Positions 1 to 64,000 of a stretch of DNA of 64,000 nt are shown here, piece by piece. Under the pieces are notes generated by a model. That model was not told the DNA's origin, did no database searches, and saw only the letters and a program-made list of their open reading frames with translations. This DNA comes from Aquimarina aggregata (GTDB lineage: Bacteria > Bacteroidota > Bacteroidia > Flavobacteriales > Flavobacteriaceae), in NCBI RefSeq assembly GCF_001632745.1, contig NZ_LQRT01000002.1, positions 806,001-870,000 on the forward strand. Direction: 5' to 3'. How positions within the stretch are numbered: position 1 is the stretch's first letter; every line of letters begins with the position of its first letter. The position numbers and the translations under genes are program-made.

Positions 1-158
1 TCCAAATACATAAATCGTTCGTTATCAATTATCAATATGTAAACGCAATAGAAGGTAATATGTTAACTATTGAAGAACATTCTATACCGATCGGACGTAG
101 CTATCGAGAAAATGCTATGAAAAAAATATATCTAACTGGAAAAAAAGGTTGGAGGTAA
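1..158 (+). CDS. LytTR-domain DNA-binding response regulator, C-terminal end only
   Basis: Only the last 52 codons are inside the window; the reading frame is open from base 3 to the TAA at 156-158. The translation has the typical end of a LytTR DNA-binding domain: an 'IHKSFVINYQYV' segment, a short turn, then 'IPIGRSYRE', which matches the conserved H-x-S-F-x-x-N and I-P-x-x-R-S-Y positions of the family. The intact LytTR regulator at 21813-22562 ends with the equivalent 'VHQSFLINLSHV' and 'IPVAQSRR'. Such proteins usually have an N-terminal receiver domain and work with LytS-type kinases, but neither can be seen here because the gene starts upstream of the window. Confidence 0.85.
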   Translation, partial: QIHKSFVINYQYVNAIEGNMLTIEEHSIPIGRSYRENAMKKIYLTGKKGWR

Positions 159-171
159 TATGCAAATACCC

Positions 172-798
172 TTATTTAGTCTTTAGCACCGCTCCTAATT
201 CAATTCCTTTTTGTTTTGCAAATTCTTGGATAGTGTTTAGTCCTAAATCCTGTCTTCTCTTGTTTACAGTCTCTGGATTTTTAATTGGAAAAAAGGTAGC
301 TTTACCATCTAGACCATATTCAAACTGACTTCCGTATAGTTGGGGCTTATCAGAATTGATTAACATTCTATCTATTAGTCTTGCATAATGTTTGGGTTGT
401 GATTCTTTTAGAAGTACTGATTCTTTTAATAATGGCGCATATTTCTCTTTTGAAGCTACCGAGCCGTGTTGCAAGACTCCCCATATCGTAGTATTGGCTA
501 GTCTACCTACTTGAGATATTCCTAACCAACCATATTTTTCGATGATGGCGACAACTTCTTTTTCTAAAACTTTATCTTGTTTTTCCACCACTTCCCAAAA
601 ATATTCAATTTCATCAGATTCTTGTCCATACCTTTTCTCAACATCTTTATACATCCTTCTAAAAATCTGATCCTTCATAAATAATGTTTCCAGTTTCATT
701 TTTAAAGAATCTAATTTAATTTGGGGTATATCTTGGGCTTTAGTTTGGAAGGACGCGATGAATATTCCAATGATGATTAAGTAAATTATTCTTTTCAT
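172..798 (-). CDS. Secreted DUF6624-like protein
   Basis: 208 residues starting with a clear signal peptide (about residues 1-22, ending 'TKAQ'), so it is exported. The mature part is mostly helical and charged, and its conserved-looking block is 'DRMLINSDKPQLYGSQ' around residues 142-157, which resembles the 'DR...G..QlYGTQ' signature of the DUF6624 family. No catalytic motif is recognised and the function is unknown. It converges on the LytTR gene end 13 bp away and lies in the same direction as the next two secreted-protein genes. The gap of more than 100 bp to its upstream neighbour suggests its own promoter. The family call is from memory of the motif and is moderate. Confidence 0.75.
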   Translation of the reverse strand: MKRIIYLIIIGIFIASFQTKAQDIPQIKLDSLKMKLETLFMKDQIFRRMYKDVEKRYGQESDEIEYFWEVVEKQDKVLEKEVVAIIEKYGWLGISQVGRLANTTIWGVLQHGSVASKEKYAPLLKESVLLKESQPKHYARLIDRMLINSDKPQLYGSQFEYGLDGKATFFPIKNPETVNKRRQDLGLNTIQEFAKQKGIELGAVLKTK

Positions 799-916
799 AG
801 TACTGTTTCTACTCGTTTTTGATTGTTAATTATTAGATTTTAAACAGAATTAATAAAATCTGGGGAGCGTTTCAATTGTTATTTTTCTCATTACATCTAA
901 GCTATTTTAGCTAGTG

Positions 917-2203
917 TTAATCTGCATACCTGCTACTATTCTTATCTTGCCATAACAGGTTAATGATTTGCCATTGCCCATTTGTTTTAGTTAAATGCAG
1001 ATACTCTACCCAATTATCTGAAAAAAGTTTAACGGTAGCTATATGATCGTATATATCAAGTATTTTAATATTATTACTCGGTTTAGGCGGAAATTTAGTG
1101 CCCGATTGGTTCCAGGATTCTGCAAATGATACCATTTGATCATAACTCGTTTCGCGTATGATCTGCTTTTTATTATCCCGATCATACCCTATTGTTCTTT
1201 TAGCCAATTCTTTATGAAACACTCGTTTCATGAGTTCTGGTTTAAGTTTCTGCAAAGCAATTAGATACCCTAATGACATTTCTTTAATTGCGAGAGTATC
1301 CTCAACGCTAGCGGGACTTGCAACAGATATTTTTCTTATGTTTGGGTATTTGAACTTCTTTATTAATTTATTGTTTTCATCATATTGCAAGCGCATTGTA
1401 TGATATCCAAATTCATCAAACTCTTGTTTTGCAACCGCATATCCCCAAGGATTTAGTGTTAATTCACCTTTTTTATTATGATAAGAATAAGTGATATGAT
1501 TACCATTATTGTCATAAGTATCTCGGTATGATGCAACTCCAACTGAGTTTTCTCGTATTTCTAACTTTTCATTGAGATTATAATTGATTTTTGGAGAGCC
1601 ATCTTTACGATATACAATACCAGTGATTCCAAATTCAAAATACGGAGAAATATCAACCAGTTTATCTTTTAAATTATAACGGTGCTCAATTACCATATTT
1701 TTAGTTTTCGTCCATTTATATTTAGTAATGTTCCAATTAGACTCCATAGGTTTATCTTCTAAATCATAAAAATCCAGGGCATATATAAATTTCTTTTTAT
1801 CAAACTTATATACTTCTTTATACACCGCTCTATCGTTTGTCATTCGATTTCCGTTGATATCTAGAAAAATGCGAGTAACATCATGATCTGTATAATTAAA
1901 AACGATTTTGTGAGCTCCTATAGTCGCTAAAGGATGGTGTCTCTTGCCATGATAATTATAATTTACAATCTCTACTAATTTATTTGAATTAGCATACTTA
2001 AAGACATAGTGTGATGTTTTAGAAGCTGTTTCCTTGCTTATCTCATGAATACCTTTTAATGGAACATGAGGCGATACATGATTATATCTTAAATGTCTAA
2101 AATATTTTGTAATTGTTTCTTTTTGATTATTAGATTGCGAAAAATGCGATAACGGTGATAAAAGAAATACAAAACATATAGTAATATCGACGATGCGTTT
2201 CAT
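917..2203 (-). CDS. Secreted protein with C-terminal NTF2/lumazine-binding-like domain
   Basis: 428 residues with a signal peptide (about 1-23). The middle part (about 80-290) is rich in 'YDxxGN' and 'KKG' type beta-turns, such as 'DTYDNNGNHITY' and 'YDENNKLIKKF', reminiscent of repeat-like beta-sheet proteins. The last ~120 residues (about 305-425) look like the SnoaL/NTF2-like 'putative lumazine-binding' fold: an initial helix 'GYLIALQKLKPELMKRVFHKE', then 'ILDIYDHIATVKLF', then 'YLHLTKTNGQWQIINLLW'. That fold often serves as a ligand-binding or accessory domain. No enzyme activity can be claimed. It sits in a run of three minus-strand secreted-protein genes that may be separate transcription units. 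Confidence 0.75.
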   Translation of the reverse strand: MKRIVDITICFVFLLSPLSHFSQSNNQKETITKYFRHLRYNHVSPHVPLKGIHEISKETASKTSHYVFKYANSNKLVEIVNYNYHGKRHHPLATIGAHKIVFNYTDHDVTRIFLDINGNRMTNDRAVYKEVYKFDKKKFIYALDFYDLEDKPMESNWNITKYKWTKTKNMVIEHRYNLKDKLVDISPYFEFGITGIVYRKDGSPKINYNLNEKLEIRENSVGVASYRDTYDNNGNHITYSYHNKKGELTLNPWGYAVAKQEFDEFGYHTMRLQYDENNKLIKKFKYPNIRKISVASPASVEDTLAIKEMSLGYLIALQKLKPELMKRVFHKELAKRTIGYDRDNKKQIIRETSYDQMVSFAESWNQSGTKFPPKPSNNIKILDIYDHIATVKLFSDNWVEYLHLTKTNGQWQIINLLWQDKNSSRYAD

Positions 2204-2234
2204 ATAGGTATACTTTTTTTGACTTATAATTTGA

Positions 2235-3146
2235 TTAATAAAGATGATCTAACCAGTGTATTACATTTAATAGTAGTTGATAATTTTCGGTAGCTTTATC
2301 AGAGTTCATTCCTACTTTAATTCTATTTCTTCCTGCAATTTGAGCCGTAAACATAGCTGCTTCTCCAAATACAGCTACTCTACCTTTCCCATGTTTTAAA
2401 ATAGCTCCCTGAGACAAGTTGGTAGCCGGAAATTTTGGTGTTTTACTATTAAATCTCCACATTGTATCAGTCATGAACACCTTATATTCTCTTTTCAAAT
2501 TTAAAATAGAAGATGCCTTTTTAGGAATCTTGAATGCTTGACCCGTAAATGTTCTTATATGCCTAACAGTCTCCATATTGTTACGACCATTGGTTATACT
2601 ATTTTTATTTAGCATCATGTTTTCTAAAGAAAAATCTAAAATTCCGTTATCATCTTTGTCTAATACAAAACCATCATAAAACTCAAAACCAAAAATATGA
2701 GCAAGATTGGCAGAAGCACCAGCAAATGGCATATGGTCGGCTATAAGAAATAAAGAACCTCCTTTATAAACCCACTCTTCTATATTCTCAATTTCATTCT
2801 TAGAAAAAGCAGTTTTTGTAGGTGTGACAAATGGAGGTCTACTATTTGGCGCCAATGCATTAGAAATAACAAGTATTCTTACTTCTTTTAGCTTTCGCTT
2901 TTCAAACTTCCCATTAAAACCAACTACTCGATAACCATCTTCGGTTAAAACTTTAGAAAAAGGAGAAAAACGATTATTTTTGGTATGAAAATTATGATGC
3001 CCCTCATCTATATACAATAAAGGGCCAGAGTTATCTTGGTATGCTTTAGATAAGATCTTTGGATTATAAAGAGTATCGGTTATTTGTTGAGAAAATACAG
3101 TAGTGACAAACAATAAACTTATAAAAAACAGAAAATTTGAGTTCAT
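2235..3146 (-). CDS. Secreted DUF4350-like (glutamine-amidotransferase-fold) protein
   Basis: 303 residues with a signal peptide (about 1-19, 'VFSQ'). The segment 'LLYIDEGHHNFHT' followed by 'LVISNALAPN', 'EIENIEEWVYKGGSLFLIADHMPF' and a final 'HGKGRVAVFGEAAMFTAQ' is typical of the DUF4350/class-I glutamine-amidotransferase-like fold used by secreted or membrane proteins that lack the catalytic cysteine. I see no nucleophilic cysteine at the expected elbow, so it is probably non-catalytic or has another chemistry. It is 31 bp upstream of the lumazine-binding-like gene in the direction of transcription, so the two may be co-transcribed. Substrate unknown. Confidence 0.75.
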   Translation of the reverse strand: MNSNFLFFISLLFVTTVFSQQITDTLYNPKILSKAYQDNSGPLLYIDEGHHNFHTKNNRFSPFSKVLTEDGYRVVGFNGKFEKRKLKEVRILVISNALAPNSRPPFVTPTKTAFSKNEIENIEEWVYKGGSLFLIADHMPFAGASANLAHIFGFEFYDGFVLDKDDNGILDFSLENMMLNKNSITNGRNNMETVRHIRTFTGQAFKIPKKASSILNLKREYKVFMTDTMWRFNSKTPKFPATNLSQGAILKHGKGRVAVFGEAAMFTAQIAGRNRIKVGMNSDKATENYQLLLNVIHWLDHLY

Positions 3147-3355
3147 AATTTAATAGATAATCAACAGATTCATTAGAGCATCTAAAGTATCATAATCTAG
3201 TATCCCAAATAAATATTTTTGCTCAACAACTTCAACTATACTACATAAACAATATTTCACTCGACATATAGTAAAAACCTGATATCATGCCTTTTATCGA
3301 GTATATCATGTTAGTGATAGAAATACCCCTACTTACCACTAGATACAAAAAAAAC

Positions 3356-3386
3356 TTGCATATATTATGGTTTTTCCGTAATTTAG
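3356..3386 (+). promoter_or_regulatory. Putative Bacteroidota-type promoter for the 3413 gene
   Basis: TTG at 3356-3358 and TAATTTAG at 3379-3386, 20 bp apart. This is one base off the Bacteroidota TTG/TAnnTTTG consensus (A for the seventh-position T), about 27 bp before the ATG at 3413. It supports transcription of the small downstream gene. Confidence 0.4.
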
Positions 3387-3412
3387 GATTCCCAATATAA
3401 AATTGACTACTT

Positions 3413-3664
3413 ATGCAAAAAACTACTCTTGAGCGAAAATTCAACGCTCGAAAACTAGACCTGAAGTATAATGATATCTGGAACAGAGGTATCCATCTAT
3501 TTACAATAGACGATAAAAACCGTGATTTTCAATATAGTATCTTTTATATAGATCTGTTATTTGCAGAGGTCATTTACAATAAACTTACTGGAGATATTAT
3601 CACTATTAATAGTTTTAGTGATAAGGCAAAAATGATTTATTATATGACAGAAGATTTTAACTAG
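3413..3664 (+). CDS. Small hypothetical protein (83 aa)
   Basis: Unrecognised 83-residue soluble protein with no signal peptide, mixed charge and several aromatic residues ('IWNRGIHLFTIDDKNRDFQYSIFYIDLLFAEV'). It starts at the only nearby ATG, has a plausible promoter directly upstream, and ends 4 bp before the convergent EamA transporter gene. Codon choice is like its neighbours. It looks like a single alpha/beta domain. A similarly sized reading frame on the opposite strand (3241-3444) overlaps its start and is less convincing. Function unknown. Confidence 0.55.
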   Translation: MQKTTLERKFNARKLDLKYNDIWNRGIHLFTIDDKNRDFQYSIFYIDLLFAEVIYNKLTGDIITINSFSDKAKMIYYMTEDFN

Positions 3665-3668
3665 AATA

Positions 3669-4499
3669 CTATTTACTGCGATATATAATATTAAGTATAA
3701 GTCCGGTGATAACAAGTAGAGTACCTATCAAACTCATTATTGGATAAACATCTGAAAACCAAAATACCCCTGCTATCATAGTAAATATAACCTCTATATA
3801 CTTTAGAGAAACTATTTTATTGGTAGCTTGGGATTGAAATGCTTTTGTCATAAATAATTGGCCAAAGTATCCAAAAATACCTAAGCTAAGCAGTATAACC
3901 CACTCTATCCCTATTGGTGTTTTCCAATTAAATATTGATAGTATACCTCCTACAATTACAGAAATCCACATAAAATAGTTGACGATCACTACTGGATGGT
4001 CTTTTTGTCCTATTTTGTTTATCAAAACATACACTACACCACTAAATAAAGCAGAAAATAGAATTAGAAGTAATCCATATGAATTAATATTAGGGTCAAA
4101 GCCTTTAATCATTAAAACTCCCCCGAACGCCATTAAAAAAAATAACCACTGAATAGGTTTCACTTTTTCTCTAAGAAAAAAAACAGCTAGAATTGTAGCA
4201 AAAATTGGAGAAATATATCGTAACGAAACTGCAGAACCTATTGGTAAGTAATTTACAGACATAAAAAACAAACACATAGAGGTAACCCCTGCCAGTCCTC
4301 TATAGATTAATAACTTCTTCTGATTCCCGAAAATTGAAATTTTATGGTATCTTAAATAACTCATTGTAAAAAACAAAGAACCAATTGCTCTAAAAAACAC
4401 TAATTCTCCTCCTCCAAAATGAGATAAATACTTTACCAGTAAATTCATTACCGTAAAACATACGGCGCTTAAGAGCATAAAGTATATCGCCTTTTTCAT
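3669..4499 (-). CDS. EamA/DMT-family transporter
   Basis: 276 residues, very hydrophobic, with about ten predicted membrane helices arranged as two five-helix EamA repeats (about 1-135 and 140-275). The first repeat has the typical 'MNLLVKYLSHFGGGELVFFRAIGSLFF' start and 'LRYISPIFATILAVFFLREKV' end; the second closes with 'GTLLVITGLILNII'. Members move small metabolites or amino acids across the inner membrane, and the substrate cannot be predicted. It is a single gene, convergent with the 3413 gene and divergent from the 4896 gene across a long non-coding stretch. Confidence 0.9.
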   Translation of the reverse strand: MKKAIYFMLLSAVCFTVMNLLVKYLSHFGGGELVFFRAIGSLFFTMSYLRYHKISIFGNQKKLLIYRGLAGVTSMCLFFMSVNYLPIGSAVSLRYISPIFATILAVFFLREKVKPIQWLFFLMAFGGVLMIKGFDPNINSYGLLLILFSALFSGVVYVLINKIGQKDHPVVIVNYFMWISVIVGGILSIFNWKTPIGIEWVILLSLGIFGYFGQLFMTKAFQSQATNKIVSLKYIEVIFTMIAGVFWFSDVYPIMSLIGTLLVITGLILNIIYRSK

Positions 4500-4895
4500 A
4501 AAGGCTCCAAAGATAAGCGTTTCATCAAAAATTAACGCTTTAAAACTGACTTCCTATGTATTTTTTATATTTTTCTTAATTATCAATGTATTAATCTATC
4601 ATAATTGATTTTTTACCTTAATTTCTTAATCATCTTCAACGAAATGGTATCATATCAAAATAATATATTATAGATTTTATCAATATAAATAAAAACTACA
4701 AGTAAGTTTATTTAAGTAATTAAAAATAAGATATTTATGTTTTTGAAAAATGACAAGTAGAATGTTTTTTTTATTCCTATTCTATAAGTATTTAGTTCAT
4801 AAAACTTAAATCTAGTAAACGGTGCTCTTTGGCATGATAATAGTTCTATTATAAATTATTTTAGTACATTAGTTATTTAATCCCCAATCACACCT
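4500..4895. other. Intergenic region, 396 bp, AT-rich
   Basis: Divergent intergenic region between the EamA transporter (minus) and the 4896 gene (plus). It must hold both promoters, but I see no clean TTG/TAnnTTTG pair. A 7-bp inverted repeat AAGCGTT/AACGCTT lies at 4515-4540, close to the transporter start. Nothing coding is visible. Confidence 0.5.
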
Positions 4896-5861
4896 ATGAA
4901 AAAGCTGTTTGCCCTACTACTGCTTTTTTTATCGCAATTTATATATTCGCAGGCATATTCGATACTCGATGCAGCGAACAAAACTCCTGTTTCATATGCC
5001 ACTATTTCTTTTGGTAACGGAAGCGGAACCTTTGCGGATGCCGATGGCCGTTTTAAGTATTATAAAAAATGGTATCCGAAAGTAGATTCTCTTTACGTTT
5101 CTGCATTAGGGTATAAAGAGATCACTATTTCCACAAATGCGATCCCCAAGACTATACTTTTAGAGCAAAATATCGCAGAATTAAAGGAAGTATATATTAC
5201 CGCCGAAAAGAAAAGAAAATACAAAACCAAGAGACTAGCCTCTACTGTACATAATGATTATTTTAGATGTTGGCTTCCTACTGTAGAATCAGAAATAGCA
5301 GTCTTTTTTCCTAAAGAATCAGAAAAATCCACTAGCATATCTTCTGTCTTTCTACCTGTTAAAGTAGAAAGTTCGAATAAGCATTCTGGAAAAGAACAGC
5401 CATTCTCTACGCTATTTAAAATGCAATTCTACGCCAATGAAAAAGGGTTTCCTGGTAAAAGGCTGGCTTATGAAGATATCATATTCAAAATAACCGAAAA
5501 AGATAAATCTAATTTTGAACTGAACGTTTCAGAATATAAAGTGTACATCCCAAAAGAAGGGATCTTTATTTCTGTACAAGTTTTAGGATACGCAGACAAA
5601 AATGGTAAACTTCAACAAACAAGAAAATATCACGAAGTAGAAACTAGAAAAGGTCTTGTAAAAGTTTCAACTACATTTAGACCTTTATTACCATTCACAA
5701 ATAAATTTGATCACTATCATACTTTTACACGCAGAATTTTTTACAAAAATCGCACCTGGCAACGTTTTGACAGAAAATATAGCACAAACAACAACCTTAT
5801 TAAAAGCAATAATACAAATTACGGAATGGGTCTAAAATTAAGGCTATATGAAGATAAATAA
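4896..5861 (+). CDS. Carboxypeptidase-regulatory-like secreted protein
   Basis: 321 residues with a signal peptide (about 1-19). Residues ~20-110 look like the CarboxypepD_reg-like beta-sandwich found at the start of many Bacteroidota surface proteins: 'VSYATISFGNGSGTFADADGRFKYY', a hydrophobic strand 'SLYVSALGYKEITI', and a closing 'ELKEVYITA'. This domain precedes TonB-dependent barrels in larger proteins, but here there is no plug or barrel. The rest is a basic, beta-rich domain without a recognised family. It probably sits in the envelope. It converges on the SulP gene 16 bp away. Confidence 0.75.
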   Translation: MKKLFALLLLFLSQFIYSQAYSILDAANKTPVSYATISFGNGSGTFADADGRFKYYKKWYPKVDSLYVSALGYKEITISTNAIPKTILLEQNIAELKEVYITAEKKRKYKTKRLASTVHNDYFRCWLPTVESEIAVFFPKESEKSTSISSVFLPVKVESSNKHSGKEQPFSTLFKMQFYANEKGFPGKRLAYEDIIFKITEKDKSNFELNVSEYKVYIPKEGIFISVQVLGYADKNGKLQQTRKYHEVETRKGLVKVSTTFRPLLPFTNKFDHYHTFTRRIFYKNRTWQRFDRKYSTNNNLIKSNNTNYGMGLKLRLYEDK

Positions 5862-5877
5862 ATTGTTTTGCAAGATC

Positions 5878-7524
5878 TTATTCTAAAAATGACCTTCTTT
5901 TTTTATTGAATTGTACTGCTGCCTCATGTTTTGTTTCATGAATTGTTCTGTTTTCTGCATAATCCACAGCATCGGATATTGTTAAATAATAATAAGAAAC
6001 TCCCAATCTATCAGTAAACCCTGATCTTTTAAGAAAATCTCTTACAGGACCGATCGTACCAACCATTAACAACTGAACTCCTAACCCCTGCGTATACTGA
6101 TAAATATCTTCTAAAACATGTAAACCTGTGCTATCTATATCATGCATGTTCGTATTATCTAAAATCAAAAATTTTGGTACAGGCTTTCGTTTTGTAATGT
6201 ATTCTTGAATGGTATCTTTAAAAAAACTTGCATTTCCAAAATATAATTGATTATCAAAACGGATAATTAAATATTCGGTAGATTGAAGTGCATCTGGAAA
6301 CCTATTAATATTTCTATAATAGGTAGTTCCGGGAATATTTACTAATTCTGCTATATGTGGTCGCGAACTATAGTACTGCAGAAATACAAATGATAGAATA
6401 ACCCCTATAAATATACCATTTTCAACACCAAAGATTAAGGTCCCAAAAAAGGTAATGATCATAACGATAAAATCACGCCTTCTAAGTTCAAACAAATGTT
6501 TAGCTTCACTAAAATTTATCAATCCAAAAACAGAGACAAGTATGATTGCAGCCAATACAGCTTTAGGAATATAATAAAAAAATGATGTTAGAAACAGTAA
6601 AGAAAGTAATACTAATACTGCAGCAATAATAGAAGACACAGTAGTCTTGGCACCTGCTTCATCATTAATAGCTGTTCTACTATAACTTCCTGATGAGGGT
6701 ACTGCCTGAAAAAAGGCACCGATCACTTTTGCTATTCCTAATGCAAATAATTCTTGATTTGGTCTAACCACATGATCTCTATTTTTCATTTCCATAGATT
6801 TGGCAATACCAATACTACCAACATAACCAATAAAAGTAACTGTTAATACTGCTGGAATAAGTGACATCATAGTAGCATACTCCATTTCGGGTATATTGAA
6901 AGATGGTAGACCACTAGGAACATCTTTAATTATGGATACTCCATTTTCATTTAGCTTAAAAAAATAAGTCAGTAAAGTAGAGATTACCAAAACGGTAAGT
7001 GCTCCGGGAAAAGAGCGTTTCCATTTTTTTAAAGCTACAATAATTATAATGGAAGATACGCAGATCAATATCGTAATCCAGTTTACTTCTGATAAATGAC
7101 GTAAACTATACCAAACTGTTTGATGTGTATACTTAAAATTAGGAATCCCAATTCCTAGGCTTTCCTCTAGCTGCGAGACAATAATTATAATTGCTGCTGC
7201 AGATATAAAGCCTGAAATCACGGGTTGAGAGATTAAGTTTACAAGAAACCCCATCCTCAAAATACTCATTATAATTTGTAGTACTCCAATCAAAAAACTT
7301 GCAAACAACGCTAATTCTACAAACTTAGCACTAAAAGGTTCTGCAAGTTGACTCACACTACTCATTACCAAAATTGCTGTGATAGCCACTGGACCTATAC
7401 TTAGCTGCATAGAGGACCCAAAAAAAGCATATAAAACTAACGGTACCAAACAAGCATAAAGACCGTAAATAGGTGGCACTCCCATTAGTAAAGCATAAGC
7501 TATGGCTTGTGGAATTAGAATCAC
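5878..7524 (-). CDS. SulP-family inorganic anion transporter with STAS domain (start uncertain)
   Basis: Inner-membrane permease of the SLC26/SulP family: membrane core to about residue 390, then a cytoplasmic STAS domain ('YLIIRFDNQLYFGNASFFKD', 'ILDNTNMHDIDSTGLHVLEDI'). Sulfate or bicarbonate are usual substrates; which one applies is unknown. The coordinates start at a GTG (7524-7522), but that point is inside the first conserved helix ('AGLTVGVILIPQAIAYA'). The same frame stays open upstream to 7659, after a TAG at 7662-7660, and encodes a convincing family N-terminus ('ALHKIIPFFQFFSDKKYT' then 'SDVVAGLTVG'). That extension has no ATG, GTG or TTG start, only ATT or ATA codons. The real start is therefore non-standard, or the gene is damaged at its 5' end. 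Confidence 0.85.
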   Translation of the reverse strand: MILIPQAIAYALLMGVPPIYGLYACLVPLVLYAFFGSSMQLSIGPVAITAILVMSSVSQLAEPFSAKFVELALFASFLIGVLQIIMSILRMGFLVNLISQPVISGFISAAAIIIIVSQLEESLGIGIPNFKYTHQTVWYSLRHLSEVNWITILICVSSIIIIVALKKWKRSFPGALTVLVISTLLTYFFKLNENGVSIIKDVPSGLPSFNIPEMEYATMMSLIPAVLTVTFIGYVGSIGIAKSMEMKNRDHVVRPNQELFALGIAKVIGAFFQAVPSSGSYSRTAINDEAGAKTTVSSIIAAVLVLLSLLFLTSFFYYIPKAVLAAIILVSVFGLINFSEAKHLFELRRRDFIVMIITFFGTLIFGVENGIFIGVILSFVFLQYYSSRPHIAELVNIPGTTYYRNINRFPDALQSTEYLIIRFDNQLYFGNASFFKDTIQEYITKRKPVPKFLILDNTNMHDIDSTGLHVLEDIYQYTQGLGVQLLMVGTIGPVRDFLKRSGFTDRLGVSYYYLTISDAVDYAENRTIHETKHEAAVQFNKKRRSFLE

Positions 7525-7724
7525 CCCAACTGTAAGGCCCGCAACAACATCTGACGAAAAAGTAGATTTAGTATACTTCTTATCAGAAAAAAATTGAAAA
7601 AACGGAATTATTTTATGTAGTGCTTTAACGTTATCAATAGTTTGATTAATACTGTAAATCTACAACAGTTGATAATTTATCCCAAAAGAATTTCATATTC
7701 ATAGAATCCTTTCTTGCTTTTATC

Positions 7725-7732
7725 TATTTTTG
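7725..7732 (+). promoter_or_regulatory. -7 box candidate for the TSUP permease gene
   Basis: TATTTTTG fits the TAnnTTTG -7 consensus and lies 31 bp before the ATG at 7764. No TTG at the right distance upstream was found, so only the -7 element is supported. Confidence 0.35.
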
Positions 7733-7763
7733 ATCAGAAATCCACATTTTTAGCAATAATCTA

Positions 7764-8519
7764 ATGAATGAAATACTACTCCTTCTTCTTTTAGCTATCA
7801 TAGGTTTTATAGCTGGTGTTATTAATACTATCGCTGGTGGTGGCTCTCTCTTAACATTACCCATGCTAATCTTTATGGGGTTACCTCCTGCTGTGGCAAA
7901 CGGAACAAACCGTATTGGGATTTTTATTCAATGTATTACCTCTATTGCAGGTTTCAAAAGTAAAGGTATAAAACCTACATCTTTTGGTGTTTACTTAGGA
8001 ATATCTGCCTTAATTGGATCTATAATTGGAGCGCAAATCGCTGTTGATATTAAAGGAGATACATTTAATAAGATTTTAGCCATAGTAATGGTATTTATCG
8101 TTTTTTTTATGGTGTTCAAGCCTAAAGTAAAACTTAATGATGTAATAGAAAGAATACAAGGCAAACACCTTTGGATATCTATAGTAGCTTTTTTCTTTAT
8201 AGGAATTTATGGTGGTTTTATCCAAGCTGGAGTAGGTATTTTTATTTTATTAGCCCTAACCTCGATAAACTACCTAAGTCTTGTTAAATCTAACGCTGTT
8301 AAAGTACTAGTAGTTTTTATTTACACCATAGCAGCACTGGCCATTTTTGCATATAACCAACAGATTAACTATCTATACGGTATTGTCCTTGCACTAGGTA
8401 ACGCTACAGGAGGATGGATCGCAAGTAGATGGGCTGTAAAAAAAGGTGATGGGCTTGTAAAAGTTTTTTTAGTTATTATGGTTGTCGCTATGGCGATCAA
8501 GCTATGGTTGGATAATTAA
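7764..8519 (+). CDS. TauE/SafE (TSUP) family membrane permease
   Basis: 251 residues with about eight membrane helices. It begins with the TSUP signature 'GFIAGVINTIAGGGSLLTLPML' and has the second half-repeat 'FFIGIYGGFIQAGVGIFILLAL'. Family members export or import sulfite, sulfoacetate and other organosulfur anions, or act as unspecified anion permeases. Divergent from the SulP transporter, 240 bp away, which makes a sulfur-anion role attractive but unproven. Starts at ATG; the 7725 -7 box is upstream. Confidence 0.88.
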   Translation: MNEILLLLLLAIIGFIAGVINTIAGGGSLLTLPMLIFMGLPPAVANGTNRIGIFIQCITSIAGFKSKGIKPTSFGVYLGISALIGSIIGAQIAVDIKGDTFNKILAIVMVFIVFFMVFKPKVKLNDVIERIQGKHLWISIVAFFFIGIYGGFIQAGVGIFILLALTSINYLSLVKSNAVKVLVVFIYTIAALAIFAYNQQINYLYGIVLALGNATGGWIASRWAVKKGDGLVKVFLVIMVVAMAIKLWLDN

Positions 8520-8620
8520 ATTTTGTATACGAAAATGCAGATTTATAGATAGAGTTCTTTTTGGGTACCCAGTATTATTCTTATCTTATACCAATCATAC
8601 AACCACAAAATCGTCTAAAA

Positions 8621-9421
8621 ATGAAACGTAATGTTTTGATTATCATTTTGATTTGCTCTTTTTTTATAAGTTGCAAGTCTCAAAAAAATGAAGAAAAAGA
8701 AGTTGTCGAAGAGACAGTATCTGATCCCCTACCTGAAAAAGTTATTGAAAAAAAGAAAAGTGATATTACCATTATCCCAATACAACATGCTACATTAATT
8801 TTAGAATGGAAAGGAAAAACCATTTATATTGATCCTACTGGTGGGGCTAAAGCTTTTGCAGGCAAAAAGACGGCAGATTTAGTTTTGATTACAGATATAC
8901 ATGGTGATCATATGAATATTGACACTCTAGATAGTCTAGATCTAGCAAAATCTCAAATTATAGTTCCGCAGGCCGTAGCAGAAAAACTACCCGCTAACTA
9001 CACAGAGCAACTTGTTATTATCAACAATGGGGAAATCAAAGAGATAGAAGGCATTACCATAGAGGCTATACCAATGTATAATCTACGTGAAGAAGCTTTA
9101 AAATTTCACAAAAAGGGTCGCGGAAATGGGTATGTAATTACTTTAGGAAAGGAACGCTTATATTTTTCCGGAGATACGGAAGATATTCCTGAAATGCGAA
9201 AATTACAGTATATAGATAAAGCTTTTGTCTGTATGAACCTACCGTATACAATGACTGTAGAAAGAGCTGCTGATGCAGTATTAGCTTTTAAACCAAAACA
9301 AGTATATCCATACCACTATCGTGGTACCAACGGATTTAGTAGCGTTTCAAAATTTAAAGAAATCGTTTCGAAAAATGCTGATATCGAAGTAGTACAGCTA
9401 GATTGGTACCCCAAGCGTTAA
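8621..9421 (+). CDS. Metallo-beta-lactamase-fold hydrolase, lipoprotein (UlaG-like)
   Basis: I chose the ATG at 8621 because it gives a lipoprotein signal ('IILICSFFISCKS', lipobox Cys near residue 18); a TTG 60 bp upstream would bury that signal. 266 residues. The Lactamase_B_2 core has 'TLILEWKGKTIYIDP', a metal-site motif 'DIHGDHMNID' (the first His of the usual H-x-H-x-D-H is replaced by Asp), 'YVITLGKERLYFSGDTED' and a late 'YPYHYRGT' His. It is anchored to the membrane, outside the cytoplasm. Substrate unknown; related proteins include UlaG lactonases. A second family member lies at 30131. The terminator at 9433 closes the unit. Confidence 0.82.
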   Translation: MKRNVLIIILICSFFISCKSQKNEEKEVVEETVSDPLPEKVIEKKKSDITIIPIQHATLILEWKGKTIYIDPTGGAKAFAGKKTADLVLITDIHGDHMNIDTLDSLDLAKSQIIVPQAVAEKLPANYTEQLVIINNGEIKEIEGITIEAIPMYNLREEALKFHKKGRGNGYVITLGKERLYFSGDTEDIPEMRKLQYIDKAFVCMNLPYTMTVERAADAVLAFKPKQVYPYHYRGTNGFSSVSKFKEIVSKNADIEVVQLDWYPKR

Positions 9422-9432
9422 AATAAAAATAT

Positions 9433-9462
9433 AAAAAAGCCTAGTATTAACTAGGCTTTTTT
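9433..9462. terminator. Bidirectional intrinsic terminator
   Basis: A 12-bp perfect stem AAAAAAGCCTAG / CTAGGCTTTTTT with a 6-nt loop, ending in a T-run on both strands. It lies between the convergent lactamase-fold gene and the cold-shock gene and can serve both. Confidence 0.85.
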
Positions 9463-9488
9463 ATATATGAAGTAGTATACCTATTATA

Positions 9489-9932
9489 TTAAATCTTCTT
9501 AACTCGAACAGCATTCATTCCTTTCTGTCCCTTTTCTAACTCAAAACTAACTCTATCATTTTCTTTTACTTCTTGAGTTAATCCATTTACATGCACAAAG
9601 TAACGCTCTTGAGTTTCTTCATCATTAATAAACCCATACCCTTTAGAGTCGTTAAAAAAAGCTACTTTACCTTTACGCACTGGGTCAAATTCTACTTTCT
9701 CTCTTTTTGGAACGCCGATTTCAATATTTTCAGCTTTCACCTTTTTTCTTGGGTCTGGTGGAGTATCTGTTAAATAACCATTTTCATCCACATAAGCAAT
9801 CATACTATCTAACCCATTACCTTTGTTAGAATTAGCAAGGCGTTCAGCCTTCTTTTTTTGCTTTTCTTCGCGTTTTTTTAATTTCTTTTTTTCTTTTTCA
9901 ATTTTACTAAATGTCTGTTGTGATTTTGCCAT
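9489..9932 (-). CDS. Cold-shock-domain protein with basic N-terminal extension
   Basis: 147 residues. The C-terminal ~65 residues are a cold-shock domain with RNP1 'KGYGFI' and RNP2 'RYFVHVNGL', which bind single-stranded RNA or DNA. The first ~35 residues are almost all Lys/Glu ('KIEKEKKKLKKREEKQKKK'), a coiled or disordered basic tail not present in the ~70-residue classical CspA. This long form is common in Flavobacteria. It is likely cytoplasmic and acts on RNA. Its upstream region (9933-10233) is long and contains an 8-bp hairpin at 10021-10041, which could be part of a 5' UTR. Confidence 0.9.
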   Translation of the reverse strand: MAKSQQTFSKIEKEKKKLKKREEKQKKKAERLANSNKGNGLDSMIAYVDENGYLTDTPPDPRKKVKAENIEIGVPKREKVEFDPVRKGKVAFFNDSKGYGFINDEETQERYFVHVNGLTQEVKENDRVSFELEKGQKGMNAVRVKKI

Positions 9933-10233
9933 TCGCTATCTTTACTAGTTTATTTACTTATTCATAACTTTTGCATGTTAATACAAAAGCCGTCATTGAA
10001 ATACTAAACGAATAATCAGAAAATCTAAATATCTTAGATTTACCTCAAAATCTACCTAGTCACTACAATAACTGGTAACAGTTTTCTTTCTTTAAAATCT
10101 ACTGAAATCTCTACAAAGGTAAGTTTTCATTTTTAATTTAAGAAAACTCTTTCGTTAATTAACCATTTTTCCCCAAATTTAGAAATAAACTTCTAATTTC
10201 GCTTTGGTAACACTTGACCTTAAAACATCTTCA
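9933..10233. other. Divergent intergenic region, 301 bp
   Basis: Between the cold-shock gene (minus) and the pseudouridine synthase (plus). It holds the hairpin AAATCTAA / TTAGATTT at 10021-10041 and a TAATTTCG at 10194-10201, one base off the -7 consensus and about 33 bp before the rluE-like ATG. Nothing coding is visible. Confidence 0.5.
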
Positions 10234-10863
10234 ATGAATAGTAATATCCAAGAGAATGAACATGAACATTTCTTACTATACAAGCCTTATGGATACTTAA
10301 GTCAATTTGTAAACAATGGTCAAAAACAAAGTTCTAAAAAACTTTTAGGCGAGTTATACAAATTTCCAGAAGGCACAATGTCAATTGGTAGATTAGATGA
10401 AAAATCTGAAGGTTTATTATTACTCACAACCGATGGGAAATTAAGCAACCGCATTAATAGTGGCGCTATAGAAAAAGAATACTATGCGCAAGTAGACGGA
10501 GAAATAACTCCTGAAGCAATTATAGAAATGGCTAATGGTGTTAAAATAGGTTTTGATGGTAAAAAATACAATACCAAAACATGCAAGGTTGTTAAACTTG
10601 ATACGGTTCCAAAATTCCCCGAAAGATCAAAAAAAATAAGAGATGATCGTCATGGACCTACGAGTTGGGTTTCTATTACATTAAAAGAAGGCAAATTTAG
10701 ACAGGTTCGTAAAATGACATCAGCTGTTGGGTTTCCTACATTAAGACTTGTTCGCGTTCGAGTTGGAAACATAAAATTAGATACATTGAACGTAGGAGAA
10801 GTTAAACAAGTAGATCCTACATCAATCAAATATTTCTATAATTTGAGCTCTAATAGTATTTAA
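10234..10863 (+). CDS. rluE: 23S rRNA pseudouridine synthase, RluE-like
   Basis: I took the ATG at 10234, giving 209 residues; an in-frame TTG lies 30 bp earlier. It belongs to the RsuA/RluB/RluE family, whose catalytic motif is 'GRLDEKSEGLLLLT' with the catalytic Asp. The protein starts directly with 'FLLYKPYGYLSQF' and has no S4 RNA-binding domain, as in E. coli RluE, which modifies 23S rRNA. 'EKEYYAQVDGEITPEAI' and 'REGKFRQVRKM'-like 'KEGKFRQVRKMTSAVG' are the other family blocks. The 3' end overlaps the convergent 10822 gene by 42 bp. The exact target uridine is inferred from family only. Confidence 0.88.
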   Translation: MNSNIQENEHEHFLLYKPYGYLSQFVNNGQKQSSKKLLGELYKFPEGTMSIGRLDEKSEGLLLLTTDGKLSNRINSGAIEKEYYAQVDGEITPEAIIEMANGVKIGFDGKKYNTKTCKVVKLDTVPKFPERSKKIRDDRHGPTSWVSITLKEGKFRQVRKMTSAVGFPTLRLVRVRVGNIKLDTLNVGEVKQVDPTSIKYFYNLSSNSI

Positions 10864-11283
10864 CTCTGATCTTTTTATCTGTTTATTAATTGTTATAGAT
10901 AAGTTTATTTTGGAAAACGATCTTGTAAAAAATGACAAGTTAACATCTGCCCCACTACTTACTAATAAATTTCGCGTTGATTTATTTTCATGACCTAAAT
11001 CGACATCTTCTATAATAGCATCGGCAACAAATACAGCTTTAGGATCATATAAAGATATCGGAAAACCATGCTGCTGTATTAATGTTTCAAAACTTTGATC
11101 TACTCTAGGAAGAACATCTTTTAGCTTTGTTTCAAAGGGTTTACTAGCTTCTTTAAAGTAATCTTCTATATAATTAGGGTGATCTTCTAAATCAGGAGGC
11201 ATAGCAACACTAACAGTCATGCCTGAAGAAAAATACATTTTAAAATATTTTGAGCTGATGCCAGCTCCTGCTTCACCACTCAT
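10822..11283 (-). CDS. Hypothetical protein in acetyltransferase operon
   Basis: 153 residues, no recognised family. No signal peptide or membrane segment. It has a Gly-rich start ('MSGEAGAGISSKYFKMYFSSG'), a proline- and acid-rich middle ('MPPDLEDHPNYIEDYFKEA') and a C-terminal segment that ends 'LNTIRAQIIEIFD'. It follows the CAT-like gene by 8 bp on the same strand, so it is likely in one operon with it and the HAD hydrolase. Its last 42 bp overlap the rluE-like gene on the other strand. Function unknown. Confidence 0.65.
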   Translation of the reverse strand: MSGEAGAGISSKYFKMYFSSGMTVSVAMPPDLEDHPNYIEDYFKEASKPFETKLKDVLPRVDQSFETLIQQHGFPISLYDPKAVFVADAIIEDVDLGHENKSTRNLLVSSGADVNLSFFTRSFSKINLSITINKQIKRSELNTIRAQIIEIFD

Positions 11284-11291
11284 TTTTATTA

Positions 11292-11921
11292 TTATTCGTT
11301 TAATAATCGTTGAAACTCTTCTAAATATTGTCCAATATGGAACCCATCCATTAATCCATGATTTACATAAATTGCTATAGGTAAACTTAATGTATCACCT
11401 GTTTTGGTATATTTTCCAAAAGAGATTTTTGGAACGCTATCTTTATATTTAAAATGTCTAGCATGGGTTAAACCTGTAAATGTATACCAAGGTATCGAGG
11501 AATAGTGTATACTATCAACACGTTTCGCATTAGCAGTATGACGAATACCTGTGCTGTTTTTTACAGCTTCGATTTCTTCTTGACCATTCTTAATAAAGCG
11601 TTCAAAATCTTCATTAAATTCGATAAAAGAAAATCCAAAGGTATGATCATCCCTTCCTATCGTTGCAGAAGCATGCACAGTATCATATATAAATACTTCA
11701 TCACCATCAATACGATACTTAAAAGCTTCTATAGCATTAACTGCCTGAAGCGACTTATGCAAATAATACAAAAAATACGGATAGCCATGATCTTTTATCT
11801 TTTGATATCCTTTTGTAAAATCTACCGTAGTATTAATTCCAAAAAAAGGCTCATCAAAATTGCCAAAGAACTCGAAATGTTCTTTGCGGTTCCAGGTATT
11901 AAGATCTAGTTTTGTTTTCAT
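11292..11921 (-). CDS. Chloramphenicol-acetyltransferase-like O-acetyltransferase
   Basis: 209 residues, about the length of classical CAT. The catalytic motif H-x-x-x-D-G is present as 'NHGLMDGFH' near the C-terminus (His188, Asp192), matching the 'HHAVCDGFH' of CAT where the second His is catalytic. The N-terminus 'NRKEHFEFF' and the central 'IPWYTFTGLTHARHF' also fit the family. The native acceptor is unknown; many chromosomal members are not resistance genes, so no resistance phenotype is claimed. It starts within a TAATG overlap with the upstream HAD gene stop, which shows translational coupling. Confidence 0.87.
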   Translation of the reverse strand: MKTKLDLNTWNRKEHFEFFGNFDEPFFGINTTVDFTKGYQKIKDHGYPYFLYYLHKSLQAVNAIEAFKYRIDGDEVFIYDTVHASATIGRDDHTFGFSFIEFNEDFERFIKNGQEEIEAVKNSTGIRHTANAKRVDSIHYSSIPWYTFTGLTHARHFKYKDSVPKISFGKYTKTGDTLSLPIAIYVNHGLMDGFHIGQYLEEFQRLLNE

Positions 11922-12613
11922 TATAAATAGTCAAGTAGTTGACTTGCTTTTGTAAAACTCTTAAAATTAGGATGTCTCACCTCTTCTTCTACCATTTCAT
12001 GCACCCAAGTAGTATGAAATGGAATGTGAAATGCATGTGCCCCAATATTCAAAACAGGTAAAACATCAGATTTTAATGAATTACCGACCATTAAAAACTC
12101 TTCTACATTAATATCTAAATGCTTGACTAGCTTACTATATTGTTTTTCGGTCTTATCGGAAACAATTTCGATATGATGAAAATATTTTTCTAATCCTGAG
12201 TTTATTAGTTTTCGTTCTTGATCTAACAAATCCCCTTTAGTAGCCATCACCAATCTGTATTTCTTAGAAAGTACATCTAATGTAACATCTATTCCATCTA
12301 TCAATTCTATAGGTTCCTGAAGCATTTGTTTACCTTTTTCGATAAGCTTCTGTATTAAGTCTACAGTAGTACTACCATTAGAAATGGTAATAGCCGCTTC
12401 TATCAATGATAATGTAAAAGGTTTAATGCCATAACCATACAAAGGAAGATTTTTCATTTCAACATCAAAAAGAAGTTTATTAGCTTCCTCTTTAGGCATA
12501 AAATCTTCTAAAAGTTCGCAAAATTCTTCTTCTGCTTTTCTAAAAAAAGTTTCATTTACCCAAAGTGTGTCATCTGCGTCAAAGGCTATGACTTTAATTT
12601 TACTTAATGGCAT
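11921..12613 (-). CDS. HAD-family hydrolase (phosphatase-like)
   Basis: 230 residues. Motif I is 'IAFDADDTLW', with nucleophile Asp11 and general acid Asp13; motif II is 'LVMATKGD' and the later 'MVGNSLKSDV' is motif IV. This is the YjjG/HAD-IA-like arrangement with a helical cap between motifs I and II. Likely cytoplasmic and acting on a small phosphorylated metabolite, with the substrate unknown. It is first of a three-gene operon (HAD, CAT-like, hypothetical), coupled to the CAT-like gene by a TAATG overlap. An inverted repeat at 12629-12669 separates it from EttA. Confidence 0.88.
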   Translation of the reverse strand: MPLSKIKVIAFDADDTLWVNETFFRKAEEEFCELLEDFMPKEEANKLLFDVEMKNLPLYGYGIKPFTLSLIEAAITISNGSTTVDLIQKLIEKGKQMLQEPIELIDGIDVTLDVLSKKYRLVMATKGDLLDQERKLINSGLEKYFHHIEIVSDKTEKQYSKLVKHLDINVEEFLMVGNSLKSDVLPVLNIGAHAFHIPFHTTWVHEMVEEEVRHPNFKSFTKASQLLDYL

Positions 12614-12628
12614 ATATTACGATTGCTA

Positions 12629-12669
12629 AGTAATTTATATAAAAGGGTGTCGTAGCACAATAAATTACT
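12629..12669 (-). terminator. Possible weak terminator or attenuator between EttA and the HAD gene
   Basis: Outer stem AGTAATTTAT / ATAAATTACT (10 bp) encloses an inner GTG...CAC pairing. It lies between the EttA stop and the HAD start. There is no clear T-run after it, so it may be an attenuating structure rather than a full terminator. Confidence 0.4.
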
Positions 12670-12701
12670 ATACTATGTACAAACCATTCTAATCAAAATT
12701 A

Positions 12702-14393
12702 CTACCTAACTAGTTTCTTATATTTGATACGTTTTGGCATTAAATCACCACCTAAACGTTTCTTTTTATTTTCTTCATAATCAGAAAAACTCCCCTCAAA
12801 GAAATATACTTGAGAATCCCCTTCAAACGCCAGAATATGTGTACAAATCCTGTCTAAAAACCAACGATCGTGAGAAATTACTACAGCACATCCCGCAAAG
12901 TTCTCTAAACCTTCTTCCAAAGCCCTTAACGTATTAACATCTAAATCATTAGTTGGCTCATCTAAAAGTAATACATTACCTTCTTCTTTTAAGGTCATAG
13001 CTAAATGTAAACGGTTACGTTCACCACCAGAAAGCATAGAAACTTTTTTATTCTGCTCACTACCGCTAAAATTAAAACGACTTAGATATGCTCTGGAATT
13101 AACTTGTTTTCCACCCATCATGACCAACTCTTGTTCGTCACTAAAGTTTTGCCAAATAGTTTTTTCAGTATCAATATTACTATGACTTTGATCTACGTAT
13201 GCAATTTTTGCAGTATCACCAACATTAAAACTTCCTTTATCCGGTTTTTCTTCACCCATAATCATTTTAAATATTGTTGTTTTACCAGCTCCATTTGGAC
13301 CGATTATTCCAACAATACCTGCCTGCGGAAGATTAAAGTTTAAATCTTCATATAACAGCTTATCTCCAAAAGCTTTACTAACACCTGTGGCTTCGATAAC
13401 ATTAGTACCTAACCTAGGTCCATTTGGAATATAAATCTCAAGCTTTTCATCTACCTGTTTTTGATCTTGACTAAGTAATTTATCATAATTACTTAAACGT
13501 GCTTTTTGTTTAGCCTGACGTCCTTTTGGTGCCATACGAACCCACTCTAGCTCTCTTTCTAATGTTTTTTGACGTTTAGAAGCTTGCTTTTGTTCCTGAG
13601 CCAGTTTTTTAGCCTTTTGATCTAACCATGACGAATAATTTCCTTTCCAAGGTATACCTTCTCCTCGATCTAATTCTAGTATCCAACCTGCAACGTTATC
13701 TAAAAAGTAACGATCGTGAGTAACGGCAATAACAGTACCTTTATATTGTTGCAAATGATGTTCTAACCAGTGCACAGATTCTGCATCAAGGTGGTTGGTT
13801 GGCTCATCTAATAACAATACATCTGGTTCTTTTAGTAAAAGACGACAAAGTGCTACTCTTCTTTTTTCTCCCCCAGAGAGCACACTTATTTTTTTATCAG
13901 AATCAGGAGTACGTAAGGCATCCATTGCTATTTCTAGTTTGGTGTCTAGTTCCCAAGCATTACTTGCATCAATCTGATCTTGTAAGTTTGCCTGCTTATC
14001 CATAAGCTCCTGCATTTTATCAGGATTCTCGTATACCTCTGGCAAACCAAACATATCGTTGATTTTATTATATTCATCCAGTACTGCTACCGTTTCTGCA
14101 ACACCCTCTTTAACAACCTCTAACACTGTTTTATCTGGGTCTAATTGAGGCTCTTGTTCTAAAAGCCCTACGGTATAACCTGGTGCAAATACAACATCTC
14201 CTTGATAGTTTTTATCAATTCCTGCTATAATTTTTAATAACGTAGATTTACCAGAACCATTAAGTCCAAGGATCCCTATTTTTGCTCCATAAAAAAAACT
14301 TAAATAGATATTCTTAAGTACTGGAGTATTTGCAGTTTTAAAAGTTTTGCTAACTCCTGACATTGAGAAGATAACCTTTTTATCATCTGACAT
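12702..14393 (-). CDS. ettA: Energy-dependent translational throttle protein EttA (ABC-F ATPase)
   Basis: 563 residues, close to E. coli EttA (555). It has two ATP-binding cassettes and no membrane domain. Cassette 1: Walker A 'GLNGSGKSTLLK', signature 'LSGGEKRRVALCRLLL', Walker B 'LLLDEPTNHLD'. Cassette 2: 'GPNGAGKTTIFKMI', 'LSGGERNRLHLAMTL', 'LLLDEPTNDLD'. Between them is the basic linker with 'EWVRMAPKGRQAKQKARL', typical of EttA, which binds the ribosomal E site and gates the first elongation step by ATP level. Ends with a basic 'PKRIKYKKLVR' tail. The small membrane-protein gene lies 51 bp upstream on the same strand. Confidence 0.93.
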   Translation of the reverse strand: MSDDKKVIFSMSGVSKTFKTANTPVLKNIYLSFFYGAKIGILGLNGSGKSTLLKIIAGIDKNYQGDVVFAPGYTVGLLEQEPQLDPDKTVLEVVKEGVAETVAVLDEYNKINDMFGLPEVYENPDKMQELMDKQANLQDQIDASNAWELDTKLEIAMDALRTPDSDKKISVLSGGEKRRVALCRLLLKEPDVLLLDEPTNHLDAESVHWLEHHLQQYKGTVIAVTHDRYFLDNVAGWILELDRGEGIPWKGNYSSWLDQKAKKLAQEQKQASKRQKTLERELEWVRMAPKGRQAKQKARLSNYDKLLSQDQKQVDEKLEIYIPNGPRLGTNVIEATGVSKAFGDKLLYEDLNFNLPQAGIVGIIGPNGAGKTTIFKMIMGEEKPDKGSFNVGDTAKIAYVDQSHSNIDTEKTIWQNFSDEQELVMMGGKQVNSRAYLSRFNFSGSEQNKKVSMLSGGERNRLHLAMTLKEEGNVLLLDEPTNDLDVNTLRALEEGLENFAGCAVVISHDRWFLDRICTHILAFEGDSQVYFFEGSFSDYEENKKKRLGGDLMPKRIKYKKLVR

Positions 14394-14444
14394 AAGCCCT
14401 TATTTTTTTGTTATATTATAAAAATGATGTGAAACTTAGAAGAA

Positions 14445-14627
14445 TTATACTCTTCCTTTTAAAGCATTAAAAACCCAAGCATTTGCGAAAAAACCTAATC
14501 CAACAGCTGCAAAACCCCAACCAGATACATCGCGGTATCTAAACGCTCCTAATCCGATAAGCAAGAGGCCTACCAATATCATTATAAAAGTTGCCCAAGC
14601 TAATACTGTGTTTTTATTCATTCCCAT
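14445..14627 (-). CDS. CAL67264-family small membrane protein (60 aa)
   Basis: 60 residues, two hydrophobic helices: 'NTVLAWATFIMILVGLLLIG' and 'GWGFAAVGLGFFANAWVFNA'. The conserved form 'MGMNKNTVLAWATFI...YRDVSGWGFAAVG.GFFANAWVFNALKGR' is the CAL67264 family of Flavobacteria, of unknown function. It is 51 bp upstream of ettA on the same strand, and this pairing suggests co-transcription. Inner membrane presumed. Confidence 0.88.
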   Translation of the reverse strand: MGMNKNTVLAWATFIMILVGLLLIGLGAFRYRDVSGWGFAAVGLGFFANAWVFNALKGRV

Positions 14628-14784
14628 AAATTATTTTTTAGTTTAGTGTGGTTAGTTTTAAAATTAGGGGTAATTAAATGCAAATATCGTTATTTTATCA
14701 TCAAAATATTATTTTTTATAAGGTTGTTAAGATTCGATTCTTGTTTACCTTCTGTATTACAATGATTTAAAATTAACTTTTAAT

Positions 14785-14822
14785 AAAAAAAATAAGGATA
14801 TTCTATTAAGAATATCCTTATT
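14785..14822 (-). terminator. Intrinsic terminator of the 14855 nuclease gene
   Basis: A 13-bp perfect stem AATAAGGATATTC / GAATATCCTTATT with a 6-nt loop. On the minus strand it is followed by a T-run (AAAAAA on the plus strand at 14785-14790), so it ends the nuclease transcript that stops at 14855. Confidence 0.8.
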
Positions 14823-14854
14823 TGATCGTAAATAGTTATCTAATGTGAAATAGA

Positions 14855-16312
14855 TTAATTTCCTACTCGAGACTCAATCACTGTTTCAATAGCATCGGGT
14901 ATATTTTCTAAAAGGTCATATCCTGTTAGCGCTTCAATATCATCTACAGATGTTCTAAAATTTCTCCAATTACTAGAAATCCCTTGATCATTTGGCATAT
15001 TAACAGCTATTACTCGTGTAGCGTTTGTAACTCTACTAATATCATTTGAACCATTTGGTAAAATTAAAGCTACTTTCCAAAAAGAATCTGGTACATTAAT
15101 TCTACCATTTCTAGTAGTTGTTCTAAAACCTCTTGTTCCAGTTCCCCCAGTTCCTGCAACACCTGCTATAATATGAACCTCATTTCCTCTTCTTACCAAA
15201 GACCTTAAATACCTTTCAAGATCAACCCAAGGACCTGTATTATTATCTCTGGCTTGAGGTGCCATGTTTGTCATAAAAAATGTATTCTCATTTTCTTGAG
15301 CTGTAACAGTTCTATCTGCTGATGGGCATAAATGACCTCTTTGAAACCCCGAACCACGATAATCATTTTCTGTAGGACTAAAGAATGAAGACGGTAATGA
15401 TGTATCTTGCTGAAAACAATTACATCTACCTCTATTTCCGATCCATGCACTATTTAAATGCCAGCTGACCCAATTAGGAGTTCCTTTACTGCTATTATAT
15501 GATAAAGTATATTCTGGTCTTATTACAAAATAATTATTTGCATCTGTATTTGCATTTGAAGGATTACCAAAAGTAAGGTTGCTATTTCTACCATTACCTC
15601 CATTATCTCCACCACCATCTCCGCCGTCGCCACCATCGCCACCATCGCCACCATCACCACCTCCATCGGTAGTATCAGTAACTATTTCTATATTATCTAT
15701 ATTTATGCGGTTACGCCCACCAGAACTTTTATAAACACCATATCGAACGCTTCTTGTTTCATTTACTTCAAATGATACTGTATTTAATATTGTAGAGTTT
15801 ACGTTTACTGTTTCTCCCACAAAAGACCAATTCTCACCGTTATCATAAGAAGCTACTAATCTCCAAGAAGAATTACCATCGCTACCATATTTTGCATGTC
15901 TAATTCTTACTGTTTTTGCACCATTATCCATATTAAAAGACATGATCACATATCCGTTGTTTCGTAACCGAGCTGCTTTTCTACCAAATTTTCTATCTCG
16001 TGATGATGTACCTATTTTAGCACTGCTAAAACGCCAAGTACCAGAAGTCAAATCTATGTCTCGTGTAGCATATGTAAATTTTGTTCCCGATTCATAACCT
16101 TCGGTAAATCCAGAGCTTACTTTAGGAGAAAAATTATATTCATGTGGGCCTTGATTATCATAATAATTAGTTTCTGCCTCGATAACTTCTGAGTTTAATT
16201 CTAGTGGAACGAACTCTACAGGTGCATCGACTGGCTCATAAGTTTCACAACTTATAATAAACAGTGTTGTAATTAGGAAAATGAGTTTAAAATTAATTTT
16301 AAAAAATCTCAT
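14855..16312 (-). CDS. Secreted DNA/RNA non-specific endonuclease with beta-sandwich domain (copy 1)
   Basis: 485 residues. Lipoprotein-type signal ('LFIISCETYEP', Cys near residue 22). Residues ~50-210 form a beta-sandwich-like domain ('GFTEGYESGTKFTYATR', 'MSFNMDNGAKTVRIRHAKYG', 'INIDNIEIVTD'), probably for binding. A Gly/Asp-rich linker encoded by 9-bp repeats follows (about residues 217-242). The C-terminal NUC domain has 'GFQRGHLCPSADRT', with the general-base His of the D/Q-R-G-H motif, and 'NTFFMTNMAPQ', with the metal-binding Asn. It probably degrades extracellular nucleic acid for nutrient or phosphate supply. A paralogue follows at 16617; each has its own terminator region. Confidence 0.9.
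   Translation of the reverse strand: MRFFKINFKLIFLITTLFIISCETYEPVDAPVEFVPLELNSEVIEAETNYYDNQGPHEYNFSPKVSSGFTEGYESGTKFTYATRDIDLTSGTWRFSSAKIGTSSRDRKFGRKAARLRNNGYVIMSFNMDNGAKTVRIRHAKYGSDGNSSWRLVASYDNGENWSFVGETVNVNSTILNTVSFEVNETRSVRYGVYKSSGGRNRINIDNIEIVTDTTDGGGDGGDGGDGGDGGDGGGDNGGNGRNSNLTFGNPSNANTDANNYFVIRPEYTLSYNSSKGTPNWVSWHLNSAWIGNRGRCNCFQQDTSLPSSFFSPTENDYRGSGFQRGHLCPSADRTVTAQENENTFFMTNMAPQARDNNTGPWVDLERYLRSLVRRGNEVHIIAGVAGTGGTGTRGFRTTTRNGRINVPDSFWKVALILPNGSNDISRVTNATRVIAVNMPNDQGISSNWRNFRTSVDDIEALTGYDLLENIPDAIETVIESRVGN
15610..15663. repeat. 9-bp tandem repeat encoding a Gly/Asp linker
   Basis: About six copies of a CCACCATCG-type 9-mer on the plus strand. Read on the minus strand they code a GGDGGDGGD linker between the sandwich and nuclease domains of the 14855 gene. 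The 16617 copy has a shorter linker, so repeat number probably varies. Confidence 0.8.
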
Positions 16313-16616
16313 GATTGAATTGTTAAATTAATAATTGAGTTTGTGTTTATGAAAACCTTAAAAGTATTTCAATCCGCATAATTAATATTTCAAAGATTAG
16401 TATTCGATATGTAAACTTTAATTATTGGTGCACCAAATAAAACCGAATTTCTATGAACAAAAAATAATACCATTAATGAAAATACCCGTAACCCAATGAT
16501 TATCATATAAAATTACAATCATATAGTATTACGGGGTTTATTAAAAAAATACTACTTTATACAAATCGAATCTAAGGAGTATATTCTAGTATTCGTAATA
16601 TGAATAGCGTATTCGT
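16313..16616. other. Intergenic region between the nuclease paralogues, 304 bp
   Basis: AT-rich spacer between the two minus-strand nuclease genes. It holds an inverted repeat CCCGTAA (16485-16491) / TTACGGG (16529-16535) with a 37-nt loop that can fold further, a candidate terminator for the 16617 gene. It must also contain the promoter of the 14855 gene. Nothing coding is visible. Confidence 0.5.
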
Positions 16617-18053
16617 TTAGTTAAAAGATCTATTTGCTAATCTTGCTTCTAAAACAGCTTCGATATCATTAGGTATGTTTTCAAATAAATCATAACCTGT
16701 TAGACTTTCAATAGCATCCACTGTGGTCGTGTATTGTCTCCAGTCACTACTTACATTCTGATCATTTGGTACGTTTATAGCAATTATTCTAGTCGAAGTA
16801 GTTACTCTATTAATATCATTTGATCCATTTCGCAATACTAGGGCAACTTTCCAAAAAGAATCAGGAACATTTATCCTACCATTACTTAAAGTTGTTCTAA
16901 ACCCATTACTTCCCGTACCACCAGTCCCAGAAACACCAGATATGATATGAATTTCGTTACCGTTATTAACCAAAGTTCTTAAGTATCGTTCTAATCCAAC
17001 CCATGGTCTCGTATTATTTCTTGGGGCTTGCGGAGCCATATTTGTCATAAAGAAAGTGTTTTCATTTTCTTGAGCAGTAACCGTTCTATCTGCAGACGGA
17101 CAGATATGACCTCTATGAAAACCAGAACCTCTATACTCATTTTCTGTTATTCTATTAAAAGAGCTGGGTAAAGACCTATCTTGTTGAAAACAGTTACAGC
17201 GGCCTCTATTTCCTAACCAATCAGAATTTAAATGCCAACTCACCCAGTTTGGAGTTCCGTTATTGTTATTATAAGAAAGTGTGAACTCTGGTTTTGACAA
17301 GAAATAGTTGTTCGCCGAAGAGTTTGCATTTGAAGGATTTCCAAAGGCTATATTACTATTTCTACCACTACCTCCATTATTACCACCATCACCATCACCG
17401 CCACCTGTACCTTCTGTAACAATTTCTAAGTTATCAATATTAATTCTGTTACTTCCACCAGAGGTTTTGGAAATTCCATAACGTACACTACGAGTTTCAT
17501 TTACCTCAAAAGAAACTGTATTTAATGTAGTTGACGCAGTATTAACCGTTGTGCCTACAAAAGACCATGAAGCTCCATTGTCATAAGACGCTATTAATCT
17601 CCAAGACGAATTACCATCATTACCATATTTTGCATGACGAACTCGAACTGTTCTCGCCCCATTATCCATATTAAAAGACATAACAACATAACCTGTATTT
17701 CTCATTCTAACAGATTTTCTACCAAATTTCCTATCTCTAGAAAGTGTTCCGATCAAAGCATCACTAAAAGTCCAATTTCCAGAAGAAGAAAGTGTTACAT
17801 TTCCTGTGGCATATCTTGGTTTAGAGCCTGATTCATACCCTTCTGTAAAACCAGAAGATCTTTTACCTGAAAAATTGTGTTCATGAGGGCCTTGATTATC
17901 ATAAAAATTGGTAGCTGCATCTAATTCTCCATTAATTGTTAATGGCATAGATACTATAGGTTCATAAACATCATCATCATTAGTATTACATGATGTAATT
18001 AGAAGTGTTGTAGCAATAAAAAGAATAATAAAATTGACATTTAATAGTCTCAT
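16617..18053 (-). CDS. Secreted DNA/RNA non-specific endonuclease with beta-sandwich domain (copy 2)
   Basis: 478 residues, closely similar to the 14855 protein along its whole length: lipoprotein signal 'LLITSCNTND', the same sandwich domain ('GFTEGYESGSKPRYATG', 'MSFNMDNGARTVRVRHAKYG'), a shorter Gly-rich linker (~215-230), then the NUC domain with 'GFHRGHICPSADRT' and 'NTFFMTNMAPQAP'. The residue before RGH is His here and Gln in copy 1, not the Asp of the classical DRGH motif. The pair arose by tandem duplication and has kept both domains. Likely secreted or lipid-anchored. Upstream lies the divergent carboxylase gene. Confidence 0.9.
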   Translation of the reverse strand: MRLLNVNFIILFIATTLLITSCNTNDDDVYEPIVSMPLTINGELDAATNFYDNQGPHEHNFSGKRSSGFTEGYESGSKPRYATGNVTLSSSGNWTFSDALIGTLSRDRKFGRKSVRMRNTGYVVMSFNMDNGARTVRVRHAKYGNDGNSSWRLIASYDNGASWSFVGTTVNTASTTLNTVSFEVNETRSVRYGISKTSGGSNRINIDNLEIVTEGTGGGDGDGGNNGGSGRNSNIAFGNPSNANSSANNYFLSKPEFTLSYNNNNGTPNWVSWHLNSDWLGNRGRCNCFQQDRSLPSSFNRITENEYRGSGFHRGHICPSADRTVTAQENENTFFMTNMAPQAPRNNTRPWVGLERYLRTLVNNGNEIHIISGVSGTGGTGSNGFRTTLSNGRINVPDSFWKVALVLRNGSNDINRVTTSTRIIAINVPNDQNVSSDWRQYTTTVDAIESLTGYDLFENIPNDIEAVLEARLANRSFN

Positions 18054-18294
18054 AGTTGAATTTTTAGGTTATTGATTTGTGTAAGATTAAAATCAAAATA
18101 ACCCCAAATGCCTCGTAACAATGTTAATCACTTGCCAAAAAAATGTTACTAAATAATTAATAACCAAACAATTAAATAACCATAAAATAAAATTACGGAA
18201 ACATTAGTTTCACGACACTTAAATTCTTTTTGCACACTTCATATACTGTACCTTTTTTGTATTTTCGTGCAGACAATACACACAATACATACAA

Positions 18295-19923
18295 ATGGAT
18301 ATAAACTTCAATAAAAACGAAGATCATAATAAGTTATTAGTATCTGATTTACGCCAAAGACTTGCTAAAGTTAAATTAGGTGGTGGCGAAAAACGAATTG
18401 AAAAACTACACGCAAAAGGTAAAATGACTGCTCGAGAAAGAGTTTCATATTTATTAGACAAAGATTCAAAGTCTATAGAAATAGGAGCTTTTGCCGGAGA
18501 AGACATGTATGAAGAACATGGTGGATGCCCTAGCGGAGGTGTAGTTGTTAAAATAGGATATGTAAGTGGAAAACAATGTATCGTTGTAGCAAATGATGCC
18601 ACTGTTAAAGCAGGTGCATGGTTTCCTATTACTGGAAAGAAAAATTTAAGAGCGCAGGAGTTATCTATTGAAAACAGACTACCGATTATTTACTTGGTTG
18701 ATAGTGCTGGGGTATATCTACCTATGCAAGATGAGATATTCCCTGATAAAGAGCATTTTGGTAGAATTTTTAGAAACAATGCGGTTATGAGCAGTATGGG
18801 GATTACTCAAATATCTGCTGTAATGGGAAGTTGTGTTGCAGGAGGTGCTTATTTACCCATTATGAGTGACGAAGCACTTATCGTTGATAAAACGGGAAGT
18901 ATTTTTCTTGCCGGTAGTTATCTGGTAAAAGCTGCTATTGGAGAAACTATTGATAATGAAACTCTAGGAGGAGCAACAACACATTGTGAAATTTCTGGTG
19001 TTACAGACTATAAGGCCAAAAACGACAAAGATGCATTAGACACCATCAAAAATGTTATGTCGAAAATTGGAGATTTTGATAAAGCTGGATTCAACCGTAT
19101 TAAAGCTGTAAAACCAAAAGAAGATCCTCAAGAAATTTATGGTATTTTACCCAAAGCTCGAAATGAGCAGTATGACATGATGGAAATCATAAAACGATTA
19201 GTAGATGATTCTGATTTTGAAGAGTACAAAGCTGGCTATGGGCAAAGTATAATTACAGGATATGCGCGTATAGATGGCTGGGCTGTTGGTATTGTAGCTA
19301 ATCAACGTAAAATTGTAAAAACTAAAAAAGGAGAAATGCAATTTGGAGGTGTGATCTATTCTGACTCTGCCGACAAAGCCACTCGTTTTATTGCAAATTG
19401 CAATCAAAAGAAAATTCCTTTAGTATTTCTACAAGATGTTACCGGGTTTATGGTAGGTAGTAAAAGTGAACATGGTGGCATTATAAAAGATGGTGCAAAA
19501 ATGGTAAATGCTGTAAGTAATAGTGTTGTGCCTAAATTTACTATCGTAATTGGCAACTCCTATGGCGCTGGTAATTATGCAATGTGCGGTAAGGCTTATG
19601 ATCCAAGACTTATTTATGCATGGCCAAGTGCAGAATTAGCTGTAATGGGTGGTGCTCAAGCTGCAAAAGTTTTATTACAAATCGAAACTGCTTCTCTTAA
19701 GAAGAAAGGAGAAAAATTATCAGAAGAAGATGAGAAAGCATTGTTTGATAAAATTAAAGCTAGATATGACAAACAAATTTCTCCTTATTATGCTGCAGCA
19801 CGAATCTGGACAGATGGTATTATTGACCCGTTAGAAACAAGAAACGTTATTTCTATGGGTATCGAAGCTGCCAATCACTCCCCTATTGAAAAGAAGTTTA
19901 ATTTAGGCGTGATACAAGCATAA
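18295..19923 (+). CDS. Acyl-CoA carboxylase, carboxyltransferase (beta) subunit
   Basis: 542 residues, the length of methylcrotonyl-CoA carboxylase beta. It moves the carboxyl group from biotin to an acyl-CoA. Typical segments: 'LHAKGKMTARERVSYLLD', 'GAWFPITGKKNLRAQELSIENRLPIIYLVDSAGVYLPMQ' (two halves of the acyl-CoA site), 'DKEHFGRIFRNNAVMSSMGI', 'MGSCVAGGAYLPIMSDE' and 'LQDVTGFMVGSKSEHGGI'. The 'PMQDEIFPDKEHFGRIF' block resembles MccB more than PccB. No alpha (biotin) subunit is in the window. The two-component kinase starts 10 bp downstream, suggesting a shared transcript. Confidence 0.88.
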   Translation: MDINFNKNEDHNKLLVSDLRQRLAKVKLGGGEKRIEKLHAKGKMTARERVSYLLDKDSKSIEIGAFAGEDMYEEHGGCPSGGVVVKIGYVSGKQCIVVANDATVKAGAWFPITGKKNLRAQELSIENRLPIIYLVDSAGVYLPMQDEIFPDKEHFGRIFRNNAVMSSMGITQISAVMGSCVAGGAYLPIMSDEALIVDKTGSIFLAGSYLVKAAIGETIDNETLGGATTHCEISGVTDYKAKNDKDALDTIKNVMSKIGDFDKAGFNRIKAVKPKEDPQEIYGILPKARNEQYDMMEIIKRLVDDSDFEEYKAGYGQSIITGYARIDGWAVGIVANQRKIVKTKKGEMQFGGVIYSDSADKATRFIANCNQKKIPLVFLQDVTGFMVGSKSEHGGIIKDGAKMVNAVSNSVVPKFTIVIGNSYGAGNYAMCGKAYDPRLIYAWPSAELAVMGGAQAAKVLLQIETASLKKKGEKLSEEDEKALFDKIKARYDKQISPYYAAARIWTDGIIDPLETRNVISMGIEAANHSPIEKKFNLGVIQA

Positions 19924-19933
19924 TAAATACTGC

Positions 19934-21787
19934 ATGAGATTTTTTTATACTATTCTTTTTAGCCTCTTGTTAGGTAATATATTAACTATTTGCGCTCAAT
20001 CTAGCTCTGAAAAGATCGATATCATAGAACAGAATCTAAAAAGCTCGAAAGATTTTATGCAAAAAAATCTAGATAGCTCTTTTTTCTATGCCAATCGAGC
20101 CCAATTGCTGTCCCAAAAGATCGATAACGATACTTTGCTAGCTAAAGCCAACATACAAAAAAGTAGTGTTCTTATATTTAAAAAAGGATTTAACGAAGCT
20201 GACTCACTACTTCAAGGTAACCTAACAAAAAGATTACCATTACATATAGAGGGACAGACTTTGCACAATCTGGGCACTATACAGTATTATAAACAAGATT
20301 TTGAAAAAGCTTTGGATATATATTTGCAAGCGGCAAAAACTATGGAAAAAGTAAATAATTCTAAGCTTCTTGTAAATACATATACAAATATTGGAACGAT
20401 CAATTCAATTTTAAAGAATTTCAAAAACGCCACAACATACCTTGAAAGAGCACTACCGTTAAGTGAATTTAACGAAATTCTTCGACTGCAAATTTTAGTC
20501 AACTTAAGTAATATATACAAAGAACAAAAACTTTATAAAAAATTTAGTAGTACTATATTAGAGGCTGAGCAACTTGCTGAGAAATATAAATCTAAAAGGT
20601 CTTTGTCAGCTATCTACAATAATCTTTCTACACATTATAGTGAAGATGCTCTAAATAACCCTGAACTTGATTATGATCTATCCATTACGTATGGTAAAAA
20701 ATCCGTTGCCATTAAGAAGGAATTAAATCTTATTCACTCTCTTGGATTACCTTATAATAATATAGGTCATTCGTATTTAAGAAAAGGACAATATCAAACA
20801 GCTATTAAGTATTTAGATAGCGCTTTGCCAAAGTCACAGGGTCTTTTAAAATCTTATGTATATAACAATTTAAAAGAATCATATGAAGGTATTAATAATT
20901 TTAAGAAAGCTATAATATATGCTGATTTAAAGGATCAACTTAAGGACTCTATAAACAATGCACAACAAAAAGAAAAAGTAGCAGAGTTAACAGAGAAATT
21001 TGAGTCAGAAAAGAAACAACAACAAATTGATATTCTAGACACCAAAACTGAATTACAGGCACTTACTATTTCTCAGCAAAAGTATTTATTAATAGTTTTG
21101 ATTGCTTTTGGTTTATTATTTCTAATTCTAGGATATTTTGGTTTCCAAAACTATAAAACAAAACAACAGCTAAACACAGTATTGCTACAACAAAAGTTAA
21201 GAAAAACCCAGTTAAATCCACATTTCTTATTTAATGCACTACAGAGTATTCAAAATTTTATTTACAAAAATGATAAAGAAAAATCTAGTTCTTATTTAAG
21301 CAGTTATTCTAAGCTCATACGACTAGTATTAGAAAAATCGGATGATAATTTTACGAGTGTTGCAGATGATCAATTAGCAATAGAATCCTACCTCAAACTG
21401 CAGCAGTTAAATCAAAATGATTCATTTTCATATACAGTGACTGTAGAAAATACAGTAGATGAAGATTTTGACACCTTACCTACTTTAATAACACAACCAT
21501 TTGTAGAAAATGCTGTTCTACATGGGTTAAAAAATGTTACTAATGGCAATATTGCGGTTAGCTACTACAAAGAGAATGCTATATTATTTGTTTCTATAAA
21601 GGATAATGGAAAAGGATTTGAGGTTAAAAGTGAGGAATCAAAAAAACTGCACAAGTCAATGAGTATGACCATTATAAAAGAACAACTCGAAAATTTAAAT
21701 AGAACCTCAAAAGGGTTTAATGGAGATATTAGTATACATCCATCTCAAAGTGGTACAAAAGTTACCTTAAGCTTTGCCTCTAAATAA
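19934..21787 (+). CDS. TPR-containing LytS-type sensor histidine kinase
   Basis: 617 residues. Signal peptide (1-22, 'ICAQ'), then a periplasmic helical region of TPR repeats (~30-335), a coiled coil, one membrane helix (~384-404) and the His_kinase domain, with phosphoacceptor His430 in 'LNPHFLFNALQSIQNFI', and an HATPase with 'PFVENAVLHG' (N box) and 'DNGKGF' (G box). It partners the LytTR regulator at 21813, 25 bp downstream. The signal sensed is unknown, but the TPR sensor suggests a protein or peptide ligand outside the cytoplasmic membrane. The first ATG gives the signal peptide. Confidence 0.9.
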   Translation: MRFFYTILFSLLLGNILTICAQSSSEKIDIIEQNLKSSKDFMQKNLDSSFFYANRAQLLSQKIDNDTLLAKANIQKSSVLIFKKGFNEADSLLQGNLTKRLPLHIEGQTLHNLGTIQYYKQDFEKALDIYLQAAKTMEKVNNSKLLVNTYTNIGTINSILKNFKNATTYLERALPLSEFNEILRLQILVNLSNIYKEQKLYKKFSSTILEAEQLAEKYKSKRSLSAIYNNLSTHYSEDALNNPELDYDLSITYGKKSVAIKKELNLIHSLGLPYNNIGHSYLRKGQYQTAIKYLDSALPKSQGLLKSYVYNNLKESYEGINNFKKAIIYADLKDQLKDSINNAQQKEKVAELTEKFESEKKQQQIDILDTKTELQALTISQQKYLLIVLIAFGLLFLILGYFGFQNYKTKQQLNTVLLQQKLRKTQLNPHFLFNALQSIQNFIYKNDKEKSSSYLSSYSKLIRLVLEKSDDNFTSVADDQLAIESYLKLQQLNQNDSFSYTVTVENTVDEDFDTLPTLITQPFVENAVLHGLKNVTNGNIAVSYYKENAILFVSIKDNGKGFEVKSEESKKLHKSMSMTIIKEQLENLNRTSKGFNGDISIHPSQSGTKVTLSFASK

Positions 21788-21812
21788 CATCAAAGTATCG
21801 TATTTTTAGCAT

Positions 21813-22562
21813 ATGACCGATATAAGCTGTTTTATTGTAGAAGATGACCCTCAAGCATATGAATATGCCATAAACATACTTCAACAATATGAAAACATAG
21901 ACGTTCTAGGTACTTCAGACAGTATTCATAATGCTGCTGATGCTATAAAAAAGTTACAACCTGATTTTATTATACTCGATGTTTTTTTAACAGATGGTAA
22001 TGCTTTTGAATTCCTTGCCTTGTTCGAAACCATATCATTTAAGATTATATTCACCACTTCTTTTGCAAAATATGCCGTAGATGCTTTTAAATTTAGTGCT
22101 TTAGACTACTTATTAAAGCCATATGATAAACAAGAAATGATTAACGCTCTTGAAAAAGTCTCTAAAGATATCCATAAAGAAAATTATCAGATTCAATTAA
22201 AAACGTTACTTCAAAACTTTTCTACTAAAGAAGGTCCTAAAAAAATTGTTCTAAAAACTACCGAAACCATACACATTGTAAATACCGAAGATATTTTATA
22301 TGCAAAATCTGATAACAATTATACTACATTTCTGCTCAACAACAGAAAAGAAATATTGATTTCTAAACCTCTAAAAGCCTTTGATGAAAAGTTAACACCA
22401 TATAATTTTTTCAGAGTACATCAAAGTTTTTTAATTAACTTAAGTCATGTTTCCTCGTTTAATAAACGTGATGAAGAAGTTGTCTTAAAAGAAGAATACA
22501 CTATTCCTGTAGCACAAAGTCGAAGAAAAAATTTGATCGAATACATCGAAAATCATTTATAA
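21813..22562 (+). CDS. LytTR-family response regulator
   Basis: 249 residues: receiver domain with phosphoacceptor Asp56 ('FIILDVFL') and acid pair 'VEDD', then a LytTR DNA-binding domain (~150-249) with 'ILYAKSDNNYTTFLLNN', 'FRVHQSFLINLSHVSSF' and 'IPVAQSRRKNL'. It is the cognate regulator of the 19934 kinase. LytTR proteins bind pairs of short direct repeats; no obvious target is visible nearby, though an inverted repeat lies at 22656. Likely targets include the operon that starts at 22703, by position only. Confidence 0.92.
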   Translation: MTDISCFIVEDDPQAYEYAINILQQYENIDVLGTSDSIHNAADAIKKLQPDFIILDVFLTDGNAFEFLALFETISFKIIFTTSFAKYAVDAFKFSALDYLLKPYDKQEMINALEKVSKDIHKENYQIQLKTLLQNFSTKEGPKKIVLKTTETIHIVNTEDILYAKSDNNYTTFLLNNRKEILISKPLKAFDEKLTPYNFFRVHQSFLINLSHVSSFNKRDEEVVLKEEYTIPVAQSRRKNLIEYIENHL

Positions 22563-22655
22563 GTTCTATCAAATTCTATTCAAAACTCTTGTATTCCTAA
22601 AAACTACTACCCAAATTCTCATTTACTCGTATTTCTGTTCATTTAAGGTTTAATT

Positions 22656-22670
22656 TAGTTCTAAGAACTA
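22656..22670. promoter_or_regulatory. Inverted repeat upstream of the 22703 operon
   Basis: TAGTTCT-A-AGAACTA, a perfect 7-bp inverted repeat around one central base, 33 bp before the ATG of the lipoprotein gene. The position suits an operator or the core of a promoter-proximal site. No known regulator is identified. Confidence 0.4.
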
Positions 22671-22702
22671 CTATTAAACAACTTATTAAAATACAACAGA
22701 TA

Positions 22703-23332
22703 ATGAACAAAATATTCTTAATCCTAATTTTCATAACGCTATTTTTTTCCTGTGGAAAGGATAAAAGCAAAGACAAAGAGCCTGGATTACTTGATGCTAT
22801 TGAAGGAATCTCTGATCTTAATAAAATGGCCAAAGAAGTTGAAAATTTAGAAGAAGAAAATGACAAACTTCTGAAAGCAACACCGATATCTAACGAAAAA
22901 CTGAAAGCCCTGCTATCAGAAGAATTGATTGGATTTACAAGAAAGACCTTTACAATAGGAAATCAATTTATGCCAGATGTAGCAATGGCAGAAGCAGAAT
23001 ATGAAAACGAAAATGGAAATATTATTTCATTATCAATTATGGATGGAGCCGGAGAAACAGGAAGTGCAATGATTACCCTGGCACGTTTAGGTTTTGCTCG
23101 TGATTTTGAAGAACAAAGTGAAAGAGGTTATAAAAAATCAACTAAAATTAATGGGTATAAAGCTATAGAGGAAGTAGAAGAAGATGACTATAGTGATGAC
23201 CTAAATTCTAAAATCGATCTTTTAATTTCAAAACGTTTTATTGTCTCTCTAGAAGGACAAAGTATACCTGTAGAGCAATTAAAAAAAGCAGTAGATCAAA
23301 TAAAACTAGGAGTTCTAAACGATATAAACTAA
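22703..23332 (+). CDS. Lipoprotein of unknown function
   Basis: 209 residues. Lipoprotein signal with lipobox 'LFFSCGKD' (Cys near 17). After it comes a Lys/Glu-rich coiled-coil-like region ('DAIEGISDLNKMAKEVENLEEENDK', about 29-53, here only described), then an alpha/beta domain with 'MPDVAMAEAEYENENGN', 'SLSIMDGAGETG' and a C-terminal 'SKRFIVSLEGQSIPVEQLKKAVDQI'. No known family. First of a likely four-gene operon with the vWA, DUF3108-like and membrane-protein genes. Membrane-anchored in the envelope. Confidence 0.78.
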   Translation: MNKIFLILIFITLFFSCGKDKSKDKEPGLLDAIEGISDLNKMAKEVENLEEENDKLLKATPISNEKLKALLSEELIGFTRKTFTIGNQFMPDVAMAEAEYENENGNIISLSIMDGAGETGSAMITLARLGFARDFEEQSERGYKKSTKINGYKAIEEVEEDDYSDDLNSKIDLLISKRFIVSLEGQSIPVEQLKKAVDQIKLGVLNDIN

Positions 23333-23378
23333 TAAAAACTATCCCCTATTACACATAAATTATATTTAAAATTTGGAA

Positions 23379-24080
23379 ATGAAAAAAGTAAAATTATTAC
23401 TATCAATCTGTACTGTATTTATGATGTTTCAGTCTTGCTATGTCATGAAAAAATCAGATCAATTTTTTGGTATCGAAACTTCAACTAAAAACACCTTATA
23501 TCTTATTGATATTTCAGGTAGTATGGAAGGTATAGATGAAGGATCAATAAAAGATCAGGTAATGCGAGAAGCCGGTAATAAAGCTGGCAATGTAGTAAGT
23601 AATGCCATAGGGGGCAAAATTGGCAATATACTAGGTAAACAAGTAACCAAACAAGCAACTAAATTAGGTGCTGTAAAACGAAAATTAATTCCTGCTATTA
23701 AAGGGTTACCCGATGGTAAGAAATTTACAGTTTTTGCATATAATAATGATGTTACCAAACAATCTATAGAGCTTCGAGTAGCTAGTAATATGTCCCGAAC
23801 TTCTGCTAATATTTTTGTTGAAAACCTTAAAGCCGGCGGTGGAACTAATACTGCCAAAGGTTTAATCGAAGCAATATCAACACCAGGAGTACAAGAAATT
23901 GTTTTAATGAGTGATGGGTTACCTAATGGGGGGCCAGAAGCAGTTTTAGAAGAAATTCGAAAAACCAATACTAACAATGTTATTATTCATACAATTGCTT
24001 TTGGAGAAGACGCAGATCATAATTTTATGCGCACATTAGCCCAAGAAAATAATGGGACATTTATTACATCCAAAATGTAA
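23379..24080 (+). CDS. vWA-domain lipoprotein with glycine-zipper insert
   Basis: I start at ATG 23379; a TTG 6 bp earlier is unlikely. 233 residues. Lipobox 'MMFQSCYV' (Cys20). The von Willebrand A domain has a complete MIDAS: 'DISGS' (Asp44, Ser46, Ser48), Thr in 'GGGTNTAKGL' and Asp in 'VLMSDGLPNGG'. Between MIDAS strand 1 and the next strand is an insert (about 65-105) with glycines at 66, 70, 78, 79, 82 and 86 ('GNKAGNVVSNAIGGKIGNIL'), a glycine-zipper-like membrane-active helix, which is unusual inside a vWA fold. Function unknown; vWA domains bind protein partners with a metal ion. Confidence 0.85.
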   Translation: MKKVKLLLSICTVFMMFQSCYVMKKSDQFFGIETSTKNTLYLIDISGSMEGIDEGSIKDQVMREAGNKAGNVVSNAIGGKIGNILGKQVTKQATKLGAVKRKLIPAIKGLPDGKKFTVFAYNNDVTKQSIELRVASNMSRTSANIFVENLKAGGGTNTAKGLIEAISTPGVQEIVLMSDGLPNGGPEAVLEEIRKTNTNNVIIHTIAFGEDADHNFMRTLAQENNGTFITSKM

Positions 24081-24084
24081 AACA

Positions 24085-24807
24085 ATGAATTTCAAGATCA
24101 CAATCAAAACGGTAATATTCCTACTTCTATTGCAATGTATTGTTTATACAGAGGTAAAAGCACAAGACTGTAACGCAGTACCTTTTATGAAAGTCGGAGC
24201 AGTTTTAGAATATACCGATTACAACAAAAAAGGAAAACTACAAGGTACCACTCGCCACGAAACTACAGCTATATCACCTTCTACAGATGGTATCGTTAAT
24301 GCTGTAATCAAAGCAACAGTAGTTGATAATAAGAATAAAGACAAGTATAGTACAGATTACAATGTAAAATGTAATAATGGCCTGTTTAGTGTAGATATGT
24401 TGCGGTTTTTTGATTTTGATAAACTATCAGAACACAACAAAAACAACCTTAACATTAAGATTGATGGAGATGTACTTGAATTTCCATATCAAATGAAACC
24501 AGGAGATGATCTTGATGATGGAACAATAAATATTAAAATCAATAATGAAGACAATACCTTTACTTTGGTTACACTAAGTTTTGATGTTTTAAACAGAGAG
24601 ATTGTAGGAGAAGAACAAATTACTACCCCAGCGGGAACATATAAGTGCAAAAAAGTAACTTTTGATTTTGAATCAAAGTTCGGGATTTTAAATATAAGAG
24701 GATCAGGAGTAGAATGGTATTATAATGATGTTATGGTTGTGCGATCAGAATCATATAACAAAAAAGGTAAACTAATCGGTTACCACGAACTCACAAAAGT
24801 TCTATAG
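24085..24807 (+). CDS. Secreted DUF3108-like protein
   Basis: I start at ATG 24085, 4 bp after the vWA stop; the longer frame starts inside the vWA gene. 240 residues with a signal peptide (~1-27). The mature protein has the DUF3108-like pattern: 'FMKVGAVLEYTDYNKKGKLQGT', 'YQMKPGDDLDDGTI', 'TPAGTYKCKKVTFDFESKFG' and 'EWYYNDVMVVRSESYNKKGKL'. This is a beta-barrel-like lipocalin-type fold of unknown function, often called TapB-like. Tight spacing puts it in the same operon as the lipoprotein and vWA genes. Confidence 0.82.
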   Translation: MNFKITIKTVIFLLLLQCIVYTEVKAQDCNAVPFMKVGAVLEYTDYNKKGKLQGTTRHETTAISPSTDGIVNAVIKATVVDNKNKDKYSTDYNVKCNNGLFSVDMLRFFDFDKLSEHNKNNLNIKIDGDVLEFPYQMKPGDDLDDGTINIKINNEDNTFTLVTLSFDVLNREIVGEEQITTPAGTYKCKKVTFDFESKFGILNIRGSGVEWYYNDVMVVRSESYNKKGKLIGYHELTKVL

Positions 24808-24864
24808 CAAAAAAGAAATCTTCAATTAAACAAACAAATAGTAGTAACAAATAACAAAAACGAT

Positions 24865-25176
24865 ATGATAGTATGGTCAGGAAGGGGATTCCTTTCTCTT
24901 ATAATTTTAGTCATTGTCTATGTAGTGCTTTTAAATTTCATACCAAAAGAACAAGGAGATTATGCATTAGTCATTGGACTTTTTATTGCTGGAATTTTTA
25001 GTTGGATTATGGGTAAAAAATGGAATAAACCAGAAGGTAGAACTGTTATTGACAAAAATACTGGTCAAGAAATTATTTTAAAGCCAAATCATAGTTTATT
25101 CTGGATTAAGATGGAATACTGGGGGATTATTTTTGGTGGAATAAGTATAGTACTGCTAATCAAACAATTTATTTAA
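24865..25176 (+). CDS. Small membrane protein in the vWA operon
   Basis: 103 residues with three hydrophobic stretches: 'GFLSLIILVIVYVVLLNFI', 'YALVIGLFIAGIFSWIMG' and 'WGIIFGGISIVLLI'. Between the second and third is a short soluble loop ('PEGRTVIDKNTGQEIIL'). No recognised family. It follows the DUF3108-like gene by 57 bp and is probably the last gene of that operon. Located in the inner membrane. Confidence 0.7.
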   Translation: MIVWSGRGFLSLIILVIVYVVLLNFIPKEQGDYALVIGLFIAGIFSWIMGKKWNKPEGRTVIDKNTGQEIILKPNHSLFWIKMEYWGIIFGGISIVLLIKQFI

Positions 25177-25338
25177 TCTAGGTTAGTAAAAATGAAGTCT
25201 AAATTTATAAATGTCAAGAACAAAGTATAACAACTTGTGTCCTTAATGACTATTTTTCGGTCAACAAAAAAACGATATTTAGGTATGTTCAAAATTAGTA
25301 AGGGAAACTAATCAAAATTAACATCTAAATTTCATGTA

Positions 25339-25539
25339 ATGATTAAGAACATTTTAAACTTAGACAGTGTTACTATCCTTAAAAAAGGAGAACAAAAAGC
25401 TATTAACGCAGGATTTTTTGCCAATTGCCCTCAATTTCAGCCTTGCTGGAGAGATAGTGATTGCGCTTGCGGTGGTTGTGGTGTAACAGTAAACAATAAT
25501 GGAGAGGATCTTTATATACCTGATCTTTGTGCATTCTAA
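25339..25539 (+). CDS. Cysteine-rich double-glycine-leader peptide (knottin-like core)
   Basis: 66 residues. The first ~25 look like the leader of Bacteroidota natural-product/bacteriocin-like precursors: 'ILNLDSVTILKKGEQKAINAG', with a Gly-type cleavage site (A-G) in place of GG. The core has six cysteines: C-x5-C-x5-C-x-C-x2-C-x16-C, including 'CWRDSDCACGGC'. The 'C-x-RDSD-C' part recalls squash-type cystine-knot protease inhibitors. No peptidase-ABC transporter or radical SAM enzyme is nearby. A leader-related peptide is at 44327. Own transcription unit: preceded by 160 bp of non-coding DNA and followed by a strong terminator. Confidence 0.78.
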   Translation: MIKNILNLDSVTILKKGEQKAINAGFFANCPQFQPCWRDSDCACGGCGVTVNNNGEDLYIPDLCAF

Positions 25540-25565
25540 AAAAAACAACAAAAAGTAAGAATTTT

Positions 25566-25604
25566 AAAATCAGAGCTAACTTTAGCAAAGTTAGCTCTGA
25601 TTTT
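25566..25604. terminator. Bidirectional intrinsic terminator
   Basis: An 18-bp perfect stem (AAAATCAGAGCTAACTTT and its complement) with a 3-nt loop AGC. Convergent genes lie on both sides, the peptide at 25339 and the M24 peptidase at 25612, so it serves both. Confidence 0.9.
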
Positions 25605-25611
25605 AATTGTA

Positions 25612-26928
25612 TTATCGTTTAGGAACAGTTATTAGATCTGTTTGTCTTTCATTTACGTATTTAAACCCTTCTTTTCCCCAGAACCCTGCTTCTTCTAACA
25701 TAATTCGAATATCTTTTTTCCATTCGGGAATAGTAACAGTTGTATTTAATTCGATAGCATACACTGTATTTTCAAACAAAGGATAGTCTCCTGTACCGGG
25801 CACACCTTCTTGTGAATCCCACATTCCTATAGTCGGACCTGATGAGTGCCCATATAAACCTAAAGGATGTGTATATATGGCAGGTTTAAGTCCTTCTGCC
25901 CTACCTTGCTCTAATGATTTAATTAATATTTCATTTCCTGTCTTACCAGTTTCGAAATTAGCAGTAAAAATATCTTGAATTCTGTTTCCATCTTTAAAAG
26001 CATTAACCAAAAATACTGGTGGTTTGTTTTCTCCATTTTTTAGAATATAAGCATGTTGCTGACAATCCGTATTTAGTCTTAAATACGTAATACCAAAATC
26101 ACAGTGAATAAGATCTCCCTGCCGGATCACCTTATCCTTCGGTCTATTCGAAAAAGAAACAATATGATTTTGTAAATCTTCCCCAGTTCGTTGAATATCA
26201 ACCGTAGGATGAAACCATGTTTTTAGCCCCATATCAGTTACTTTTTGTCGTAACCACCAAACTACATCATCAGTTGTAGTGGTTCCTGGTCTTATAACCG
26301 CTGTACTAAAGGCTTCAGAAATAATAGTATGAGTTATGTCTACAAGGTCTTTATAAATTTCAATTTCTTGAGACGTACGAGTTTCTATCCAAGCAATGGC
26401 TAATTTTTCTGCAGAGGTAACTTTATTTTTATAGACCTCTGGTAATTCTTGTATAAATTCTTCATAATCCGTCTTTACAACACCATCAACAATTCCAAAG
26501 TCTTTAGAAAAGTTAATACCTATTTTATTAGGGTTTCTATCTTGAATAATTTGCATTAAAGCCTTCCATTGGTTTGGTTGCTTTTCTTTATCCCAAGCTG
26601 ATTCAATATTTTTACCAACATTATATCTAGCAACTGCTAATTTTTCTATTGTATTTTTAGATTTATCTCTATAAAAAACAAGAATGGTTCTCCTTCTGGC
26701 GTTTAACCATGTTGCAGGCAACATAGTTCTAAGCACCGGGTCTTCATTATACTCTCTTGATATTATGATCCACATATCAAAGTTAGTGCGATCCATTAAT
26801 TGAGGTAAAAGATTATTAAATCGATCCTCTAAGACCATATCAATAACAGCCGCTCGTTCTCTTTGTGGAAGGATTTGAGCGTTAGAAATAGTCTGTATAA
26901 ACATTAAAAGAATAAGTAGTCTCTTCAT
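25612..26928 (-). CDS. Secreted M24-family metallopeptidase (Xaa-Pro aminopeptidase-like)
   Basis: 438 residues with a signal peptide (1-18, 'SNAQ'). The C-terminal half is the pita-bread fold with metal ligands in 'LIHCDFGITYLRLNTDCQQHAY' (two Asp; written in two pieces, 'IHCDFGITYL' and 'NTDCQQHAY'), His in 'HPLGLYGHSSGP' and Glu in 'YAIELNTTV'. The N-terminal half is a creatinase-like domain ('WLNARRRTILVFYRDKSK'). It probably removes N-terminal residues before proline from peptides in the periplasm. The terminator at 25566 is downstream. Single gene, 70 bp from the menE-like start. Confidence 0.88.
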   Translation of the reverse strand: MKRLLILLMFIQTISNAQILPQRERAAVIDMVLEDRFNNLLPQLMDRTNFDMWIIISREYNEDPVLRTMLPATWLNARRRTILVFYRDKSKNTIEKLAVARYNVGKNIESAWDKEKQPNQWKALMQIIQDRNPNKIGINFSKDFGIVDGVVKTDYEEFIQELPEVYKNKVTSAEKLAIAWIETRTSQEIEIYKDLVDITHTIISEAFSTAVIRPGTTTTDDVVWWLRQKVTDMGLKTWFHPTVDIQRTGEDLQNHIVSFSNRPKDKVIRQGDLIHCDFGITYLRLNTDCQQHAYILKNGENKPPVFLVNAFKDGNRIQDIFTANFETGKTGNEILIKSLEQGRAEGLKPAIYTHPLGLYGHSSGPTIGMWDSQEGVPGTGDYPLFENTVYAIELNTTVTIPEWKKDIRIMLEEAGFWGKEGFKYVNERQTDLITVPKR

Positions 26929-26998
26929 TTTGACAATTGTGAATCATTAATTATAAGAAGAAACTAAGGTACTACAAAAACAGATACAGCTATTAAAA

Positions 26999-28111
26999 CT
27001 AGTGCTTCATATTTACAACTAATTCTAGCGTTTTTATTCTTTGCACCTTACCGTTATCTGTTTCGATAAACTGTGGGAGAAAATATATGTCTTTTGGCAC
27101 TTCGTATTTAGTAAGGTTTTTGAGGTTTTGAAGACCGTTTTGCAATGCTAATTTTGCAATTTTATCATAGTCACGCTCAACAATCAAAATAACTTTATCA
27201 CCTAGAGCGTCATCAGGTATACTTGCGATAAAAAAACGATGACCGATAAGAAGCTGCAATTTGGTCTCTATTTGCTCAGGATAGAGTTTTATTCCACCAC
27301 TATTAATGACATTATCATACCTACCTTTCCAGAGAAACCTTTTATAAGTCTCTAATTCAACAACATCATTTGTAATGATAGTTTCCTTATTTAACAATGG
27401 AGCCTTAATAACCAAACAATTTCTATCATCTACCCCCAATGTAATATTTGGCAATGCTTTAAAGTAGATACTCTTTTTTTCTCTTTTCTTAGAATTTACC
27501 CTTCTAGCTGCAATATGAGAAACTGTTTCGGTCATACCATATGTTTCAAAAATTTTGGTTTTGACCCCTTGTATTAATGTTTTTAAATGCTCTGAAATTG
27601 TTCCTCCACCAACAATAAGCTTCTTAATCAAATGAAGCCTATTAAGCGAGTTATCTAATTGTAGTGGAACCATTGCACAAAAATCATATTGCTTGTATAC
27701 ATTATCCAAAGGGTTTGTTCTAGGAGGTAAAATATCAATTTTCCATCCTAGCACTAATGCTCTTACCAACATCATTTTACCTGCAATGTAATTAGCCGAT
27801 AGACAAAGAAGTGCAGTAGTTCCTTCTTCTACTTTAAAAAACTTACCAGTAGCTTTGGCACTATTTACCATATGGGCTTTATATACTTTAATCTTTTTAG
27901 GTTTCCCTGTAGATCCCGAAGTTTTTACAACGATATAATCTTTATCATTTAACCACTCTAACAAAAAATGTCCTACTTCTTGTTCATACACCTCACCTGT
28001 TTTAATAAGATTTTGAGACATACGTTTAAGGCGATCAACGTCTACAGTTTTTCCGTTAATCGTAAAATCTTCATGTATTTCGGGGATAGAAAATGTATTC
28101 ATGATTTGCAT
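26999..28111 (-). CDS. menE: o-Succinylbenzoate-CoA ligase (AMP-binding), menaquinone synthesis
   Basis: About 370 residues, the short flavobacterial form. Adenylate-forming motifs: 'VVKTSGSTGKPKKIKV' (P-loop), 'ETYGMTETVSHI' (A5) and 'GRYDNVINSGGIKLYPEQIE' (A8). The context with menC and menA supports MenE, which makes o-succinylbenzoyl-CoA. Start choice: ATG at 28111 ('MQIMNTF') or 28102 ('MNTF'); a TTG at 28117 is less likely. It is last in the minus-strand menaquinone run, 66 bp after the CPBP gene stop, with an inverted repeat between them. Confidence 0.88.
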   Translation of the reverse strand: MQIMNTFSIPEIHEDFTINGKTVDVDRLKRMSQNLIKTGEVYEQEVGHFLLEWLNDKDYIVVKTSGSTGKPKKIKVYKAHMVNSAKATGKFFKVEEGTTALLCLSANYIAGKMMLVRALVLGWKIDILPPRTNPLDNVYKQYDFCAMVPLQLDNSLNRLHLIKKLIVGGGTISEHLKTLIQGVKTKIFETYGMTETVSHIAARRVNSKKREKKSIYFKALPNITLGVDDRNCLVIKAPLLNKETIITNDVVELETYKRFLWKGRYDNVINSGGIKLYPEQIETKLQLLIGHRFFIASIPDDALGDKVILIVERDYDKIAKLALQNGLQNLKNLTKYEVPKDIYFLPQFIETDNGKVQRIKTLELVVNMKH

Positions 28112-28151
28112 ACCCAAATTTCTACCATATTACAGATAATTATGTTATCAA

Positions 28152-28192
28152 ACTGTAAAAATTATATTATAAATATGTTACTGTTTTACAGT
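28152..28192. repeat. Inverted repeat spanning the CPBP stop codon
   Basis: ACTGTAAAA (28152-28160) / TTTTACAGT (28184-28192), 9 bp with a 23-nt loop. It sits over the end of the CPBP gene and before menE, so it could be an attenuator or processing structure inside the men operon. No strong T-run. Confidence 0.4.
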
Positions 28193-29077
28193 ACCAAAAA
28201 GCTTGTCTTTCCAACCAGTCCATTTATATTTCTTTGATAAGATAAATAAAAATATAGGGAAGATAACAAATACAGGAAATAGTATCTCATATCCAGCACT
28301 TTCTGTGGGATCAGAAATATCAACCAAAATAGAATCTGTTTGAAAGGCCGTCCAGTTTGCTGTAACTAACAGTGCTGTAATCAAATTATTTGCAGCATGA
28401 AACCCTAAAGCTAATTCAAGGCCTTCATCCATAAGTGTCATTATTCCTAAAAACAAACCAGTACCAATATAATACACCATGATCATTGGACCTAGCATTT
28501 CTACTTCTGGATTACCAAGATGCATTACACCAAAGGTTACAGAAGTAACAATTAAAGCTACTGCTCTACTTTTTGTGGCTAGTCCTAAACCTTGCATCAA
28601 GTATCCTCTAAAAAGGTATTCTTCAAAACTTGTTTGTATTGGAACTAAAATTATAGCCATTACAAATAGTACCGCAAATGAAACCGGATCAAAATTTACT
28701 ATAAAATCTTCGGGGCTCGCAAAATAACTAATTCCAATAGAAATAATTATAAAGGCAGCCATAAGACCAAAAACGAAAAAAAATCTTTTCCAATCTATTT
28801 TCTTTCTAGACGTCGTAAGAGATTTTATCGATTGTTGATGCACAAATTTTACCCAAAACAACAAACCACCTAAAAAAACCACAAAAGGAGCCAATAAAAG
28901 CAAGAATAACCCTTTTTTACCGATGAGATCAATCTGTTGTTCCATAGCGGCATTTGTATCCATATCTGTCATTGTAGTCACTAAATAGTTAAATGCCATA
29001 AGTGCAAAAAATCCTAATGGTATCGGAATATATTTCCACATTCCTAATTTTCCTTCTCTTCCTTGTTCTATAAACAT
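28178..29077 (-). CDS. CPBP-family intramembrane metalloprotease
   Basis: 299 residues, about eight membrane helices. The CPBP/Abi motifs are present: 'EEYLFRG' (Glu152, Glu153, Arg157), 'FGVMHLGN' (His186) and 'GFHAANN' (His227). These Rce1-like proteins cut peptides in the membrane; in bacteria some process bacteriocin or prenylated substrates and many are unassigned. It lies between menC and menE, 12 bp after menC's stop. The link to prenyl-quinone synthesis is by position only. Confidence 0.9.
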   Translation of the reverse strand: MFIEQGREGKLGMWKYIPIPLGFFALMAFNYLVTTMTDMDTNAAMEQQIDLIGKKGLFLLLLAPFVVFLGGLLFWVKFVHQQSIKSLTTSRKKIDWKRFFFVFGLMAAFIIISIGISYFASPEDFIVNFDPVSFAVLFVMAIILVPIQTSFEEYLFRGYLMQGLGLATKSRAVALIVTSVTFGVMHLGNPEVEMLGPMIMVYYIGTGLFLGIMTLMDEGLELALGFHAANNLITALLVTANWTAFQTDSILVDISDPTESAGYEILFPVFVIFPIFLFILSKKYKWTGWKDKLFGTVKQ

Positions 29078-29089
29078 ATATGTTTCTTA

Positions 29090-30130
29090 TTAATTTAAAT
29101 ATTTAACGACCCAATCCAATGCTGGATTATAGGTTAGGGTTCCATTTTGAACCATTAACGGGGACTCAAAATTATTAGTATACAGACCGCCTGTACCCAA
29201 TCCTTGGGGCAATTTGCTTTGTAGTGTATATGTAAACTGTGCTATGGCATTTAATCCTATATTGCTTTCCAGAGCACTTGTTATCCACCAACCAATACCT
29301 AAAGATTCTGCAATATTGATCCACTCTTTGGTTCCTTTAAAACCACCAATTAAACTAGGTTTCAAAATAATATATTGTGGTCGTACGGTTCTTAATAATT
29401 TTTCTTTTTCTGCTACATCAAAAACACCAATTAATTCTTCATCTAAGGCGATAGGTAAAGGAGTTTTACTACATAAGATTTTCATAGATTGATATTGACC
29501 TTGTTTTATAGGTTGTTCGATACTATGTAAATCAAAGTCTGCTAATCGCTCCAATTTACCTAAGGCATCATTTGCAGTAAAAGCTCCATTTGCATCTACT
29601 CGCAATTCTATATCTTTTGCAGAAAATTGTTCTCTAATATGAGCTAATAAATTTAATTCTGTTTTAAAATCAATGGCACCTATTTTCATTTTGATACAAT
29701 CAAATCCCTGACTCAGTTTATCTGAAATTTGTTCTTTCATATACTCCTTATCTCCCATCCAGATCAATCCATTAATAGGTATATAGTCTTGATTTTTAAC
29801 AAAAAAGGACGGAAACAATAGAAATGGAGATTCACTATTTAAAGATTTAAAAGCCATTTCTACTCCAAATTGAATACTAGGAAACTCTTTTAATGCTTCC
29901 CAAAGTGTTTTTTCTCCTAGATGTATATTATCACATGTCCATTTTAACCTCTTTTCATAATCTGGTCGATCATCTATGCTAAGCGTTCTTAGTATTCCAC
30001 ATTCTCCTATACCTTTAGTGTCGTCATTAGAAATAACAATAAACCATGTTTCTTTAGTCTTTAAGACACCTCTAGAAGTACCACTTGGTCTTTTGAAATT
30101 AAGAATGTATTTGTGATAAGTCGCTTTCAT
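29090..30130 (-). CDS. menC: o-Succinylbenzoate synthase
   Basis: 346 residues of the enolase superfamily, mandelate-racemase-like group. The catalytic pattern is complete: K-x-K at Lys147/Lys149 ('IKMKIG'), metal ligands Asp179 ('LRVDANGAF'), Glu205 ('SIEQPI') and Asp230 ('ALDEE'), and Lys257 ('IILKPSLIGG'). It dehydrates SHCHC to o-succinylbenzoate in menaquinone synthesis. The gene starts directly at the base after the UPF0173 stop, so the two are translationally close. The neighbours menE and menA confirm the pathway. Confidence 0.93.
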   Translation of the reverse strand: MKATYHKYILNFKRPSGTSRGVLKTKETWFIVISNDDTKGIGECGILRTLSIDDRPDYEKRLKWTCDNIHLGEKTLWEALKEFPSIQFGVEMAFKSLNSESPFLLFPSFFVKNQDYIPINGLIWMGDKEYMKEQISDKLSQGFDCIKMKIGAIDFKTELNLLAHIREQFSAKDIELRVDANGAFTANDALGKLERLADFDLHSIEQPIKQGQYQSMKILCSKTPLPIALDEELIGVFDVAEKEKLLRTVRPQYIILKPSLIGGFKGTKEWINIAESLGIGWWITSALESNIGLNAIAQFTYTLQSKLPQGLGTGGLYTNNFESPLMVQNGTLTYNPALDWVVKYLN

Positions 30131-30811
30131 TTACAAACTGATACTCTCTCCTATTTCTAGTAATATTAAATCTTTATTCTTTTCTGTAAATTTCAGTTTT
30201 GCCTCTTTATGATCAATTTTAATAAATCCAAATGTATCATAATGTACGCCTAAAACCTTGTTACACTCAACAAAGTCACTTGCTATAATAGCATCATCAA
30301 CCCCCATTGTGAAATTATCTCCTAATGGTAATATCGCAAGATCAATCTTATGACTCAAAGGAATTAGTTTCATATCCATTGTTAATGCTGTATCTCCTGC
30401 TATGTAAATGGTTTTAGAATCGGCTTCAATTACAAATCCACCAGGCTGACCCCCATAAGTTCCATCAGGAAAACTACTTGTGTGTATCGCATTTACATAC
30501 TTTACTTTTCCGAAATTAAAATTCCAATTACCACCATGATTCATAGGGTGTACTTCAAACCCTTTATTTTGATAATAGGTCGCAATTTCATAATTCGAAA
30601 CGATAATTGCATTACTCTGTTTTGCTATTTCTTCTACATCCAAAATATGATCTTGGTGCGCATGTGTGAGCAAAATATAATCTACTTTAATACTATCTAG
30701 AGTCACTTTATCTTTGGCCAATGGATTTCCTGTAATAAATGGATCTATAAGTACCTTAGTATCTCCTATTTCTAGTAATAATGTATTGTGACCGTAAAAT
30801 GTGATTTCCAT
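30131..30811 (-). CDS. UPF0173-type metal-dependent hydrolase
   Basis: 226 residues, metallo-beta-lactamase fold. It has the full H-x-H-x-D-H motif 'THAHQDHI' (His50, His52, Asp54, His55), then 'HTSSFPDGTYGGQPGGFVI', 'YIAGDTALTMDM' and 'GVHYDTFGFI'. The UPF0173 family has no confirmed substrate. It sits between menA and menC, abutting menC, as often seen in flavobacterial menaquinone clusters, so a role tied to quinone synthesis is possible but not shown. Cytoplasmic. Confidence 0.9.
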   Translation of the reverse strand: MEITFYGHNTLLLEIGDTKVLIDPFITGNPLAKDKVTLDSIKVDYILLTHAHQDHILDVEEIAKQSNAIIVSNYEIATYYQNKGFEVHPMNHGGNWNFNFGKVKYVNAIHTSSFPDGTYGGQPGGFVIEADSKTIYIAGDTALTMDMKLIPLSHKIDLAILPLGDNFTMGVDDAIIASDFVECNKVLGVHYDTFGFIKIDHKEAKLKFTEKNKDLILLEIGESISL

Positions 30812-30869
30812 TTGAGAAGCTATTTAAACTTTTTTAACACAGACTTGTTACAAATTATGTTAATCTAAA

Positions 30870-31769
30870 TTATAAAATCTGACCCAGACTAAATAGGATC
30901 GCTAGTAAAAAAGTTGTTAAAGCCACTTTTTTTAGTTCTGGATCTAACAATTTGGTATCATTTGTATCCTTAACTTTTTTTAGATGAATACTTAACGGAA
31001 TAAACGCGACTAGAAACAATAAATTAATTGGAGAACTATATTTAAGTATAGAAAAAGAAAGTATCGTAATCATTGCAACTACAATCAAACTAAAGTGATA
31101 TTTTCTTGCTTTGCTTACTCCTATTTTAACAACCAGAGTATTTTTATTTGATTTCTTATCACTTTCATAATCTCTCATATTATTAAGATTTAAGACTGCA
31201 GTACTTAATAAACCTATAGTTATTGCTGGAAGGACAACTAATATATTTAGGGTTTTTGTATATAAAAAATAGCACCCTACTACACTAACCAACCCGAAGA
31301 AAATAAATACAAATACATCTCCTAAACCACGATATCCATACGCTGTTTTACCTACGGTATATTTAATGGCGGCAGCTATAGCAGTAATCCCTAAAACGAA
31401 AAAAACTAATGAGTATAAAAAATGAGCAGCACCAAAAGAGACATAAATTAAAGTAATAGCAAATAAAAGTGCAATAATAGATGTTATGACAATACCCTTA
31501 AACATTTCTTTTTTGGAAATGACACCACTTTGTAATGCTCTAGTCGGCCCTACTCGATCTTCGTTATCTGTTCCTTTTACACCATCTCCATAATCATTTG
31601 CAAAATTCGATAAAATCTGAAGTCCTAAAGTTGTTGCAATTGCAAGCCAAAAGATCTTAGTATTAAAAAAATCATTATTCCCCAAAGAAGAACCTACAAT
31701 AATTCCCGATATTGATAAAGGAAGGGTACGAAGTCTTGCCGCCGAAACCCAAGCTTTGATTTTAGTCAT
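30870..31769 (-). CDS. menA: 1,4-Dihydroxy-2-naphthoate polyprenyltransferase
   Basis: 299 residues, eight or nine membrane helices, UbiA family. The first Asp-rich motif is 'NFANDYGDGVKGTDNEDRVGP' (here split as 'NFANDYGDGVKGTDN' and 'EDRVGPTRALQSG'), and the second 'NNMRDYESDKKSNKNTL'. These bind the prenyl diphosphate through Mg. It attaches the polyprenyl chain to 1,4-dihydroxy-2-naphthoate at the inner membrane. First gene of the minus-strand run menA, UPF0173, menC, CPBP, menE. Confidence 0.93.
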   Translation of the reverse strand: MTKIKAWVSAARLRTLPLSISGIIVGSSLGNNDFFNTKIFWLAIATTLGLQILSNFANDYGDGVKGTDNEDRVGPTRALQSGVISKKEMFKGIVITSIIALLFAITLIYVSFGAAHFLYSLVFFVLGITAIAAAIKYTVGKTAYGYRGLGDVFVFIFFGLVSVVGCYFLYTKTLNILVVLPAITIGLLSTAVLNLNNMRDYESDKKSNKNTLVVKIGVSKARKYHFSLIVVAMITILSFSILKYSSPINLLFLVAFIPLSIHLKKVKDTNDTKLLDPELKKVALTTFLLAILFSLGQIL

Positions 31770-32030
31770 TTCAATAATTTAGTCTTCAAAGGAACAGTAT
31801 TTTACTAAAAAATAAAACTAAATTGCATCTATTCTTTACTTTAACTTTATACTATAAATTTCTTTCTTTGAAACACCTTCTTTTCTAAGGCATAGAAAAC
31901 CCCTTCCTAGGAAATGCCTAACATTTTAAAACTGTAATCGACTAAATTATTTTTACGAATTTCTCATATACTTATCATTCTAACTTATCCATACTTTTTA
32001 TAGATTAGCATTTCAAACCACTAAATTCTT

Positions 32031-33731
32031 ATGAAGAAATTACTAAAAACTACAGTTTTTTTACTTTTATACATAACCATTTCTTGTAAAAGTGAAATAA
32101 AAAAAGACAAAACTCCGGCAATTGATACCGAAAAAGAGGAATCCGAAACCGTAGCTATAAAAAACTCTTTTGTTTGGGAAGGCGCCAATGTGTACTTTCT
32201 TCTAACAGATAGATTTTATAATGGTGATCTAACAAATGATAGTGTCCTTGATAGAACCAAAGAAACAGGAAAACTAAGAGGGTTTGAAGGTGGAGATATA
32301 AAAGGGATTATACAAAAGATAGAAGACGGTTATTTTAATGATTTAGGAATTAATGCATTATGGTTTAACCCTGTTGTCGAACAAATTCATGAAAGTGTTG
32401 ATGAGGGTACCGGAAATACTTATGCGTTTCATGGGTACTGGGCAAAGGATTGGACCAAATTGGATCCAAACTACGGTACCTATAAAGATCTTAAAAAGTT
32501 AATAGAAGTTGCTCATAAAAATGGTATACGCGTCTTAATGGATGTTGTGTTAAATCATACAGGGCCTGTTACAGAAAAAGATCCTGTATGGCCCGAAAAA
32601 TGGGTGCGTACGGCACCAAAATGCACCTATAAAGATTATACTTCTGCAGTAACCTGCACTTTAGTCGAAAACCTACCCGATGTTAAAACTGAAAGTGACG
32701 AAGAAGTCGAATTACCAGAAATGCTTATAAATAAATGGAAATCAGAAGGGCGATTAGAAATCGAACTTGCAGAATTAGATGTCTTTTTTGTGAAAACAGG
32801 TTTAAAGAGATCTCCAAAAAACTACATTATAAAATGGCTTACAGATTATATAAGAGAGTTAGGTATAGATGGATATAGGGTCGATACCGTGAAACATGTC
32901 GAAGAAGGAGCTTGGAGCGTACTTGCTGATCAAGCAAAATCAGCTTTCAAAGAATGGAAAACAAAAAACCCTGAGAAAGTTCTAGATGACAATGAGTTTT
33001 ATATGATAGGAGAATTGTATGGATATGGAATAGATGGAAAAAGGTATTATGATTTTGGAGATCGTAAAGTAGATTACTTTGCTCACGGATTTAACAACTT
33101 AATAAATTTTCAATTTAAATATGATGCAGCCCAAAAAGACTATGAAGGTTTGTTCAAAAAATATAGTGATGTTTTAAACACTAATCTAGTAGGCAAAAGT
33201 ATCATGAATTACATAAGTTCTCATGATGACGGATCGCCTTTTGACAAAGACAGAACCAAAACCTATGAATCAGCAACAAAGCTATTGTTAACACCTGGAA
33301 TATCGCAAGTGTACTATGGTGATGAAACCGCGAGATCACTTGTTGTCGAAGGTACTATAGGTGACGCTACTCTTAGATCCAATATGAATTGGGATTCACT
33401 TACCGTAGCCAGTACTAAAAAATTATATAATCACTGGTCAAAATTAGGGATATTTAGAAAACTTCATCCCTCTATTGGCGCTGGAAAACATAAAATGATC
33501 TCTAAATCACCATATACTTTTTCAAGAAGTTATAATAAAAATGGGATTTCTGATCAAGTAATTATAGGTCTTGATCTTTCCAAAGGACAAAAAACATTAA
33601 GTATTAATGCTGTTTTTCCTGAAGGTACAGTATTAGTTGATCACTATTCTGGCGAAGAAGCTATAGTAACCAAAAATAGCGTAACAATTAATTCTGACTT
33701 TACTATTGTACTATTAGCAGCAAAGAAATAA
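32031..33731 (+). CDS. GH13 alpha-amylase-family lipoprotein
   Basis: 566 residues. Lipoprotein signal ('YITISCKSE', Cys near 19). The GH13 conserved regions are 'MDVVLNHTGP' (I), 'GIDGYRVDTVKHV' (II, nucleophile Asp), 'YMIGELYGYG' (III, acid Glu) and 'NYISSHDDGSP' (IV). A small C-terminal beta domain follows. It acts on alpha-glucans such as starch or glycogen outside the cytoplasm. No SusCD pair is next to it, so it is not in a typical polysaccharide-utilisation locus here. Ends before a terminator at 33755. Confidence 0.92.
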   Translation: MKKLLKTTVFLLLYITISCKSEIKKDKTPAIDTEKEESETVAIKNSFVWEGANVYFLLTDRFYNGDLTNDSVLDRTKETGKLRGFEGGDIKGIIQKIEDGYFNDLGINALWFNPVVEQIHESVDEGTGNTYAFHGYWAKDWTKLDPNYGTYKDLKKLIEVAHKNGIRVLMDVVLNHTGPVTEKDPVWPEKWVRTAPKCTYKDYTSAVTCTLVENLPDVKTESDEEVELPEMLINKWKSEGRLEIELAELDVFFVKTGLKRSPKNYIIKWLTDYIRELGIDGYRVDTVKHVEEGAWSVLADQAKSAFKEWKTKNPEKVLDDNEFYMIGELYGYGIDGKRYYDFGDRKVDYFAHGFNNLINFQFKYDAAQKDYEGLFKKYSDVLNTNLVGKSIMNYISSHDDGSPFDKDRTKTYESATKLLLTPGISQVYYGDETARSLVVEGTIGDATLRSNMNWDSLTVASTKKLYNHWSKLGIFRKLHPSIGAGKHKMISKSPYTFSRSYNKNGISDQVIIGLDLSKGQKTLSINAVFPEGTVLVDHYSGEEAIVTKNSVTINSDFTIVLLAAKK

Positions 33732-33754
33732 ATATTACTAACAATGTCGAATTA

Positions 33755-33789
33755 GTAAAACGCCAAAGTCTTAGATTTTGGCGTTTTAC
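33755..33789 (+). terminator. Intrinsic terminator of the amylase gene
   Basis: GTAAAACGCCAAA / TTTGGCGTTTTAC, a 13-bp perfect stem with a 9-nt loop, 24 bp after the GH13 stop codon. The stem itself ends in four T on the plus strand. Confidence 0.8.
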
Positions 33790-33830
33790 TTGTTGTTAGA
33801 TCATACATATGTACGAGTAACAATTATTAA

Positions 33831-34043
33831 ATGTGTAAATTATTATTTAGACTCTTTTTAACTTTAAAATTTTTATGGGTTTCCGTAATTGATATGATTT
33901 TAGATTTCTGTAGATTTGAATTAAGTAAAAAAAATGCAATACAACTGAAAAGTTTTTACAAAGCATTTATGCGTATAAATATGAATATTAAAATTGGTAT
34001 TCATTACCTATATAACATTTTTGATGATGAATTACGACATTGA
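33831..34043 (+). CDS. Doubtful small hypothetical ORF (70 aa)
   Basis: A 70-residue frame with an ATG start, hydrophobic at its N-terminus ('LLFRLFLTLKFLWVSVI') and basic afterwards. No family, no good promoter and no coding neighbour in operon distance. It may be chance in AT-rich DNA. Listed because the surrounding stretch has no better gene. Confidence 0.25.
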   Translation: MCKLLFRLFLTLKFLWVSVIDMILDFCRFELSKKNAIQLKSFYKAFMRINMNIKIGIHYLYNIFDDELRH

Positions 34044-34170
34044 TACAGACTTGTTAATTTTATACAACATGCTTGTACACCCTTTAAAATAAGGTTTTTT
34101 TATAAATATAAATTATGAAATTCTAGAATAAGTTGTTCCTCTAGGAGAATTACGAAAGGTCCAAAGAAGA

Positions 34171-34200
34171 ACTTACCTCCTTAGGATTAAGGAGGTAAGT
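34171..34200. repeat. 13-bp perfect inverted repeat with tetraloop
   Basis: ACTTACCTCCTTA - GGAT - TAAGGAGGTAAGT. No T-run follows on either strand, so it is not a classical terminator. The GC-rich core contrasts with the AT-rich surroundings. Confidence 0.6.
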
Positions 34201-34263
34201 GTTGGGGAAAACAAAAAAAGTAAGGGAAAAATTGTAATTGGAATACCTGTCAAAGATAAAGAG

Positions 34264-34299
34264 GTTTGAGGCATATGCGGTTACGGTTTTACCTCAAAC
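34264..34299. repeat. Inverted repeat GTTTGAGG / CCTCAAAC
   Basis: 8-bp perfect stem with a 20-nt loop, 60 bp downstream of the previous hairpin. Together the two could be parts of one structured transcript. Confidence 0.45.
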
Positions 34300-34462
34300 T
34301 TTAGCTGGAATAGTACCATTTTACCCCTTTTACCGTTGTAAATAATTGATAATCAGTTAATTATTTAAAAAACCGTAATTATGTTAAATAATTGTAAACA
34401 GAAAAAAACAACTTTGTTTAAATAAAAAATCATAATGATGGCGACATAATTCAGGAAAAAAT

Positions 34463-34470
34463 TAAATTTG
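34463..34470 (+). promoter_or_regulatory. -7 box candidate for the 34508 gene
   Basis: TAAATTTG matches the TAnnTTTG consensus exactly, 38 bp before the TTG start at 34508. No TTG at a suitable upstream distance was found. Confidence 0.35.
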
Positions 34471-34507
34471 CACTGATTATTATTTAACACCACATAATTT
34501 TACTCCT

Positions 34508-34879
34508 TTGGAAAATAAAAAGGCAATCAAATTGATAGATAAGATCCTAGTTGATCTTGATGCAAACGGAATCAATACTGATTCATTGATAGACGATCTA
34601 AAAAAGTTAAGAGAATATGCTTTAGAAGAACAAATACCTCTAGTAGTGAAGGTACTGAGGTATACGTATGAACACATTGAAGAAAATGACTCTTTTCTTA
34701 TACCAATACCAGATGACGAGCCTATAGACGAAGAAGAGGAAGGTACTACTACCGCAAAGGAAGAAACAGTCGATCCAATAGAAAGCCTTAAATACATGGT
34801 AGCCCTAACTAAAAGTGTTAAGAATAAAATGAATATTTCTGATTTAAGAGAATATAGAGATGCCCTTATGGCCTATTAA
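34508..34879 (+). CDS. Hypothetical acidic protein (TTG start)
   Basis: 123 residues. No ATG exists in frame before residue 97, and the frame is closed at 34463-34465, so a TTG at 34508 is the best start. Mostly helical, with an acidic low-complexity stretch 'DDEPIDEEEEGTTTAKEE' in the middle, flanked by 'DSLIDDLKKLREYALEEQ' and 'LTKSVKNKMNISDLREYRDALMAY'. No known family and no membrane segment. Likely a small cytoplasmic helical protein. Convergent with the alpha/beta hydrolase at 34906. An opposite-strand frame at 34480-34797 is judged a shadow. Confidence 0.6.
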   Translation: MENKKAIKLIDKILVDLDANGINTDSLIDDLKKLREYALEEQIPLVVKVLRYTYEHIEENDSFLIPIPDDEPIDEEEEGTTTAKEETVDPIESLKYMVALTKSVKNKMNISDLREYRDALMAY

Positions 34880-34905
34880 ACTATATTTTTTTAGAAATAT
34901 AAATT

Positions 34906-35724
34906 TTAATATCCTTTACCGATTCGATTATTTAGTACCCTATCAATAGTCATTGTATATTCATTATACGTATTTAGGTTATTATGTGATCCATTAGCTA
35001 TAGTGAACATTTCTTTACTTGATCCGGGAATACTTTCAAATAATAATTTTCCCGAACTGTAAGGTACTACTTTATCATTGGTTCCATGATAAATGGCAAT
35101 TGGGCATCTAACGTTTTGAATAAATCGATTTGACGGAATCTTATATTTTAAAAGTAGTCCGACAGGAAAATATGGAAACCAGTTTTTAGCTACATCTTTA
35201 AGATTATAATAAGGTGTTTCTAGTATTAGATTTCTAGGATGATTTTCTGAAGCTATTTTTACAGCTATTCCTGTTCCAAGTGATCGTCCATAAACAATTA
35301 TATCATTTTCAGAATATTTCTCCGCGGCATAATTATAAAATAATTGAGCATCGGTGTATAATTTTTTTTCGGTAATAGTGCTTTTATTTTTACCGTACCC
35401 TCTATAGTCCATTATAATCACATCATATTGTTTGTCTACAAAGAGTGATACAATTTCTCCCCATCTTTTTAAATTTCCTGCATTTCCGTGGAAATATAAA
35501 ACAACCCCCTTAGGAGAAATACTTTTAAAATGAATTCCATTAAGAGCTACTTCATCTTTAGCAGTTAAAAAAAACTCATTAAAATTATTCTTAAATGAAT
35601 AGGTATAATTTTGTGGTAACTCCTGGGGTTGAAAAAGGACTTTTTCTTGATAAAAATACAACCCTAAAAGAGCAGCTATGTATAAAAGTACTAACCAGTA
35701 TACTATCTTTTTAAATCTACGCAT
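34906..35724 (-). CDS. Alpha/beta hydrolase (membrane-anchored), copy A
   Basis: 272 residues. One N-terminal membrane helix ('IVYWLVLLYIAALLGLYFYQ') then an alpha/beta hydrolase of the BEM46-like type: 'VVLYFHGNAGNLKRWG' (oxyanion hole HGN), nucleophile elbow 'VYGRSLGTGIA' (Ser), acid Asp in 'HGTNDKVVPYSSG' and catalytic His in 'NGSHNNLNTY'. Esterase-like, substrate unknown. It overlaps the upstream paralogue at 35717 by 8 bp, so the two are in one operon. Probably faces the periplasm or the membrane surface. Confidence 0.88.
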   Translation of the reverse strand: MRRFKKIVYWLVLLYIAALLGLYFYQEKVLFQPQELPQNYTYSFKNNFNEFFLTAKDEVALNGIHFKSISPKGVVLYFHGNAGNLKRWGEIVSLFVDKQYDVIIMDYRGYGKNKSTITEKKLYTDAQLFYNYAAEKYSENDIIVYGRSLGTGIAVKIASENHPRNLILETPYYNLKDVAKNWFPYFPVGLLLKYKIPSNRFIQNVRCPIAIYHGTNDKVVPYSSGKLLFESIPGSSKEMFTIANGSHNNLNTYNEYTMTIDRVLNNRIGKGY

Positions 35725-36586
35725 TTAATTTTTTAGATGAATGTAATACTCTAATACTCGTATCAGAAAGATTAAGGCGTTTCATTTTAGAATTAATAAT
35801 CTCTCCTAGCATTTTATGATAGGACTCAAAATTATTTAAATTTTTATGCCCCCCTCCTATTACCGTATACAAACGAGTAAGTTTAGGTCTTATTTTAGAT
35901 AATTTAATACTGGATTTAAAAGGAATTAACTTATCCTGTGTACCGTGAATAATATGAATCGGACAATTTACGTATTTAAGCCATTTATACGTGGGAATAG
36001 GGTATCGCATAATTAAGGATATCGGCATAAAAGGTATATACTTTGCTGCTACTTTATTTAAACTGTAATATGGCGCATCAAGAATCAACATTTTAGGGTT
36101 ATTGATAGATGCTAATTTTGCTGCAAATCCAGATCCCATAGATCGACCATATAAAATGATGTATTTCTCATTAACTTTTTCTTTGATCTTGGAATACACA
36201 AACTGAAGATCTCTCTTAATAGCCTTAAAAGAACGTCTACCAGTACTTTTACCAAAGCCTCGATAATCTAACATTATAACATCATATCCATGCCTAGTAA
36301 AATCTACTGCAAACTTGCCCCAACCTTTTATACTTTTAGAATTTCCTTTTAAGTATAAAACTACCCCTTTTGGGTTGTTTACTTTAAAATGCAAACCATT
36401 AATTATAGCTCCGTCTCTTGTTTCTAAGTTATACTCCTTTACAGTTTGATTATTATAATGAAACTGAAAATCTTTGTCTAGCTTTTCGGGTTTAAAAATA
36501 AAATATTCTTGTAAGTAATATAAAATTATGCTCGCAATAAGATATGCTACCAAAAAAATAACAACTATGTATCCCCAATTTTGCAT
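35717..36586 (-). CDS. Alpha/beta hydrolase (membrane-anchored), copy B
   Basis: 289 residues, a paralogue of the 34906 product with the same layout: N-terminal helix ('YIVVIFLVAYLIASIILYYL'), 'VVLYLKGNSKSIKGWG' where the oxyanion HGN is replaced by KGN, nucleophile elbow 'LYGRSMGSGFA', Asp in 'HGTQDKLIPFKSS' and His in 'GGGHKNLNNF'. The changed HGN to KGN is a noticeable difference from copy A. Tandem duplication with an 8-bp overlap indicates translational coupling. Confidence 0.87.
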   Translation of the reverse strand: MQNWGYIVVIFLVAYLIASIILYYLQEYFIFKPEKLDKDFQFHYNNQTVKEYNLETRDGAIINGLHFKVNNPKGVVLYLKGNSKSIKGWGKFAVDFTRHGYDVIMLDYRGFGKSTGRRSFKAIKRDLQFVYSKIKEKVNEKYIILYGRSMGSGFAAKLASINNPKMLILDAPYYSLNKVAAKYIPFMPISLIMRYPIPTYKWLKYVNCPIHIIHGTQDKLIPFKSSIKLSKIRPKLTRLYTVIGGGHKNLNNFESYHKMLGEIINSKMKRLNLSDTSIRVLHSSKKLNA

Positions 36587-36639
36587 ACGCTCACTTTTTG
36601 TAAGTAACTAATTTACAAAAAATTAAAGTTAATTGTATA

Positions 36640-36665
36640 AAAAAAATCCTGCCAAGGCAGGATCT
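36640..36665 (-). terminator. Intrinsic terminator of the 36687 barrel gene
   Basis: ATCCTGCC / GGCAGGAT stem with a very short loop, followed on the minus strand by a run of T (the A-run at 36640-36646 on the plus strand). Confidence 0.75.
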
Positions 36666-36686
36666 TAATTTATATTTTATGATTAT

Positions 36687-37307
36687 CTAACGTCTTGCAT
36701 CGTAAATTCTAAAACGAACACCTACTCTTGCATAGTAATCAAAAAACTTACTGTCCGTATCAACAAGATTGTCTACAAAATCATTCATCACTCCTACTTC
36801 AGCCATAATATCAAACATCTCACCTACCATCTGCGAAAATCCTGCTCCATAAACACCACCAATAACAATTTTTTCAAATTGTTCATCATCAAGTTCTACA
36901 TCTCCTATTTCGAATTTTGCATTTACTCTAAAAGATGGCCCAACATTTACAAAAGCACGGAACCTATCTTTTCCTTGTCCAAATAAATATCTAAATTTTG
37001 GGTTTAAACCAATTTGTAGTACTTTAACATCTAAAGTTGTTTCAGGATCAACAATACGACTTGTTAACTCTGTATTTCTTTGAAGTAAATCTAGCGAAAA
37101 AACAAAACTTGTTTTAGCCCTTACTCCTGTAACATACCCATAGCCAGCATTTACATAAAAACCTGTTCCCGTACCATCTGAAACTGCAGTAGGAGAATCC
37201 AGACTTAGACTAGAAAAAGTTGGGCCTGCCGACACTTCCCAGCGATATTGAGCATAAGAAGATGTACAAAGAGCGGTTAAGAAAATAAAAAAAACTATTT
37301 TTTTCAT
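36687..37307 (-). CDS. Outer-membrane beta-barrel protein (PorT-like)
   Basis: 206 residues with a signal peptide (1-19, 'SYAQ'). The rest has alternating hydrophobic strands and ends 'FFDYYARVGVRFRIYDARR', the aromatic-rich last strand of an outer-membrane barrel of the PorT/OMP_b-brl_2 type. 'YRWEVSAGPTFSSLSL' is the first strand and 'LQIGLNPKFRYLFG' a middle one. Small eight-strand barrel size. Role unknown. Stands alone with its own terminator, downstream of the ferredoxin gene on the same strand. Confidence 0.8.
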   Translation of the reverse strand: MKKIVFFIFLTALCTSSYAQYRWEVSAGPTFSSLSLDSPTAVSDGTGTGFYVNAGYGYVTGVRAKTSFVFSLDLLQRNTELTSRIVDPETTLDVKVLQIGLNPKFRYLFGQGKDRFRAFVNVGPSFRVNAKFEIGDVELDDEQFEKIVIGGVYGAGFSQMVGEMFDIMAEVGVMNDFVDNLVDTDSKFFDYYARVGVRFRIYDARR

Positions 37308-37374
37308 AATATCATGTTTAGATTTGAGGTTGTATTTGTAGGACGAAAATAGTAAAATTTAAAACATGCCCATA

Positions 37375-37402
37375 AAAAAACCCATCATACGATAGGTTTT
37401 TT
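37375..37402 (-). terminator. Intrinsic terminator of the ferredoxin gene
   Basis: AAAAAACCCATC / GATAGGTTTTTT. On the minus strand the one mismatch becomes a G-U wobble pair and the stem ends in a T-run, so it works for the ferredoxin transcript. Confidence 0.75.
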
Positions 37403-37422
37403 ATGTTCTTCAGTACAATATT

Positions 37423-37773
37423 TTATTCTTTATGCATAAATGCTTGCTTCTCCAGTAAAAACTCTTCAGTTTCAACAACATCTTCATCAGGTACACAACA
37501 ATCAACTGGACATACAGCAGCACACTGAGGTTCCTCATGAAATCCTTTACACTCTGTACACTTATCAGGTACAATATAATAAAGCTCATCACTTACAGGT
37601 TCTTGTGCCTCGTCTGCATTTACTCCTTTACCACCAGGAAGAACAACATCTCCCTCTAAATCTGTGCCATCAGAATATCTCCAATCATCTGCCCCCTCAT
37701 AAATTGCAGTATTTGGACATTCTGGTTCACATGCACCACAGTTTATACATTCGTCTGTTATTATAATTGCCAT
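37423..37773 (-). CDS. 4Fe-4S dicluster ferredoxin
   Basis: 116 residues, cytoplasmic electron carrier. Two cluster motifs: '[12 protein letters not shown]' near the start and '[18 protein letters not shown]' further on. The first ends with a Cys-Pro, typical of bacterial 8Fe or 7Fe ferredoxins. Between them is a 30-residue insert. It lies divergently from the acyl-CoA reductase gene (67 bp apart), an arrangement known in Flavobacteria. The promoter at 37802 drives it. Confidence 0.92.
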
Positions 37774-37796
37774 AGCTCTTTTTTATTCTAAATTTG
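37767..37796 (+). promoter_or_regulatory. Putative promoter of the acyl-CoA reductase operon
   Basis: TTG (37767-37769), 19-bp spacer, TAAATTTG (37789-37796): an exact match to the Bacteroidota TTG/TAnnTTTG consensus, 43 bp before the ATG. It overlaps the 5' end of the divergent ferredoxin gene. Confidence 0.65.
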
Positions 37797-37801
37797 CAAC
37801 A

Positions 37802-37832
37802 CAAAAATAACTTGTAAACTAGTGATAAACAA
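37802..37832 (-). promoter_or_regulatory. Putative promoter of the ferredoxin gene
   Basis: On the minus strand TTG, a 20-bp spacer, then TATTTTTG, an exact consensus match. It ends 28 bp before the ferredoxin ATG. It faces the 37767 promoter, with starts only about 6 bp apart. Confidence 0.6.
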
Positions 37833-37839
37833 ATAAGAA

Positions 37840-38901
37840 ATGTTATTAAATGATCGAATCCATGCTTTTTCTGAATTAGGGAACTTCTTAAAGCAATTTA
37901 AAACTACTGGTAATGAGAAGATTAATACCGTTTTAAAGAATGATGATTTTTTTGAAGGAATGGACAATAAAATTATGTCTGCACATCATTATAATGGTTG
38001 GTTTACAGTAGAAAACGTTCTTTTTTCAATTCAACAATGGGCTGATATCCTAACAAAGGAAAAGCTTCATAATTGGGTTTCAGTGTACAATTTAGAGCAT
38101 AACAATCCAAAAACTATAGCCGTAATAATGGCTGGTAACATCCCTTTGGTTGGTTTTCATGACTTTATATCAGTATTGCTCTCTGGACACAAAATAATAG
38201 CTAAACAATCATCAAATGATGATCAATTGCTTTCTTATTTAGCTTCATATCTAGTTGCAATAGAGCCTAGATTTGCAGAGTATATCTCTTTTACCAAAGA
38301 GAGATTAACAGATTTTAATGCAGTAATAGCGACCGGAAGTAATAATACGGCGAGATATTTTGATTACTATTTTGGTAAAGTTCCAAATATTATTCGTCAA
38401 AATCGAAATTCTGTAGCAATTCTAACAGGAAAAGAAACAGAATCACAACTTACTAGTTTAGGAGAAGATATTTTTAGATACTATGGCTTGGGATGCAGAA
38501 GTGTTTCAAAATTAATGATTCCTGAAGGGTATGATTTCGATAAATTTTTTAAAGCTTTATATCCATACAATGATATTATTAATGGTGCTAAATATGCCAA
38601 TAATTACGATTATAATAAAGCTGTTTACTTAATGAGTAATTATAAGCTTCTTGAAAATGGTTTTTTAATGTTAAAAGAAGATGAAAGCTACGCTTCTCCG
38701 ATAGCTACATTATTTTATGAAACATATAATTCTAAAAGTGAACTAACCGAAAAATTAGAGCTAGATAAAGATAAAATACAATGTATCATTAGTGATAATA
38801 TAATAGAGAATAGTGTGAATTTTGGAGAAACACAATGTCCAAAACTTTCAGATTATGCTGATGGCATCGATATAATTAAATTTTTGTCAAAAATTAGCTA
38901 A
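37840..38901 (+). CDS. LuxC-type acyl-CoA reductase
   Basis: 353 residues. The family reduces acyl-CoA, or acyl groups bound on a thioester, to an aldehyde with NADPH. Characteristic parts: 'AVIMAGNIPLVGFHDFISVLLSGHKIIAKQSS' (in pieces 'AGNIPLVGFHDFISVLLSG' and 'HKIIAKQSS'), 'VIATGSNNTARYFDYYF', 'IIRQNRNSVAILTGKET' and the catalytic 'YYGLGCRSVSKLMIP' with the Cys. No luxA/B luciferase genes are present, so luminescence is not implied. In Flavobacteria this gene commonly sits between ferredoxin and serC, as here. Confidence 0.87.
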   Translation: MLLNDRIHAFSELGNFLKQFKTTGNEKINTVLKNDDFFEGMDNKIMSAHHYNGWFTVENVLFSIQQWADILTKEKLHNWVSVYNLEHNNPKTIAVIMAGNIPLVGFHDFISVLLSGHKIIAKQSSNDDQLLSYLASYLVAIEPRFAEYISFTKERLTDFNAVIATGSNNTARYFDYYFGKVPNIIRQNRNSVAILTGKETESQLTSLGEDIFRYYGLGCRSVSKLMIPEGYDFDKFFKALYPYNDIINGAKYANNYDYNKAVYLMSNYKLLENGFLMLKEDESYASPIATLFYETYNSKSELTEKLELDKDKIQCIISDNIIENSVNFGETQCPKLSDYADGIDIIKFLSKIS

Positions 38902-39026
38902 ATAATTTATCATTTTGATAATGAAATTGTATAAGATTATTAGCACCTTTGTGATGTTTTTTTAACTCACTTTAATGGGTCAAAAAATTATATAACTGGA
39001 ATATTAAATAATCATAAAAACTACTG

Positions 39027-40091
39027 ATGAAAAAGCACAATTTTAGCGCTGGACCCTGTATTTTACCACAAGAAGTATTTAAAGAAGCTTCACAAGCTGT
39101 ATTAAATTATAATGACTCCGGTCTTTCCATTATTGAAATTTCACATCGTAGTAAGGATTTTGTTGATATCATGGAAGAAGCCCGAAGTCTGGCTTTAGAG
39201 TTATTGGGCCTTGAGGGTAAGGGATACAAGGCATTATTTTTACAAGGAGGTGCGAGCACACAATTTTTGATGGCTGCTTACAACTTATTGCAAACTAAAG
39301 CAGGGTATATAAATACTGGTAGCTGGAGTGACAAAGCAATTAAAGAGGCAAAACTCTTTGGAGAAGTTGCAGAAATAGCTTCTTCTAAAGATTCTAATTT
39401 TAATTACATACCAAAAGGATACGAAATTCCAACAGATTTGGATTACTTACATTGTACAAGTAACAATACAATTTTTGGAACACAGATCAAAGAATTTCCT
39501 TCGTCTAATGCTCCTCTGGTATGTGATATGAGTAGTGATATCTTTTCACGACAATTGGATTTTTCAAAATTTAGTTTAATCTATGCAGGTGCTCAGAAAA
39601 ATATGGGTCCGGCAGGAACTACCTTAGTGGTTATCAAAGAAGATATACTTGGCAAGGTTGAAAGACAAATTCCTTCTATGCTTGATTATAAAGTACATTT
39701 AGGAAAAGCAAGTATGTTTAACACCCCTCCTGTTTTTGCAGTATATACATCTATGCTCACACTTAGATGGCTTAAAAAACTAGGTGGTGTTGCGGCTATT
39801 GAAGAATTGAACGAAAAGAAAGCAAAACTTATTTATTCTGAGATAGATTTAAACCCTTTATTTAAAGGATTCGCAGCTACAGAAGATCGTTCTAATATGA
39901 ATGCTACTTTTACACTAGTAAACGAAGATCTAAAAGAAACATTTGATACAATGTGTAAAGAAACTGGTATAAATGGTGTTAATGGGCATCGTAGTGTTGG
40001 TGGATATAGAGCAAGTATGTATAACGCCATGACAATGGAAAGCGTTGCCGCTCTTGTAGATATCATGGGAGATTTAGAAAGAAAAGCGTAA
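39027..40091 (+). CDS. serC: Phosphoserine aminotransferase
   Basis: 354 residues, class-V aminotransferase. PLP lysine in 'YAGAQKNMGPAGTTL', with the phosphate-binding 'FLQGGASTQF' and the start 'HNFSAGPCILP', diagnostic of SerC. It converts 3-phosphohydroxypyruvate to phosphoserine, and also makes 4-phosphohydroxythreonine for vitamin B6. The next gene is the likely dehydrogenase of the preceding step, 50 bp downstream, so they form a serine operon. Confidence 0.94.
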   Translation: MKKHNFSAGPCILPQEVFKEASQAVLNYNDSGLSIIEISHRSKDFVDIMEEARSLALELLGLEGKGYKALFLQGGASTQFLMAAYNLLQTKAGYINTGSWSDKAIKEAKLFGEVAEIASSKDSNFNYIPKGYEIPTDLDYLHCTSNNTIFGTQIKEFPSSNAPLVCDMSSDIFSRQLDFSKFSLIYAGAQKNMGPAGTTLVVIKEDILGKVERQIPSMLDYKVHLGKASMFNTPPVFAVYTSMLTLRWLKKLGGVAAIEELNEKKAKLIYSEIDLNPLFKGFAATEDRSNMNATFTLVNEDLKETFDTMCKETGINGVNGHRSVGGYRASMYNAMTMESVAALVDIMGDLERKA

Positions 40092-40141
40092 TAATATATA
40101 AAACTCTGCTTTGTTGCAGAATTGATTTAAAATAAAAACTA

Positions 40142-41092
40142 ATGAAAGTATTAGCAAACGACGGAGTATCTCAAAGTGGTATTGACGCATTAGAAAATAA
40201 AGGTTTTGAAGTTTTAACTACAACTGTAGCTCAAGATCAGTTAGTAAACTATATCAATGAAAATGAAATTTCTGTTTTACTGGTACGTAGTGCCACTAAA
40301 GTAAGAACAGATATTATTGATAATTGCCCTTCTTTAAAGATTATTGGTCGTGGTGGTGTAGGTATGGATAATATTGATGTTGCCTATGCTAGAGAAAAAG
40401 GATTACATGTTATCAATACACCGGCAGCTTCTTCGGGATCTGTAGCCGAATTAGTTTTCGCTCACTTGTATGGTAGTGTTCGTTTTTTACATGACGCTAA
40501 TCGTAACATGCCACTAGAAGGAGATAGTAAATTTAAAAACTTAAAGAAGGCATATGCTGGCGGTACAGAATTAAGAGGTAAAACTCTTGGTGTTATTGGT
40601 ATTGGTAGAATTGGGCAGGCAACAGCAAAAATTGCAATCGGTGTTGGAATGAATGTAATCGCATATGATCCATATATCGAAGAAGTTGAGATTCCTGTTG
40701 AATTTTTTGACGGACAATCACTTACTTTCAAAATTAAAACAGTTTCTAAAGAAGAAGTTCTTAAAAAAGCAGATTTCTTTACACTTCATGTTCCTGCGCA
40801 AAAGGAATATGTAATTGGAAAACCTGAAATAGAACAAATGAAAGATGGTGCTGGGATTATAAACGCTGCTCGAGGCGGTGTAGTTGATGAAGTAGCACTT
40901 GTAGATGCCTTAGAAAAAGAGAAATTAAGTTTTGCAGGACTTGATGTATTTGAAAATGAACCTAGTCCGGCAATTAAAGTGTTAATGAATACTAAAGTAT
41001 CATTAACCCCACATATTGGTGCGGCAACGGGAGAAGCCCAAGATCGTATTGGTCAAGAACTAGCAGATCAAATAATTACTATTTTACAGTAA
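40142..41092 (+). CDS. serA: D-2-hydroxyacid dehydrogenase (likely 3-phosphoglycerate dehydrogenase)
   Basis: 316 residues. NAD-binding 'LGVIGIGRIGQATAK', 'IINAARGGVVDE' (catalytic Arg nearby), 'LDVFENEP' (Glu) and 'LTPHIGAATGEAQ' (His). It lacks the C-terminal ACT domain of long SerA forms, so serine feedback through ACT is not expected. Placement after serC points to phosphoglycerate oxidation in serine synthesis. Terminator at 41124 follows. Confidence 0.9.
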   Translation: MKVLANDGVSQSGIDALENKGFEVLTTTVAQDQLVNYINENEISVLLVRSATKVRTDIIDNCPSLKIIGRGGVGMDNIDVAYAREKGLHVINTPAASSGSVAELVFAHLYGSVRFLHDANRNMPLEGDSKFKNLKKAYAGGTELRGKTLGVIGIGRIGQATAKIAIGVGMNVIAYDPYIEEVEIPVEFFDGQSLTFKIKTVSKEEVLKKADFFTLHVPAQKEYVIGKPEIEQMKDGAGIINAARGGVVDEVALVDALEKEKLSFAGLDVFENEPSPAIKVLMNTKVSLTPHIGAATGEAQDRIGQELADQIITILQ

Positions 41093-41123
41093 TTATAAAA
41101 TATAAAAATCAAAATTACCTTTT

Positions 41124-41158
41124 AAGGCACTATTTTCTGTTGAAAATAGTGCCTTTGT
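41124..41158 (+). terminator. Intrinsic terminator of the serC-serA operon
   Basis: AAGGCACTATTTTC / GAAAATAGTGCCTT, a 14-bp perfect stem with a TGTT tetraloop, followed by TTG. Confidence 0.8.
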
Positions 41159-41274
41159 GTATTTTAACAGCAAAACAAGTATTTCATCTTGATTTTATGA
41201 AATAATACCATTCCTTTCTTTCGATCATAGTTATAAAAGTGTAAATTTAGATGTACTAATTAAAAACAACTAAC

Positions 41275-41913
41275 ATGTCTGGAATTTTAGATCTTTTAAA
41301 TAGCCCAATGGGTAAGCAGATTATTAGCGGTGTAAGTTCACAAACTGGACAATCAGCCGATAAAACAGGAAATTTATTAAGTATGGCCATGCCTGTTCTA
41401 ATGGGAGCTATGCAACGTAATGCTTCAACACCAGAGGGAGCTTCTGGATTATTAAATGCAATCTCAGGTAAACACTCAGGAGGAATATTAGATAATCTTG
41501 GTGGCTTATTTGAAGGAGGCGTAGATCAAAGTGTAACCGATGATGGTGCAGGAATTCTTGGGCATATTCTAGGTGGTAAACAACCAGCAGTAGAAAATGC
41601 TTTAAGTCAAAAAGCTGGAATGGATGCAGGTTCTGTAGGTCAAATTCTTAAGGTGGCGGCCCCTATTCTTATGGGAGTTCTAGGAAAACAAGCGTCCCAA
41701 AATAATGTAAGCGATTCTAACGGTCTGGCAAATATTCTTGGATCACTATCTGGTGGTGGACAAGGATCTAAGCAACAATCCCTTATAGAGTCTTTTCTTG
41801 ATGCTGACGGAGATGGTAGCGTACTTGATGATGTTGCTGGAATGCTATTAAGTGGTAGTGGACAGAAAAAAGGCGGACTTGGAGGTCTACTTGGAGGACT
41901 TTTTGGAAAATAA
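41275..41913 (+). CDS. DUF937 protein with EF-hand-like loop
   Basis: 212 residues. DUF937 segments: 'MPVLMGAMQRNA' and 'AAPILMGVLGKQA' repeat the L-M-G-x-L pattern, with 'GILGHILGGKQPAVENALSQKAGMD' between. Near the C-terminus is 'FLDADGDGSVLDDVAGM', a canonical D-x-D-x-D-G calcium-binding loop, then a Gly/Leu-rich tail 'GGLGGLLGGLFGK'. DUF937 proteins (YidB-like) are of unknown function and cytoplasmic or envelope-associated. It is followed by its own terminator. Confidence 0.88.
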   Translation: MSGILDLLNSPMGKQIISGVSSQTGQSADKTGNLLSMAMPVLMGAMQRNASTPEGASGLLNAISGKHSGGILDNLGGLFEGGVDQSVTDDGAGILGHILGGKQPAVENALSQKAGMDAGSVGQILKVAAPILMGVLGKQASQNNVSDSNGLANILGSLSGGGQGSKQQSLIESFLDADGDGSVLDDVAGMLLSGSGQKKGGLGGLLGGLFGK

Positions 41914-41933
41914 TACAATCCTAAATAATGGTT

Positions 41934-41963
41934 AAAGCCGAGGGTAATTCTTCGGCTTTTTTG
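41934..41963 (+). terminator. Intrinsic terminator of the DUF937 gene
   Basis: AAAGCCGA / TCGGCTTT stem with a 10-nt loop, followed by a run of T. Confidence 0.8.
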
Positions 41964-41985
41964 TATTTTGAAATAAATTGGAATA

Positions 41986-42414
41986 ATGAAATACCTTATT
42001 TACGCATGTATAATTGCTTTATTTATTGCTAGTTGTGCCACAACAAAGACAAAAGATATGGATACGGCTTCAATTGATACTACTTCAGATACCTTACGAA
42101 TTGCCAATGATAGCCTAGAGTACGAAATTCTTATTATTGAACCCGGTTTCACTCAATGGTTAGTCACTCAACCTCCTAGAGGTTTTTATGGAGAGCGATT
42201 TTTAGAAATTAGAAACCGTCAATATGTAATTGAATTTAATCAACGTGTTTTACAACCACAAAGATTTAATCCAAACGTATATATGCAGCAAATAAATTAC
42301 GAACAAAACATAAGTTACGGCTATGAAGTAAATTATTTACTCTTTAATTACTTTCGCTTTTTTGAACAGCGATATAGACAAAGATTTATTGCAACTAGGG
42401 GCGGTCGATTTTGA
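41986..42414 (+). CDS. DUF6146-family lipoprotein
   Basis: 142 residues. Lipobox 'LFIASCATT' (Cys17). After a short acidic linker comes 'YEILIIEPGFTQWLVTQPPRGFYGERFLEIRNRQYVIEFN' (in pieces 'EPGFTQWLVTQPPRGFY' and 'RNRQYVIEFNQRV'), the signature of DUF6146, and an aromatic C-terminus 'YLLFNYFRFFEQRYRQRF'. Function unknown; anchored in the envelope. Followed by the DUF6787-like gene with a short gap, so probably co-transcribed. Confidence 0.85.
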   Translation: MKYLIYACIIALFIASCATTKTKDMDTASIDTTSDTLRIANDSLEYEILIIEPGFTQWLVTQPPRGFYGERFLEIRNRQYVIEFNQRVLQPQRFNPNVYMQQINYEQNISYGYEVNYLLFNYFRFFEQRYRQRFIATRGGRF

Positions 42415-42445
42415 TTTGACTATTTTTTAATTGTATTTTTGCTGC

Positions 42446-42967
42446 ATGCAAAAATTTAAAGATCGCTGGGAAATACAATCCGGTTGGCAACTACTTTTTC
42501 CGTTTCTTGGGTTAACTAGTTTGCTATTTTCGGGTTACTTGATTGGCAAGTCTATATTAAAATCATTTGGATATCTTCAAACTGATACCATATACAATAT
42601 TTCTATTATTGCGTTAACCATATTTTTTGCTTCCTTATTATTGGTTATCACCCTAAAACTTTTTAAAATACTCGAAACTAGATGGGTCGTTACATATCGC
42701 TGGGAGTTAATTGCTATTTTTATGGTATTTGCGATTACAGGTTCTACAGCCGCACGAATCTCTGACCCCATAATTTCTTTTATAGGTCTTAATAAATCTA
42801 CAACAACGGGTTGGTTGTATTGGCCTGTTAGAATATTGCTGATTTTTCCAATTTACCAAATACTTTTGCTAATTGTTGGTTGGCTCTTTGGTCAATTTAA
42901 GTTTTTCTGGAATTTTGAAAAGAAAATGTTGAGTAGAATGGGATTTGCTAGATTTCTTAAAGATTAA
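42446..42967 (+). CDS. DUF6787-like small membrane protein
   Basis: I start at ATG 42446, 15 bp inside the longest frame that begins at a TTG. 173 residues, about four membrane helices ('LLFPFLGLTSLLFSGYLIGK', 'IYNISIIALTIFFASLLLVI', 'ELIAIFMVFAITGSTAARI', 'ILLIFPIYQILLLIVGWLFG'). 'RWELIAIFMVFAITGS' resembles DUF6787. Similar proteins are sometimes mislabelled as diacylglyceryl transferases; I see no such active site. Inner membrane, function unknown. Confidence 0.75.
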   Translation: MQKFKDRWEIQSGWQLLFPFLGLTSLLFSGYLIGKSILKSFGYLQTDTIYNISIIALTIFFASLLLVITLKLFKILETRWVVTYRWELIAIFMVFAITGSTAARISDPIISFIGLNKSTTTGWLYWPVRILLIFPIYQILLLIVGWLFGQFKFFWNFEKKMLSRMGFARFLKD

Positions 42968-43113
42968 ATCCGCTAATCAATAGTGTATGTTTATTGAAGT
43001 AGGCATATTTTTAATGATCTCATAATATTTACTTTTTATCCTGTCTTATTTCCTTTAAAAATCTATCTTTTTTATAGCTTAGTACCTGTCAGTCATATAT
43101 TAATTTAAAAAAG

Positions 43114-44283
43114 ATGGAAATTGGACAGTCTGATGTATTTGCATCTGTAGCTACTGGCATTGGTACCTTTCAAGGATTTCTAATTGCAATAAACTTATTA
43201 TTTTTAAGAAAAGGGTCTAAAAAAGCCAATCTGTTTTTATTTGCGTTATTATTGGCACAAAGTCTTATTATTTTTCAGAATTTCATCGTTTTTTCTGGAC
43301 TATATTATCAATTTGCACATATCACTCTTCTATTTTTTTCTTTTAATGGGCTTATTGGACCATTATTTTTTTTCTACACCTTATTTTTAATTTCACCGGA
43401 TAGAGGTTTGAAGTGGTATGACTTTATTCATCTTTCGTTTTTCTTTTATTTGTTATTTTTTACAGGAAATTGGGATTATATCAATCTGCCAGCATATCAA
43501 AAAATAGAAGCCATTCCGTATATCTATAGCCAAGAAAACTACACCCTCAGTTTTACAATATTGATTAGCGTTTTGTTAAAAAAGTCAATTACGCTAGCTT
43601 ATGTACTTATAGCATTTAGATTAATAAATACAAAAATTAAAACACTAAAAAATAATTTATCTGATACCACTATTAATTACTTGCGTCGTTTTAAACTTAT
43701 TACATACATTTTTGGACTGTGTATAATTACGCATATGTCTCTCTTTATCATTGATTACAACTATCATATCAAAATATATAAATTAGAAATATATATCCAC
43801 ATATTAAATTCTCTATTCTTAATTGTAATCGCTATAATAACTATTCAACAACCAGAAAGGTTATTATTTGTACTTCAGAAAAATAAGGTAACAAAGCTTA
43901 AATTTTCTAAAAAACAAGTACATCTTGATGAATTATTAGATCTTATGCTTAATCAAAAACCATATTTAAATCCTGAACTAAAACTTCATGATTTAGCAAG
44001 TCTAATGAATGCCCCTTCTCATACCTTATCAGACCAAATTAATAAAGAATTAGGTTTAAATTTTTATGATTTTATAAATCAATATAGAGTAAATGAATTT
44101 AAAAAAAGAGTTGTTTTACCCGAATATAAAAACTTGACCCTTATAGCAATAGCTCACGATGTAGGTTTTAATAGTAAAACTTCATTTAATCGAATTTTTA
44201 AAAAACATACATCTATAACCCCAAGTGAATTTTTGACCCAAAAACAAGTGTCAACTTCTGAAATCGGGTCTAAATTAAATTAA
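43114..44283 (+). CDS. Membrane-bound AraC-type transcriptional regulator
   Basis: 389 residues. Seven predicted membrane helices (to about 250), then a short linker and an AraC helix-turn-helix domain ('LHDLASLMNAPSHTLSDQIN', 'YDFINQYRVNEFKKRV', 'LIAIAHDVGFNSKTSFNRIFKKHTSITPSEF', given in pieces). Such one-component regulators sense a ligand in or at the membrane. The second helix-turn-helix 'DVGFNSKTSFNRIFKKHT' is the standard one. The cysteine-rich peptide gene follows 43 bp after the stop, so the regulator may control it. Confidence 0.88.
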   Translation: MEIGQSDVFASVATGIGTFQGFLIAINLLFLRKGSKKANLFLFALLLAQSLIIFQNFIVFSGLYYQFAHITLLFFSFNGLIGPLFFFYTLFLISPDRGLKWYDFIHLSFFFYLLFFTGNWDYINLPAYQKIEAIPYIYSQENYTLSFTILISVLLKKSITLAYVLIAFRLINTKIKTLKNNLSDTTINYLRRFKLITYIFGLCIITHMSLFIIDYNYHIKIYKLEIYIHILNSLFLIVIAIITIQQPERLLFVLQKNKVTKLKFSKKQVHLDELLDLMLNQKPYLNPELKLHDLASLMNAPSHTLSDQINKELGLNFYDFINQYRVNEFKKRVVLPEYKNLTLIAIAHDVGFNSKTSFNRIFKKHTSITPSEFLTQKQVSTSEIGSKLN

Positions 44284-44326
44284 ACTTTTATTTCATTTGT
44301 TAAGTATTAACCAATAAAATAAAAAA

Positions 44327-44524
44327 ATGAAAGAAATCTTAAACTTAAAAGGAATTGTTCATCTTTCTAGAGATGCTAAAAAAAACATTAAAGGAGCATC
44401 AGGATTAAACGGATTATTTTGTGCTGGACCAGATAAATGTTGTGCTTATTCTAACGGATCCATTCAATATTGTTATCAAGGTACTTGCAAACCAGATGGA
44501 ACTTGTACATTTTTCAAAAATTGA
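44327..44524 (+). CDS. Cysteine-rich leader peptide (65 aa), bacteriocin-like
   Basis: 65 residues. Leader-like N-terminus 'ILNLKGIVHLSRDAKKNIKGA', related to 'ILNLDSVTILKKGEQKAINAG' of the 25339 peptide, with a Gly-Ala cleavage-type end. The core has six cysteines in the pattern C-x5-CC-x9-C-x4-C-x5-C, suggesting three disulfides. No maturation enzyme, immunity gene or peptidase-ABC transporter is adjacent. Starts 43 bp after the AraC-type regulator and ends just before a 17-bp hairpin at 44537. Role (antimicrobial, signal or other) unknown. Confidence 0.75.
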   Translation: MKEILNLKGIVHLSRDAKKNIKGASGLNGLFCAGPDKCCAYSNGSIQYCYQGTCKPDGTCTFFKN

Positions 44525-44836
44525 AAAATGACCTTTAAGATTAAAAATATTCTGTCAATTTAATTTTGGGAGAATATTTTTAATCTTTATTTCTGTCAAC
44601 GCCGCAATCCTTCTTATTATTTTTTTGGTAGAACTTCATTAACACATATTTTTTTATACTTAATAGAAGTAATTATTACGGGTATAAAAGATACACGTAT
44701 ACTTAATTCTTAAAAAGGGTACCAACTTCTAAAATTGAGCCGCAACCCAATCAATTCTTTATTTTATTTGTTTAGAATTTTCAAAACAAATCTTCGTGCA
44801 CGTTGATCATTACTTTAAAACCTAAACTTTTATAAA
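44525..44836. other. Intergenic region, 312 bp
   Basis: Between the peptide and the NHL-repeat lipoprotein gene. Apart from the 17-bp hairpin at 44537-44587, I see only AT-rich DNA without a clear promoter box. No coding sequence. Confidence 0.5.
44537..44587 (+). terminator. Terminator-like hairpin after the 44327 peptide
   Basis: AAGATTAAAAATATTCT and its perfect complement, a 17-bp AT-rich stem with a 17-nt loop, 12 bp after the peptide stop and followed by TATTTC. It also separates the peptide from the NHL lipoprotein gene. Confidence 0.65.
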
Positions 44837-46087
44837 ATGAATATTAAAATCATTATTACTTCAATATTTATCATTTTTATTTTCATAGCCTGCAATAAAA
44901 ACGATGATGAAACAATTCCTTCTACGGATATAGATACTATCGAATTCTCAGAAATCACTGTAAATGATATTGCAAATAATAATAACAGTAGGGATATTGG
45001 TTTTCAGTTTCAGGTTTCGAACGGGGTATCTGACATAGAAACGCTTCATATTTTATTTACAAAAGAGAATCAATCTATTACAGAAACAGAAGCCGTGCAA
45101 TTAACCGATGAAGCGTTGTATGAAATAAAAATCGAAGCAATAGTAAACTTAAACATAGACGAGATATTATTAGATAGTGAAGGAACTGCTATTACAGAAG
45201 GTATCAACTATACTCCTCACCTACTTATTCGTGACAATAAACAGAATACCATATTGCATACTGGTAAAACAAACTTTCAACTTAAAAACGAAACAGTAGT
45301 CACAACACTAAAACTAAAATCTGGAACTATTAAAGCAACCGAAGATATTGCAATTGACAAAGATTTAAATTTATACGTTAATGGAGGTAGTCTTAATACA
45401 TCAACTCTTTATAAAATCGATACAAATGGAAATGCCATCGAGCTATCTAATGCTATGAATTTTCCGGTTGGTTGTACTGTAAGTGATGACAATGCAGTGT
45501 ATGTAACTAATTTCCAAAGTACAAACATTAACAAAATTGATGCATCCGGCAATCATTCTATCTTAATTAACAATCCAATTTTAGTAGGTGGAGGTGGTAT
45601 TATAATTACAAATAATGGAGACATTTACAATACTTTTTTTGCAGTACAAAAAATATTCAAAATCAAAGAAGGATCCGTCGAAGAATTTATCTCCAGTCCA
45701 TTATTAAATGGACCTGTAGGCTTGACCTATGATAAAGATAGAGACAATATTTATATTGCAAATTTTAAAGACGGAAAAATATTTTTAGTTGATACTGATA
45801 ATACCTTAACTGAAATTGCAAAAACACCTGCTTCTATTGGTCATATGTCATATGCGAATAACCATTTACACATTACCGGATGGCAGGAGCATAAAGTGTT
45901 TAGATTAGATTTAGAAGGAAATATCATTGATACTATTGGTACTGGTGAAGAAGGTCAAAATAATGGAACTGCAACTCAAGCCACCTTTAAAAACCCAAAT
46001 GGAATAGAAGCAACTCCAGATGGTAAAATTGTATATATAACAGACGCAATTGGAGCCATCAGAAAAATAATAATGAAAAGAATCTAA
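44837..46087 (+). CDS. NHL-repeat (beta-propeller) lipoprotein
   Basis: 416 residues. Lipobox 'IFIACNKND' (Cys19). Residues ~30-155 form an immunoglobulin-like domain ('FSEITVNDIANNNNSRDIGF'), and the C-terminal ~260 residues have NHL/SMP-30-like blades with recurring 'YKIDTNGNA', 'NKIDASGNH', 'FKIKEGSVE', 'FLVDTDNT', 'FRLDLEGNI' and the final 'PNGIEATPDGKIVYITD'. Such propellers bind proteins or ligands; no active-site residues identified. It lies downstream of the peptide gene and could be its partner by position only. Ends before a terminator. Confidence 0.83.
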   Translation: MNIKIIITSIFIIFIFIACNKNDDETIPSTDIDTIEFSEITVNDIANNNNSRDIGFQFQVSNGVSDIETLHILFTKENQSITETEAVQLTDEALYEIKIEAIVNLNIDEILLDSEGTAITEGINYTPHLLIRDNKQNTILHTGKTNFQLKNETVVTTLKLKSGTIKATEDIAIDKDLNLYVNGGSLNTSTLYKIDTNGNAIELSNAMNFPVGCTVSDDNAVYVTNFQSTNINKIDASGNHSILINNPILVGGGGIIITNNGDIYNTFFAVQKIFKIKEGSVEEFISSPLLNGPVGLTYDKDRDNIYIANFKDGKIFLVDTDNTLTEIAKTPASIGHMSYANNHLHITGWQEHKVFRLDLEGNIIDTIGTGEEGQNNGTATQATFKNPNGIEATPDGKIVYITDAIGAIRKIIMKRI

Positions 46088-46102
46088 TAAAAAAATAGAT
46101 CA

Positions 46103-46133
46103 TAAAGACTGTCGTTTATGGCAGTCTTTATTT
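46103..46133 (+). terminator. Intrinsic terminator of the NHL lipoprotein gene
   Basis: TAAAGACTG / CAGTCTTTA stem with a 10-nt loop, ending in ATTTC. Confidence 0.7.
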
Positions 46134-46225
46134 CTTGTATAATGTAATTTTAATTTTTGAAACGACACTAAAGTCTATTTTCTAAACCTATAAAATTTTA
46201 TGTATTGACAAAAAAAGCAGTAGCA

Positions 46226-46525
46226 TTAAGAAATATCGATATCAATTATTTTATCTGCTTTTTCCTTTTTTAACACATAGGTATACAACCACATTATAGT
46301 AAAAGTGGGTACGATATCAAAACCTGGTAAAGCCTCTTCTACAAATGTAAAAACACCAGCTGCTTTACCGATATTACCTTTATACATTCTTGTCATTAGC
46401 CAGCCTGATAAAGGTGCCCAGAGTACATCTCCGAACTCGCCGATGCCTGGGATTACATACGTTACCATACCCAGTCCATCAAACAATAAGCTAAGCGCTA
46501 ATTTTTTGTATTTCTTATCTGCCAT
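46226..46525 (-). CDS. Small membrane protein (99 aa)
   Basis: I start at ATG 46525; the longer frame from a TTG at 46543 adds only six residues. 99 residues with two hydrophobic stretches: 'LLFDGLGMVTYVIPGIGEFG' and 'IVPTFTIMWLYTYVL', and a Gly-rich loop between ('WAPLSGWLMTRMYKGNIGKA'). No family named with certainty. Inner membrane. It lies downstream of nothing obvious; folE is upstream on the same strand with a ~65-bp gap before it. Confidence 0.7.
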   Translation of the reverse strand: MADKKYKKLALSLLFDGLGMVTYVIPGIGEFGDVLWAPLSGWLMTRMYKGNIGKAAGVFTFVEEALPGFDIVPTFTIMWLYTYVLKKEKADKIIDIDIS

Positions 46526-46589
46526 ATTTTTGGTTAAATTCAATTAAGATTAATATACAATAAATAAAGCAAAGAGTATTCCAAAAAAT

Positions 46590-47186
46590 TTATGTAAGAT
46601 CCGATGTAATCAATCTTAAAAATTCTGTTCTAGTTTCAATTTTCTCAAACTGACCTCTAAAACCAGAAGTTGTAGTAACAGAATTCTGTTTTTGAACCCC
46701 TCTCATCATCATACACATATGTGAAGCTTCAATCACAACAGCTACCCCTTTTGGCTTTAGGGTATTATTAATACATTCTAAAATGTCGTGTGTTAATCTT
46801 TCTTGTACTTGAAGACGTCTAGCAAACACATCTACAACTCTTGGCAGTTTACTTAACCCTACAATATGTCCATCAGGTATATAAGCGATATGGGCTTTTC
46901 CAAAAAATGGTAACATATGGTGTTCACATAATGAATACAACTCAATATCTTTAACTATTACCATGTCATCGTATCCTTCTTTAAACATAGCACTTCTTAG
47001 GATTTCTGCAGGATCTTGATGATAACCCTGAGTAAGAAATTGCATTGCTTTAGCGGCACGTTCTGGTGTTTTCACGATTCCTTCTCTTGTAGTATCTTCA
47101 CCCAAGTTTTCAATAATAGATTCAAACTTGTCTTTGACATCATCGGTAACCTTTATATTGTATTCTTCAAAGTTTCTATATGGCAT
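46590..47186 (-). CDS. folE: GTP cyclohydrolase I
   Basis: 198 residues. Catalyses the first step of tetrahydrofolate synthesis from GTP. Zinc and substrate motifs: '[21 protein letters not shown]' (in parts '[13 protein letters not shown]'), '[23 protein letters not shown]' and '[15 protein letters not shown]' with the second zinc Cys. Length and motifs match the type-I enzyme. It is 5 bp downstream of the msrA stop, so both are in one transcript. Confidence 0.95.
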
Positions 47187-47191
47187 AGTAT

Positions 47192-47749
47192 TTATTTCTG
47201 TATTTCTTTCTTTAGTTTGGTCTTAAATTTCTCCTGTAACTTACTAAGTTTTGGGTTTATTACAAATTGGCAATACCCTTGACTACTATTTTGATTGTAA
47301 TAATTTTGATGATACTCTTCGGCTTTATAAAATGGTCCTAATTCTGTTACTTGCGTAACAATTTGACTCTCAAACACATTTTGATTATTTAAGGTTTCTA
47401 TAACTGTGTTTGCAGTAGTTTGTTGAATTTCATTTGTATAAAAAATAGCACTACGATATTGTGTGCCTTTATCTGCTCCTTGCTGATTTAATGTAGTCGG
47501 GTCATGTGTGGTAAAAAAAATTTCAAGTAGTTCTTTAAAAGTAATAATAGCTGGATCAAATATAAGTTTTATAGCCTCTGCATGACCTGTTCTACCTGTG
47601 GTGATTTCTCTATAGGCTGGATTTTTAATATTCCCCCCTGTATAACCCGAAATAACTTCTTCTACTCCTTCAACATGTTGAAAAACTGCTTCAGTACACC
47701 AAAAACAACCTCCAGCCAAAACAGCTATTTCTTGACTTATTTTTCCCAT
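47192..47749 (-). CDS. msrA: Peptide-methionine (S)-S-oxide reductase
   Basis: 185 residues. Active-site '[11 protein letters not shown]' (catalytic Cys15, second Cys18), plus '[26 protein letters not shown]' (in parts 'SGYTGGN' and '[11 protein letters not shown]') and '[12 protein letters not shown]'. It repairs oxidised methionine in proteins. A C-terminal Cys near '[11 protein letters not shown]' can recycle the active site. Transcribed with folE. Confidence 0.95.
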
Positions 47750-47852
47750 AAGAATGTTAAAACAATTTTTCTGTTGAACGAAAATACATATATATTAAAC
47801 ACTTTTTATTCTTTTTAACTTTTCATTAGTACCACATCTAACTCTACACCCA

Positions 47853-47860
47853 TAGTTTTG
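47853..47860 (+). promoter_or_regulatory. -7 box candidate for the 47898 gene
   Basis: TAGTTTTG fits TAnnTTTG exactly, 38 bp before the ATG. No suitable upstream TTG seen. Confidence 0.35.
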
Positions 47861-47897
47861 CAGCGGATTAAAAAAGTAAGGTTTTTATTACAGCTTC

Positions 47898-50333
47898 ATG
47901 AATATAAAATTACACCTCAAAACTAGTATTTTATTTTCACTGGTTTTCACAATATATTCTTTTGCACAAGAAAAGAAGAATATTAATGCTAAAAGAATAG
48001 ATACTCCTCCAAAAATTGATGGGATATTAGATGATACTGTATGGCAATCTGTAGAATCGTCTGGTGACTTCAACATGTGGCAACCAGGTAATGAAGGAGA
48101 AATTTCTAAAGAACTGCAAACCGAGGTAAAAATGGTTTATGATGATAAAGCTATTTATTTTGCCGCCTATCTCCATGATAATGAACCGGATAAAGTATTA
48201 CGCCAATTTAGTCAAAGGGATAATATATTTGTGCAAGCAGATTTCTTTAGTATTGCTATTAACACCTATAATGATGGTATTAATGAAACTCGTTTTTTTA
48301 TCACGAGTGCTGGTACAATTGGTGATGCCAGAGCCGATCAATTTAATGAAGATTTTAGTTATAATGTAGTTTTTAATGCCCGAGTGTCTTTTGATGAAAA
48401 AGGCTGGTATGCAGAGTTTAAAATTCCATATAACGCCCTTCGTTTTCCTGAAGTTGACGTACAGGATTGGAGTATTAACTTTTATAGACGATTACAGCAT
48501 CGTAATCAAACACATAGTTGGAACTTTATTGATAACAAAGTTGGACAGCGAACACAATATAATGGATTAGTAAAAGGAGTACAGCATATTGATCCCCCTG
48601 TTAGGCTTACATTTTTTCCTTTTGTACAAGGTTTAGTATCAAACTTTGATGGAAAAACAGAAACTGATTTTAGTGCAGGTATGGATGTTAAATATGGACT
48701 TAGCGATAGTTTTACATTAGATGCAACACTTATTCCTGATTTTGGTCAGGCAGCGTTTGATGAAGTACGACTTAACCTTGGACCTTTTGAACAAACTTTT
48801 GGAGAAAATCGACAGTTTTTTACAGAGGGCACAGAATTATTTAATAAAGGAGATATCTTTTTCTCTAGAAGAGTTGGTAGTGGCCCTTCAACATCAATAT
48901 CAGAAGATGATTTAAATACAAATGAAATAGCCGCAGATAATCCTTCAAAAGTAAATTTATTAAATGCTCTCAAAATATCAGGAAGAACTAAAGGTAACCT
49001 AGGAATAGGGGTTTTTAATGCGATAACCGAAAGAACTGAAGTAAATATTACCGACACAATTACTGGGGATATTCGTAAAGCTGTCGTAGAACCTTTGGCT
49101 AACTATAACATTTTGGTATTGGATCAACAATTCAATAAGAATTCATCAATATCACTTATAAATACAAGTGTCATCAGAAAAGGAAGTGAATTTCGTGATT
49201 CTAATGTATCTGGATTGGTTTGGAACCTTGCTAATAAAGCTAATTCTTATCGCTTAACAGGAAGGACTATTGTAAGTCAAATTAACTTACCTGAAGAAAA
49301 TATAGGAGGGTTTGCTTCAGAACTCGATTTTGATCGTATAAAAGGTAAAATTAGATATGGTTTTGGACACGATCTGGCAGACAAAACATATGATATAAAT
49401 GACCTTGGTGTTAACTTTAGAAATAATTTCAATAATTTTAGAGTGAATGCCTCATATCAAATTTTTGAACCTACAGGGAAGTTTAATCGTTTTAGAATTA
49501 ATGTTTTTGCAAGACACGAACGATTGTTTGACCCTAGTATTCAAACTAGAAATCTGGTCGGTTTCGATTCATTTTTTGTTACTAGAGAAAGATTTGCATT
49601 CGGTGTTAGAGGGTCTTTAAATTCCAAAACTCAAGATTATTTTGAACCTAGATTAGAAGGACGATTTGTTACTTTTAATTCTAGTGCCGGTGGTAGAGCA
49701 TTCGTATCTTCTGATTTTAGAAAAAAGTTTGCTTATGATATTAGTATCGGAACAAGACAGTGGTTTAATGATGGACAAAAAATATACAGAGTTGAAGTTT
49801 CACCTAGATATCGATTTTCTGATAATTTGTTATTAATATGGCGATCAGAATACTTTAATAGACCAAATAATTTTGGGTATATCGATGATGATGGCACAGA
49901 TGTATTTCTTGGACAACGAGATATTGTATCTCTTGAAAACTCTCTAAGTGCTAGTTATAATTTTGATTCTTATAAGGCCATTAATTTACGTTTCAGAAAC
50001 TTTTGGAGTACTGCCGATTATGCCGATAATATATTCTATAGACTAAATACTGATGGAACAAGGTCGCAAATAGATTATGATATCTCAGAAGATAATCCAA
50101 ATACCAATTTTAATATTTGGAATCTTGATTTAAGTTTTAACTGGAGATTTGCTCCAGGAAGTGAGGCCACCCTACTCTATCGTAATCAGATTTTTAACGA
50201 TGATGAACAATCAACGTTAAATTACACTGAAAGTCTTGACAATCTGTTTAACCAGTCTATACGACATACATTATCTCTTAGAATCGTATATTTTCTGGAT
50301 GTGAATAACTTAAAACGTTCTTCAAAGGGATAA
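47898..50333 (+). CDS. DUF5916 outer-membrane protein with CBM9-like N-terminus
   Basis: 811 residues with a signal peptide (1-23). Residues ~25-200 are a CBM9-like sugar-binding-type domain ('[21 protein letters not shown]', '[22 protein letters not shown]'). The remaining ~600 residues are aromatic-rich beta strands ('[24 protein letters not shown]'), and the C-terminus '[18 protein letters not shown]' is barrel-like. Matches DUF5916. Probably an outer-membrane barrel of unknown role. The ABC ATPase gene follows 56 bp downstream; no link can be shown. Confidence 0.87.
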
Positions 50334-50389
50334 GACTTGGGGATTCTATAGAGATTGATTACTTTCACTTCTTTAAGTTCAAAAACAAA

Positions 50390-51052
50390 ATGATTAAAGC
50401 TAGTAATATTCATAAAAATTATGGAGAACTTCATGTCTTAAAGGGTGTTGATCTTCATATCAAGCAGGGAGAAATCGTATCTATTGTAGGTGCCTCTGGT
50501 GCAGGAAAAACTACGTTGTTACAGATTTTAGGAACGTTAGATCGTGCCAATGAAGCTAAAGAAAGTGACTTACAAATTAATGATTCTAATATAAACTCAT
50601 TATCTGAAAAACAACTTTCGAAGTTTAGAAATGAACGACTTGGTTTTATCTTTCAGTTTCACCAATTGTTACCTGAATTTACGGCCTTAGAAAATGTTTG
50701 TATACCAGCTTTTATAAAAAAAACACCTAAGATTAAGGCAGAACAACGGGCAAAAGAGCTTTTAAATTTCTTAGGACTATCCCATAGATACGATCATAAA
50801 CCAAGTGAGCTATCTGGTGGTGAACAACAGCGTGTAGCGGTTGCTCGTGCTTTAATAAATAACCCCAAAGTAATATTTGCTGACGAACCTTCTGGAAATT
50901 TAGATAGTGAAGCTGCAGAAAATTTACATCAATTATTTTTTAGATTAAGAGATGAGTTTGGACAGACATTTGTGATTGTAACTCACAATAAAGAGTTAGC
51001 AGACATGGCCGATAGAAAGCTTGAGATGGTTGATGGAAAGATAATTAACTAA
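50390..51052 (+). CDS. LolD-like ABC transporter ATP-binding protein
   Basis: 220 residues, single cassette. Walker A '[15 protein letters not shown]', Q-loop '[16 protein letters not shown]', signature '[15 protein letters not shown]' and Walker B '[12 protein letters not shown]' with the H-loop '[11 protein letters not shown]'. The E-F-T-A-L-E-N-V wording matches LolD/MacB-type ATPases, which power lipoprotein release or efflux. The membrane partner is not adjacent. It ends 6 bp before the TIGR02757 gene, so co-transcribed. Confidence 0.9.
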
Positions 51053-51058
51053 TTTAGA

Positions 51059-51832
51059 GTGAAGAAACTTAATCGCAAAGAACTTAAAGAATTTCTAGAC
51101 GAAAAAGCTGCTTTTTATGAGCAACCCAAATTTATAGAATCTGATCCTGTTCAGATTCCGCATTTATTTTCAATAAAAGAGGATATCGAAATTTCTGGTT
51201 TTTTAACTGCTACCATTTCTTGGGGCAATCGAAAAAGTATATTAACTAATGCTCATAAACTCATTAAACTGCTCGGTAACAGTCCTTATGACTATATCAT
51301 GAATCATAAAGAAACAGACCTTGAAAACCTAGAAGGTTTTGTACATAGAACTTTTAACAGTATTGATTTGTCTTATTTCATTGTAGGATTAAAAGAGTTG
51401 TATACCAAATATGGTGATATGGAGTCCTTTTTTAATCAATTTAATACAGAAAAAGATCTTCAGAACGCTATTCATTGTTTTAAACAAGAGTTTTTCTCTC
51501 TACCCCATCAAGTACGAACAGAAAAACATGTTAGCGATCCACATAAAAATTCTGCGGCAAAACGTATTAATATGTTTCTAAGATGGATGATACGAGATGC
51601 AAGTGCAGGTGTAGATTTAGGTATTTGGAAAACCCTAACACCTGCTCAATTATCTTGCCCGCTTGATGTACATTCTGGTAATGTCGCCCGTAAACTGGGT
51701 TTACTTAAACGAAAACAAAACGATGGAAAAGCTCTAGCAGAATTAGACAAAAATCTCAGAAAATTAGACCCAATAGACCCTGTAAAGTATGATTATGCTT
51801 TATTTGGATTAGGTGTTTTTGAAAAGTTTTAG
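51059..51832 (+). CDS. TIGR02757-family protein
   Basis: 257 residues, starting at a GTG ('MKKLNRKELKEFLDEKAAFYEQP'). Conserved blocks: 'PVQIPHLFSIKEDIEISGFLTATISWGNRKSI' (in pieces 'DPVQIPHLFSIKEDIEI' and 'LTATISWGNRKSI'), 'NSAAKRINMFLRWMIRDASAGVDLGIW' (in pieces) and 'PLDVHSGNVARKLGLLKRKQND'. Helical fold of unknown function with DNA-glycosylase-like features in the C-terminal half. Overlaps no other gene; follows the ABC ATPase. Confidence 0.87.
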   Translation: MKKLNRKELKEFLDEKAAFYEQPKFIESDPVQIPHLFSIKEDIEISGFLTATISWGNRKSILTNAHKLIKLLGNSPYDYIMNHKETDLENLEGFVHRTFNSIDLSYFIVGLKELYTKYGDMESFFNQFNTEKDLQNAIHCFKQEFFSLPHQVRTEKHVSDPHKNSAAKRINMFLRWMIRDASAGVDLGIWKTLTPAQLSCPLDVHSGNVARKLGLLKRKQNDGKALAELDKNLRKLDPIDPVKYDYALFGLGVFEKF

Positions 51833-51851
51833 ACATTAACTTTTCTTCAAA

Positions 51852-53669
51852 CTAATATGTTTCTGAGATACCATCAGAAAGTGTCTTTACATAGGCTACT
51901 AAAGCGTTTAATTCTTGATCTGTAAGTTTTAACTCATCAAAAGGTAATGTTTGATGTTCTAGATCAAATCCCATTCCACCACCACCTCCAAGATTATAAA
52001 ATTCCATAACCTGTTCTAAGGTAGAATATACTCCATTATGCATATATGGCGCTGTTAGTGCTGCATTTCGCACGGTTGGGGTCTTAAACATTCCTCTGTG
52101 CAGTTCTTCTTTAAATTTCCAATAAAATCCTAGATCATTATCTAATTCTTTATTATCAGCTTTATTAGGCACTCCAATAACTTCTTTTTCAGTTTCTGTA
52201 AAAAAAGGAGGAACAGTTCCATTGGTTAAGGGTACAAAATGACAAGTAGCACACAGTGCTTTACCCATAAATAAATTAAAGCCTTGTTTTTCTTCTGCTG
52301 TAAACGTATTTTCTTCTCCTCGCATGTTTTTATCAAACTTAGAGTTAAAACCATTTAATGTTGATATATACGAAGAAATTGCTTTTATCACATCTGTATT
52401 TCTATTGGATATCGTGCCATAAGCATCTTTAAACAATCGAACATAAGTGGTGTCTTGTAAAATTGCATCAGAAAATTGATGTACACCAGCATCAAACTCT
52501 TTATCATTAGTAAATACAGATGAAATCTGATCTAATATGGTTGGAGATCTGCCGTCCCAAAAGAAACTTTTTTGAAATACTGTATTTATTAAGGTCGGCG
52601 TATTTCTAACTAATTTATTTCCATTATTATCTAGATTTACTACTAGTCCGTCTGCATATGCTTTTTCGGGAATATGACAAGTAGCACAAGCCATCTCGCC
52701 TTTTTTAGAAAGATTTTTATCAAAGAATAACTTTTTACCAAGTTCAATTCTTTTTTCGGAAGGGTTGCGATTCGTTGCAGGTGTAAAATAAGTAACATTA
52801 AAAGAATCTGTTTCAAAAAATGTTGGAGCATCAAAATTAAAAGGAAATGTATTTACTCCTTCCCATAGTTCGCTTTCTTTTCTTATAGAAACCCAATTAC
52901 GCGTTACAGGATTCATATAATCCCTAATAAAGGTATATCTGTCAAAACTTTCAAAATCTGTATTTCTTTGAATAAATTGTATTGCTGATGCTATACTAGT
53001 TTTAAACTTTTGATCTAAATCTGGGTTTTTCTTTTTAATTAAAAAGGCAATACTTTCTTGATATACATGCTCAAGACTCTCAAGTGAAACTATCGTTTCA
53101 TTAATTCCTAAATGACTAACAGGGGTATCAAAACCGGATATACCTAGACTAATAATCCTAAATAATTGTTGATGAGTTGCTACAAAAAAACGTTGTGGGT
53201 TTAATTCTCTTTTTTTAATCCCTTTTTGAAGGTTTATTAATAAACCTTTAGTAATAGTTACTTCTCTTTCAAATTCTTCCTTACTAACCTCTCCTTCGTA
53301 GATACTCTCTTCTATTTTTTGAAAACCAACAGGTTTTAAAATTTTTCCATTATCTTCTTTATATACGGGTAATGCAGGACCATTGGCTCTATGTCCAACA
53401 GCAGGATTAAGATAAGATGCATAGGGTTCTGCTTTTTTAAATGCTATCCTTGCTTGAATAAAGATTTCTTTTGCTTGATCTCCATCTACGCCATGACTTA
53501 AAAGTTCATCTAAATGTGTTATTGATTTTGTGATATTTTGCAAATAAAAATCCTGTGTTGACTTCCAATCCAGACTCGTTTTTTCAATATATTTTTCTTC
53601 TTTTTTACAAGAAAACATACATATACAAAAACTACCTATAACTAATATTAGTTTTGATATTTTAAACAT
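51852..53669 (-). CDS. Cytochrome c peroxidase fused to imelysin-like domain, lipoprotein
   Basis: 605 residues. Lipobox 'CICMFSCKK' (Cys21). Residues ~35-270 look like an imelysin/EfeO-type helical domain ('AKEIFIQARIAFKKAEPYASYL'), with 'NPAVGHRANGPALP'. The C-terminal ~300 residues are a di-haem peroxidase: 'CATCHIPEKAYADG' (328-332 haem site) and 'CATCHFVPLTNG' (473-477), plus 'TPTVRNAALTAPYMHNGVY'. Haem is bound at each CxxCH. Located in the envelope. Reduces hydrogen peroxide or does related oxidation; the fused domain may bind iron. Lies downstream of the 53751 gene on the same strand. Confidence 0.85.
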   Translation of the reverse strand: MFKISKLILVIGSFCICMFSCKKEEKYIEKTSLDWKSTQDFYLQNITKSITHLDELLSHGVDGDQAKEIFIQARIAFKKAEPYASYLNPAVGHRANGPALPVYKEDNGKILKPVGFQKIEESIYEGEVSKEEFEREVTITKGLLINLQKGIKKRELNPQRFFVATHQQLFRIISLGISGFDTPVSHLGINETIVSLESLEHVYQESIAFLIKKKNPDLDQKFKTSIASAIQFIQRNTDFESFDRYTFIRDYMNPVTRNWVSIRKESELWEGVNTFPFNFDAPTFFETDSFNVTYFTPATNRNPSEKRIELGKKLFFDKNLSKKGEMACATCHIPEKAYADGLVVNLDNNGNKLVRNTPTLINTVFQKSFFWDGRSPTILDQISSVFTNDKEFDAGVHQFSDAILQDTTYVRLFKDAYGTISNRNTDVIKAISSYISTLNGFNSKFDKNMRGEENTFTAEEKQGFNLFMGKALCATCHFVPLTNGTVPPFFTETEKEVIGVPNKADNKELDNDLGFYWKFKEELHRGMFKTPTVRNAALTAPYMHNGVYSTLEQVMEFYNLGGGGGMGFDLEHQTLPFDELKLTDQELNALVAYVKTLSDGISETY

Positions 53670-53692
53670 TTTGGTACTACATTTTTATAAAT

Positions 53693-53727
53693 AAAAGAAT
53701 CTCCATTTAAAAAAATGGAGATCTTTT
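53693..53727 (-). terminator. Terminator-like hairpin between the 53751 and 51852 genes
   Basis: ATCTCCATTT / AAATGGAGAT stem with an AAAA loop (plus strand), extended by an imperfect arm. On the minus strand a T-run follows. It lies in the 81-bp gap, so it probably ends most of the 53751 transcript. Confidence 0.65.
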
Positions 53728-53750
53728 GAAGTATGACTAATTCAAAAAAA

Positions 53751-55295
53751 TTATCTAGGAAGCCCCTTTAAAATTACAATTTGAGACGCTTGATCATCTT
53801 CTCTTGCACTATTAGTATGACCATCTAAATTCATAAAATCTGGACTTTCCCAATAGTGAGGTTGTACTGCCAATAAGAAAGTTCCTGGAACACCAACTTT
53901 ATCAGAAACATCTATTAATGATCCAAATTCTCCGCTAAATCCAGTACTATTATTAGGATCTAAATCCTGACGTACGACTAATTCTAATACAGTACTTGGG
54001 TTATTACCATTAATATCTGTTTGATAAATCTGAGCTGCATGACCTCTATCAAAAGAGTTAGGATCTTCTTGAACATATATAAAATTCTCTGTAACACAAA
54101 TGTTATCAGGGCTTTGCAATGCTGCCAAATTACCATCCATGTTATTAGTATCAGTATTACCACTGATGATTTGAGTAAGCTTACCTGTTAATGGAGAAGC
54201 TGCGTCTAATTCTAATTTGTAAACAGTACCCCAGTCATTATAAGTTCCTCTACCTGGACCTCTACCAGTTACAGCAAAAAATACATTTCTACCATTTGCA
54301 TCACTCCCTTTTTGGTAGTCTACATCTTCTACTCTCATAAACTGAGATGCAAAAACACCTGTACAAGCAGTTTCCATCTCATCTTTTGTTAAATCTTTTC
54401 CATTAGGAATCTCTACAAATTCAACATCATAGGTACTACCAAAGTCAAGTTGTCCTTCATTATATATAGTATTTGCAGTTACGTTTTGCACTCCACCGGC
54501 TCCATCAGAAAATTGTTTCAATCTTAATACATATATTTTTCCGTTGTCTAAGTCTGCATCTCCGTTTTCAGAATAATATAAAGTAACTTGCCCTTCTGAT
54601 CCACTTGAATCATCATCTCCGCCTATAATAACTGTTTTTCCTGCATATGAGTTTTGCGGAAGAGGAACTGCATTTTCCCATGAAAATTCTCCAAGAGCAT
54701 CTAATCCGAAATCTGCTGTTGGTGTAGGAGTTACAATAAATGGGTCAATTCCTTTTACATCATAATTAATACTTTCTGAAGCTGATAAAAATATATCTTT
54801 AGTTCCCCCATGAATATCTTTTTCCCACATCGTTCCAGAACATTGTCTTGCAAAATCAGATACTCCAGAGTTTAATAAATAATCTCCTGATGTCGGAATT
54901 AAATTTTCATCTAGATTAATTCTTGCAACTGCATAACTATCCTCACAGTTTACTACATATACATAACCACCATTTTCATTTTTCAAAAAACCAGCTCCAT
55001 CTGCAGAACCAGCTAATTGAAAACTACCATCAATTACATCCGGTGTACTTATTAATGAATATGCTTCTACAAAATTAAACTGAGGCGCCAATGCCACTAA
55101 TGGTTTTGTTGCCGATTTATCAGCAAACATTGTTGGTTCAGGTTCGAAATCTTCTCCATCTTCTCCATCTACTCCATCAACCCCATCTCTACCATCTACT
55201 CCATCTCTACCATCTTCTGGGTCACAAGCCATAAAAAATACCCCAATCATGGATACCATAAATATTTTAAAAATCGTTTTGTGTGAAATTTTCAT
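53751..55295 (-). CDS. Secreted PhoX/DUF839-like protein with collagen-like stretch
   Basis: 514 residues. Lipobox 'IGVFFMACDPE' (Cys24). Directly after it is a collagen-like G-x-D stretch ('GRDGVDGRDGVDGVDGEDG', about eight Gly-x-x triplets), then a beta-propeller-like body with 'YVYVVNCEDSYAVARINL', 'GQVTLYYSENGDADLDNGKIYVL' and 'ICVTENFIYVQEDPNSFDRG'. The body recalls PhoX-type phosphatase or DUF839 propellers, but I cannot confirm the metal-site residues. Envelope protein. Upstream of the peroxidase gene, so possibly co-regulated. Confidence 0.7.
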   Translation of the reverse strand: MKISHKTIFKIFMVSMIGVFFMACDPEDGRDGVDGRDGVDGVDGEDGEDFEPEPTMFADKSATKPLVALAPQFNFVEAYSLISTPDVIDGSFQLAGSADGAGFLKNENGGYVYVVNCEDSYAVARINLDENLIPTSGDYLLNSGVSDFARQCSGTMWEKDIHGGTKDIFLSASESINYDVKGIDPFIVTPTPTADFGLDALGEFSWENAVPLPQNSYAGKTVIIGGDDDSSGSEGQVTLYYSENGDADLDNGKIYVLRLKQFSDGAGGVQNVTANTIYNEGQLDFGSTYDVEFVEIPNGKDLTKDEMETACTGVFASQFMRVEDVDYQKGSDANGRNVFFAVTGRGPGRGTYNDWGTVYKLELDAASPLTGKLTQIISGNTDTNNMDGNLAALQSPDNICVTENFIYVQEDPNSFDRGHAAQIYQTDINGNNPSTVLELVVRQDLDPNNSTGFSGEFGSLIDVSDKVGVPGTFLLAVQPHYWESPDFMNLDGHTNSAREDDQASQIVILKGLPR

Positions 55296-55732
55296 TTTCT
55301 GAAATTTAATGTGTTATTACTTTTTCGTAAAAGTATCTTTCACACTCAGAAACATTGTTAATTGATAATTTTGATTACGTTATCCTAAACTTAACTTAAG
55401 GTTAAATGTTTACCTAATCGTTAATAATTAGAATGATTATGAATTACGGGTTTTACACACTCAACTGATAGTTTATCTATTAAAAGAGTAATAAAAAGTC
55501 TATTTAATACGATTCGTTTAAAATATTCGTTCTATACAAACGCAAACTCATATTTAAAATGAAATAATACAATTTATGCCTAAACCAAGGTATACCTTGG
55601 ATTGCTTATTTGTATTTTTTACGGTTAACACACAAAATTAATACGTAATGTTAATTAATTGGTAATATGTAACTTATTTTTGTTAATTTTATTAAGAATT
55701 GTATTACAAAAAAACAGTTCTCTGGATTTAGA
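55296..55732. other. Intergenic region, 437 bp, with perfect palindrome
   Basis: Divergent between the 53751 gene (minus) and the GAF kinase (plus). It has a perfect 16-bp palindrome at 55585-55600, and a TATTTTTG -7-like box at 55675-55682 without a well-placed TTG. Nothing coding. Confidence 0.6.
55585..55600. promoter_or_regulatory. Perfect 16-bp palindrome (operator candidate)
   Basis: CCAAGGTATACCTTGG reads the same on both strands. It lies about 133 bp before the GAF-kinase ATG and about 290 bp before the 53751 start. It suits a dimeric repressor or activator site. The regulator is unknown. Confidence 0.5.
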
Positions 55733-56941
55733 ATGATATCAGCAACTATACCTATAAATGAAGAATTTAGGCTTGAAGCTTTAAGGTCTTTAAATATTCT
55801 TGATACTCCATCAGAAAAAGAATTTGATGAGATTACAAGTCTTGCTGCATTTTTGTGTGATACAGAGATTGCATTAATTTCTCTAGTAGATAGCGATCGA
55901 CAATGGTTTAAATCTAAACATGGTTTAGATGTTTGCGAAACTCCCAGAGATGTTTCTTTTTGCGCGCACGCCATTCTTGATCCCGAAAATCCCTTAATAG
56001 TAGAAGATGCTCGTAAAGATGATCGTTTTAAGAACAATCCGTTGACTACGGTTGAGAAACTAGTGATCTTCTATGCAGGTATTCCTTTAGTTGATAAAAA
56101 TGGTTTTGCTCTTGGTACCTTATGTGTTATTGATAGTAAACCTAAAACATTATCCAAAAAACAATTAGAATCGTTAAAATCCTTGGCTAATCAAGTAGTC
56201 ATGCTTTTTGAACTAAATAAAAAGAATACTGATTTAGAAAAAGTGCAATCTAAACTTAAAAAACGAAATGATTCTTTAAGAGAATTTGCTAGAGTAATAT
56301 CTCATGATTTAAAAATGCCCTTGGCAAATATCATTACAACTACAGACTTGCTAAAACTTATCCTTAACGGTAAGCTGGATGAAGAAAGTTCTGAATACTT
56401 TGACTATATAAAAACTTCTTCGTTCTCTATGAGCAGTTACATTAGTGATGTACTAGATCATTATGAGAGTGATAGCTTATTACAAAACAAACCCGAAAAG
56501 TTCGATTTGAATGAGCTTTTACAAGAAATTGTAGATCTTTTAAGTATTAAACCAGATTTCACTATTAATTTTCCAACTGCCAATACTATAATTGAATCTA
56601 ACAAATTGGTACTGAAACAAGTGTTTTTTAACCTAATCGCTAATAGTATTAAGTATAATGATAAAGAGCAAATAGAAATATCTATTGACGCCAATGAAGA
56701 TGAAAATTTCTATTTTTTTAGAATTACCGATAACGGAATGGGTATTCCAAATGATAAGTTAGATACTATTTTTGATTTGTTTACCACCGCTAATACTACA
56801 GATAGAAGTGGTAATAAAGGTAATGGTATAGGGTTATCTACTGTTAAAAAGCTTGTAGGTAAGCTTGGAGGTTCAATCAAAGTAACCTCTACAGAAAAAG
56901 TTCAAACTACCTTTGATTTCTATATTAAAAAATATAATTAA
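55733..56941 (+). CDS. GAF-domain sensor histidine kinase
   Basis: 402 residues, soluble, no membrane helix. GAF domain about 20-155 ('LAAFLCDTEIALISLVDSDRQWFK', 'FCAHAIL', 'LGTLCVIDSKP'). HisKA with phosphoacceptor His191 in 'ISHDLKMPLANI' and an HATPase with 'NSIKYND' (N box), 'DNGMGIPND' (G1) and 'GNGIGLSTVKKLV' (G2). It senses an intracellular signal, and no partner regulator is adjacent. The 3' end overlaps the convergent FAD gene by 4 bp. Confidence 0.9.
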   Translation: MISATIPINEEFRLEALRSLNILDTPSEKEFDEITSLAAFLCDTEIALISLVDSDRQWFKSKHGLDVCETPRDVSFCAHAILDPENPLIVEDARKDDRFKNNPLTTVEKLVIFYAGIPLVDKNGFALGTLCVIDSKPKTLSKKQLESLKSLANQVVMLFELNKKNTDLEKVQSKLKKRNDSLREFARVISHDLKMPLANIITTTDLLKLILNGKLDEESSEYFDYIKTSSFSMSSYISDVLDHYESDSLLQNKPEKFDLNELLQEIVDLLSIKPDFTINFPTANTIIESNKLVLKQVFFNLIANSIKYNDKEQIEISIDANEDENFYFFRITDNGMGIPNDKLDTIFDLFTTANTTDRSGNKGNGIGLSTVKKLVGKLGGSIKVTSTEKVQTTFDFYIKKYN

Positions 56942-58503
56942 TTCTTTTTTTCGATAGATCTAACACAAGCTATAGCACATTTCTCACCATCAATAGCCGC
57001 AGAAATAATACCACCGGCATACCCTGCACCTTCTCCGCACGGATACAACCCCTTTATTTGAGTATGTTCTAATGTTTGCCAATCCCGAGGAATTCGTATT
57101 GGTGAAGATGTTCTAGATTCTGGAGCATGCACCACAGCTTCATTGGTCAAATACCCTTTCATACTATCTCCAAAAGCCTTAAACCCTTCTTTTAATGTAC
57201 TATGTATAAATTTAGGAAAGACCATACCCATATCTGCAGATGTTAACCCAGGTGCATACGAGGTTTCTGGAAGGTCTGAAGAAACTCTTCCTTCTACTAA
57301 ATCTATTAAGCGTTGCGCAGGAACACGTTGTGTTTCTCCTCCAACACTCCATGCTTTTTGTTCTATACTTTTTTGAAAATACATTCCCGCTAGAGGTCCG
57401 TATTTAGAAAAAGGTTTAAAATCTTCTTCTCGTAACTCAACTACAATACCACTGTTAGAAGTTGGTTGATCTCTCTTTGAAGGAGACCAGCCATTGGTAA
57501 CAACTTCACCAGGACTTGTAGCACAAGCAGCAATTACGCCCCCAGGGCACATACAAAAAGAATACATTCCTCTACCATCTACTTGCTTTACAATACTGTA
57601 AGGAGAAGGAGGTAAATATGGACCTCTATCTTCGCATTTATATTGTATTTGATCAATCAGTTTTTGAGAATGCTCTACTCTAACACCTAATGCAAAAGGT
57701 TTTGCCTCAATCTCTATATTTTTATGATATAAGAGTTCAAAAATATCTCTTGCAGAGTGACCAGTAGCCAATATGACCCTATTTGTGGCTATTTTGTCTC
57801 CATTTAACAATGTTACACCATGTATCTTAGAGCTTTTTATTTCAAAATCAGTAACTCGGGTCTCAAAATGTATTTCTCCTCCTTGCGCTATTATTTTTTC
57901 ACGAATGGCGGCAATAATATTTGGCAATTTATTTGTTCCGATATGAGGATGCGCTTCTACTAATATTTGATCTGTAGCCCCAAAACCCACTAAAAGTTTC
58001 AGTATACGTTGTACATCACCCCTCTTTTTTGATCTTGTATATAATTTTCCATCACTGTACGTTCCCGCTCCTCCTTCTCCAAAACAATAGTTAGAATCTT
58101 CGTTTACAATATGGTCTTGATTAATAGCTTTTAAATCCCTACGTCTATTTCTAACATCCTTACCTCGTTCTATAACGATAGGTTTATAACCTAATTCGAC
58201 GCACTGTAATGCAGAAAACAAACCTGCTGGACCTGCGCCTATAATCACTATTTCTGGTGCATTAGACACATCTGGGTAATCTGGTAACTCTATTGGGCGA
58301 TAAATATATTCTTCTTGAACATATACATTTAGCTTCAAATTAACCTTAATATTGCGCTGTCTTGCATCAATAGAACGCTTGACAATTTTAATATGTTTAA
58401 TATCATCTATTGGAATCCCATTCTTACGTGCTACATCATTTTTTAATTGTTCAGGGTTTGCTGCAATTTCTGGAGAAACTTGTATGGTAAATTCGTGTTG
58501 CAT
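56938..58503 (-). CDS. FAD-dependent NAD(P)-type oxidoreductase (COG2509-like)
   Basis: 521 residues. The N-terminal ~85 residues are an alpha/beta domain ('FTIQVSPEIAANPEQLKNDV'), then a Rossmann fold 'EIVIIGAGPAGLFSALQCVELGY' (GxGxxG FAD site) and 'GEGGAGTYSDGKLYTRSK', 'AHPHIGTNKLP', 'VILATGHSARDIFELL' and a C-terminal 'LYPCGEGAGYAGGIISAAIDG'. These are the marks of COG2509 dehydrogenases. Substrate not known. Probably cytoplasmic. Overlaps the GAF-kinase gene by 4 bp at its 3' end. Confidence 0.88.
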   Translation of the reverse strand: MQHEFTIQVSPEIAANPEQLKNDVARKNGIPIDDIKHIKIVKRSIDARQRNIKVNLKLNVYVQEEYIYRPIELPDYPDVSNAPEIVIIGAGPAGLFSALQCVELGYKPIVIERGKDVRNRRRDLKAINQDHIVNEDSNYCFGEGGAGTYSDGKLYTRSKKRGDVQRILKLLVGFGATDQILVEAHPHIGTNKLPNIIAAIREKIIAQGGEIHFETRVTDFEIKSSKIHGVTLLNGDKIATNRVILATGHSARDIFELLYHKNIEIEAKPFALGVRVEHSQKLIDQIQYKCEDRGPYLPPSPYSIVKQVDGRGMYSFCMCPGGVIAACATSPGEVVTNGWSPSKRDQPTSNSGIVVELREEDFKPFSKYGPLAGMYFQKSIEQKAWSVGGETQRVPAQRLIDLVEGRVSSDLPETSYAPGLTSADMGMVFPKFIHSTLKEGFKAFGDSMKGYLTNEAVVHAPESRTSSPIRIPRDWQTLEHTQIKGLYPCGEGAGYAGGIISAAIDGEKCAIACVRSIEKKN

Positions 58504-58696
58504 GCACTCGAGTATTTATTTCCAATTTTCGAGCGAAGATACAATATTCTTTACTTCAAAAATTCATATATTTTATTTGAAAATCAATATTATCACCTCT
58601 AACTTTCACCAATCGCATTAAGGACAAACAACCAAAATACATCGACAAAGGAACCAATTCTTTTGATGTTTAACCTTTTTTTAAGATATTACTTCC

Positions 58697-58704
58697 TATC
58701 TTTG
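58697..58704 (+). promoter_or_regulatory. -7 box candidate for the first barrel gene
   Basis: TATCTTTG fits TAnnTTTG exactly, 29 bp before the ATG at 58733. A TTG is present only 31 bp upstream, too far for the usual spacer. Confidence 0.4.
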
Positions 58705-58732
58705 AACTTAAACAAACCTTAAATTTACAATT

Positions 58733-59275
58733 ATGAAAAAGCTATTTTTATTAGCAATTGCCGTAATCGGTTTTACTTTTAGCTCACAAGCTCAAGACAT
58801 TAAATTTGGTTTCAAAGGTGGGATCAATTTAGCAACCATTAATGGAGATGATGTAGCTGATCAAATAGATGGAAGAACGGGATATCATATTGGTGCTGTA
58901 CTTCAATTAAGTATTTTAGAGACATTTGCTATTCAACCAGAACTTTTATACTCTGCTCAAGGTACTGATGATACTGATATTGATTACATTAATATCCCTG
59001 TTTTAGCAAAACTTAAATTTGCGAAATTTTTTAGTGTAGAAGCAGGTCCGCAATTTGGGTTTGTCGTAAATGATGGATTTGAGGATATTCCAGGATCAGT
59101 AGAAGCTGGTGTTGAAGCGAAAAGCTTTGATTTAAGTGCTGCTATCGGTGCTGGTGTTGAATTTGGAGGATTCTTTGGTCAACTTAGATACAACTACGGT
59201 TTTACTGATGTTGTGGATGACTTTGATGGTAGAAACTCTAATTTTCAAGTATCTGTTGGATATTATATTTTCTAG
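58733..59275 (+). CDS. Porin-family outer-membrane barrel (copy 1)
   Basis: 180 residues with a signal peptide (1-20, 'SSQAQ'). Outer-membrane barrel of the PorT/OMP_b-brl_2 type: 'KFGFKGGINLATINGDD', 'ETFAIQPELLYSAQGTDDTD', 'YINIPVLAKLKFAKFFSVEAG' and a last strand 'FQVSVGYYIF' with C-terminal Phe. Strongly similar to the next gene. Own terminator at 59296. Role unknown. Confidence 0.88.
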   Translation: MKKLFLLAIAVIGFTFSSQAQDIKFGFKGGINLATINGDDVADQIDGRTGYHIGAVLQLSILETFAIQPELLYSAQGTDDTDIDYINIPVLAKLKFAKFFSVEAGPQFGFVVNDGFEDIPGSVEAGVEAKSFDLSAAIGAGVEFGGFFGQLRYNYGFTDVVDDFDGRNSNFQVSVGYYIF

Positions 59276-59295
59276 TAATACTATTTATATTATAT

Positions 59296-59324
59296 AAAGA
59301 GGAAGTTTTACTTCCTCTTTTTTT
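59296..59324 (+). terminator. Intrinsic terminator of barrel copy 1
   Basis: AAAGAGGAAGT / ACTTCCTCTTT, an 11-bp perfect stem with a 3-nt loop followed by T-run. Confidence 0.85.
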
Positions 59325-59491
59325 ATGCTTAAAAGTTAAATGACATTCGTTTTAATTCGAAAATTATAATAATAAATCAAACATATACTCGAGTATTTTT
59401 GATAGCGTAAAAATCATTATAGTAATGGTATAGTTTTTGGCTACTCCAGCTATTATAACTTACAGAATCAAACAAATCTAAATTTACAATT

Positions 59492-60040
59492 ATGAAAAGG
59501 GTATTTTTATTAACACTTGCTATAATCAGTTTTACTTTTAACTCCCAAGCACAAGACATTAAATTCGGTTTCAAAGGCGGTATAAATTTAGCAACCATTA
59601 ATGGTAATGATGTAGGTGATCAAATAGATGGAAGAACAGGGTTTCATTTGGGTACCGTACTTCAATTGAGTATACTAGAAACCTTTGCTATTCAACCTGA
59701 ACTTTTGTACTCTGCACAAGGAACTGACGATATCGATCTTGATTATATCAATATTCCAGTTTTGGCAAAGCTTAAATTTGCTAAGTTTTTTAGCGTCGAA
59801 ACAGGTCCTCAATTTGGTTTTATTGTTAATGATGGTTTTAAAAATGCTACTGAAGGTTTACAAGATGTATCTTTTTTAGAAGCAGAAACTTTTGATTTTG
59901 GGTTTGCCTTTGGTGGAAGTGTTGAGTATAATGACTTTTTTATGCAAGCTCGGTATAACCTTGGTTTAACAGAAATAATAAACGGTAGAGATGGAAAAAA
60001 TTCTAATTTCCAAATATCTGTAGGATTCTATATATTCTAA
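59492..60040 (+). CDS. Porin-family outer-membrane barrel (copy 2)
   Basis: 182 residues, about as long as the 58733 product and nearly identical in the first ~110 residues ('GFKGGINLATINGNDVGDQ', 'ETFAIQPELLYSAQGTDDID', 'LAKLKFAKFFSVETG'). The last ~70 residues diverge more ('VSFLEAETFDFGFAFGGS') before the shared end 'FQISVGFYIF'. Signal peptide 'NSQAQ'. Tandem duplicate; its terminator at 60053 also has the same GAGGAAG core as copy 1. Confidence 0.88.
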   Translation: MKRVFLLTLAIISFTFNSQAQDIKFGFKGGINLATINGNDVGDQIDGRTGFHLGTVLQLSILETFAIQPELLYSAQGTDDIDLDYINIPVLAKLKFAKFFSVETGPQFGFIVNDGFKNATEGLQDVSFLEAETFDFGFAFGGSVEYNDFFMQARYNLGLTEIINGRDGKNSNFQISVGFYIF

Positions 60041-60052
60041 TGTTAAAGTATA

Positions 60053-60090
60053 AATATATATAGAGGAAGTTATGCTTCCTCTTTATATAT
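60053..60090 (+). terminator. Intrinsic terminator of barrel copy 2
   Basis: AGAGGAAG / CTTCCTCT core stem with a 5-nt loop, extended by flanking ATATAT arms. Core sequence shared with the copy 1 terminator. Confidence 0.7.
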
Positions 60091-60165
60091 GATCAAAAGT
60101 TATTCTATTTTTTATTGTATTAAAATAGAGGTATCTTACCTTAACTAATTTATAAAGCACTACAG

Positions 60166-60591
60166 ATGAATACTATTACTCAAACTGAATACCCTAGTAT
60201 CTTTGATCGTGTAAAAGCTATTATAGTGGATAGTATTATTTTAATAATTTTAATGGTAGTAGTAACTGATATTTTTTCTTCTTTTGAACATATCCCTGAT
60301 AGTGCCCGAATTATTGCTTTTATTATTATTTTTGGATTGTATGACCCTATACTTACCAGCTTTTTTGGAGGTACCATTGGACATAAAGTCATAGGAATTC
60401 GTGTTAAGCAATTAGATAATCCAGAAAAAAACATCTTACTTCACATGGCCATTTTAAGATATCTTGTAAAAGCCTTATTGGGTTGGATTTCATTACTAAC
60501 TGTATCGAGTAACGAAAAAAAACAAGCTATTCATGATTCATTTGCAGGATCAATTGTAGTATATAGCGCGAAACAAAATAGCAAACCTTAA
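60166..60591 (+). CDS. RDD-family membrane protein
   Basis: 141 residues. RDD signature near the start 'FDRVKAIIVDSIILIILM' (Arg and Asp), membrane helices at ~18-40, ~48-68 and ~90-110, and the tail 'KKQAIHDSFAGSIVVY', which is the typical RDD ending (H-D-x-x-A-G). Function unknown; inner membrane. Convergent with the helicase gene 3 bp away. Confidence 0.9.
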   Translation: MNTITQTEYPSIFDRVKAIIVDSIILIILMVVVTDIFSSFEHIPDSARIIAFIIIFGLYDPILTSFFGGTIGHKVIGIRVKQLDNPEKNILLHMAILRYLVKALLGWISLLTVSSNEKKQAIHDSFAGSIVVYSAKQNSKP

Positions 60592-60594
60592 CAA

Positions 60595-61827
60595 TTACCT
60601 GCCGGATCTTCTTTTATAATTTCTAGATTTGTTTTTTGCCTTAGGTTTTCTGTTGTTATTATTTCTAGGGCCTTGTTTTACATCTCTAGCGCTCATAATG
60701 GGTTCAAACCCTTCTACAACATTATTTTCTAATTTTTCTCCTAAAAGTTTTTCTATTCCTTTTACATAGGCCACTTCATCCTCGCTAACCAAGGATATAG
60801 CTTCACCACTAGCCCCTGCTCTACCAGTTCGACCGATCCTATGCACATAATCTTCAGGAATATTAGGTAATTCAAAATTTACAACATGTGGTAACAAAGG
60901 GATATCCAATCCTCGTGCTGCTATATCTGTAGCAACCAATACTCGTATTGTACCTTTTTTAAATCCTGATAAGGCTTTCGTTCTTGCTCCTTGACTTTTA
61001 TTACCATGAATAGCGGCTGCCGAAATATTATTCTTATTCATTTTTTCAGTAAGACGATTAGCACCGTGTTTTGTTCGTGTAAAAACAAGTACCTGTTCCC
61101 AGTTTCCATCTGTAATGAATTTGATAATAAGCGTTGTTTTTTTGCTTTTATCTACTCTATATATTTTTTGTTTTACCTTTTCTGCGGTTGTATTTTCCGG
61201 AGCCGCTTCTACAGATACAGGATGATGTAATATTCCGTTTGCTAATTTTTTAATTTCTTTAGAAAATGTTGCTGAAAACAAAAGATTCTGTCTTCTTTCA
61301 GGCAACAACCCCAAAATTTTGTTGATATCTCTTTGAAACCCCATATCAAGCATACGATCAGCTTCATCGAGAACTAATACTTCTATTTTAGATAAAGAAA
61401 GTGCTTTTTGGGAGTGTAAATCTAATAATCGACCAGGAGTTGCTACTAAAAGATCCACACCATTACGCAAACCTCTTATTTGCGGTTTAGCATTGACTCC
61501 ACCAAAAATCACCATTGATCGTACATCTAAAAACTCACTATAAGCTCTTACATTATCTAATATTTGAGCAGCCAATTCTCTAGTAGGTGTTAATACTAAA
61601 GCACGCACAGGTCTTTTTCTAAGCTGTTGTCCTTGTGATAACAGTTGTAAAACAGGTAATGTAAATCCTGCTGTTTTTCCTGTTCCTGTTTGGGCAGACG
61701 CCAATACATCTTTCTTTTCTAAAATTGGTGGAATAGCCTTTTCTTGAATCGGAGAAGGTGTTGTATATCCTTTTTTTTGAACAGCACGTAACAAGGGTTC
61801 GGATAAACCTAAAGTATTAAATGACAT
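60595..61827 (-). CDS. DEAD-box RNA helicase, RhlE-type
   Basis: I start at ATG 61827 ('[16 protein letters not shown]'), 24 bp inside the longest frame, which begins at a TTG. 410 residues. DEAD motifs: Q '[17 protein letters not shown]', I '[13 protein letters not shown]', 'PTRELAAQI', II '[14 protein letters not shown]', III 'LFSATF', then '[14 protein letters not shown]' and '[15 protein letters not shown]'. A basic tail ('[20 protein letters not shown]') follows, as in RhlE proteins. Unwinds RNA in ribosome assembly or cold adaptation. Single gene. Confidence 0.93.
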
Positions 61828-62016
61828 AGTATATCGTTTAAGAAACAACAATACTTAACTACTTAAATGCCATTTCTGAATGTGCCTGCAAATGTACAGT
61901 TAATTTTTAGGATACAATCGTTTATACTTAATCTAAAAGATTATTTTAAAAAACTATTATCAAAAAACAAGTATAATTAATTCTAAGCACCAGATATAAA
62001 CTCAACACAAGGGTTA

Positions 62017-62775
62017 TTATGTGTTGTCTTTATTTTTCGTAGAATTGATTAACTTAATTAATTTTATTAAAGATGATTTTACATTATCATTTTTACTTTT
62101 CTTAAGCATTAATTCTGCTTTCCTTTTTATCCCACTATAATTTGCATTAGGATAGATTCTAATCAATTCTGAAAAGTAAATATCTATTCCTTTTCCAAGC
62201 TTTACCTTTCCTTCTTCAGAAAAAGCTTTTTCATTATTAATTTCATCTAAGTAAATTGTATAATTCTCAATAAGAGTTCCTATATTCGAATTAATAACAC
62301 TTTTCACTTTTGGCGAATTTGGATCATCTGATCTTTCTTTAATATCATCATTTCCCAGTTTAAAATAATCTAATTGTAAGTCCAAACCAAATTGCCAAAC
62401 AGCTAACATTTCAATATCGTAAAGGTATTTATCTTTACGATCAGTCTGTTGATAAATTTGATGCATATCCTTCCACTGATTAAAGAATTCTGTGGCAATA
62501 TTACTTCTGTGTTTTATGCCTAATTCTTTATCATCAAGTACTATTTTGAAATTTTGCTCATCCGTTAATTTTTGAACAATCATTCTTTTCTCTGGATTAT
62601 CAAATGTTGGTTTCTTTTCATCTTTCTTATAACCAAATCTTAATTCAATAATTACATCATTATAATCATTTGTATCCCAATATCTTTTGTCTAAAGGAAA
62701 TTTATGATCTTCTGTTTTACAGTTAATTAAGGTTAAGCAAAGAAATGCTAAAAAGAAGTATCTAATTATTATCAT
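62017..62775 (-). CDS. Lipoprotein of unknown function
   Basis: 252 residues. Lipobox 'LTLINCKTE' (Cys20). The mature protein is helical and charged, with 'YNDVIIELRFGYKKDEKKPTF', 'IEMLAVWQFGLDLQLDYFKLG' and 'ELMLKKSKNDNVKSSLIKLIKL'. No family known. Overlaps the upstream 62762 gene by 14 bp, which shows tight coupling. A weak CAACACA / TGTGTTG hairpin at 62003-62026 covers its stop. Confidence 0.65.
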   Translation of the reverse strand: MIIIRYFFLAFLCLTLINCKTEDHKFPLDKRYWDTNDYNDVIIELRFGYKKDEKKPTFDNPEKRMIVQKLTDEQNFKIVLDDKELGIKHRSNIATEFFNQWKDMHQIYQQTDRKDKYLYDIEMLAVWQFGLDLQLDYFKLGNDDIKERSDDPNSPKVKSVINSNIGTLIENYTIYLDEINNEKAFSEEGKVKLGKGIDIYFSELIRIYPNANYSGIKRKAELMLKKSKNDNVKSSLIKLIKLINSTKNKDNT

Positions 62776-63463
62776 TAATTATGATTTTTGGTTTTTTATA
62801 TTTGCTTAGCAAAGTTAATGAACTGTCTACTATTTTCTCATACCTTTTTTGTTCACTTAAAACATAACTGTGAAAAGTATTATAGTCATATTCTTTTTGG
62901 AAAATTCTTTCTTTTGTTTTTGCGTCTTCAATTATTTTCTTTATAACATCTTTATCAAAAGTGCTTAAATTAGATATATTCTTCTTTGCTTTTCGAGCAA
63001 ACAATTCCGTTATCTTAATATGGTATTTTTCATGGTTCAAAAGCTCTTTACTATTAGTGTTTTTTTTATAAACAAATGAACGTGAAGGATAAAATAAGGA
63101 TTGAACAATTACAGAATTATCATTGACTTCACTTTCAATTGAAGTAACAACATAAGCAAACCTTTCGTTACCGTATAGTGATTTTTTAAAAAATTCTAAA
63201 CCCCTAAAATTTTTAAACGTTATTTCATCATATTTATCAAAAGTTAAGGGGCTTTCATAATTCAAATAGTTATTATTATTTAAAACTATTAATCCAATGA
63301 ACAAAGGAATTAAAATCAAAAAACTATACTTGACAAACTTGAAAAATTTCTTCAATGGAATTTTATTTCCCTTTTTATTTTCTTTTATAACTATGATCAA
63401 TTGGTAAAATACAGGTGAAAAATATATCAGGAGTAATGCTATGGCTATTAAATTTTCATTCAT
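62762..63463 (-). CDS. Membrane protein of unknown function
   Basis: 233 residues. Two hydrophobic helices at ~3-26 and ~48-67 ('FLILIPLFIGLIVLNN'), then a soluble domain with 'EITFKNFRGLEFFKKSLYGNERFAYVVTSIESE' (as pieces 'FKNFRGLEFFKKSLYGNERF') and a long helical C-terminus ending 'LTLLSKYKKPKIIIN'. No family known. It overlaps the following lipoprotein gene by 14 bp, so both are translated together, and they are likely to act together in the envelope. Confidence 0.65.
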   Translation of the reverse strand: MNENLIAIALLLIYFSPVFYQLIIVIKENKKGNKIPLKKFFKFVKYSFLILIPLFIGLIVLNNNNYLNYESPLTFDKYDEITFKNFRGLEFFKKSLYGNERFAYVVTSIESEVNDNSVIVQSLFYPSRSFVYKKNTNSKELLNHEKYHIKITELFARKAKKNISNLSTFDKDVIKKIIEDAKTKERIFQKEYDYNTFHSYVLSEQKRYEKIVDSSLTLLSKYKKPKIIINDNN

Positions 63464-63657
63464 TTTTAGTTTTTAAGAATTATTTGCAATACTAAATATA
63501 TGTACCTTTATAGACCTATTTGTTACCTTAAAACAAATTACGCAGTCATGAGAATACCAAATTTGTTACTATAACAACGTTTATATTGAAGTAGTTTATA
63601 TGATATCATTATATAAACTCCCTTTAAGACATTTATTTATATAATAATTTATTTCCT

Positions 63658-64000
63658 CTATCTCTTACTTTTTTCTTCTGGCAAAAGATCATTTTTAAAT
63701 GGGCTTTTAGTAAAAGGAAAAGCTAATTGTTTAACAAATCCTTTAGGAAAGGAGGCGTCAATTAATCCAGTACCCTTGGGCCATTCTTTACCAGGTAAAT
63801 AATAGGTCCCAAAAATTTTATCAATAAAAGGAAACACAACCGCGAAATTATTCCCATAATGTTCTGGTTCTTCACAATGATGCCAATGGTGATATTGCGG
63901 AGTTGTTATTATATATTTTAAAATACCAAAATTAATACTTGTATTAGAATGAATCAGAACTGCATGAATTGCTATAAATACAATATATACATTAAATGTT
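63658..64000 (-). CDS. Sterol desaturase/fatty-acid hydroxylase-family protein, C-terminal part
   Basis: Reading the minus strand from the window edge, the frame is open to the TAG at 63660-63658 (about 113 residues). It has the histidine motif 'YHHWHHCEEPEHYGNNFAVV' of the membrane fatty-acid hydroxylase superfamily, then 'FPFIDKIFGTYYLPGKEWP' and a basic end 'PFKNDLLPEEKSKR'. The di-iron H-x-x-H-H cluster supports a membrane oxygenase. Substrate unknown. Its 5' part lies outside the window. Confidence 0.85.
   Translation of the reverse strand, partial: TFNVYIVFIAIHAVLIHSNTSINFGILKYIITTPQYHHWHHCEEPEHYGNNFAVVFPFIDKIFGTYYLPGKEWPKGTGLIDASFPKGFVKQLAFPFTKSPFKNDLLPEEKSKR

What the first reader, a model, noticed from the sequence alone, without database searches (positions are those of the whole stretch)
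25339..25539. Leader peptide with a cystine-knot-inhibitor-like core
The core has six cysteines with spacing C-x5-C-x5-C-x-C-x2-C-x16-C and the string 'CWRDSDC'. Squash-type cystine-knot trypsin inhibitors, such as MCoTI, carry the same C-x-RDSD-C piece at the second and third cysteines. The N-terminus is a Gly-type leader, so the product may be exported. If the fold is real, this is a bacterial knottin-like secreted peptide, possibly a protease inhibitor or antimicrobial. The later loop lengths (x-C-x2-C-x16) differ from the plant family, so this may be convergence or chance.
Basis: partly seen in the sequence, partly recalled or inferred. Interest (0 to 1): 0.75.

Follow-up and report, generated by a model that had tools for sequence, protein, structure and literature searches.

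The report
Exported knottin-like peptide of marine bacterium
A marine bacterium carries a real gene for a small exported peptide that is probably folded like the knotted, disulfide-locked mini-proteins of venoms and plant inhibitors, and it belongs to a large family of such peptides in its genus that probably share one export pump.

Summary
The ORF at 25339-25539 is real. The genus is Aquimarina (Flavobacteriaceae). Residues 1-25 are a double-glycine-type leader shared with many dispersed peptides; the core is cysteine-rich.

Homologues vary around a knottin (inhibitor cystine knot, ICK) framework: among 28 members compared, 27 have six cysteines with loop 2 always 5 residues. One subfamily has C-x6-C-x5-CC-x3-C-x15-C. 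A paralogue core passes Pfam's cut-off for a spider ICK toxin family (core alone; not with its leader). AlphaFold2 models of both subfamilies have a C-terminal hairpin; of the few Foldseek candidates re-aligned, the only ones reaching Z 2 are knottins, though Z is low (2.1-3.4).

The squash trypsin-inhibitor reading fails: no Arg/Lys at P1, different spacing.

Export has a likely route: one 734-aa C39-peptidase ABC transporter is the only such pump found in 10 of 10 tested single-pump genomes that carry these peptides. In several relatives, not in this genome, a VKOR disulfide-forming enzyme sits beside it.

Target unknown. I favour a bacteriocin-like role. Fold and disulfides are predicted, not measured.

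The parts
25339..25539 (+). 66-aa precursor gene of the exported cysteine-rich peptide
   Evidence: ORF; orthologues 53-73% identical in Aquimarina; purifying selection
25339..25413 (+). 25-aa double-glycine-type leader (MIKNILNLDSVTILKKGEQKAINAG), predicted to be cut after AG by a C39 peptidase
   Evidence: shared with unrelated cores across the genome and genus
25414..25536 (+). 41-aa core, C-x5-C-x5-C-x-C-x2-C-x16-C, predicted knottin-like fold
   Evidence: AlphaFold2 model mean pLDDT 81.9; the 3 of 49 candidate chains with VIA-align Z>=2 are knottins; homologue framework
25564..25606 (.). bidirectional intrinsic terminator between the peptide gene and the convergent M24 gene
25612..26928 (-). 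Peptidase_M24 gene marking a conserved slot that holds interchangeable leader-family peptides in other Aquimarina; no functional link claimed
   Evidence: Pfam PF00557; synteny
44327..44524 (+). second leader-family cysteine-rich peptide gene in the window (65 aa, leader ends KGA)

Best explanation
The gene makes a precursor with a 25-residue double-glycine-type leader and a 41-residue core. A housekeeping-like C39-peptidase ABC transporter (PCAT; orthologue in this genome at G000:C3, about 180.5-182.7 kb, followed by an HlyD-type fusion protein), encoded far from the peptide gene, binds the leader, cuts it after INAG and exports the core. Outside the cytoplasm the six cysteines are oxidised, probably with the help of a VKOR-thioredoxin protein, into a knottin-like (ICK) mini-protein with pairing 1-4, 2-5, 3-6. 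The mature, acidic peptide probably acts on a specific partner on other bacteria, as a narrow bacteriocin-like competition peptide. It is one of many venom-like variants sharing one leader and one exporter. Shown here: gene, leader family, conserved framework, co-occurrence of family and pump. Predicted: fold. Inferred: cleavage, disulfides, target. Step confidences: real exported leader peptide about 0.9; knottin-like fold about 0.75; bacteriocin-like role about 0.45.
For: Purifying selection. Core matches at E<=0.01 in 27 of 66 Aquimarina genomes. Of 28 members compared, 27 have six cysteines with loops 5-6 / 5 / 0-2 / 2-3 / 12-18; close relatives of the window peptide have loop 5 of 12 or 13. 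Bridging sequence L137 has the window-type frame but DCCSGRC. PDB profile search with 13 cores gave 24 hits of E<=10, of which 22 are knottins by name; the same 13 cores reversed gave 1 hit, not a knottin. Paralogue core from G001 (L268): Pfam Toxin_21 21.4 bits against cut-off 21; its best PDB match is venom knottin 5fzv, E 0.0008. AlphaFold2 models pLDDT 81.9 and 81.8; VIA-align Z>=2 rows are knottins only, 3 of 49 and 5 of 19 chains. Member L140 lacks C1 and C4 together, the pair expected to bond. Pump: all 6 of 58 genomes without a C39 hit (E<=1e-10) have no leader hit (E<=0.001), and 0 of 47 leader-positive genomes lack it; the only C39 hit in 10 of 10 single-pump leader-positive genomes tested is one orthologue, 87-92% identical to L301 of this genome. 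A C39-like/VKOR gene, or its tail, directly precedes that pump in 7 of 15 genomes where the bases upstream were held (G006, G471, G017, G023 clearly; only the last 17 residues seen in G026, G465, G018); a VKOR homologue lies within about 1.5 kb of 12 of 29 leader peptides.
Against: The window core itself matches no Pfam or NCBIfam model. Its single-sequence PDB search gave 2 hits, neither a knottin. Profile E-values are not significant alone (best 0.022). The paralogue's PDB search is not purely knottin: of 25 hits at E<=10, 10 are venom knottins (the six best among them), the other 15 are LDL-receptor class A modules and similar, best E 0.39; another paralogue matches DUF7107 and WAP below cut-off, and 7 of the 10 peptides match nothing. 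Toxin_21 falls to 19.5 bits, below cut-off, when the leader is included. Foldseek found nothing significant; VIA-align saw only Foldseek's candidates, which sequence similarity helps to pick, Z is only 2.1-3.4, and pTM is 0.47-0.48. In this genome no VKOR gene was seen in the 7.5 kb before the pump, nor in the 227-318 bases held before it in 7 other genomes; only distant homologues (27-28% identity) were found in stretches held from this genome. No immunity, regulator or exporter gene is tied to the locus. The core is acidic (net -4), unlike most membrane-active antimicrobial peptides.
Confidence: 0.62

Rival explanations
1. Exported six-cysteine peptide of the same leader family, but with a different disulfide fold; the knottin resemblance is convergence of a short C-x5-C-x(0-2)-C motif.
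For: The leader family carries many cysteine frameworks, most of them not ICK: 7 of 38 six-cysteine cores sampled meet the strict spacing. Fold scores are low. A paralogue also matches LDL-receptor class A modules weakly. No connectivity was measured.
Against: Reversed-profile control; knottin-only VIA rows; paired loss of C1 and C4 in L140; 7 of 38 against a shuffled mean of 0.93 (tandem relatives included, so not all independent).
Confidence: 0.22
2. Peptide pheromone: exported, sensed by a two-component or membrane regulator, controlling gene expression (ComC/Blp-like).
For: Double-glycine leaders are used for pheromones (established knowledge). A LytTR response regulator and TPR histidine kinase lie about 3 kb upstream. 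Subfamily B arrays follow a large regulator-like gene in 8 of 9 loci displayed, shown to be TPR-AraC in L146; the second window peptide follows an AraC-like membrane protein by reading of its sequence.
Against: In named relatives both kinase and regulator were detected near the peptide only in L035, L036 and L039 of the seven subfamily A loci (6 kb flanks). Up to about 50 leader peptides per genome and broken copies fit weapons better than signals.
Confidence: 0.18
3. Protease inhibitor of the squash type.
For: CWRDSDC resembles the C-RRDSD-C stretch of MCoTI-type peptides (alignment); knottin-like fold.
Against: Loop 1 has no Lys or Arg at the second position (P1) in any of the 27 six-cysteine members compared; spacing differs from squash inhibitors; no Squash match for the window protein.
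Confidence: 0.05
4. Effector against animal or algal hosts or grazers of these marine bacteria, working like venom knottins.
For: The closest solved-structure matches are venom and plant knottins.
Against: These matches reflect fold and cysteine pattern only; a shared fold shows no function. No host link was tested.
Confidence: 0.08

Closest known systems
Knottins / inhibitor cystine knot peptides (EETI-II, MCoTI-II, spider, scorpion and cone-snail ICK toxins)
   Same: Six cysteines in matching order and near-matching loops; SDC-C motif around C3-C4; predicted C-terminal beta-hairpin; only structural matches at Z>=2 among the candidates compared
   Different: Bacterial; double-glycine leader instead of a secretory signal peptide; longer last loop in the window peptide (16); conserved C-terminal C-[ASV]-[FY] (26 of 28 members); acidic
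Squash trypsin inhibitors (PF00299)
   Same: C-x5-C second loop with DSD
   Different: P1 not basic, C3-x1-C4-x2-C5 spacing, no Pfam match
Bacteroidetocins (PMC6671954, passages read)
   Different: 15-16-aa leader, four cysteines and a compact four-gene region there; here a 25-aa leader, six cysteines and a lone gene probably served in trans
NCBIfam NF047792 CCPGW family putative bacteriocin
   Same: Weak profile match to a strict-ICK paralogue (23 bits, E 6e-5)
   Different: Far below the curated cut-off of 80; the window protein does not match at all

Membership tests
Inhibitor cystine knot (knottin) | Six cysteines with loops of about 3-7, 3-8, 0-7, 1-4, 4-13 (recalled signature) | tested here: inconclusive
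   Window 5,5,1,2,16: first four loops fit, the last exceeds 13. Relatives with 5,5,1,2,12, 6,5,1,2,12 and 5,5,1,2,13 fit fully.
Inhibitor cystine knot (knottin) | Disulfide pairing 1-4, 2-5, 3-6 with the third bond through the ring | not testable with these tools
   No coordinates and no experiment; one member (L140) lost C1 and C4 together, a 1-in-5 chance event if losses were random pairs.
Inhibitor cystine knot (knottin) | Small antiparallel sheet with C-terminal hairpin | tested here: met
   By prediction only: AlphaFold2 strands 22-28 and 31-39; VIA-align Z 2.1-2.5 to knottins alone among 49 candidate chains.
Inhibitor cystine knot (knottin) | Recognised by a curated ICK profile | tested here: inconclusive
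   Window core: none. One paralogue core of 10 scanned: Toxin_21 21.4 against 21, but 19.5 with its leader.
Squash trypsin inhibitor | Arg or Lys at P1 in loop 1 | tested here: not met
   Window loop 1 is PQFQP; none of the 27 six-cysteine members compared has K/R at its second position.
Squash trypsin inhibitor | Match to PF00299 | tested here: not met
   No match for the window protein at E<=10 or E<=1.
Double-glycine leader peptide exported by a C39 ABC transporter | Conserved leader ending in GG/GA/GS/AG, shared by unrelated cores | tested here: met
   Leader profile finds 17 places in this genome at E<=10, 12 at E<=0.001, with different cores.
Double-glycine leader peptide exported by a C39 ABC transporter | C39-peptidase exporter present | tested here: met
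   7 strong C39 hits in this genome; the family-associated orthologue is L301.
Double-glycine leader peptide exported by a C39 ABC transporter | Cleavage at the motif | not testable with these tools
   needs mass spectrometry
Bacteroidetocin | 15-16-aa leader, four cysteines, region with TM protein, thiol oxidoreductase and exporter | tested here: not met
   25-aa leader, six cysteines; no exporter or thiol oxidoreductase recognised among the ORFs at 19.9-31.8 kb; features from PMC6671954 passages.
Enzymatically modified RiPP | Maturase gene nearby | tested here: inconclusive
   None recognised by reading the ORFs at 19.9-31.8 kb or among the seven window proteins scanned with Pfam; a distant maturase is not excluded.

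The most novel reading that the evidence does not exclude
Aquimarina holds a bacterial, venom-like arsenal: tens of highly diversified disulfide-rich mini-proteins per genome, including true cystine-knot peptides, all behind one conserved leader and exported and oxidised by a single shared PCAT/VKOR machine - a bacterial counterpart of cone-snail or spider knottin diversification.
Probability: 0.5. Interest if true: 0.85.

Novelty: new variant of a known kind. Interest (0 to 1): 0.7.

Why it matters
Knottins are known mainly from animals, plants and fungi (recalled), and I saw no paper on bacterial ones in the listings of the searches run (several listings were capped). If the fold holds, bacteria make knottins with a dedicated secretion and oxidation route, which could be a natural production system for disulfide-rich mini-proteins. 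It also gives a testable case of venom-like diversification (constant leader, variable core, one exporter) in bacteria.

Tried and rejected
Squash-inhibitor membership: rejected on P1 and spacing. Immunity partner: the 103-aa protein at 24865-25176 lies just upstream but has no Pfam match, is about 2.0 and 1.2 kb from the peptide in L035 and L039, and was not found in the other five subfamily A loci, so it is not supported. Functional link to the M24 gene: the slot is conserved, but 17 of 30 M24 loci show no leader peptide within the short flanks read, and several flanks are too short to exclude one; synteny marker only. Promoter: the sigma-70 scan found no more than shuffles (2 found, mean 2.4), and upstream DNA is poorly conserved. 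Foldseek alone gave no knottin and no significant match. Wide taxonomic spread: core profile matches in 7 of 397 family genomes and 6 of 395 phylum genomes, strong only in Aquimarina and two other genera; the rest were weak. Other leader-family cores: proteins 3 and 5-10 had no Pfam match, protein 4 matched DUF7107 and WAP below cut-off. Literature: ten searches, nine of them on knottins or double-glycine leaders; none returned a title on a bacterial knottin in its listing. Searches found no paper; searches matched more papers than they listed. Only passages of PMC6671954 and PMC10734526 were read.

Full report
Observation. Selection tests on orthologues show constraint, DNA conservation in a seven-sequence alignment is concentrated in the reading frame, and a bidirectional terminator lies at 25564-25606. 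It is a real gene.

Where it is. Related loci carry Aquimarina titles; the two best unnamed same-genus places encode the same sequences as named loci L033 and L034, so the window is Aquimarina. The window peptide is alone: no exporter, maturase or immunity gene was recognised among ORFs at 19.9-31.8 kb. Its convergent neighbour is a Peptidase_M24 gene. That gene lies within 6 kb in all seven named subfamily A loci L033-L039 (the peptide of L039 is broken) and in 3 of 18 named subfamily B loci (L046, L052, L057); in other genomes the slot holds other leader peptides. Further subfamily B genes sit in an array of three (once four) leader peptides after a large regulator-like gene, in 8 of the 9 loci displayed; its domains (TPR, AraC-type HTH) were shown for L146 only.

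The family. The leader (residues 1-25) is shared with unrelated cysteine-rich cores. Leader hits at E<=0.01 in six selected Aquimarina genomes (G001, G027, G018, G480, G023, G003): 51, 42, 35, 50, 6 and 1. In 58 genus genomes, 47 have leader hits at E<=0.001, this genome 12; at E<=10 this genome has 17. I read 65 rows from two genomes (42 of 50 places in G480, 22 of 51 in G001, and one empty row); 39 have six cysteines. After removing one duplicate, the empty row and one truncated row I had 62 cores, 38 with six cysteines; 7 of 38 meet a strict ICK spacing against 0.93 expected from shuffled cores, and 13 of 38 meet a relaxed one against 1.19. These counts include tandem relatives, so they are not independent.

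Core homologues. Profile search with the core found 44 places in 27 of 66 genus genomes. I compared 28 distinct members. Left out of the rows were near-identical rows, partial or broken copies, L145 (its usual C6 is Ser and a later cysteine sits in an extended tail), and more distant leader peptides at the end of that list. Of the 28, 27 have six cysteines: loop 2 always 5, loop 1 5-6, loop 3 0-2, loop 4 2-3, loop 5 12-18. Subfamily A (window) has C-x-C-x2-C where subfamily B has CC-x3-C; sequence L137 combines the subfamily A frame with CC. One member, L140, lacks C1 and C4 together, which fits a C1-C4 bond, but a random pair loss would hit one of the three knottin pairs in 1 of 5 cases. G001 carries three paralogues with strict ICK spacing (L268) that match the window protein at 52-57% identity over its first 48-54 residues.

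Fold. AlphaFold2 on the window core with 18 relatives gave mean pLDDT 81.9 and pTM 0.47 with a C-terminal hairpin; subfamily B gave 81.8 and 0.48. Foldseek found nothing significant. VIA-align of Foldseek's candidates found Z>=2 only for knottins: 1h9i, 7fbp, 8g4y (Z 2.1-2.5; 3 of 49 chains) and 8g4y, 1h9h, 1h9i, 8f2f, 1w7z (Z 2.1-3.4; 5 of 19 chains). These Z values are low in absolute terms, and the candidate list is short and chosen partly by sequence; what counts is that no other fold on it reached Z 2. That 8g4y and 8f2f are ICK scaffolds, and that 5wov/5wow are MCoTI-based, is recalled.

Sequence profile. The window protein alone finds no knottin in the PDB and no Pfam or NCBIfam family. 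The profile of 19 cores finds 24 PDB sequences at E<=10, best 0.022; 22 are ICK peptides by name, 9dxx is undetermined and 4r12 is not one. The subfamily B profile finds 6, of which 5 are ICK by name, best 0.035. A 13-row subset gives 24 hits of the same kind, again 22 by name, while the same 13 rows reversed give one hit, not a knottin. Among the 19 cores scanned singly, weak Pfam matches are mostly to ICK toxin families, best E 0.0025, and the window core has none. The strict-ICK paralogue scores 21.4 bits for Toxin_21 (cut-off 21) as a core but 19.5 with its leader. Its PDB hits are led by venom knottins (5fzv E 0.0008; 10 of 25 hits), but 15 of 25 are LDL-receptor class A modules and similar, the best at E 0.39, so a cysteine-pattern effect is part of these matches.

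Export and oxidation. PF03412 at E<=1e-10 occurs in 52 of 58 genus genomes. The 6 without it all lack leader hits, whereas 0 of 47 leader-positive genomes lack it (Fisher 1.1e-5; with genomes at least 90% complete, 2 of 7 leader-negative against 0 of 44 leader-positive, p 0.016). Four of those six genomes are under 90% complete, and shared ancestry is not corrected for. Eleven leader-positive genomes have exactly one C39 hit; I tested 10 of 11 (not G463). In all 10 it is a 734-aa protein 87-92% identical to L301 of this genome; five of them have 25-31 leader hits. Four further leader-positive genomes tested have it too (91-93%). In five leader-negative genomes with C39 hits the best match to it is 74% or lower (one G007 hit is interrupted by a stop and was compared by its longest open piece; the two G005 hits are truncated), and G003 (one weak leader hit) has 72%. 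One pump therefore most likely serves dispersed peptides in trans. It is followed by an HlyD-type protein. A 526-532-aa gene precedes the pump in L309, L310 and L311; L309 and L310 have VKOR and C39-like domains, and L311 is 57% identical to L309. Checking the 227-318 bases held upstream of the pump in 15 genomes, the gene's tail is clear in G006, G471, G017 and G023, its last 17 residues are seen in G026, G465 and G018, and it is not seen in the other 8, this genome included, where 7.5 kb upstream were searched. In stretches held from this genome only distant VKOR homologues (27-28%) were found, in L096 and L313. Among 29 loci of leader peptides, 12 have a VKOR homologue and 6 a pump within about 1.5 kb. 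VKOR proteins make disulfides (established knowledge).

Function. The window core is acidic (net -4); 23 of 28 members are net negative, subfamily B mostly -1, range -6 to +2, so plain membrane disruption is unlikely and a specific partner is more likely. Broken copies in at least four genomes (L039, L133, L142, L143), slot exchange and many variants resemble birth-and-death evolution of competition peptides. Bacteroidetocins give a precedent in the phylum for leader peptides with disulfides, a double-glycine-peptidase exporter, a thiol oxidoreductase and no immunity gene (PMC6671954, passages). The genus is known for rich secondary metabolism (PMC10734526, passages). I favour a bacteriocin-like role at about 0.45; a pheromone is the main functional rival.

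Novelty. Knottins and double-glycine peptides are both known; a conserved bacterial knottin-like family behind a double-glycine leader did not appear in the listings of the searches run, which cover open PMC papers only and were capped in part. I therefore call it a new variant of a known kind.

Noticed in passing
window 44327-44524 (+): Second leader-family peptide (65 aa, leader ends KGA, cysteine-rich core) directly after an AraC-like membrane regulator at 43114-44283 (read from sequence, not scanned); a similar regulator-plus-peptide layout to the subfamily B arrays.
   Followed up: partly
L266 (G001:C2:759450-761330), L022 (G030:C48): Tandem leader peptides; in L266 four cores have C-x4-C-x(7-9)-CC-x(4-5)-C-x4-C, a conotoxin-like ICK framework; a VKOR homologue lies close by in G001 and G027 (L220, L219).
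   Followed up: partly
G001 and G480 genomes: About 50 double-glycine-leader peptide genes per genome, scattered; those read are nearly all cysteine-rich.
   Followed up: partly
L273 (G001), L250 (G480): Eight-cysteine leader peptides with a CC-x5-CC-x11-C-x7-C-x7-CC framework conserved between two genomes; no family known to me.
   Followed up: no
L309 9705-11294 (-), L310 7577-9175 (+): Fusion of a C39-like domain with VKOR beside the exporter: a possible leader-binding disulfide-forming enzyme.
   Followed up: partly
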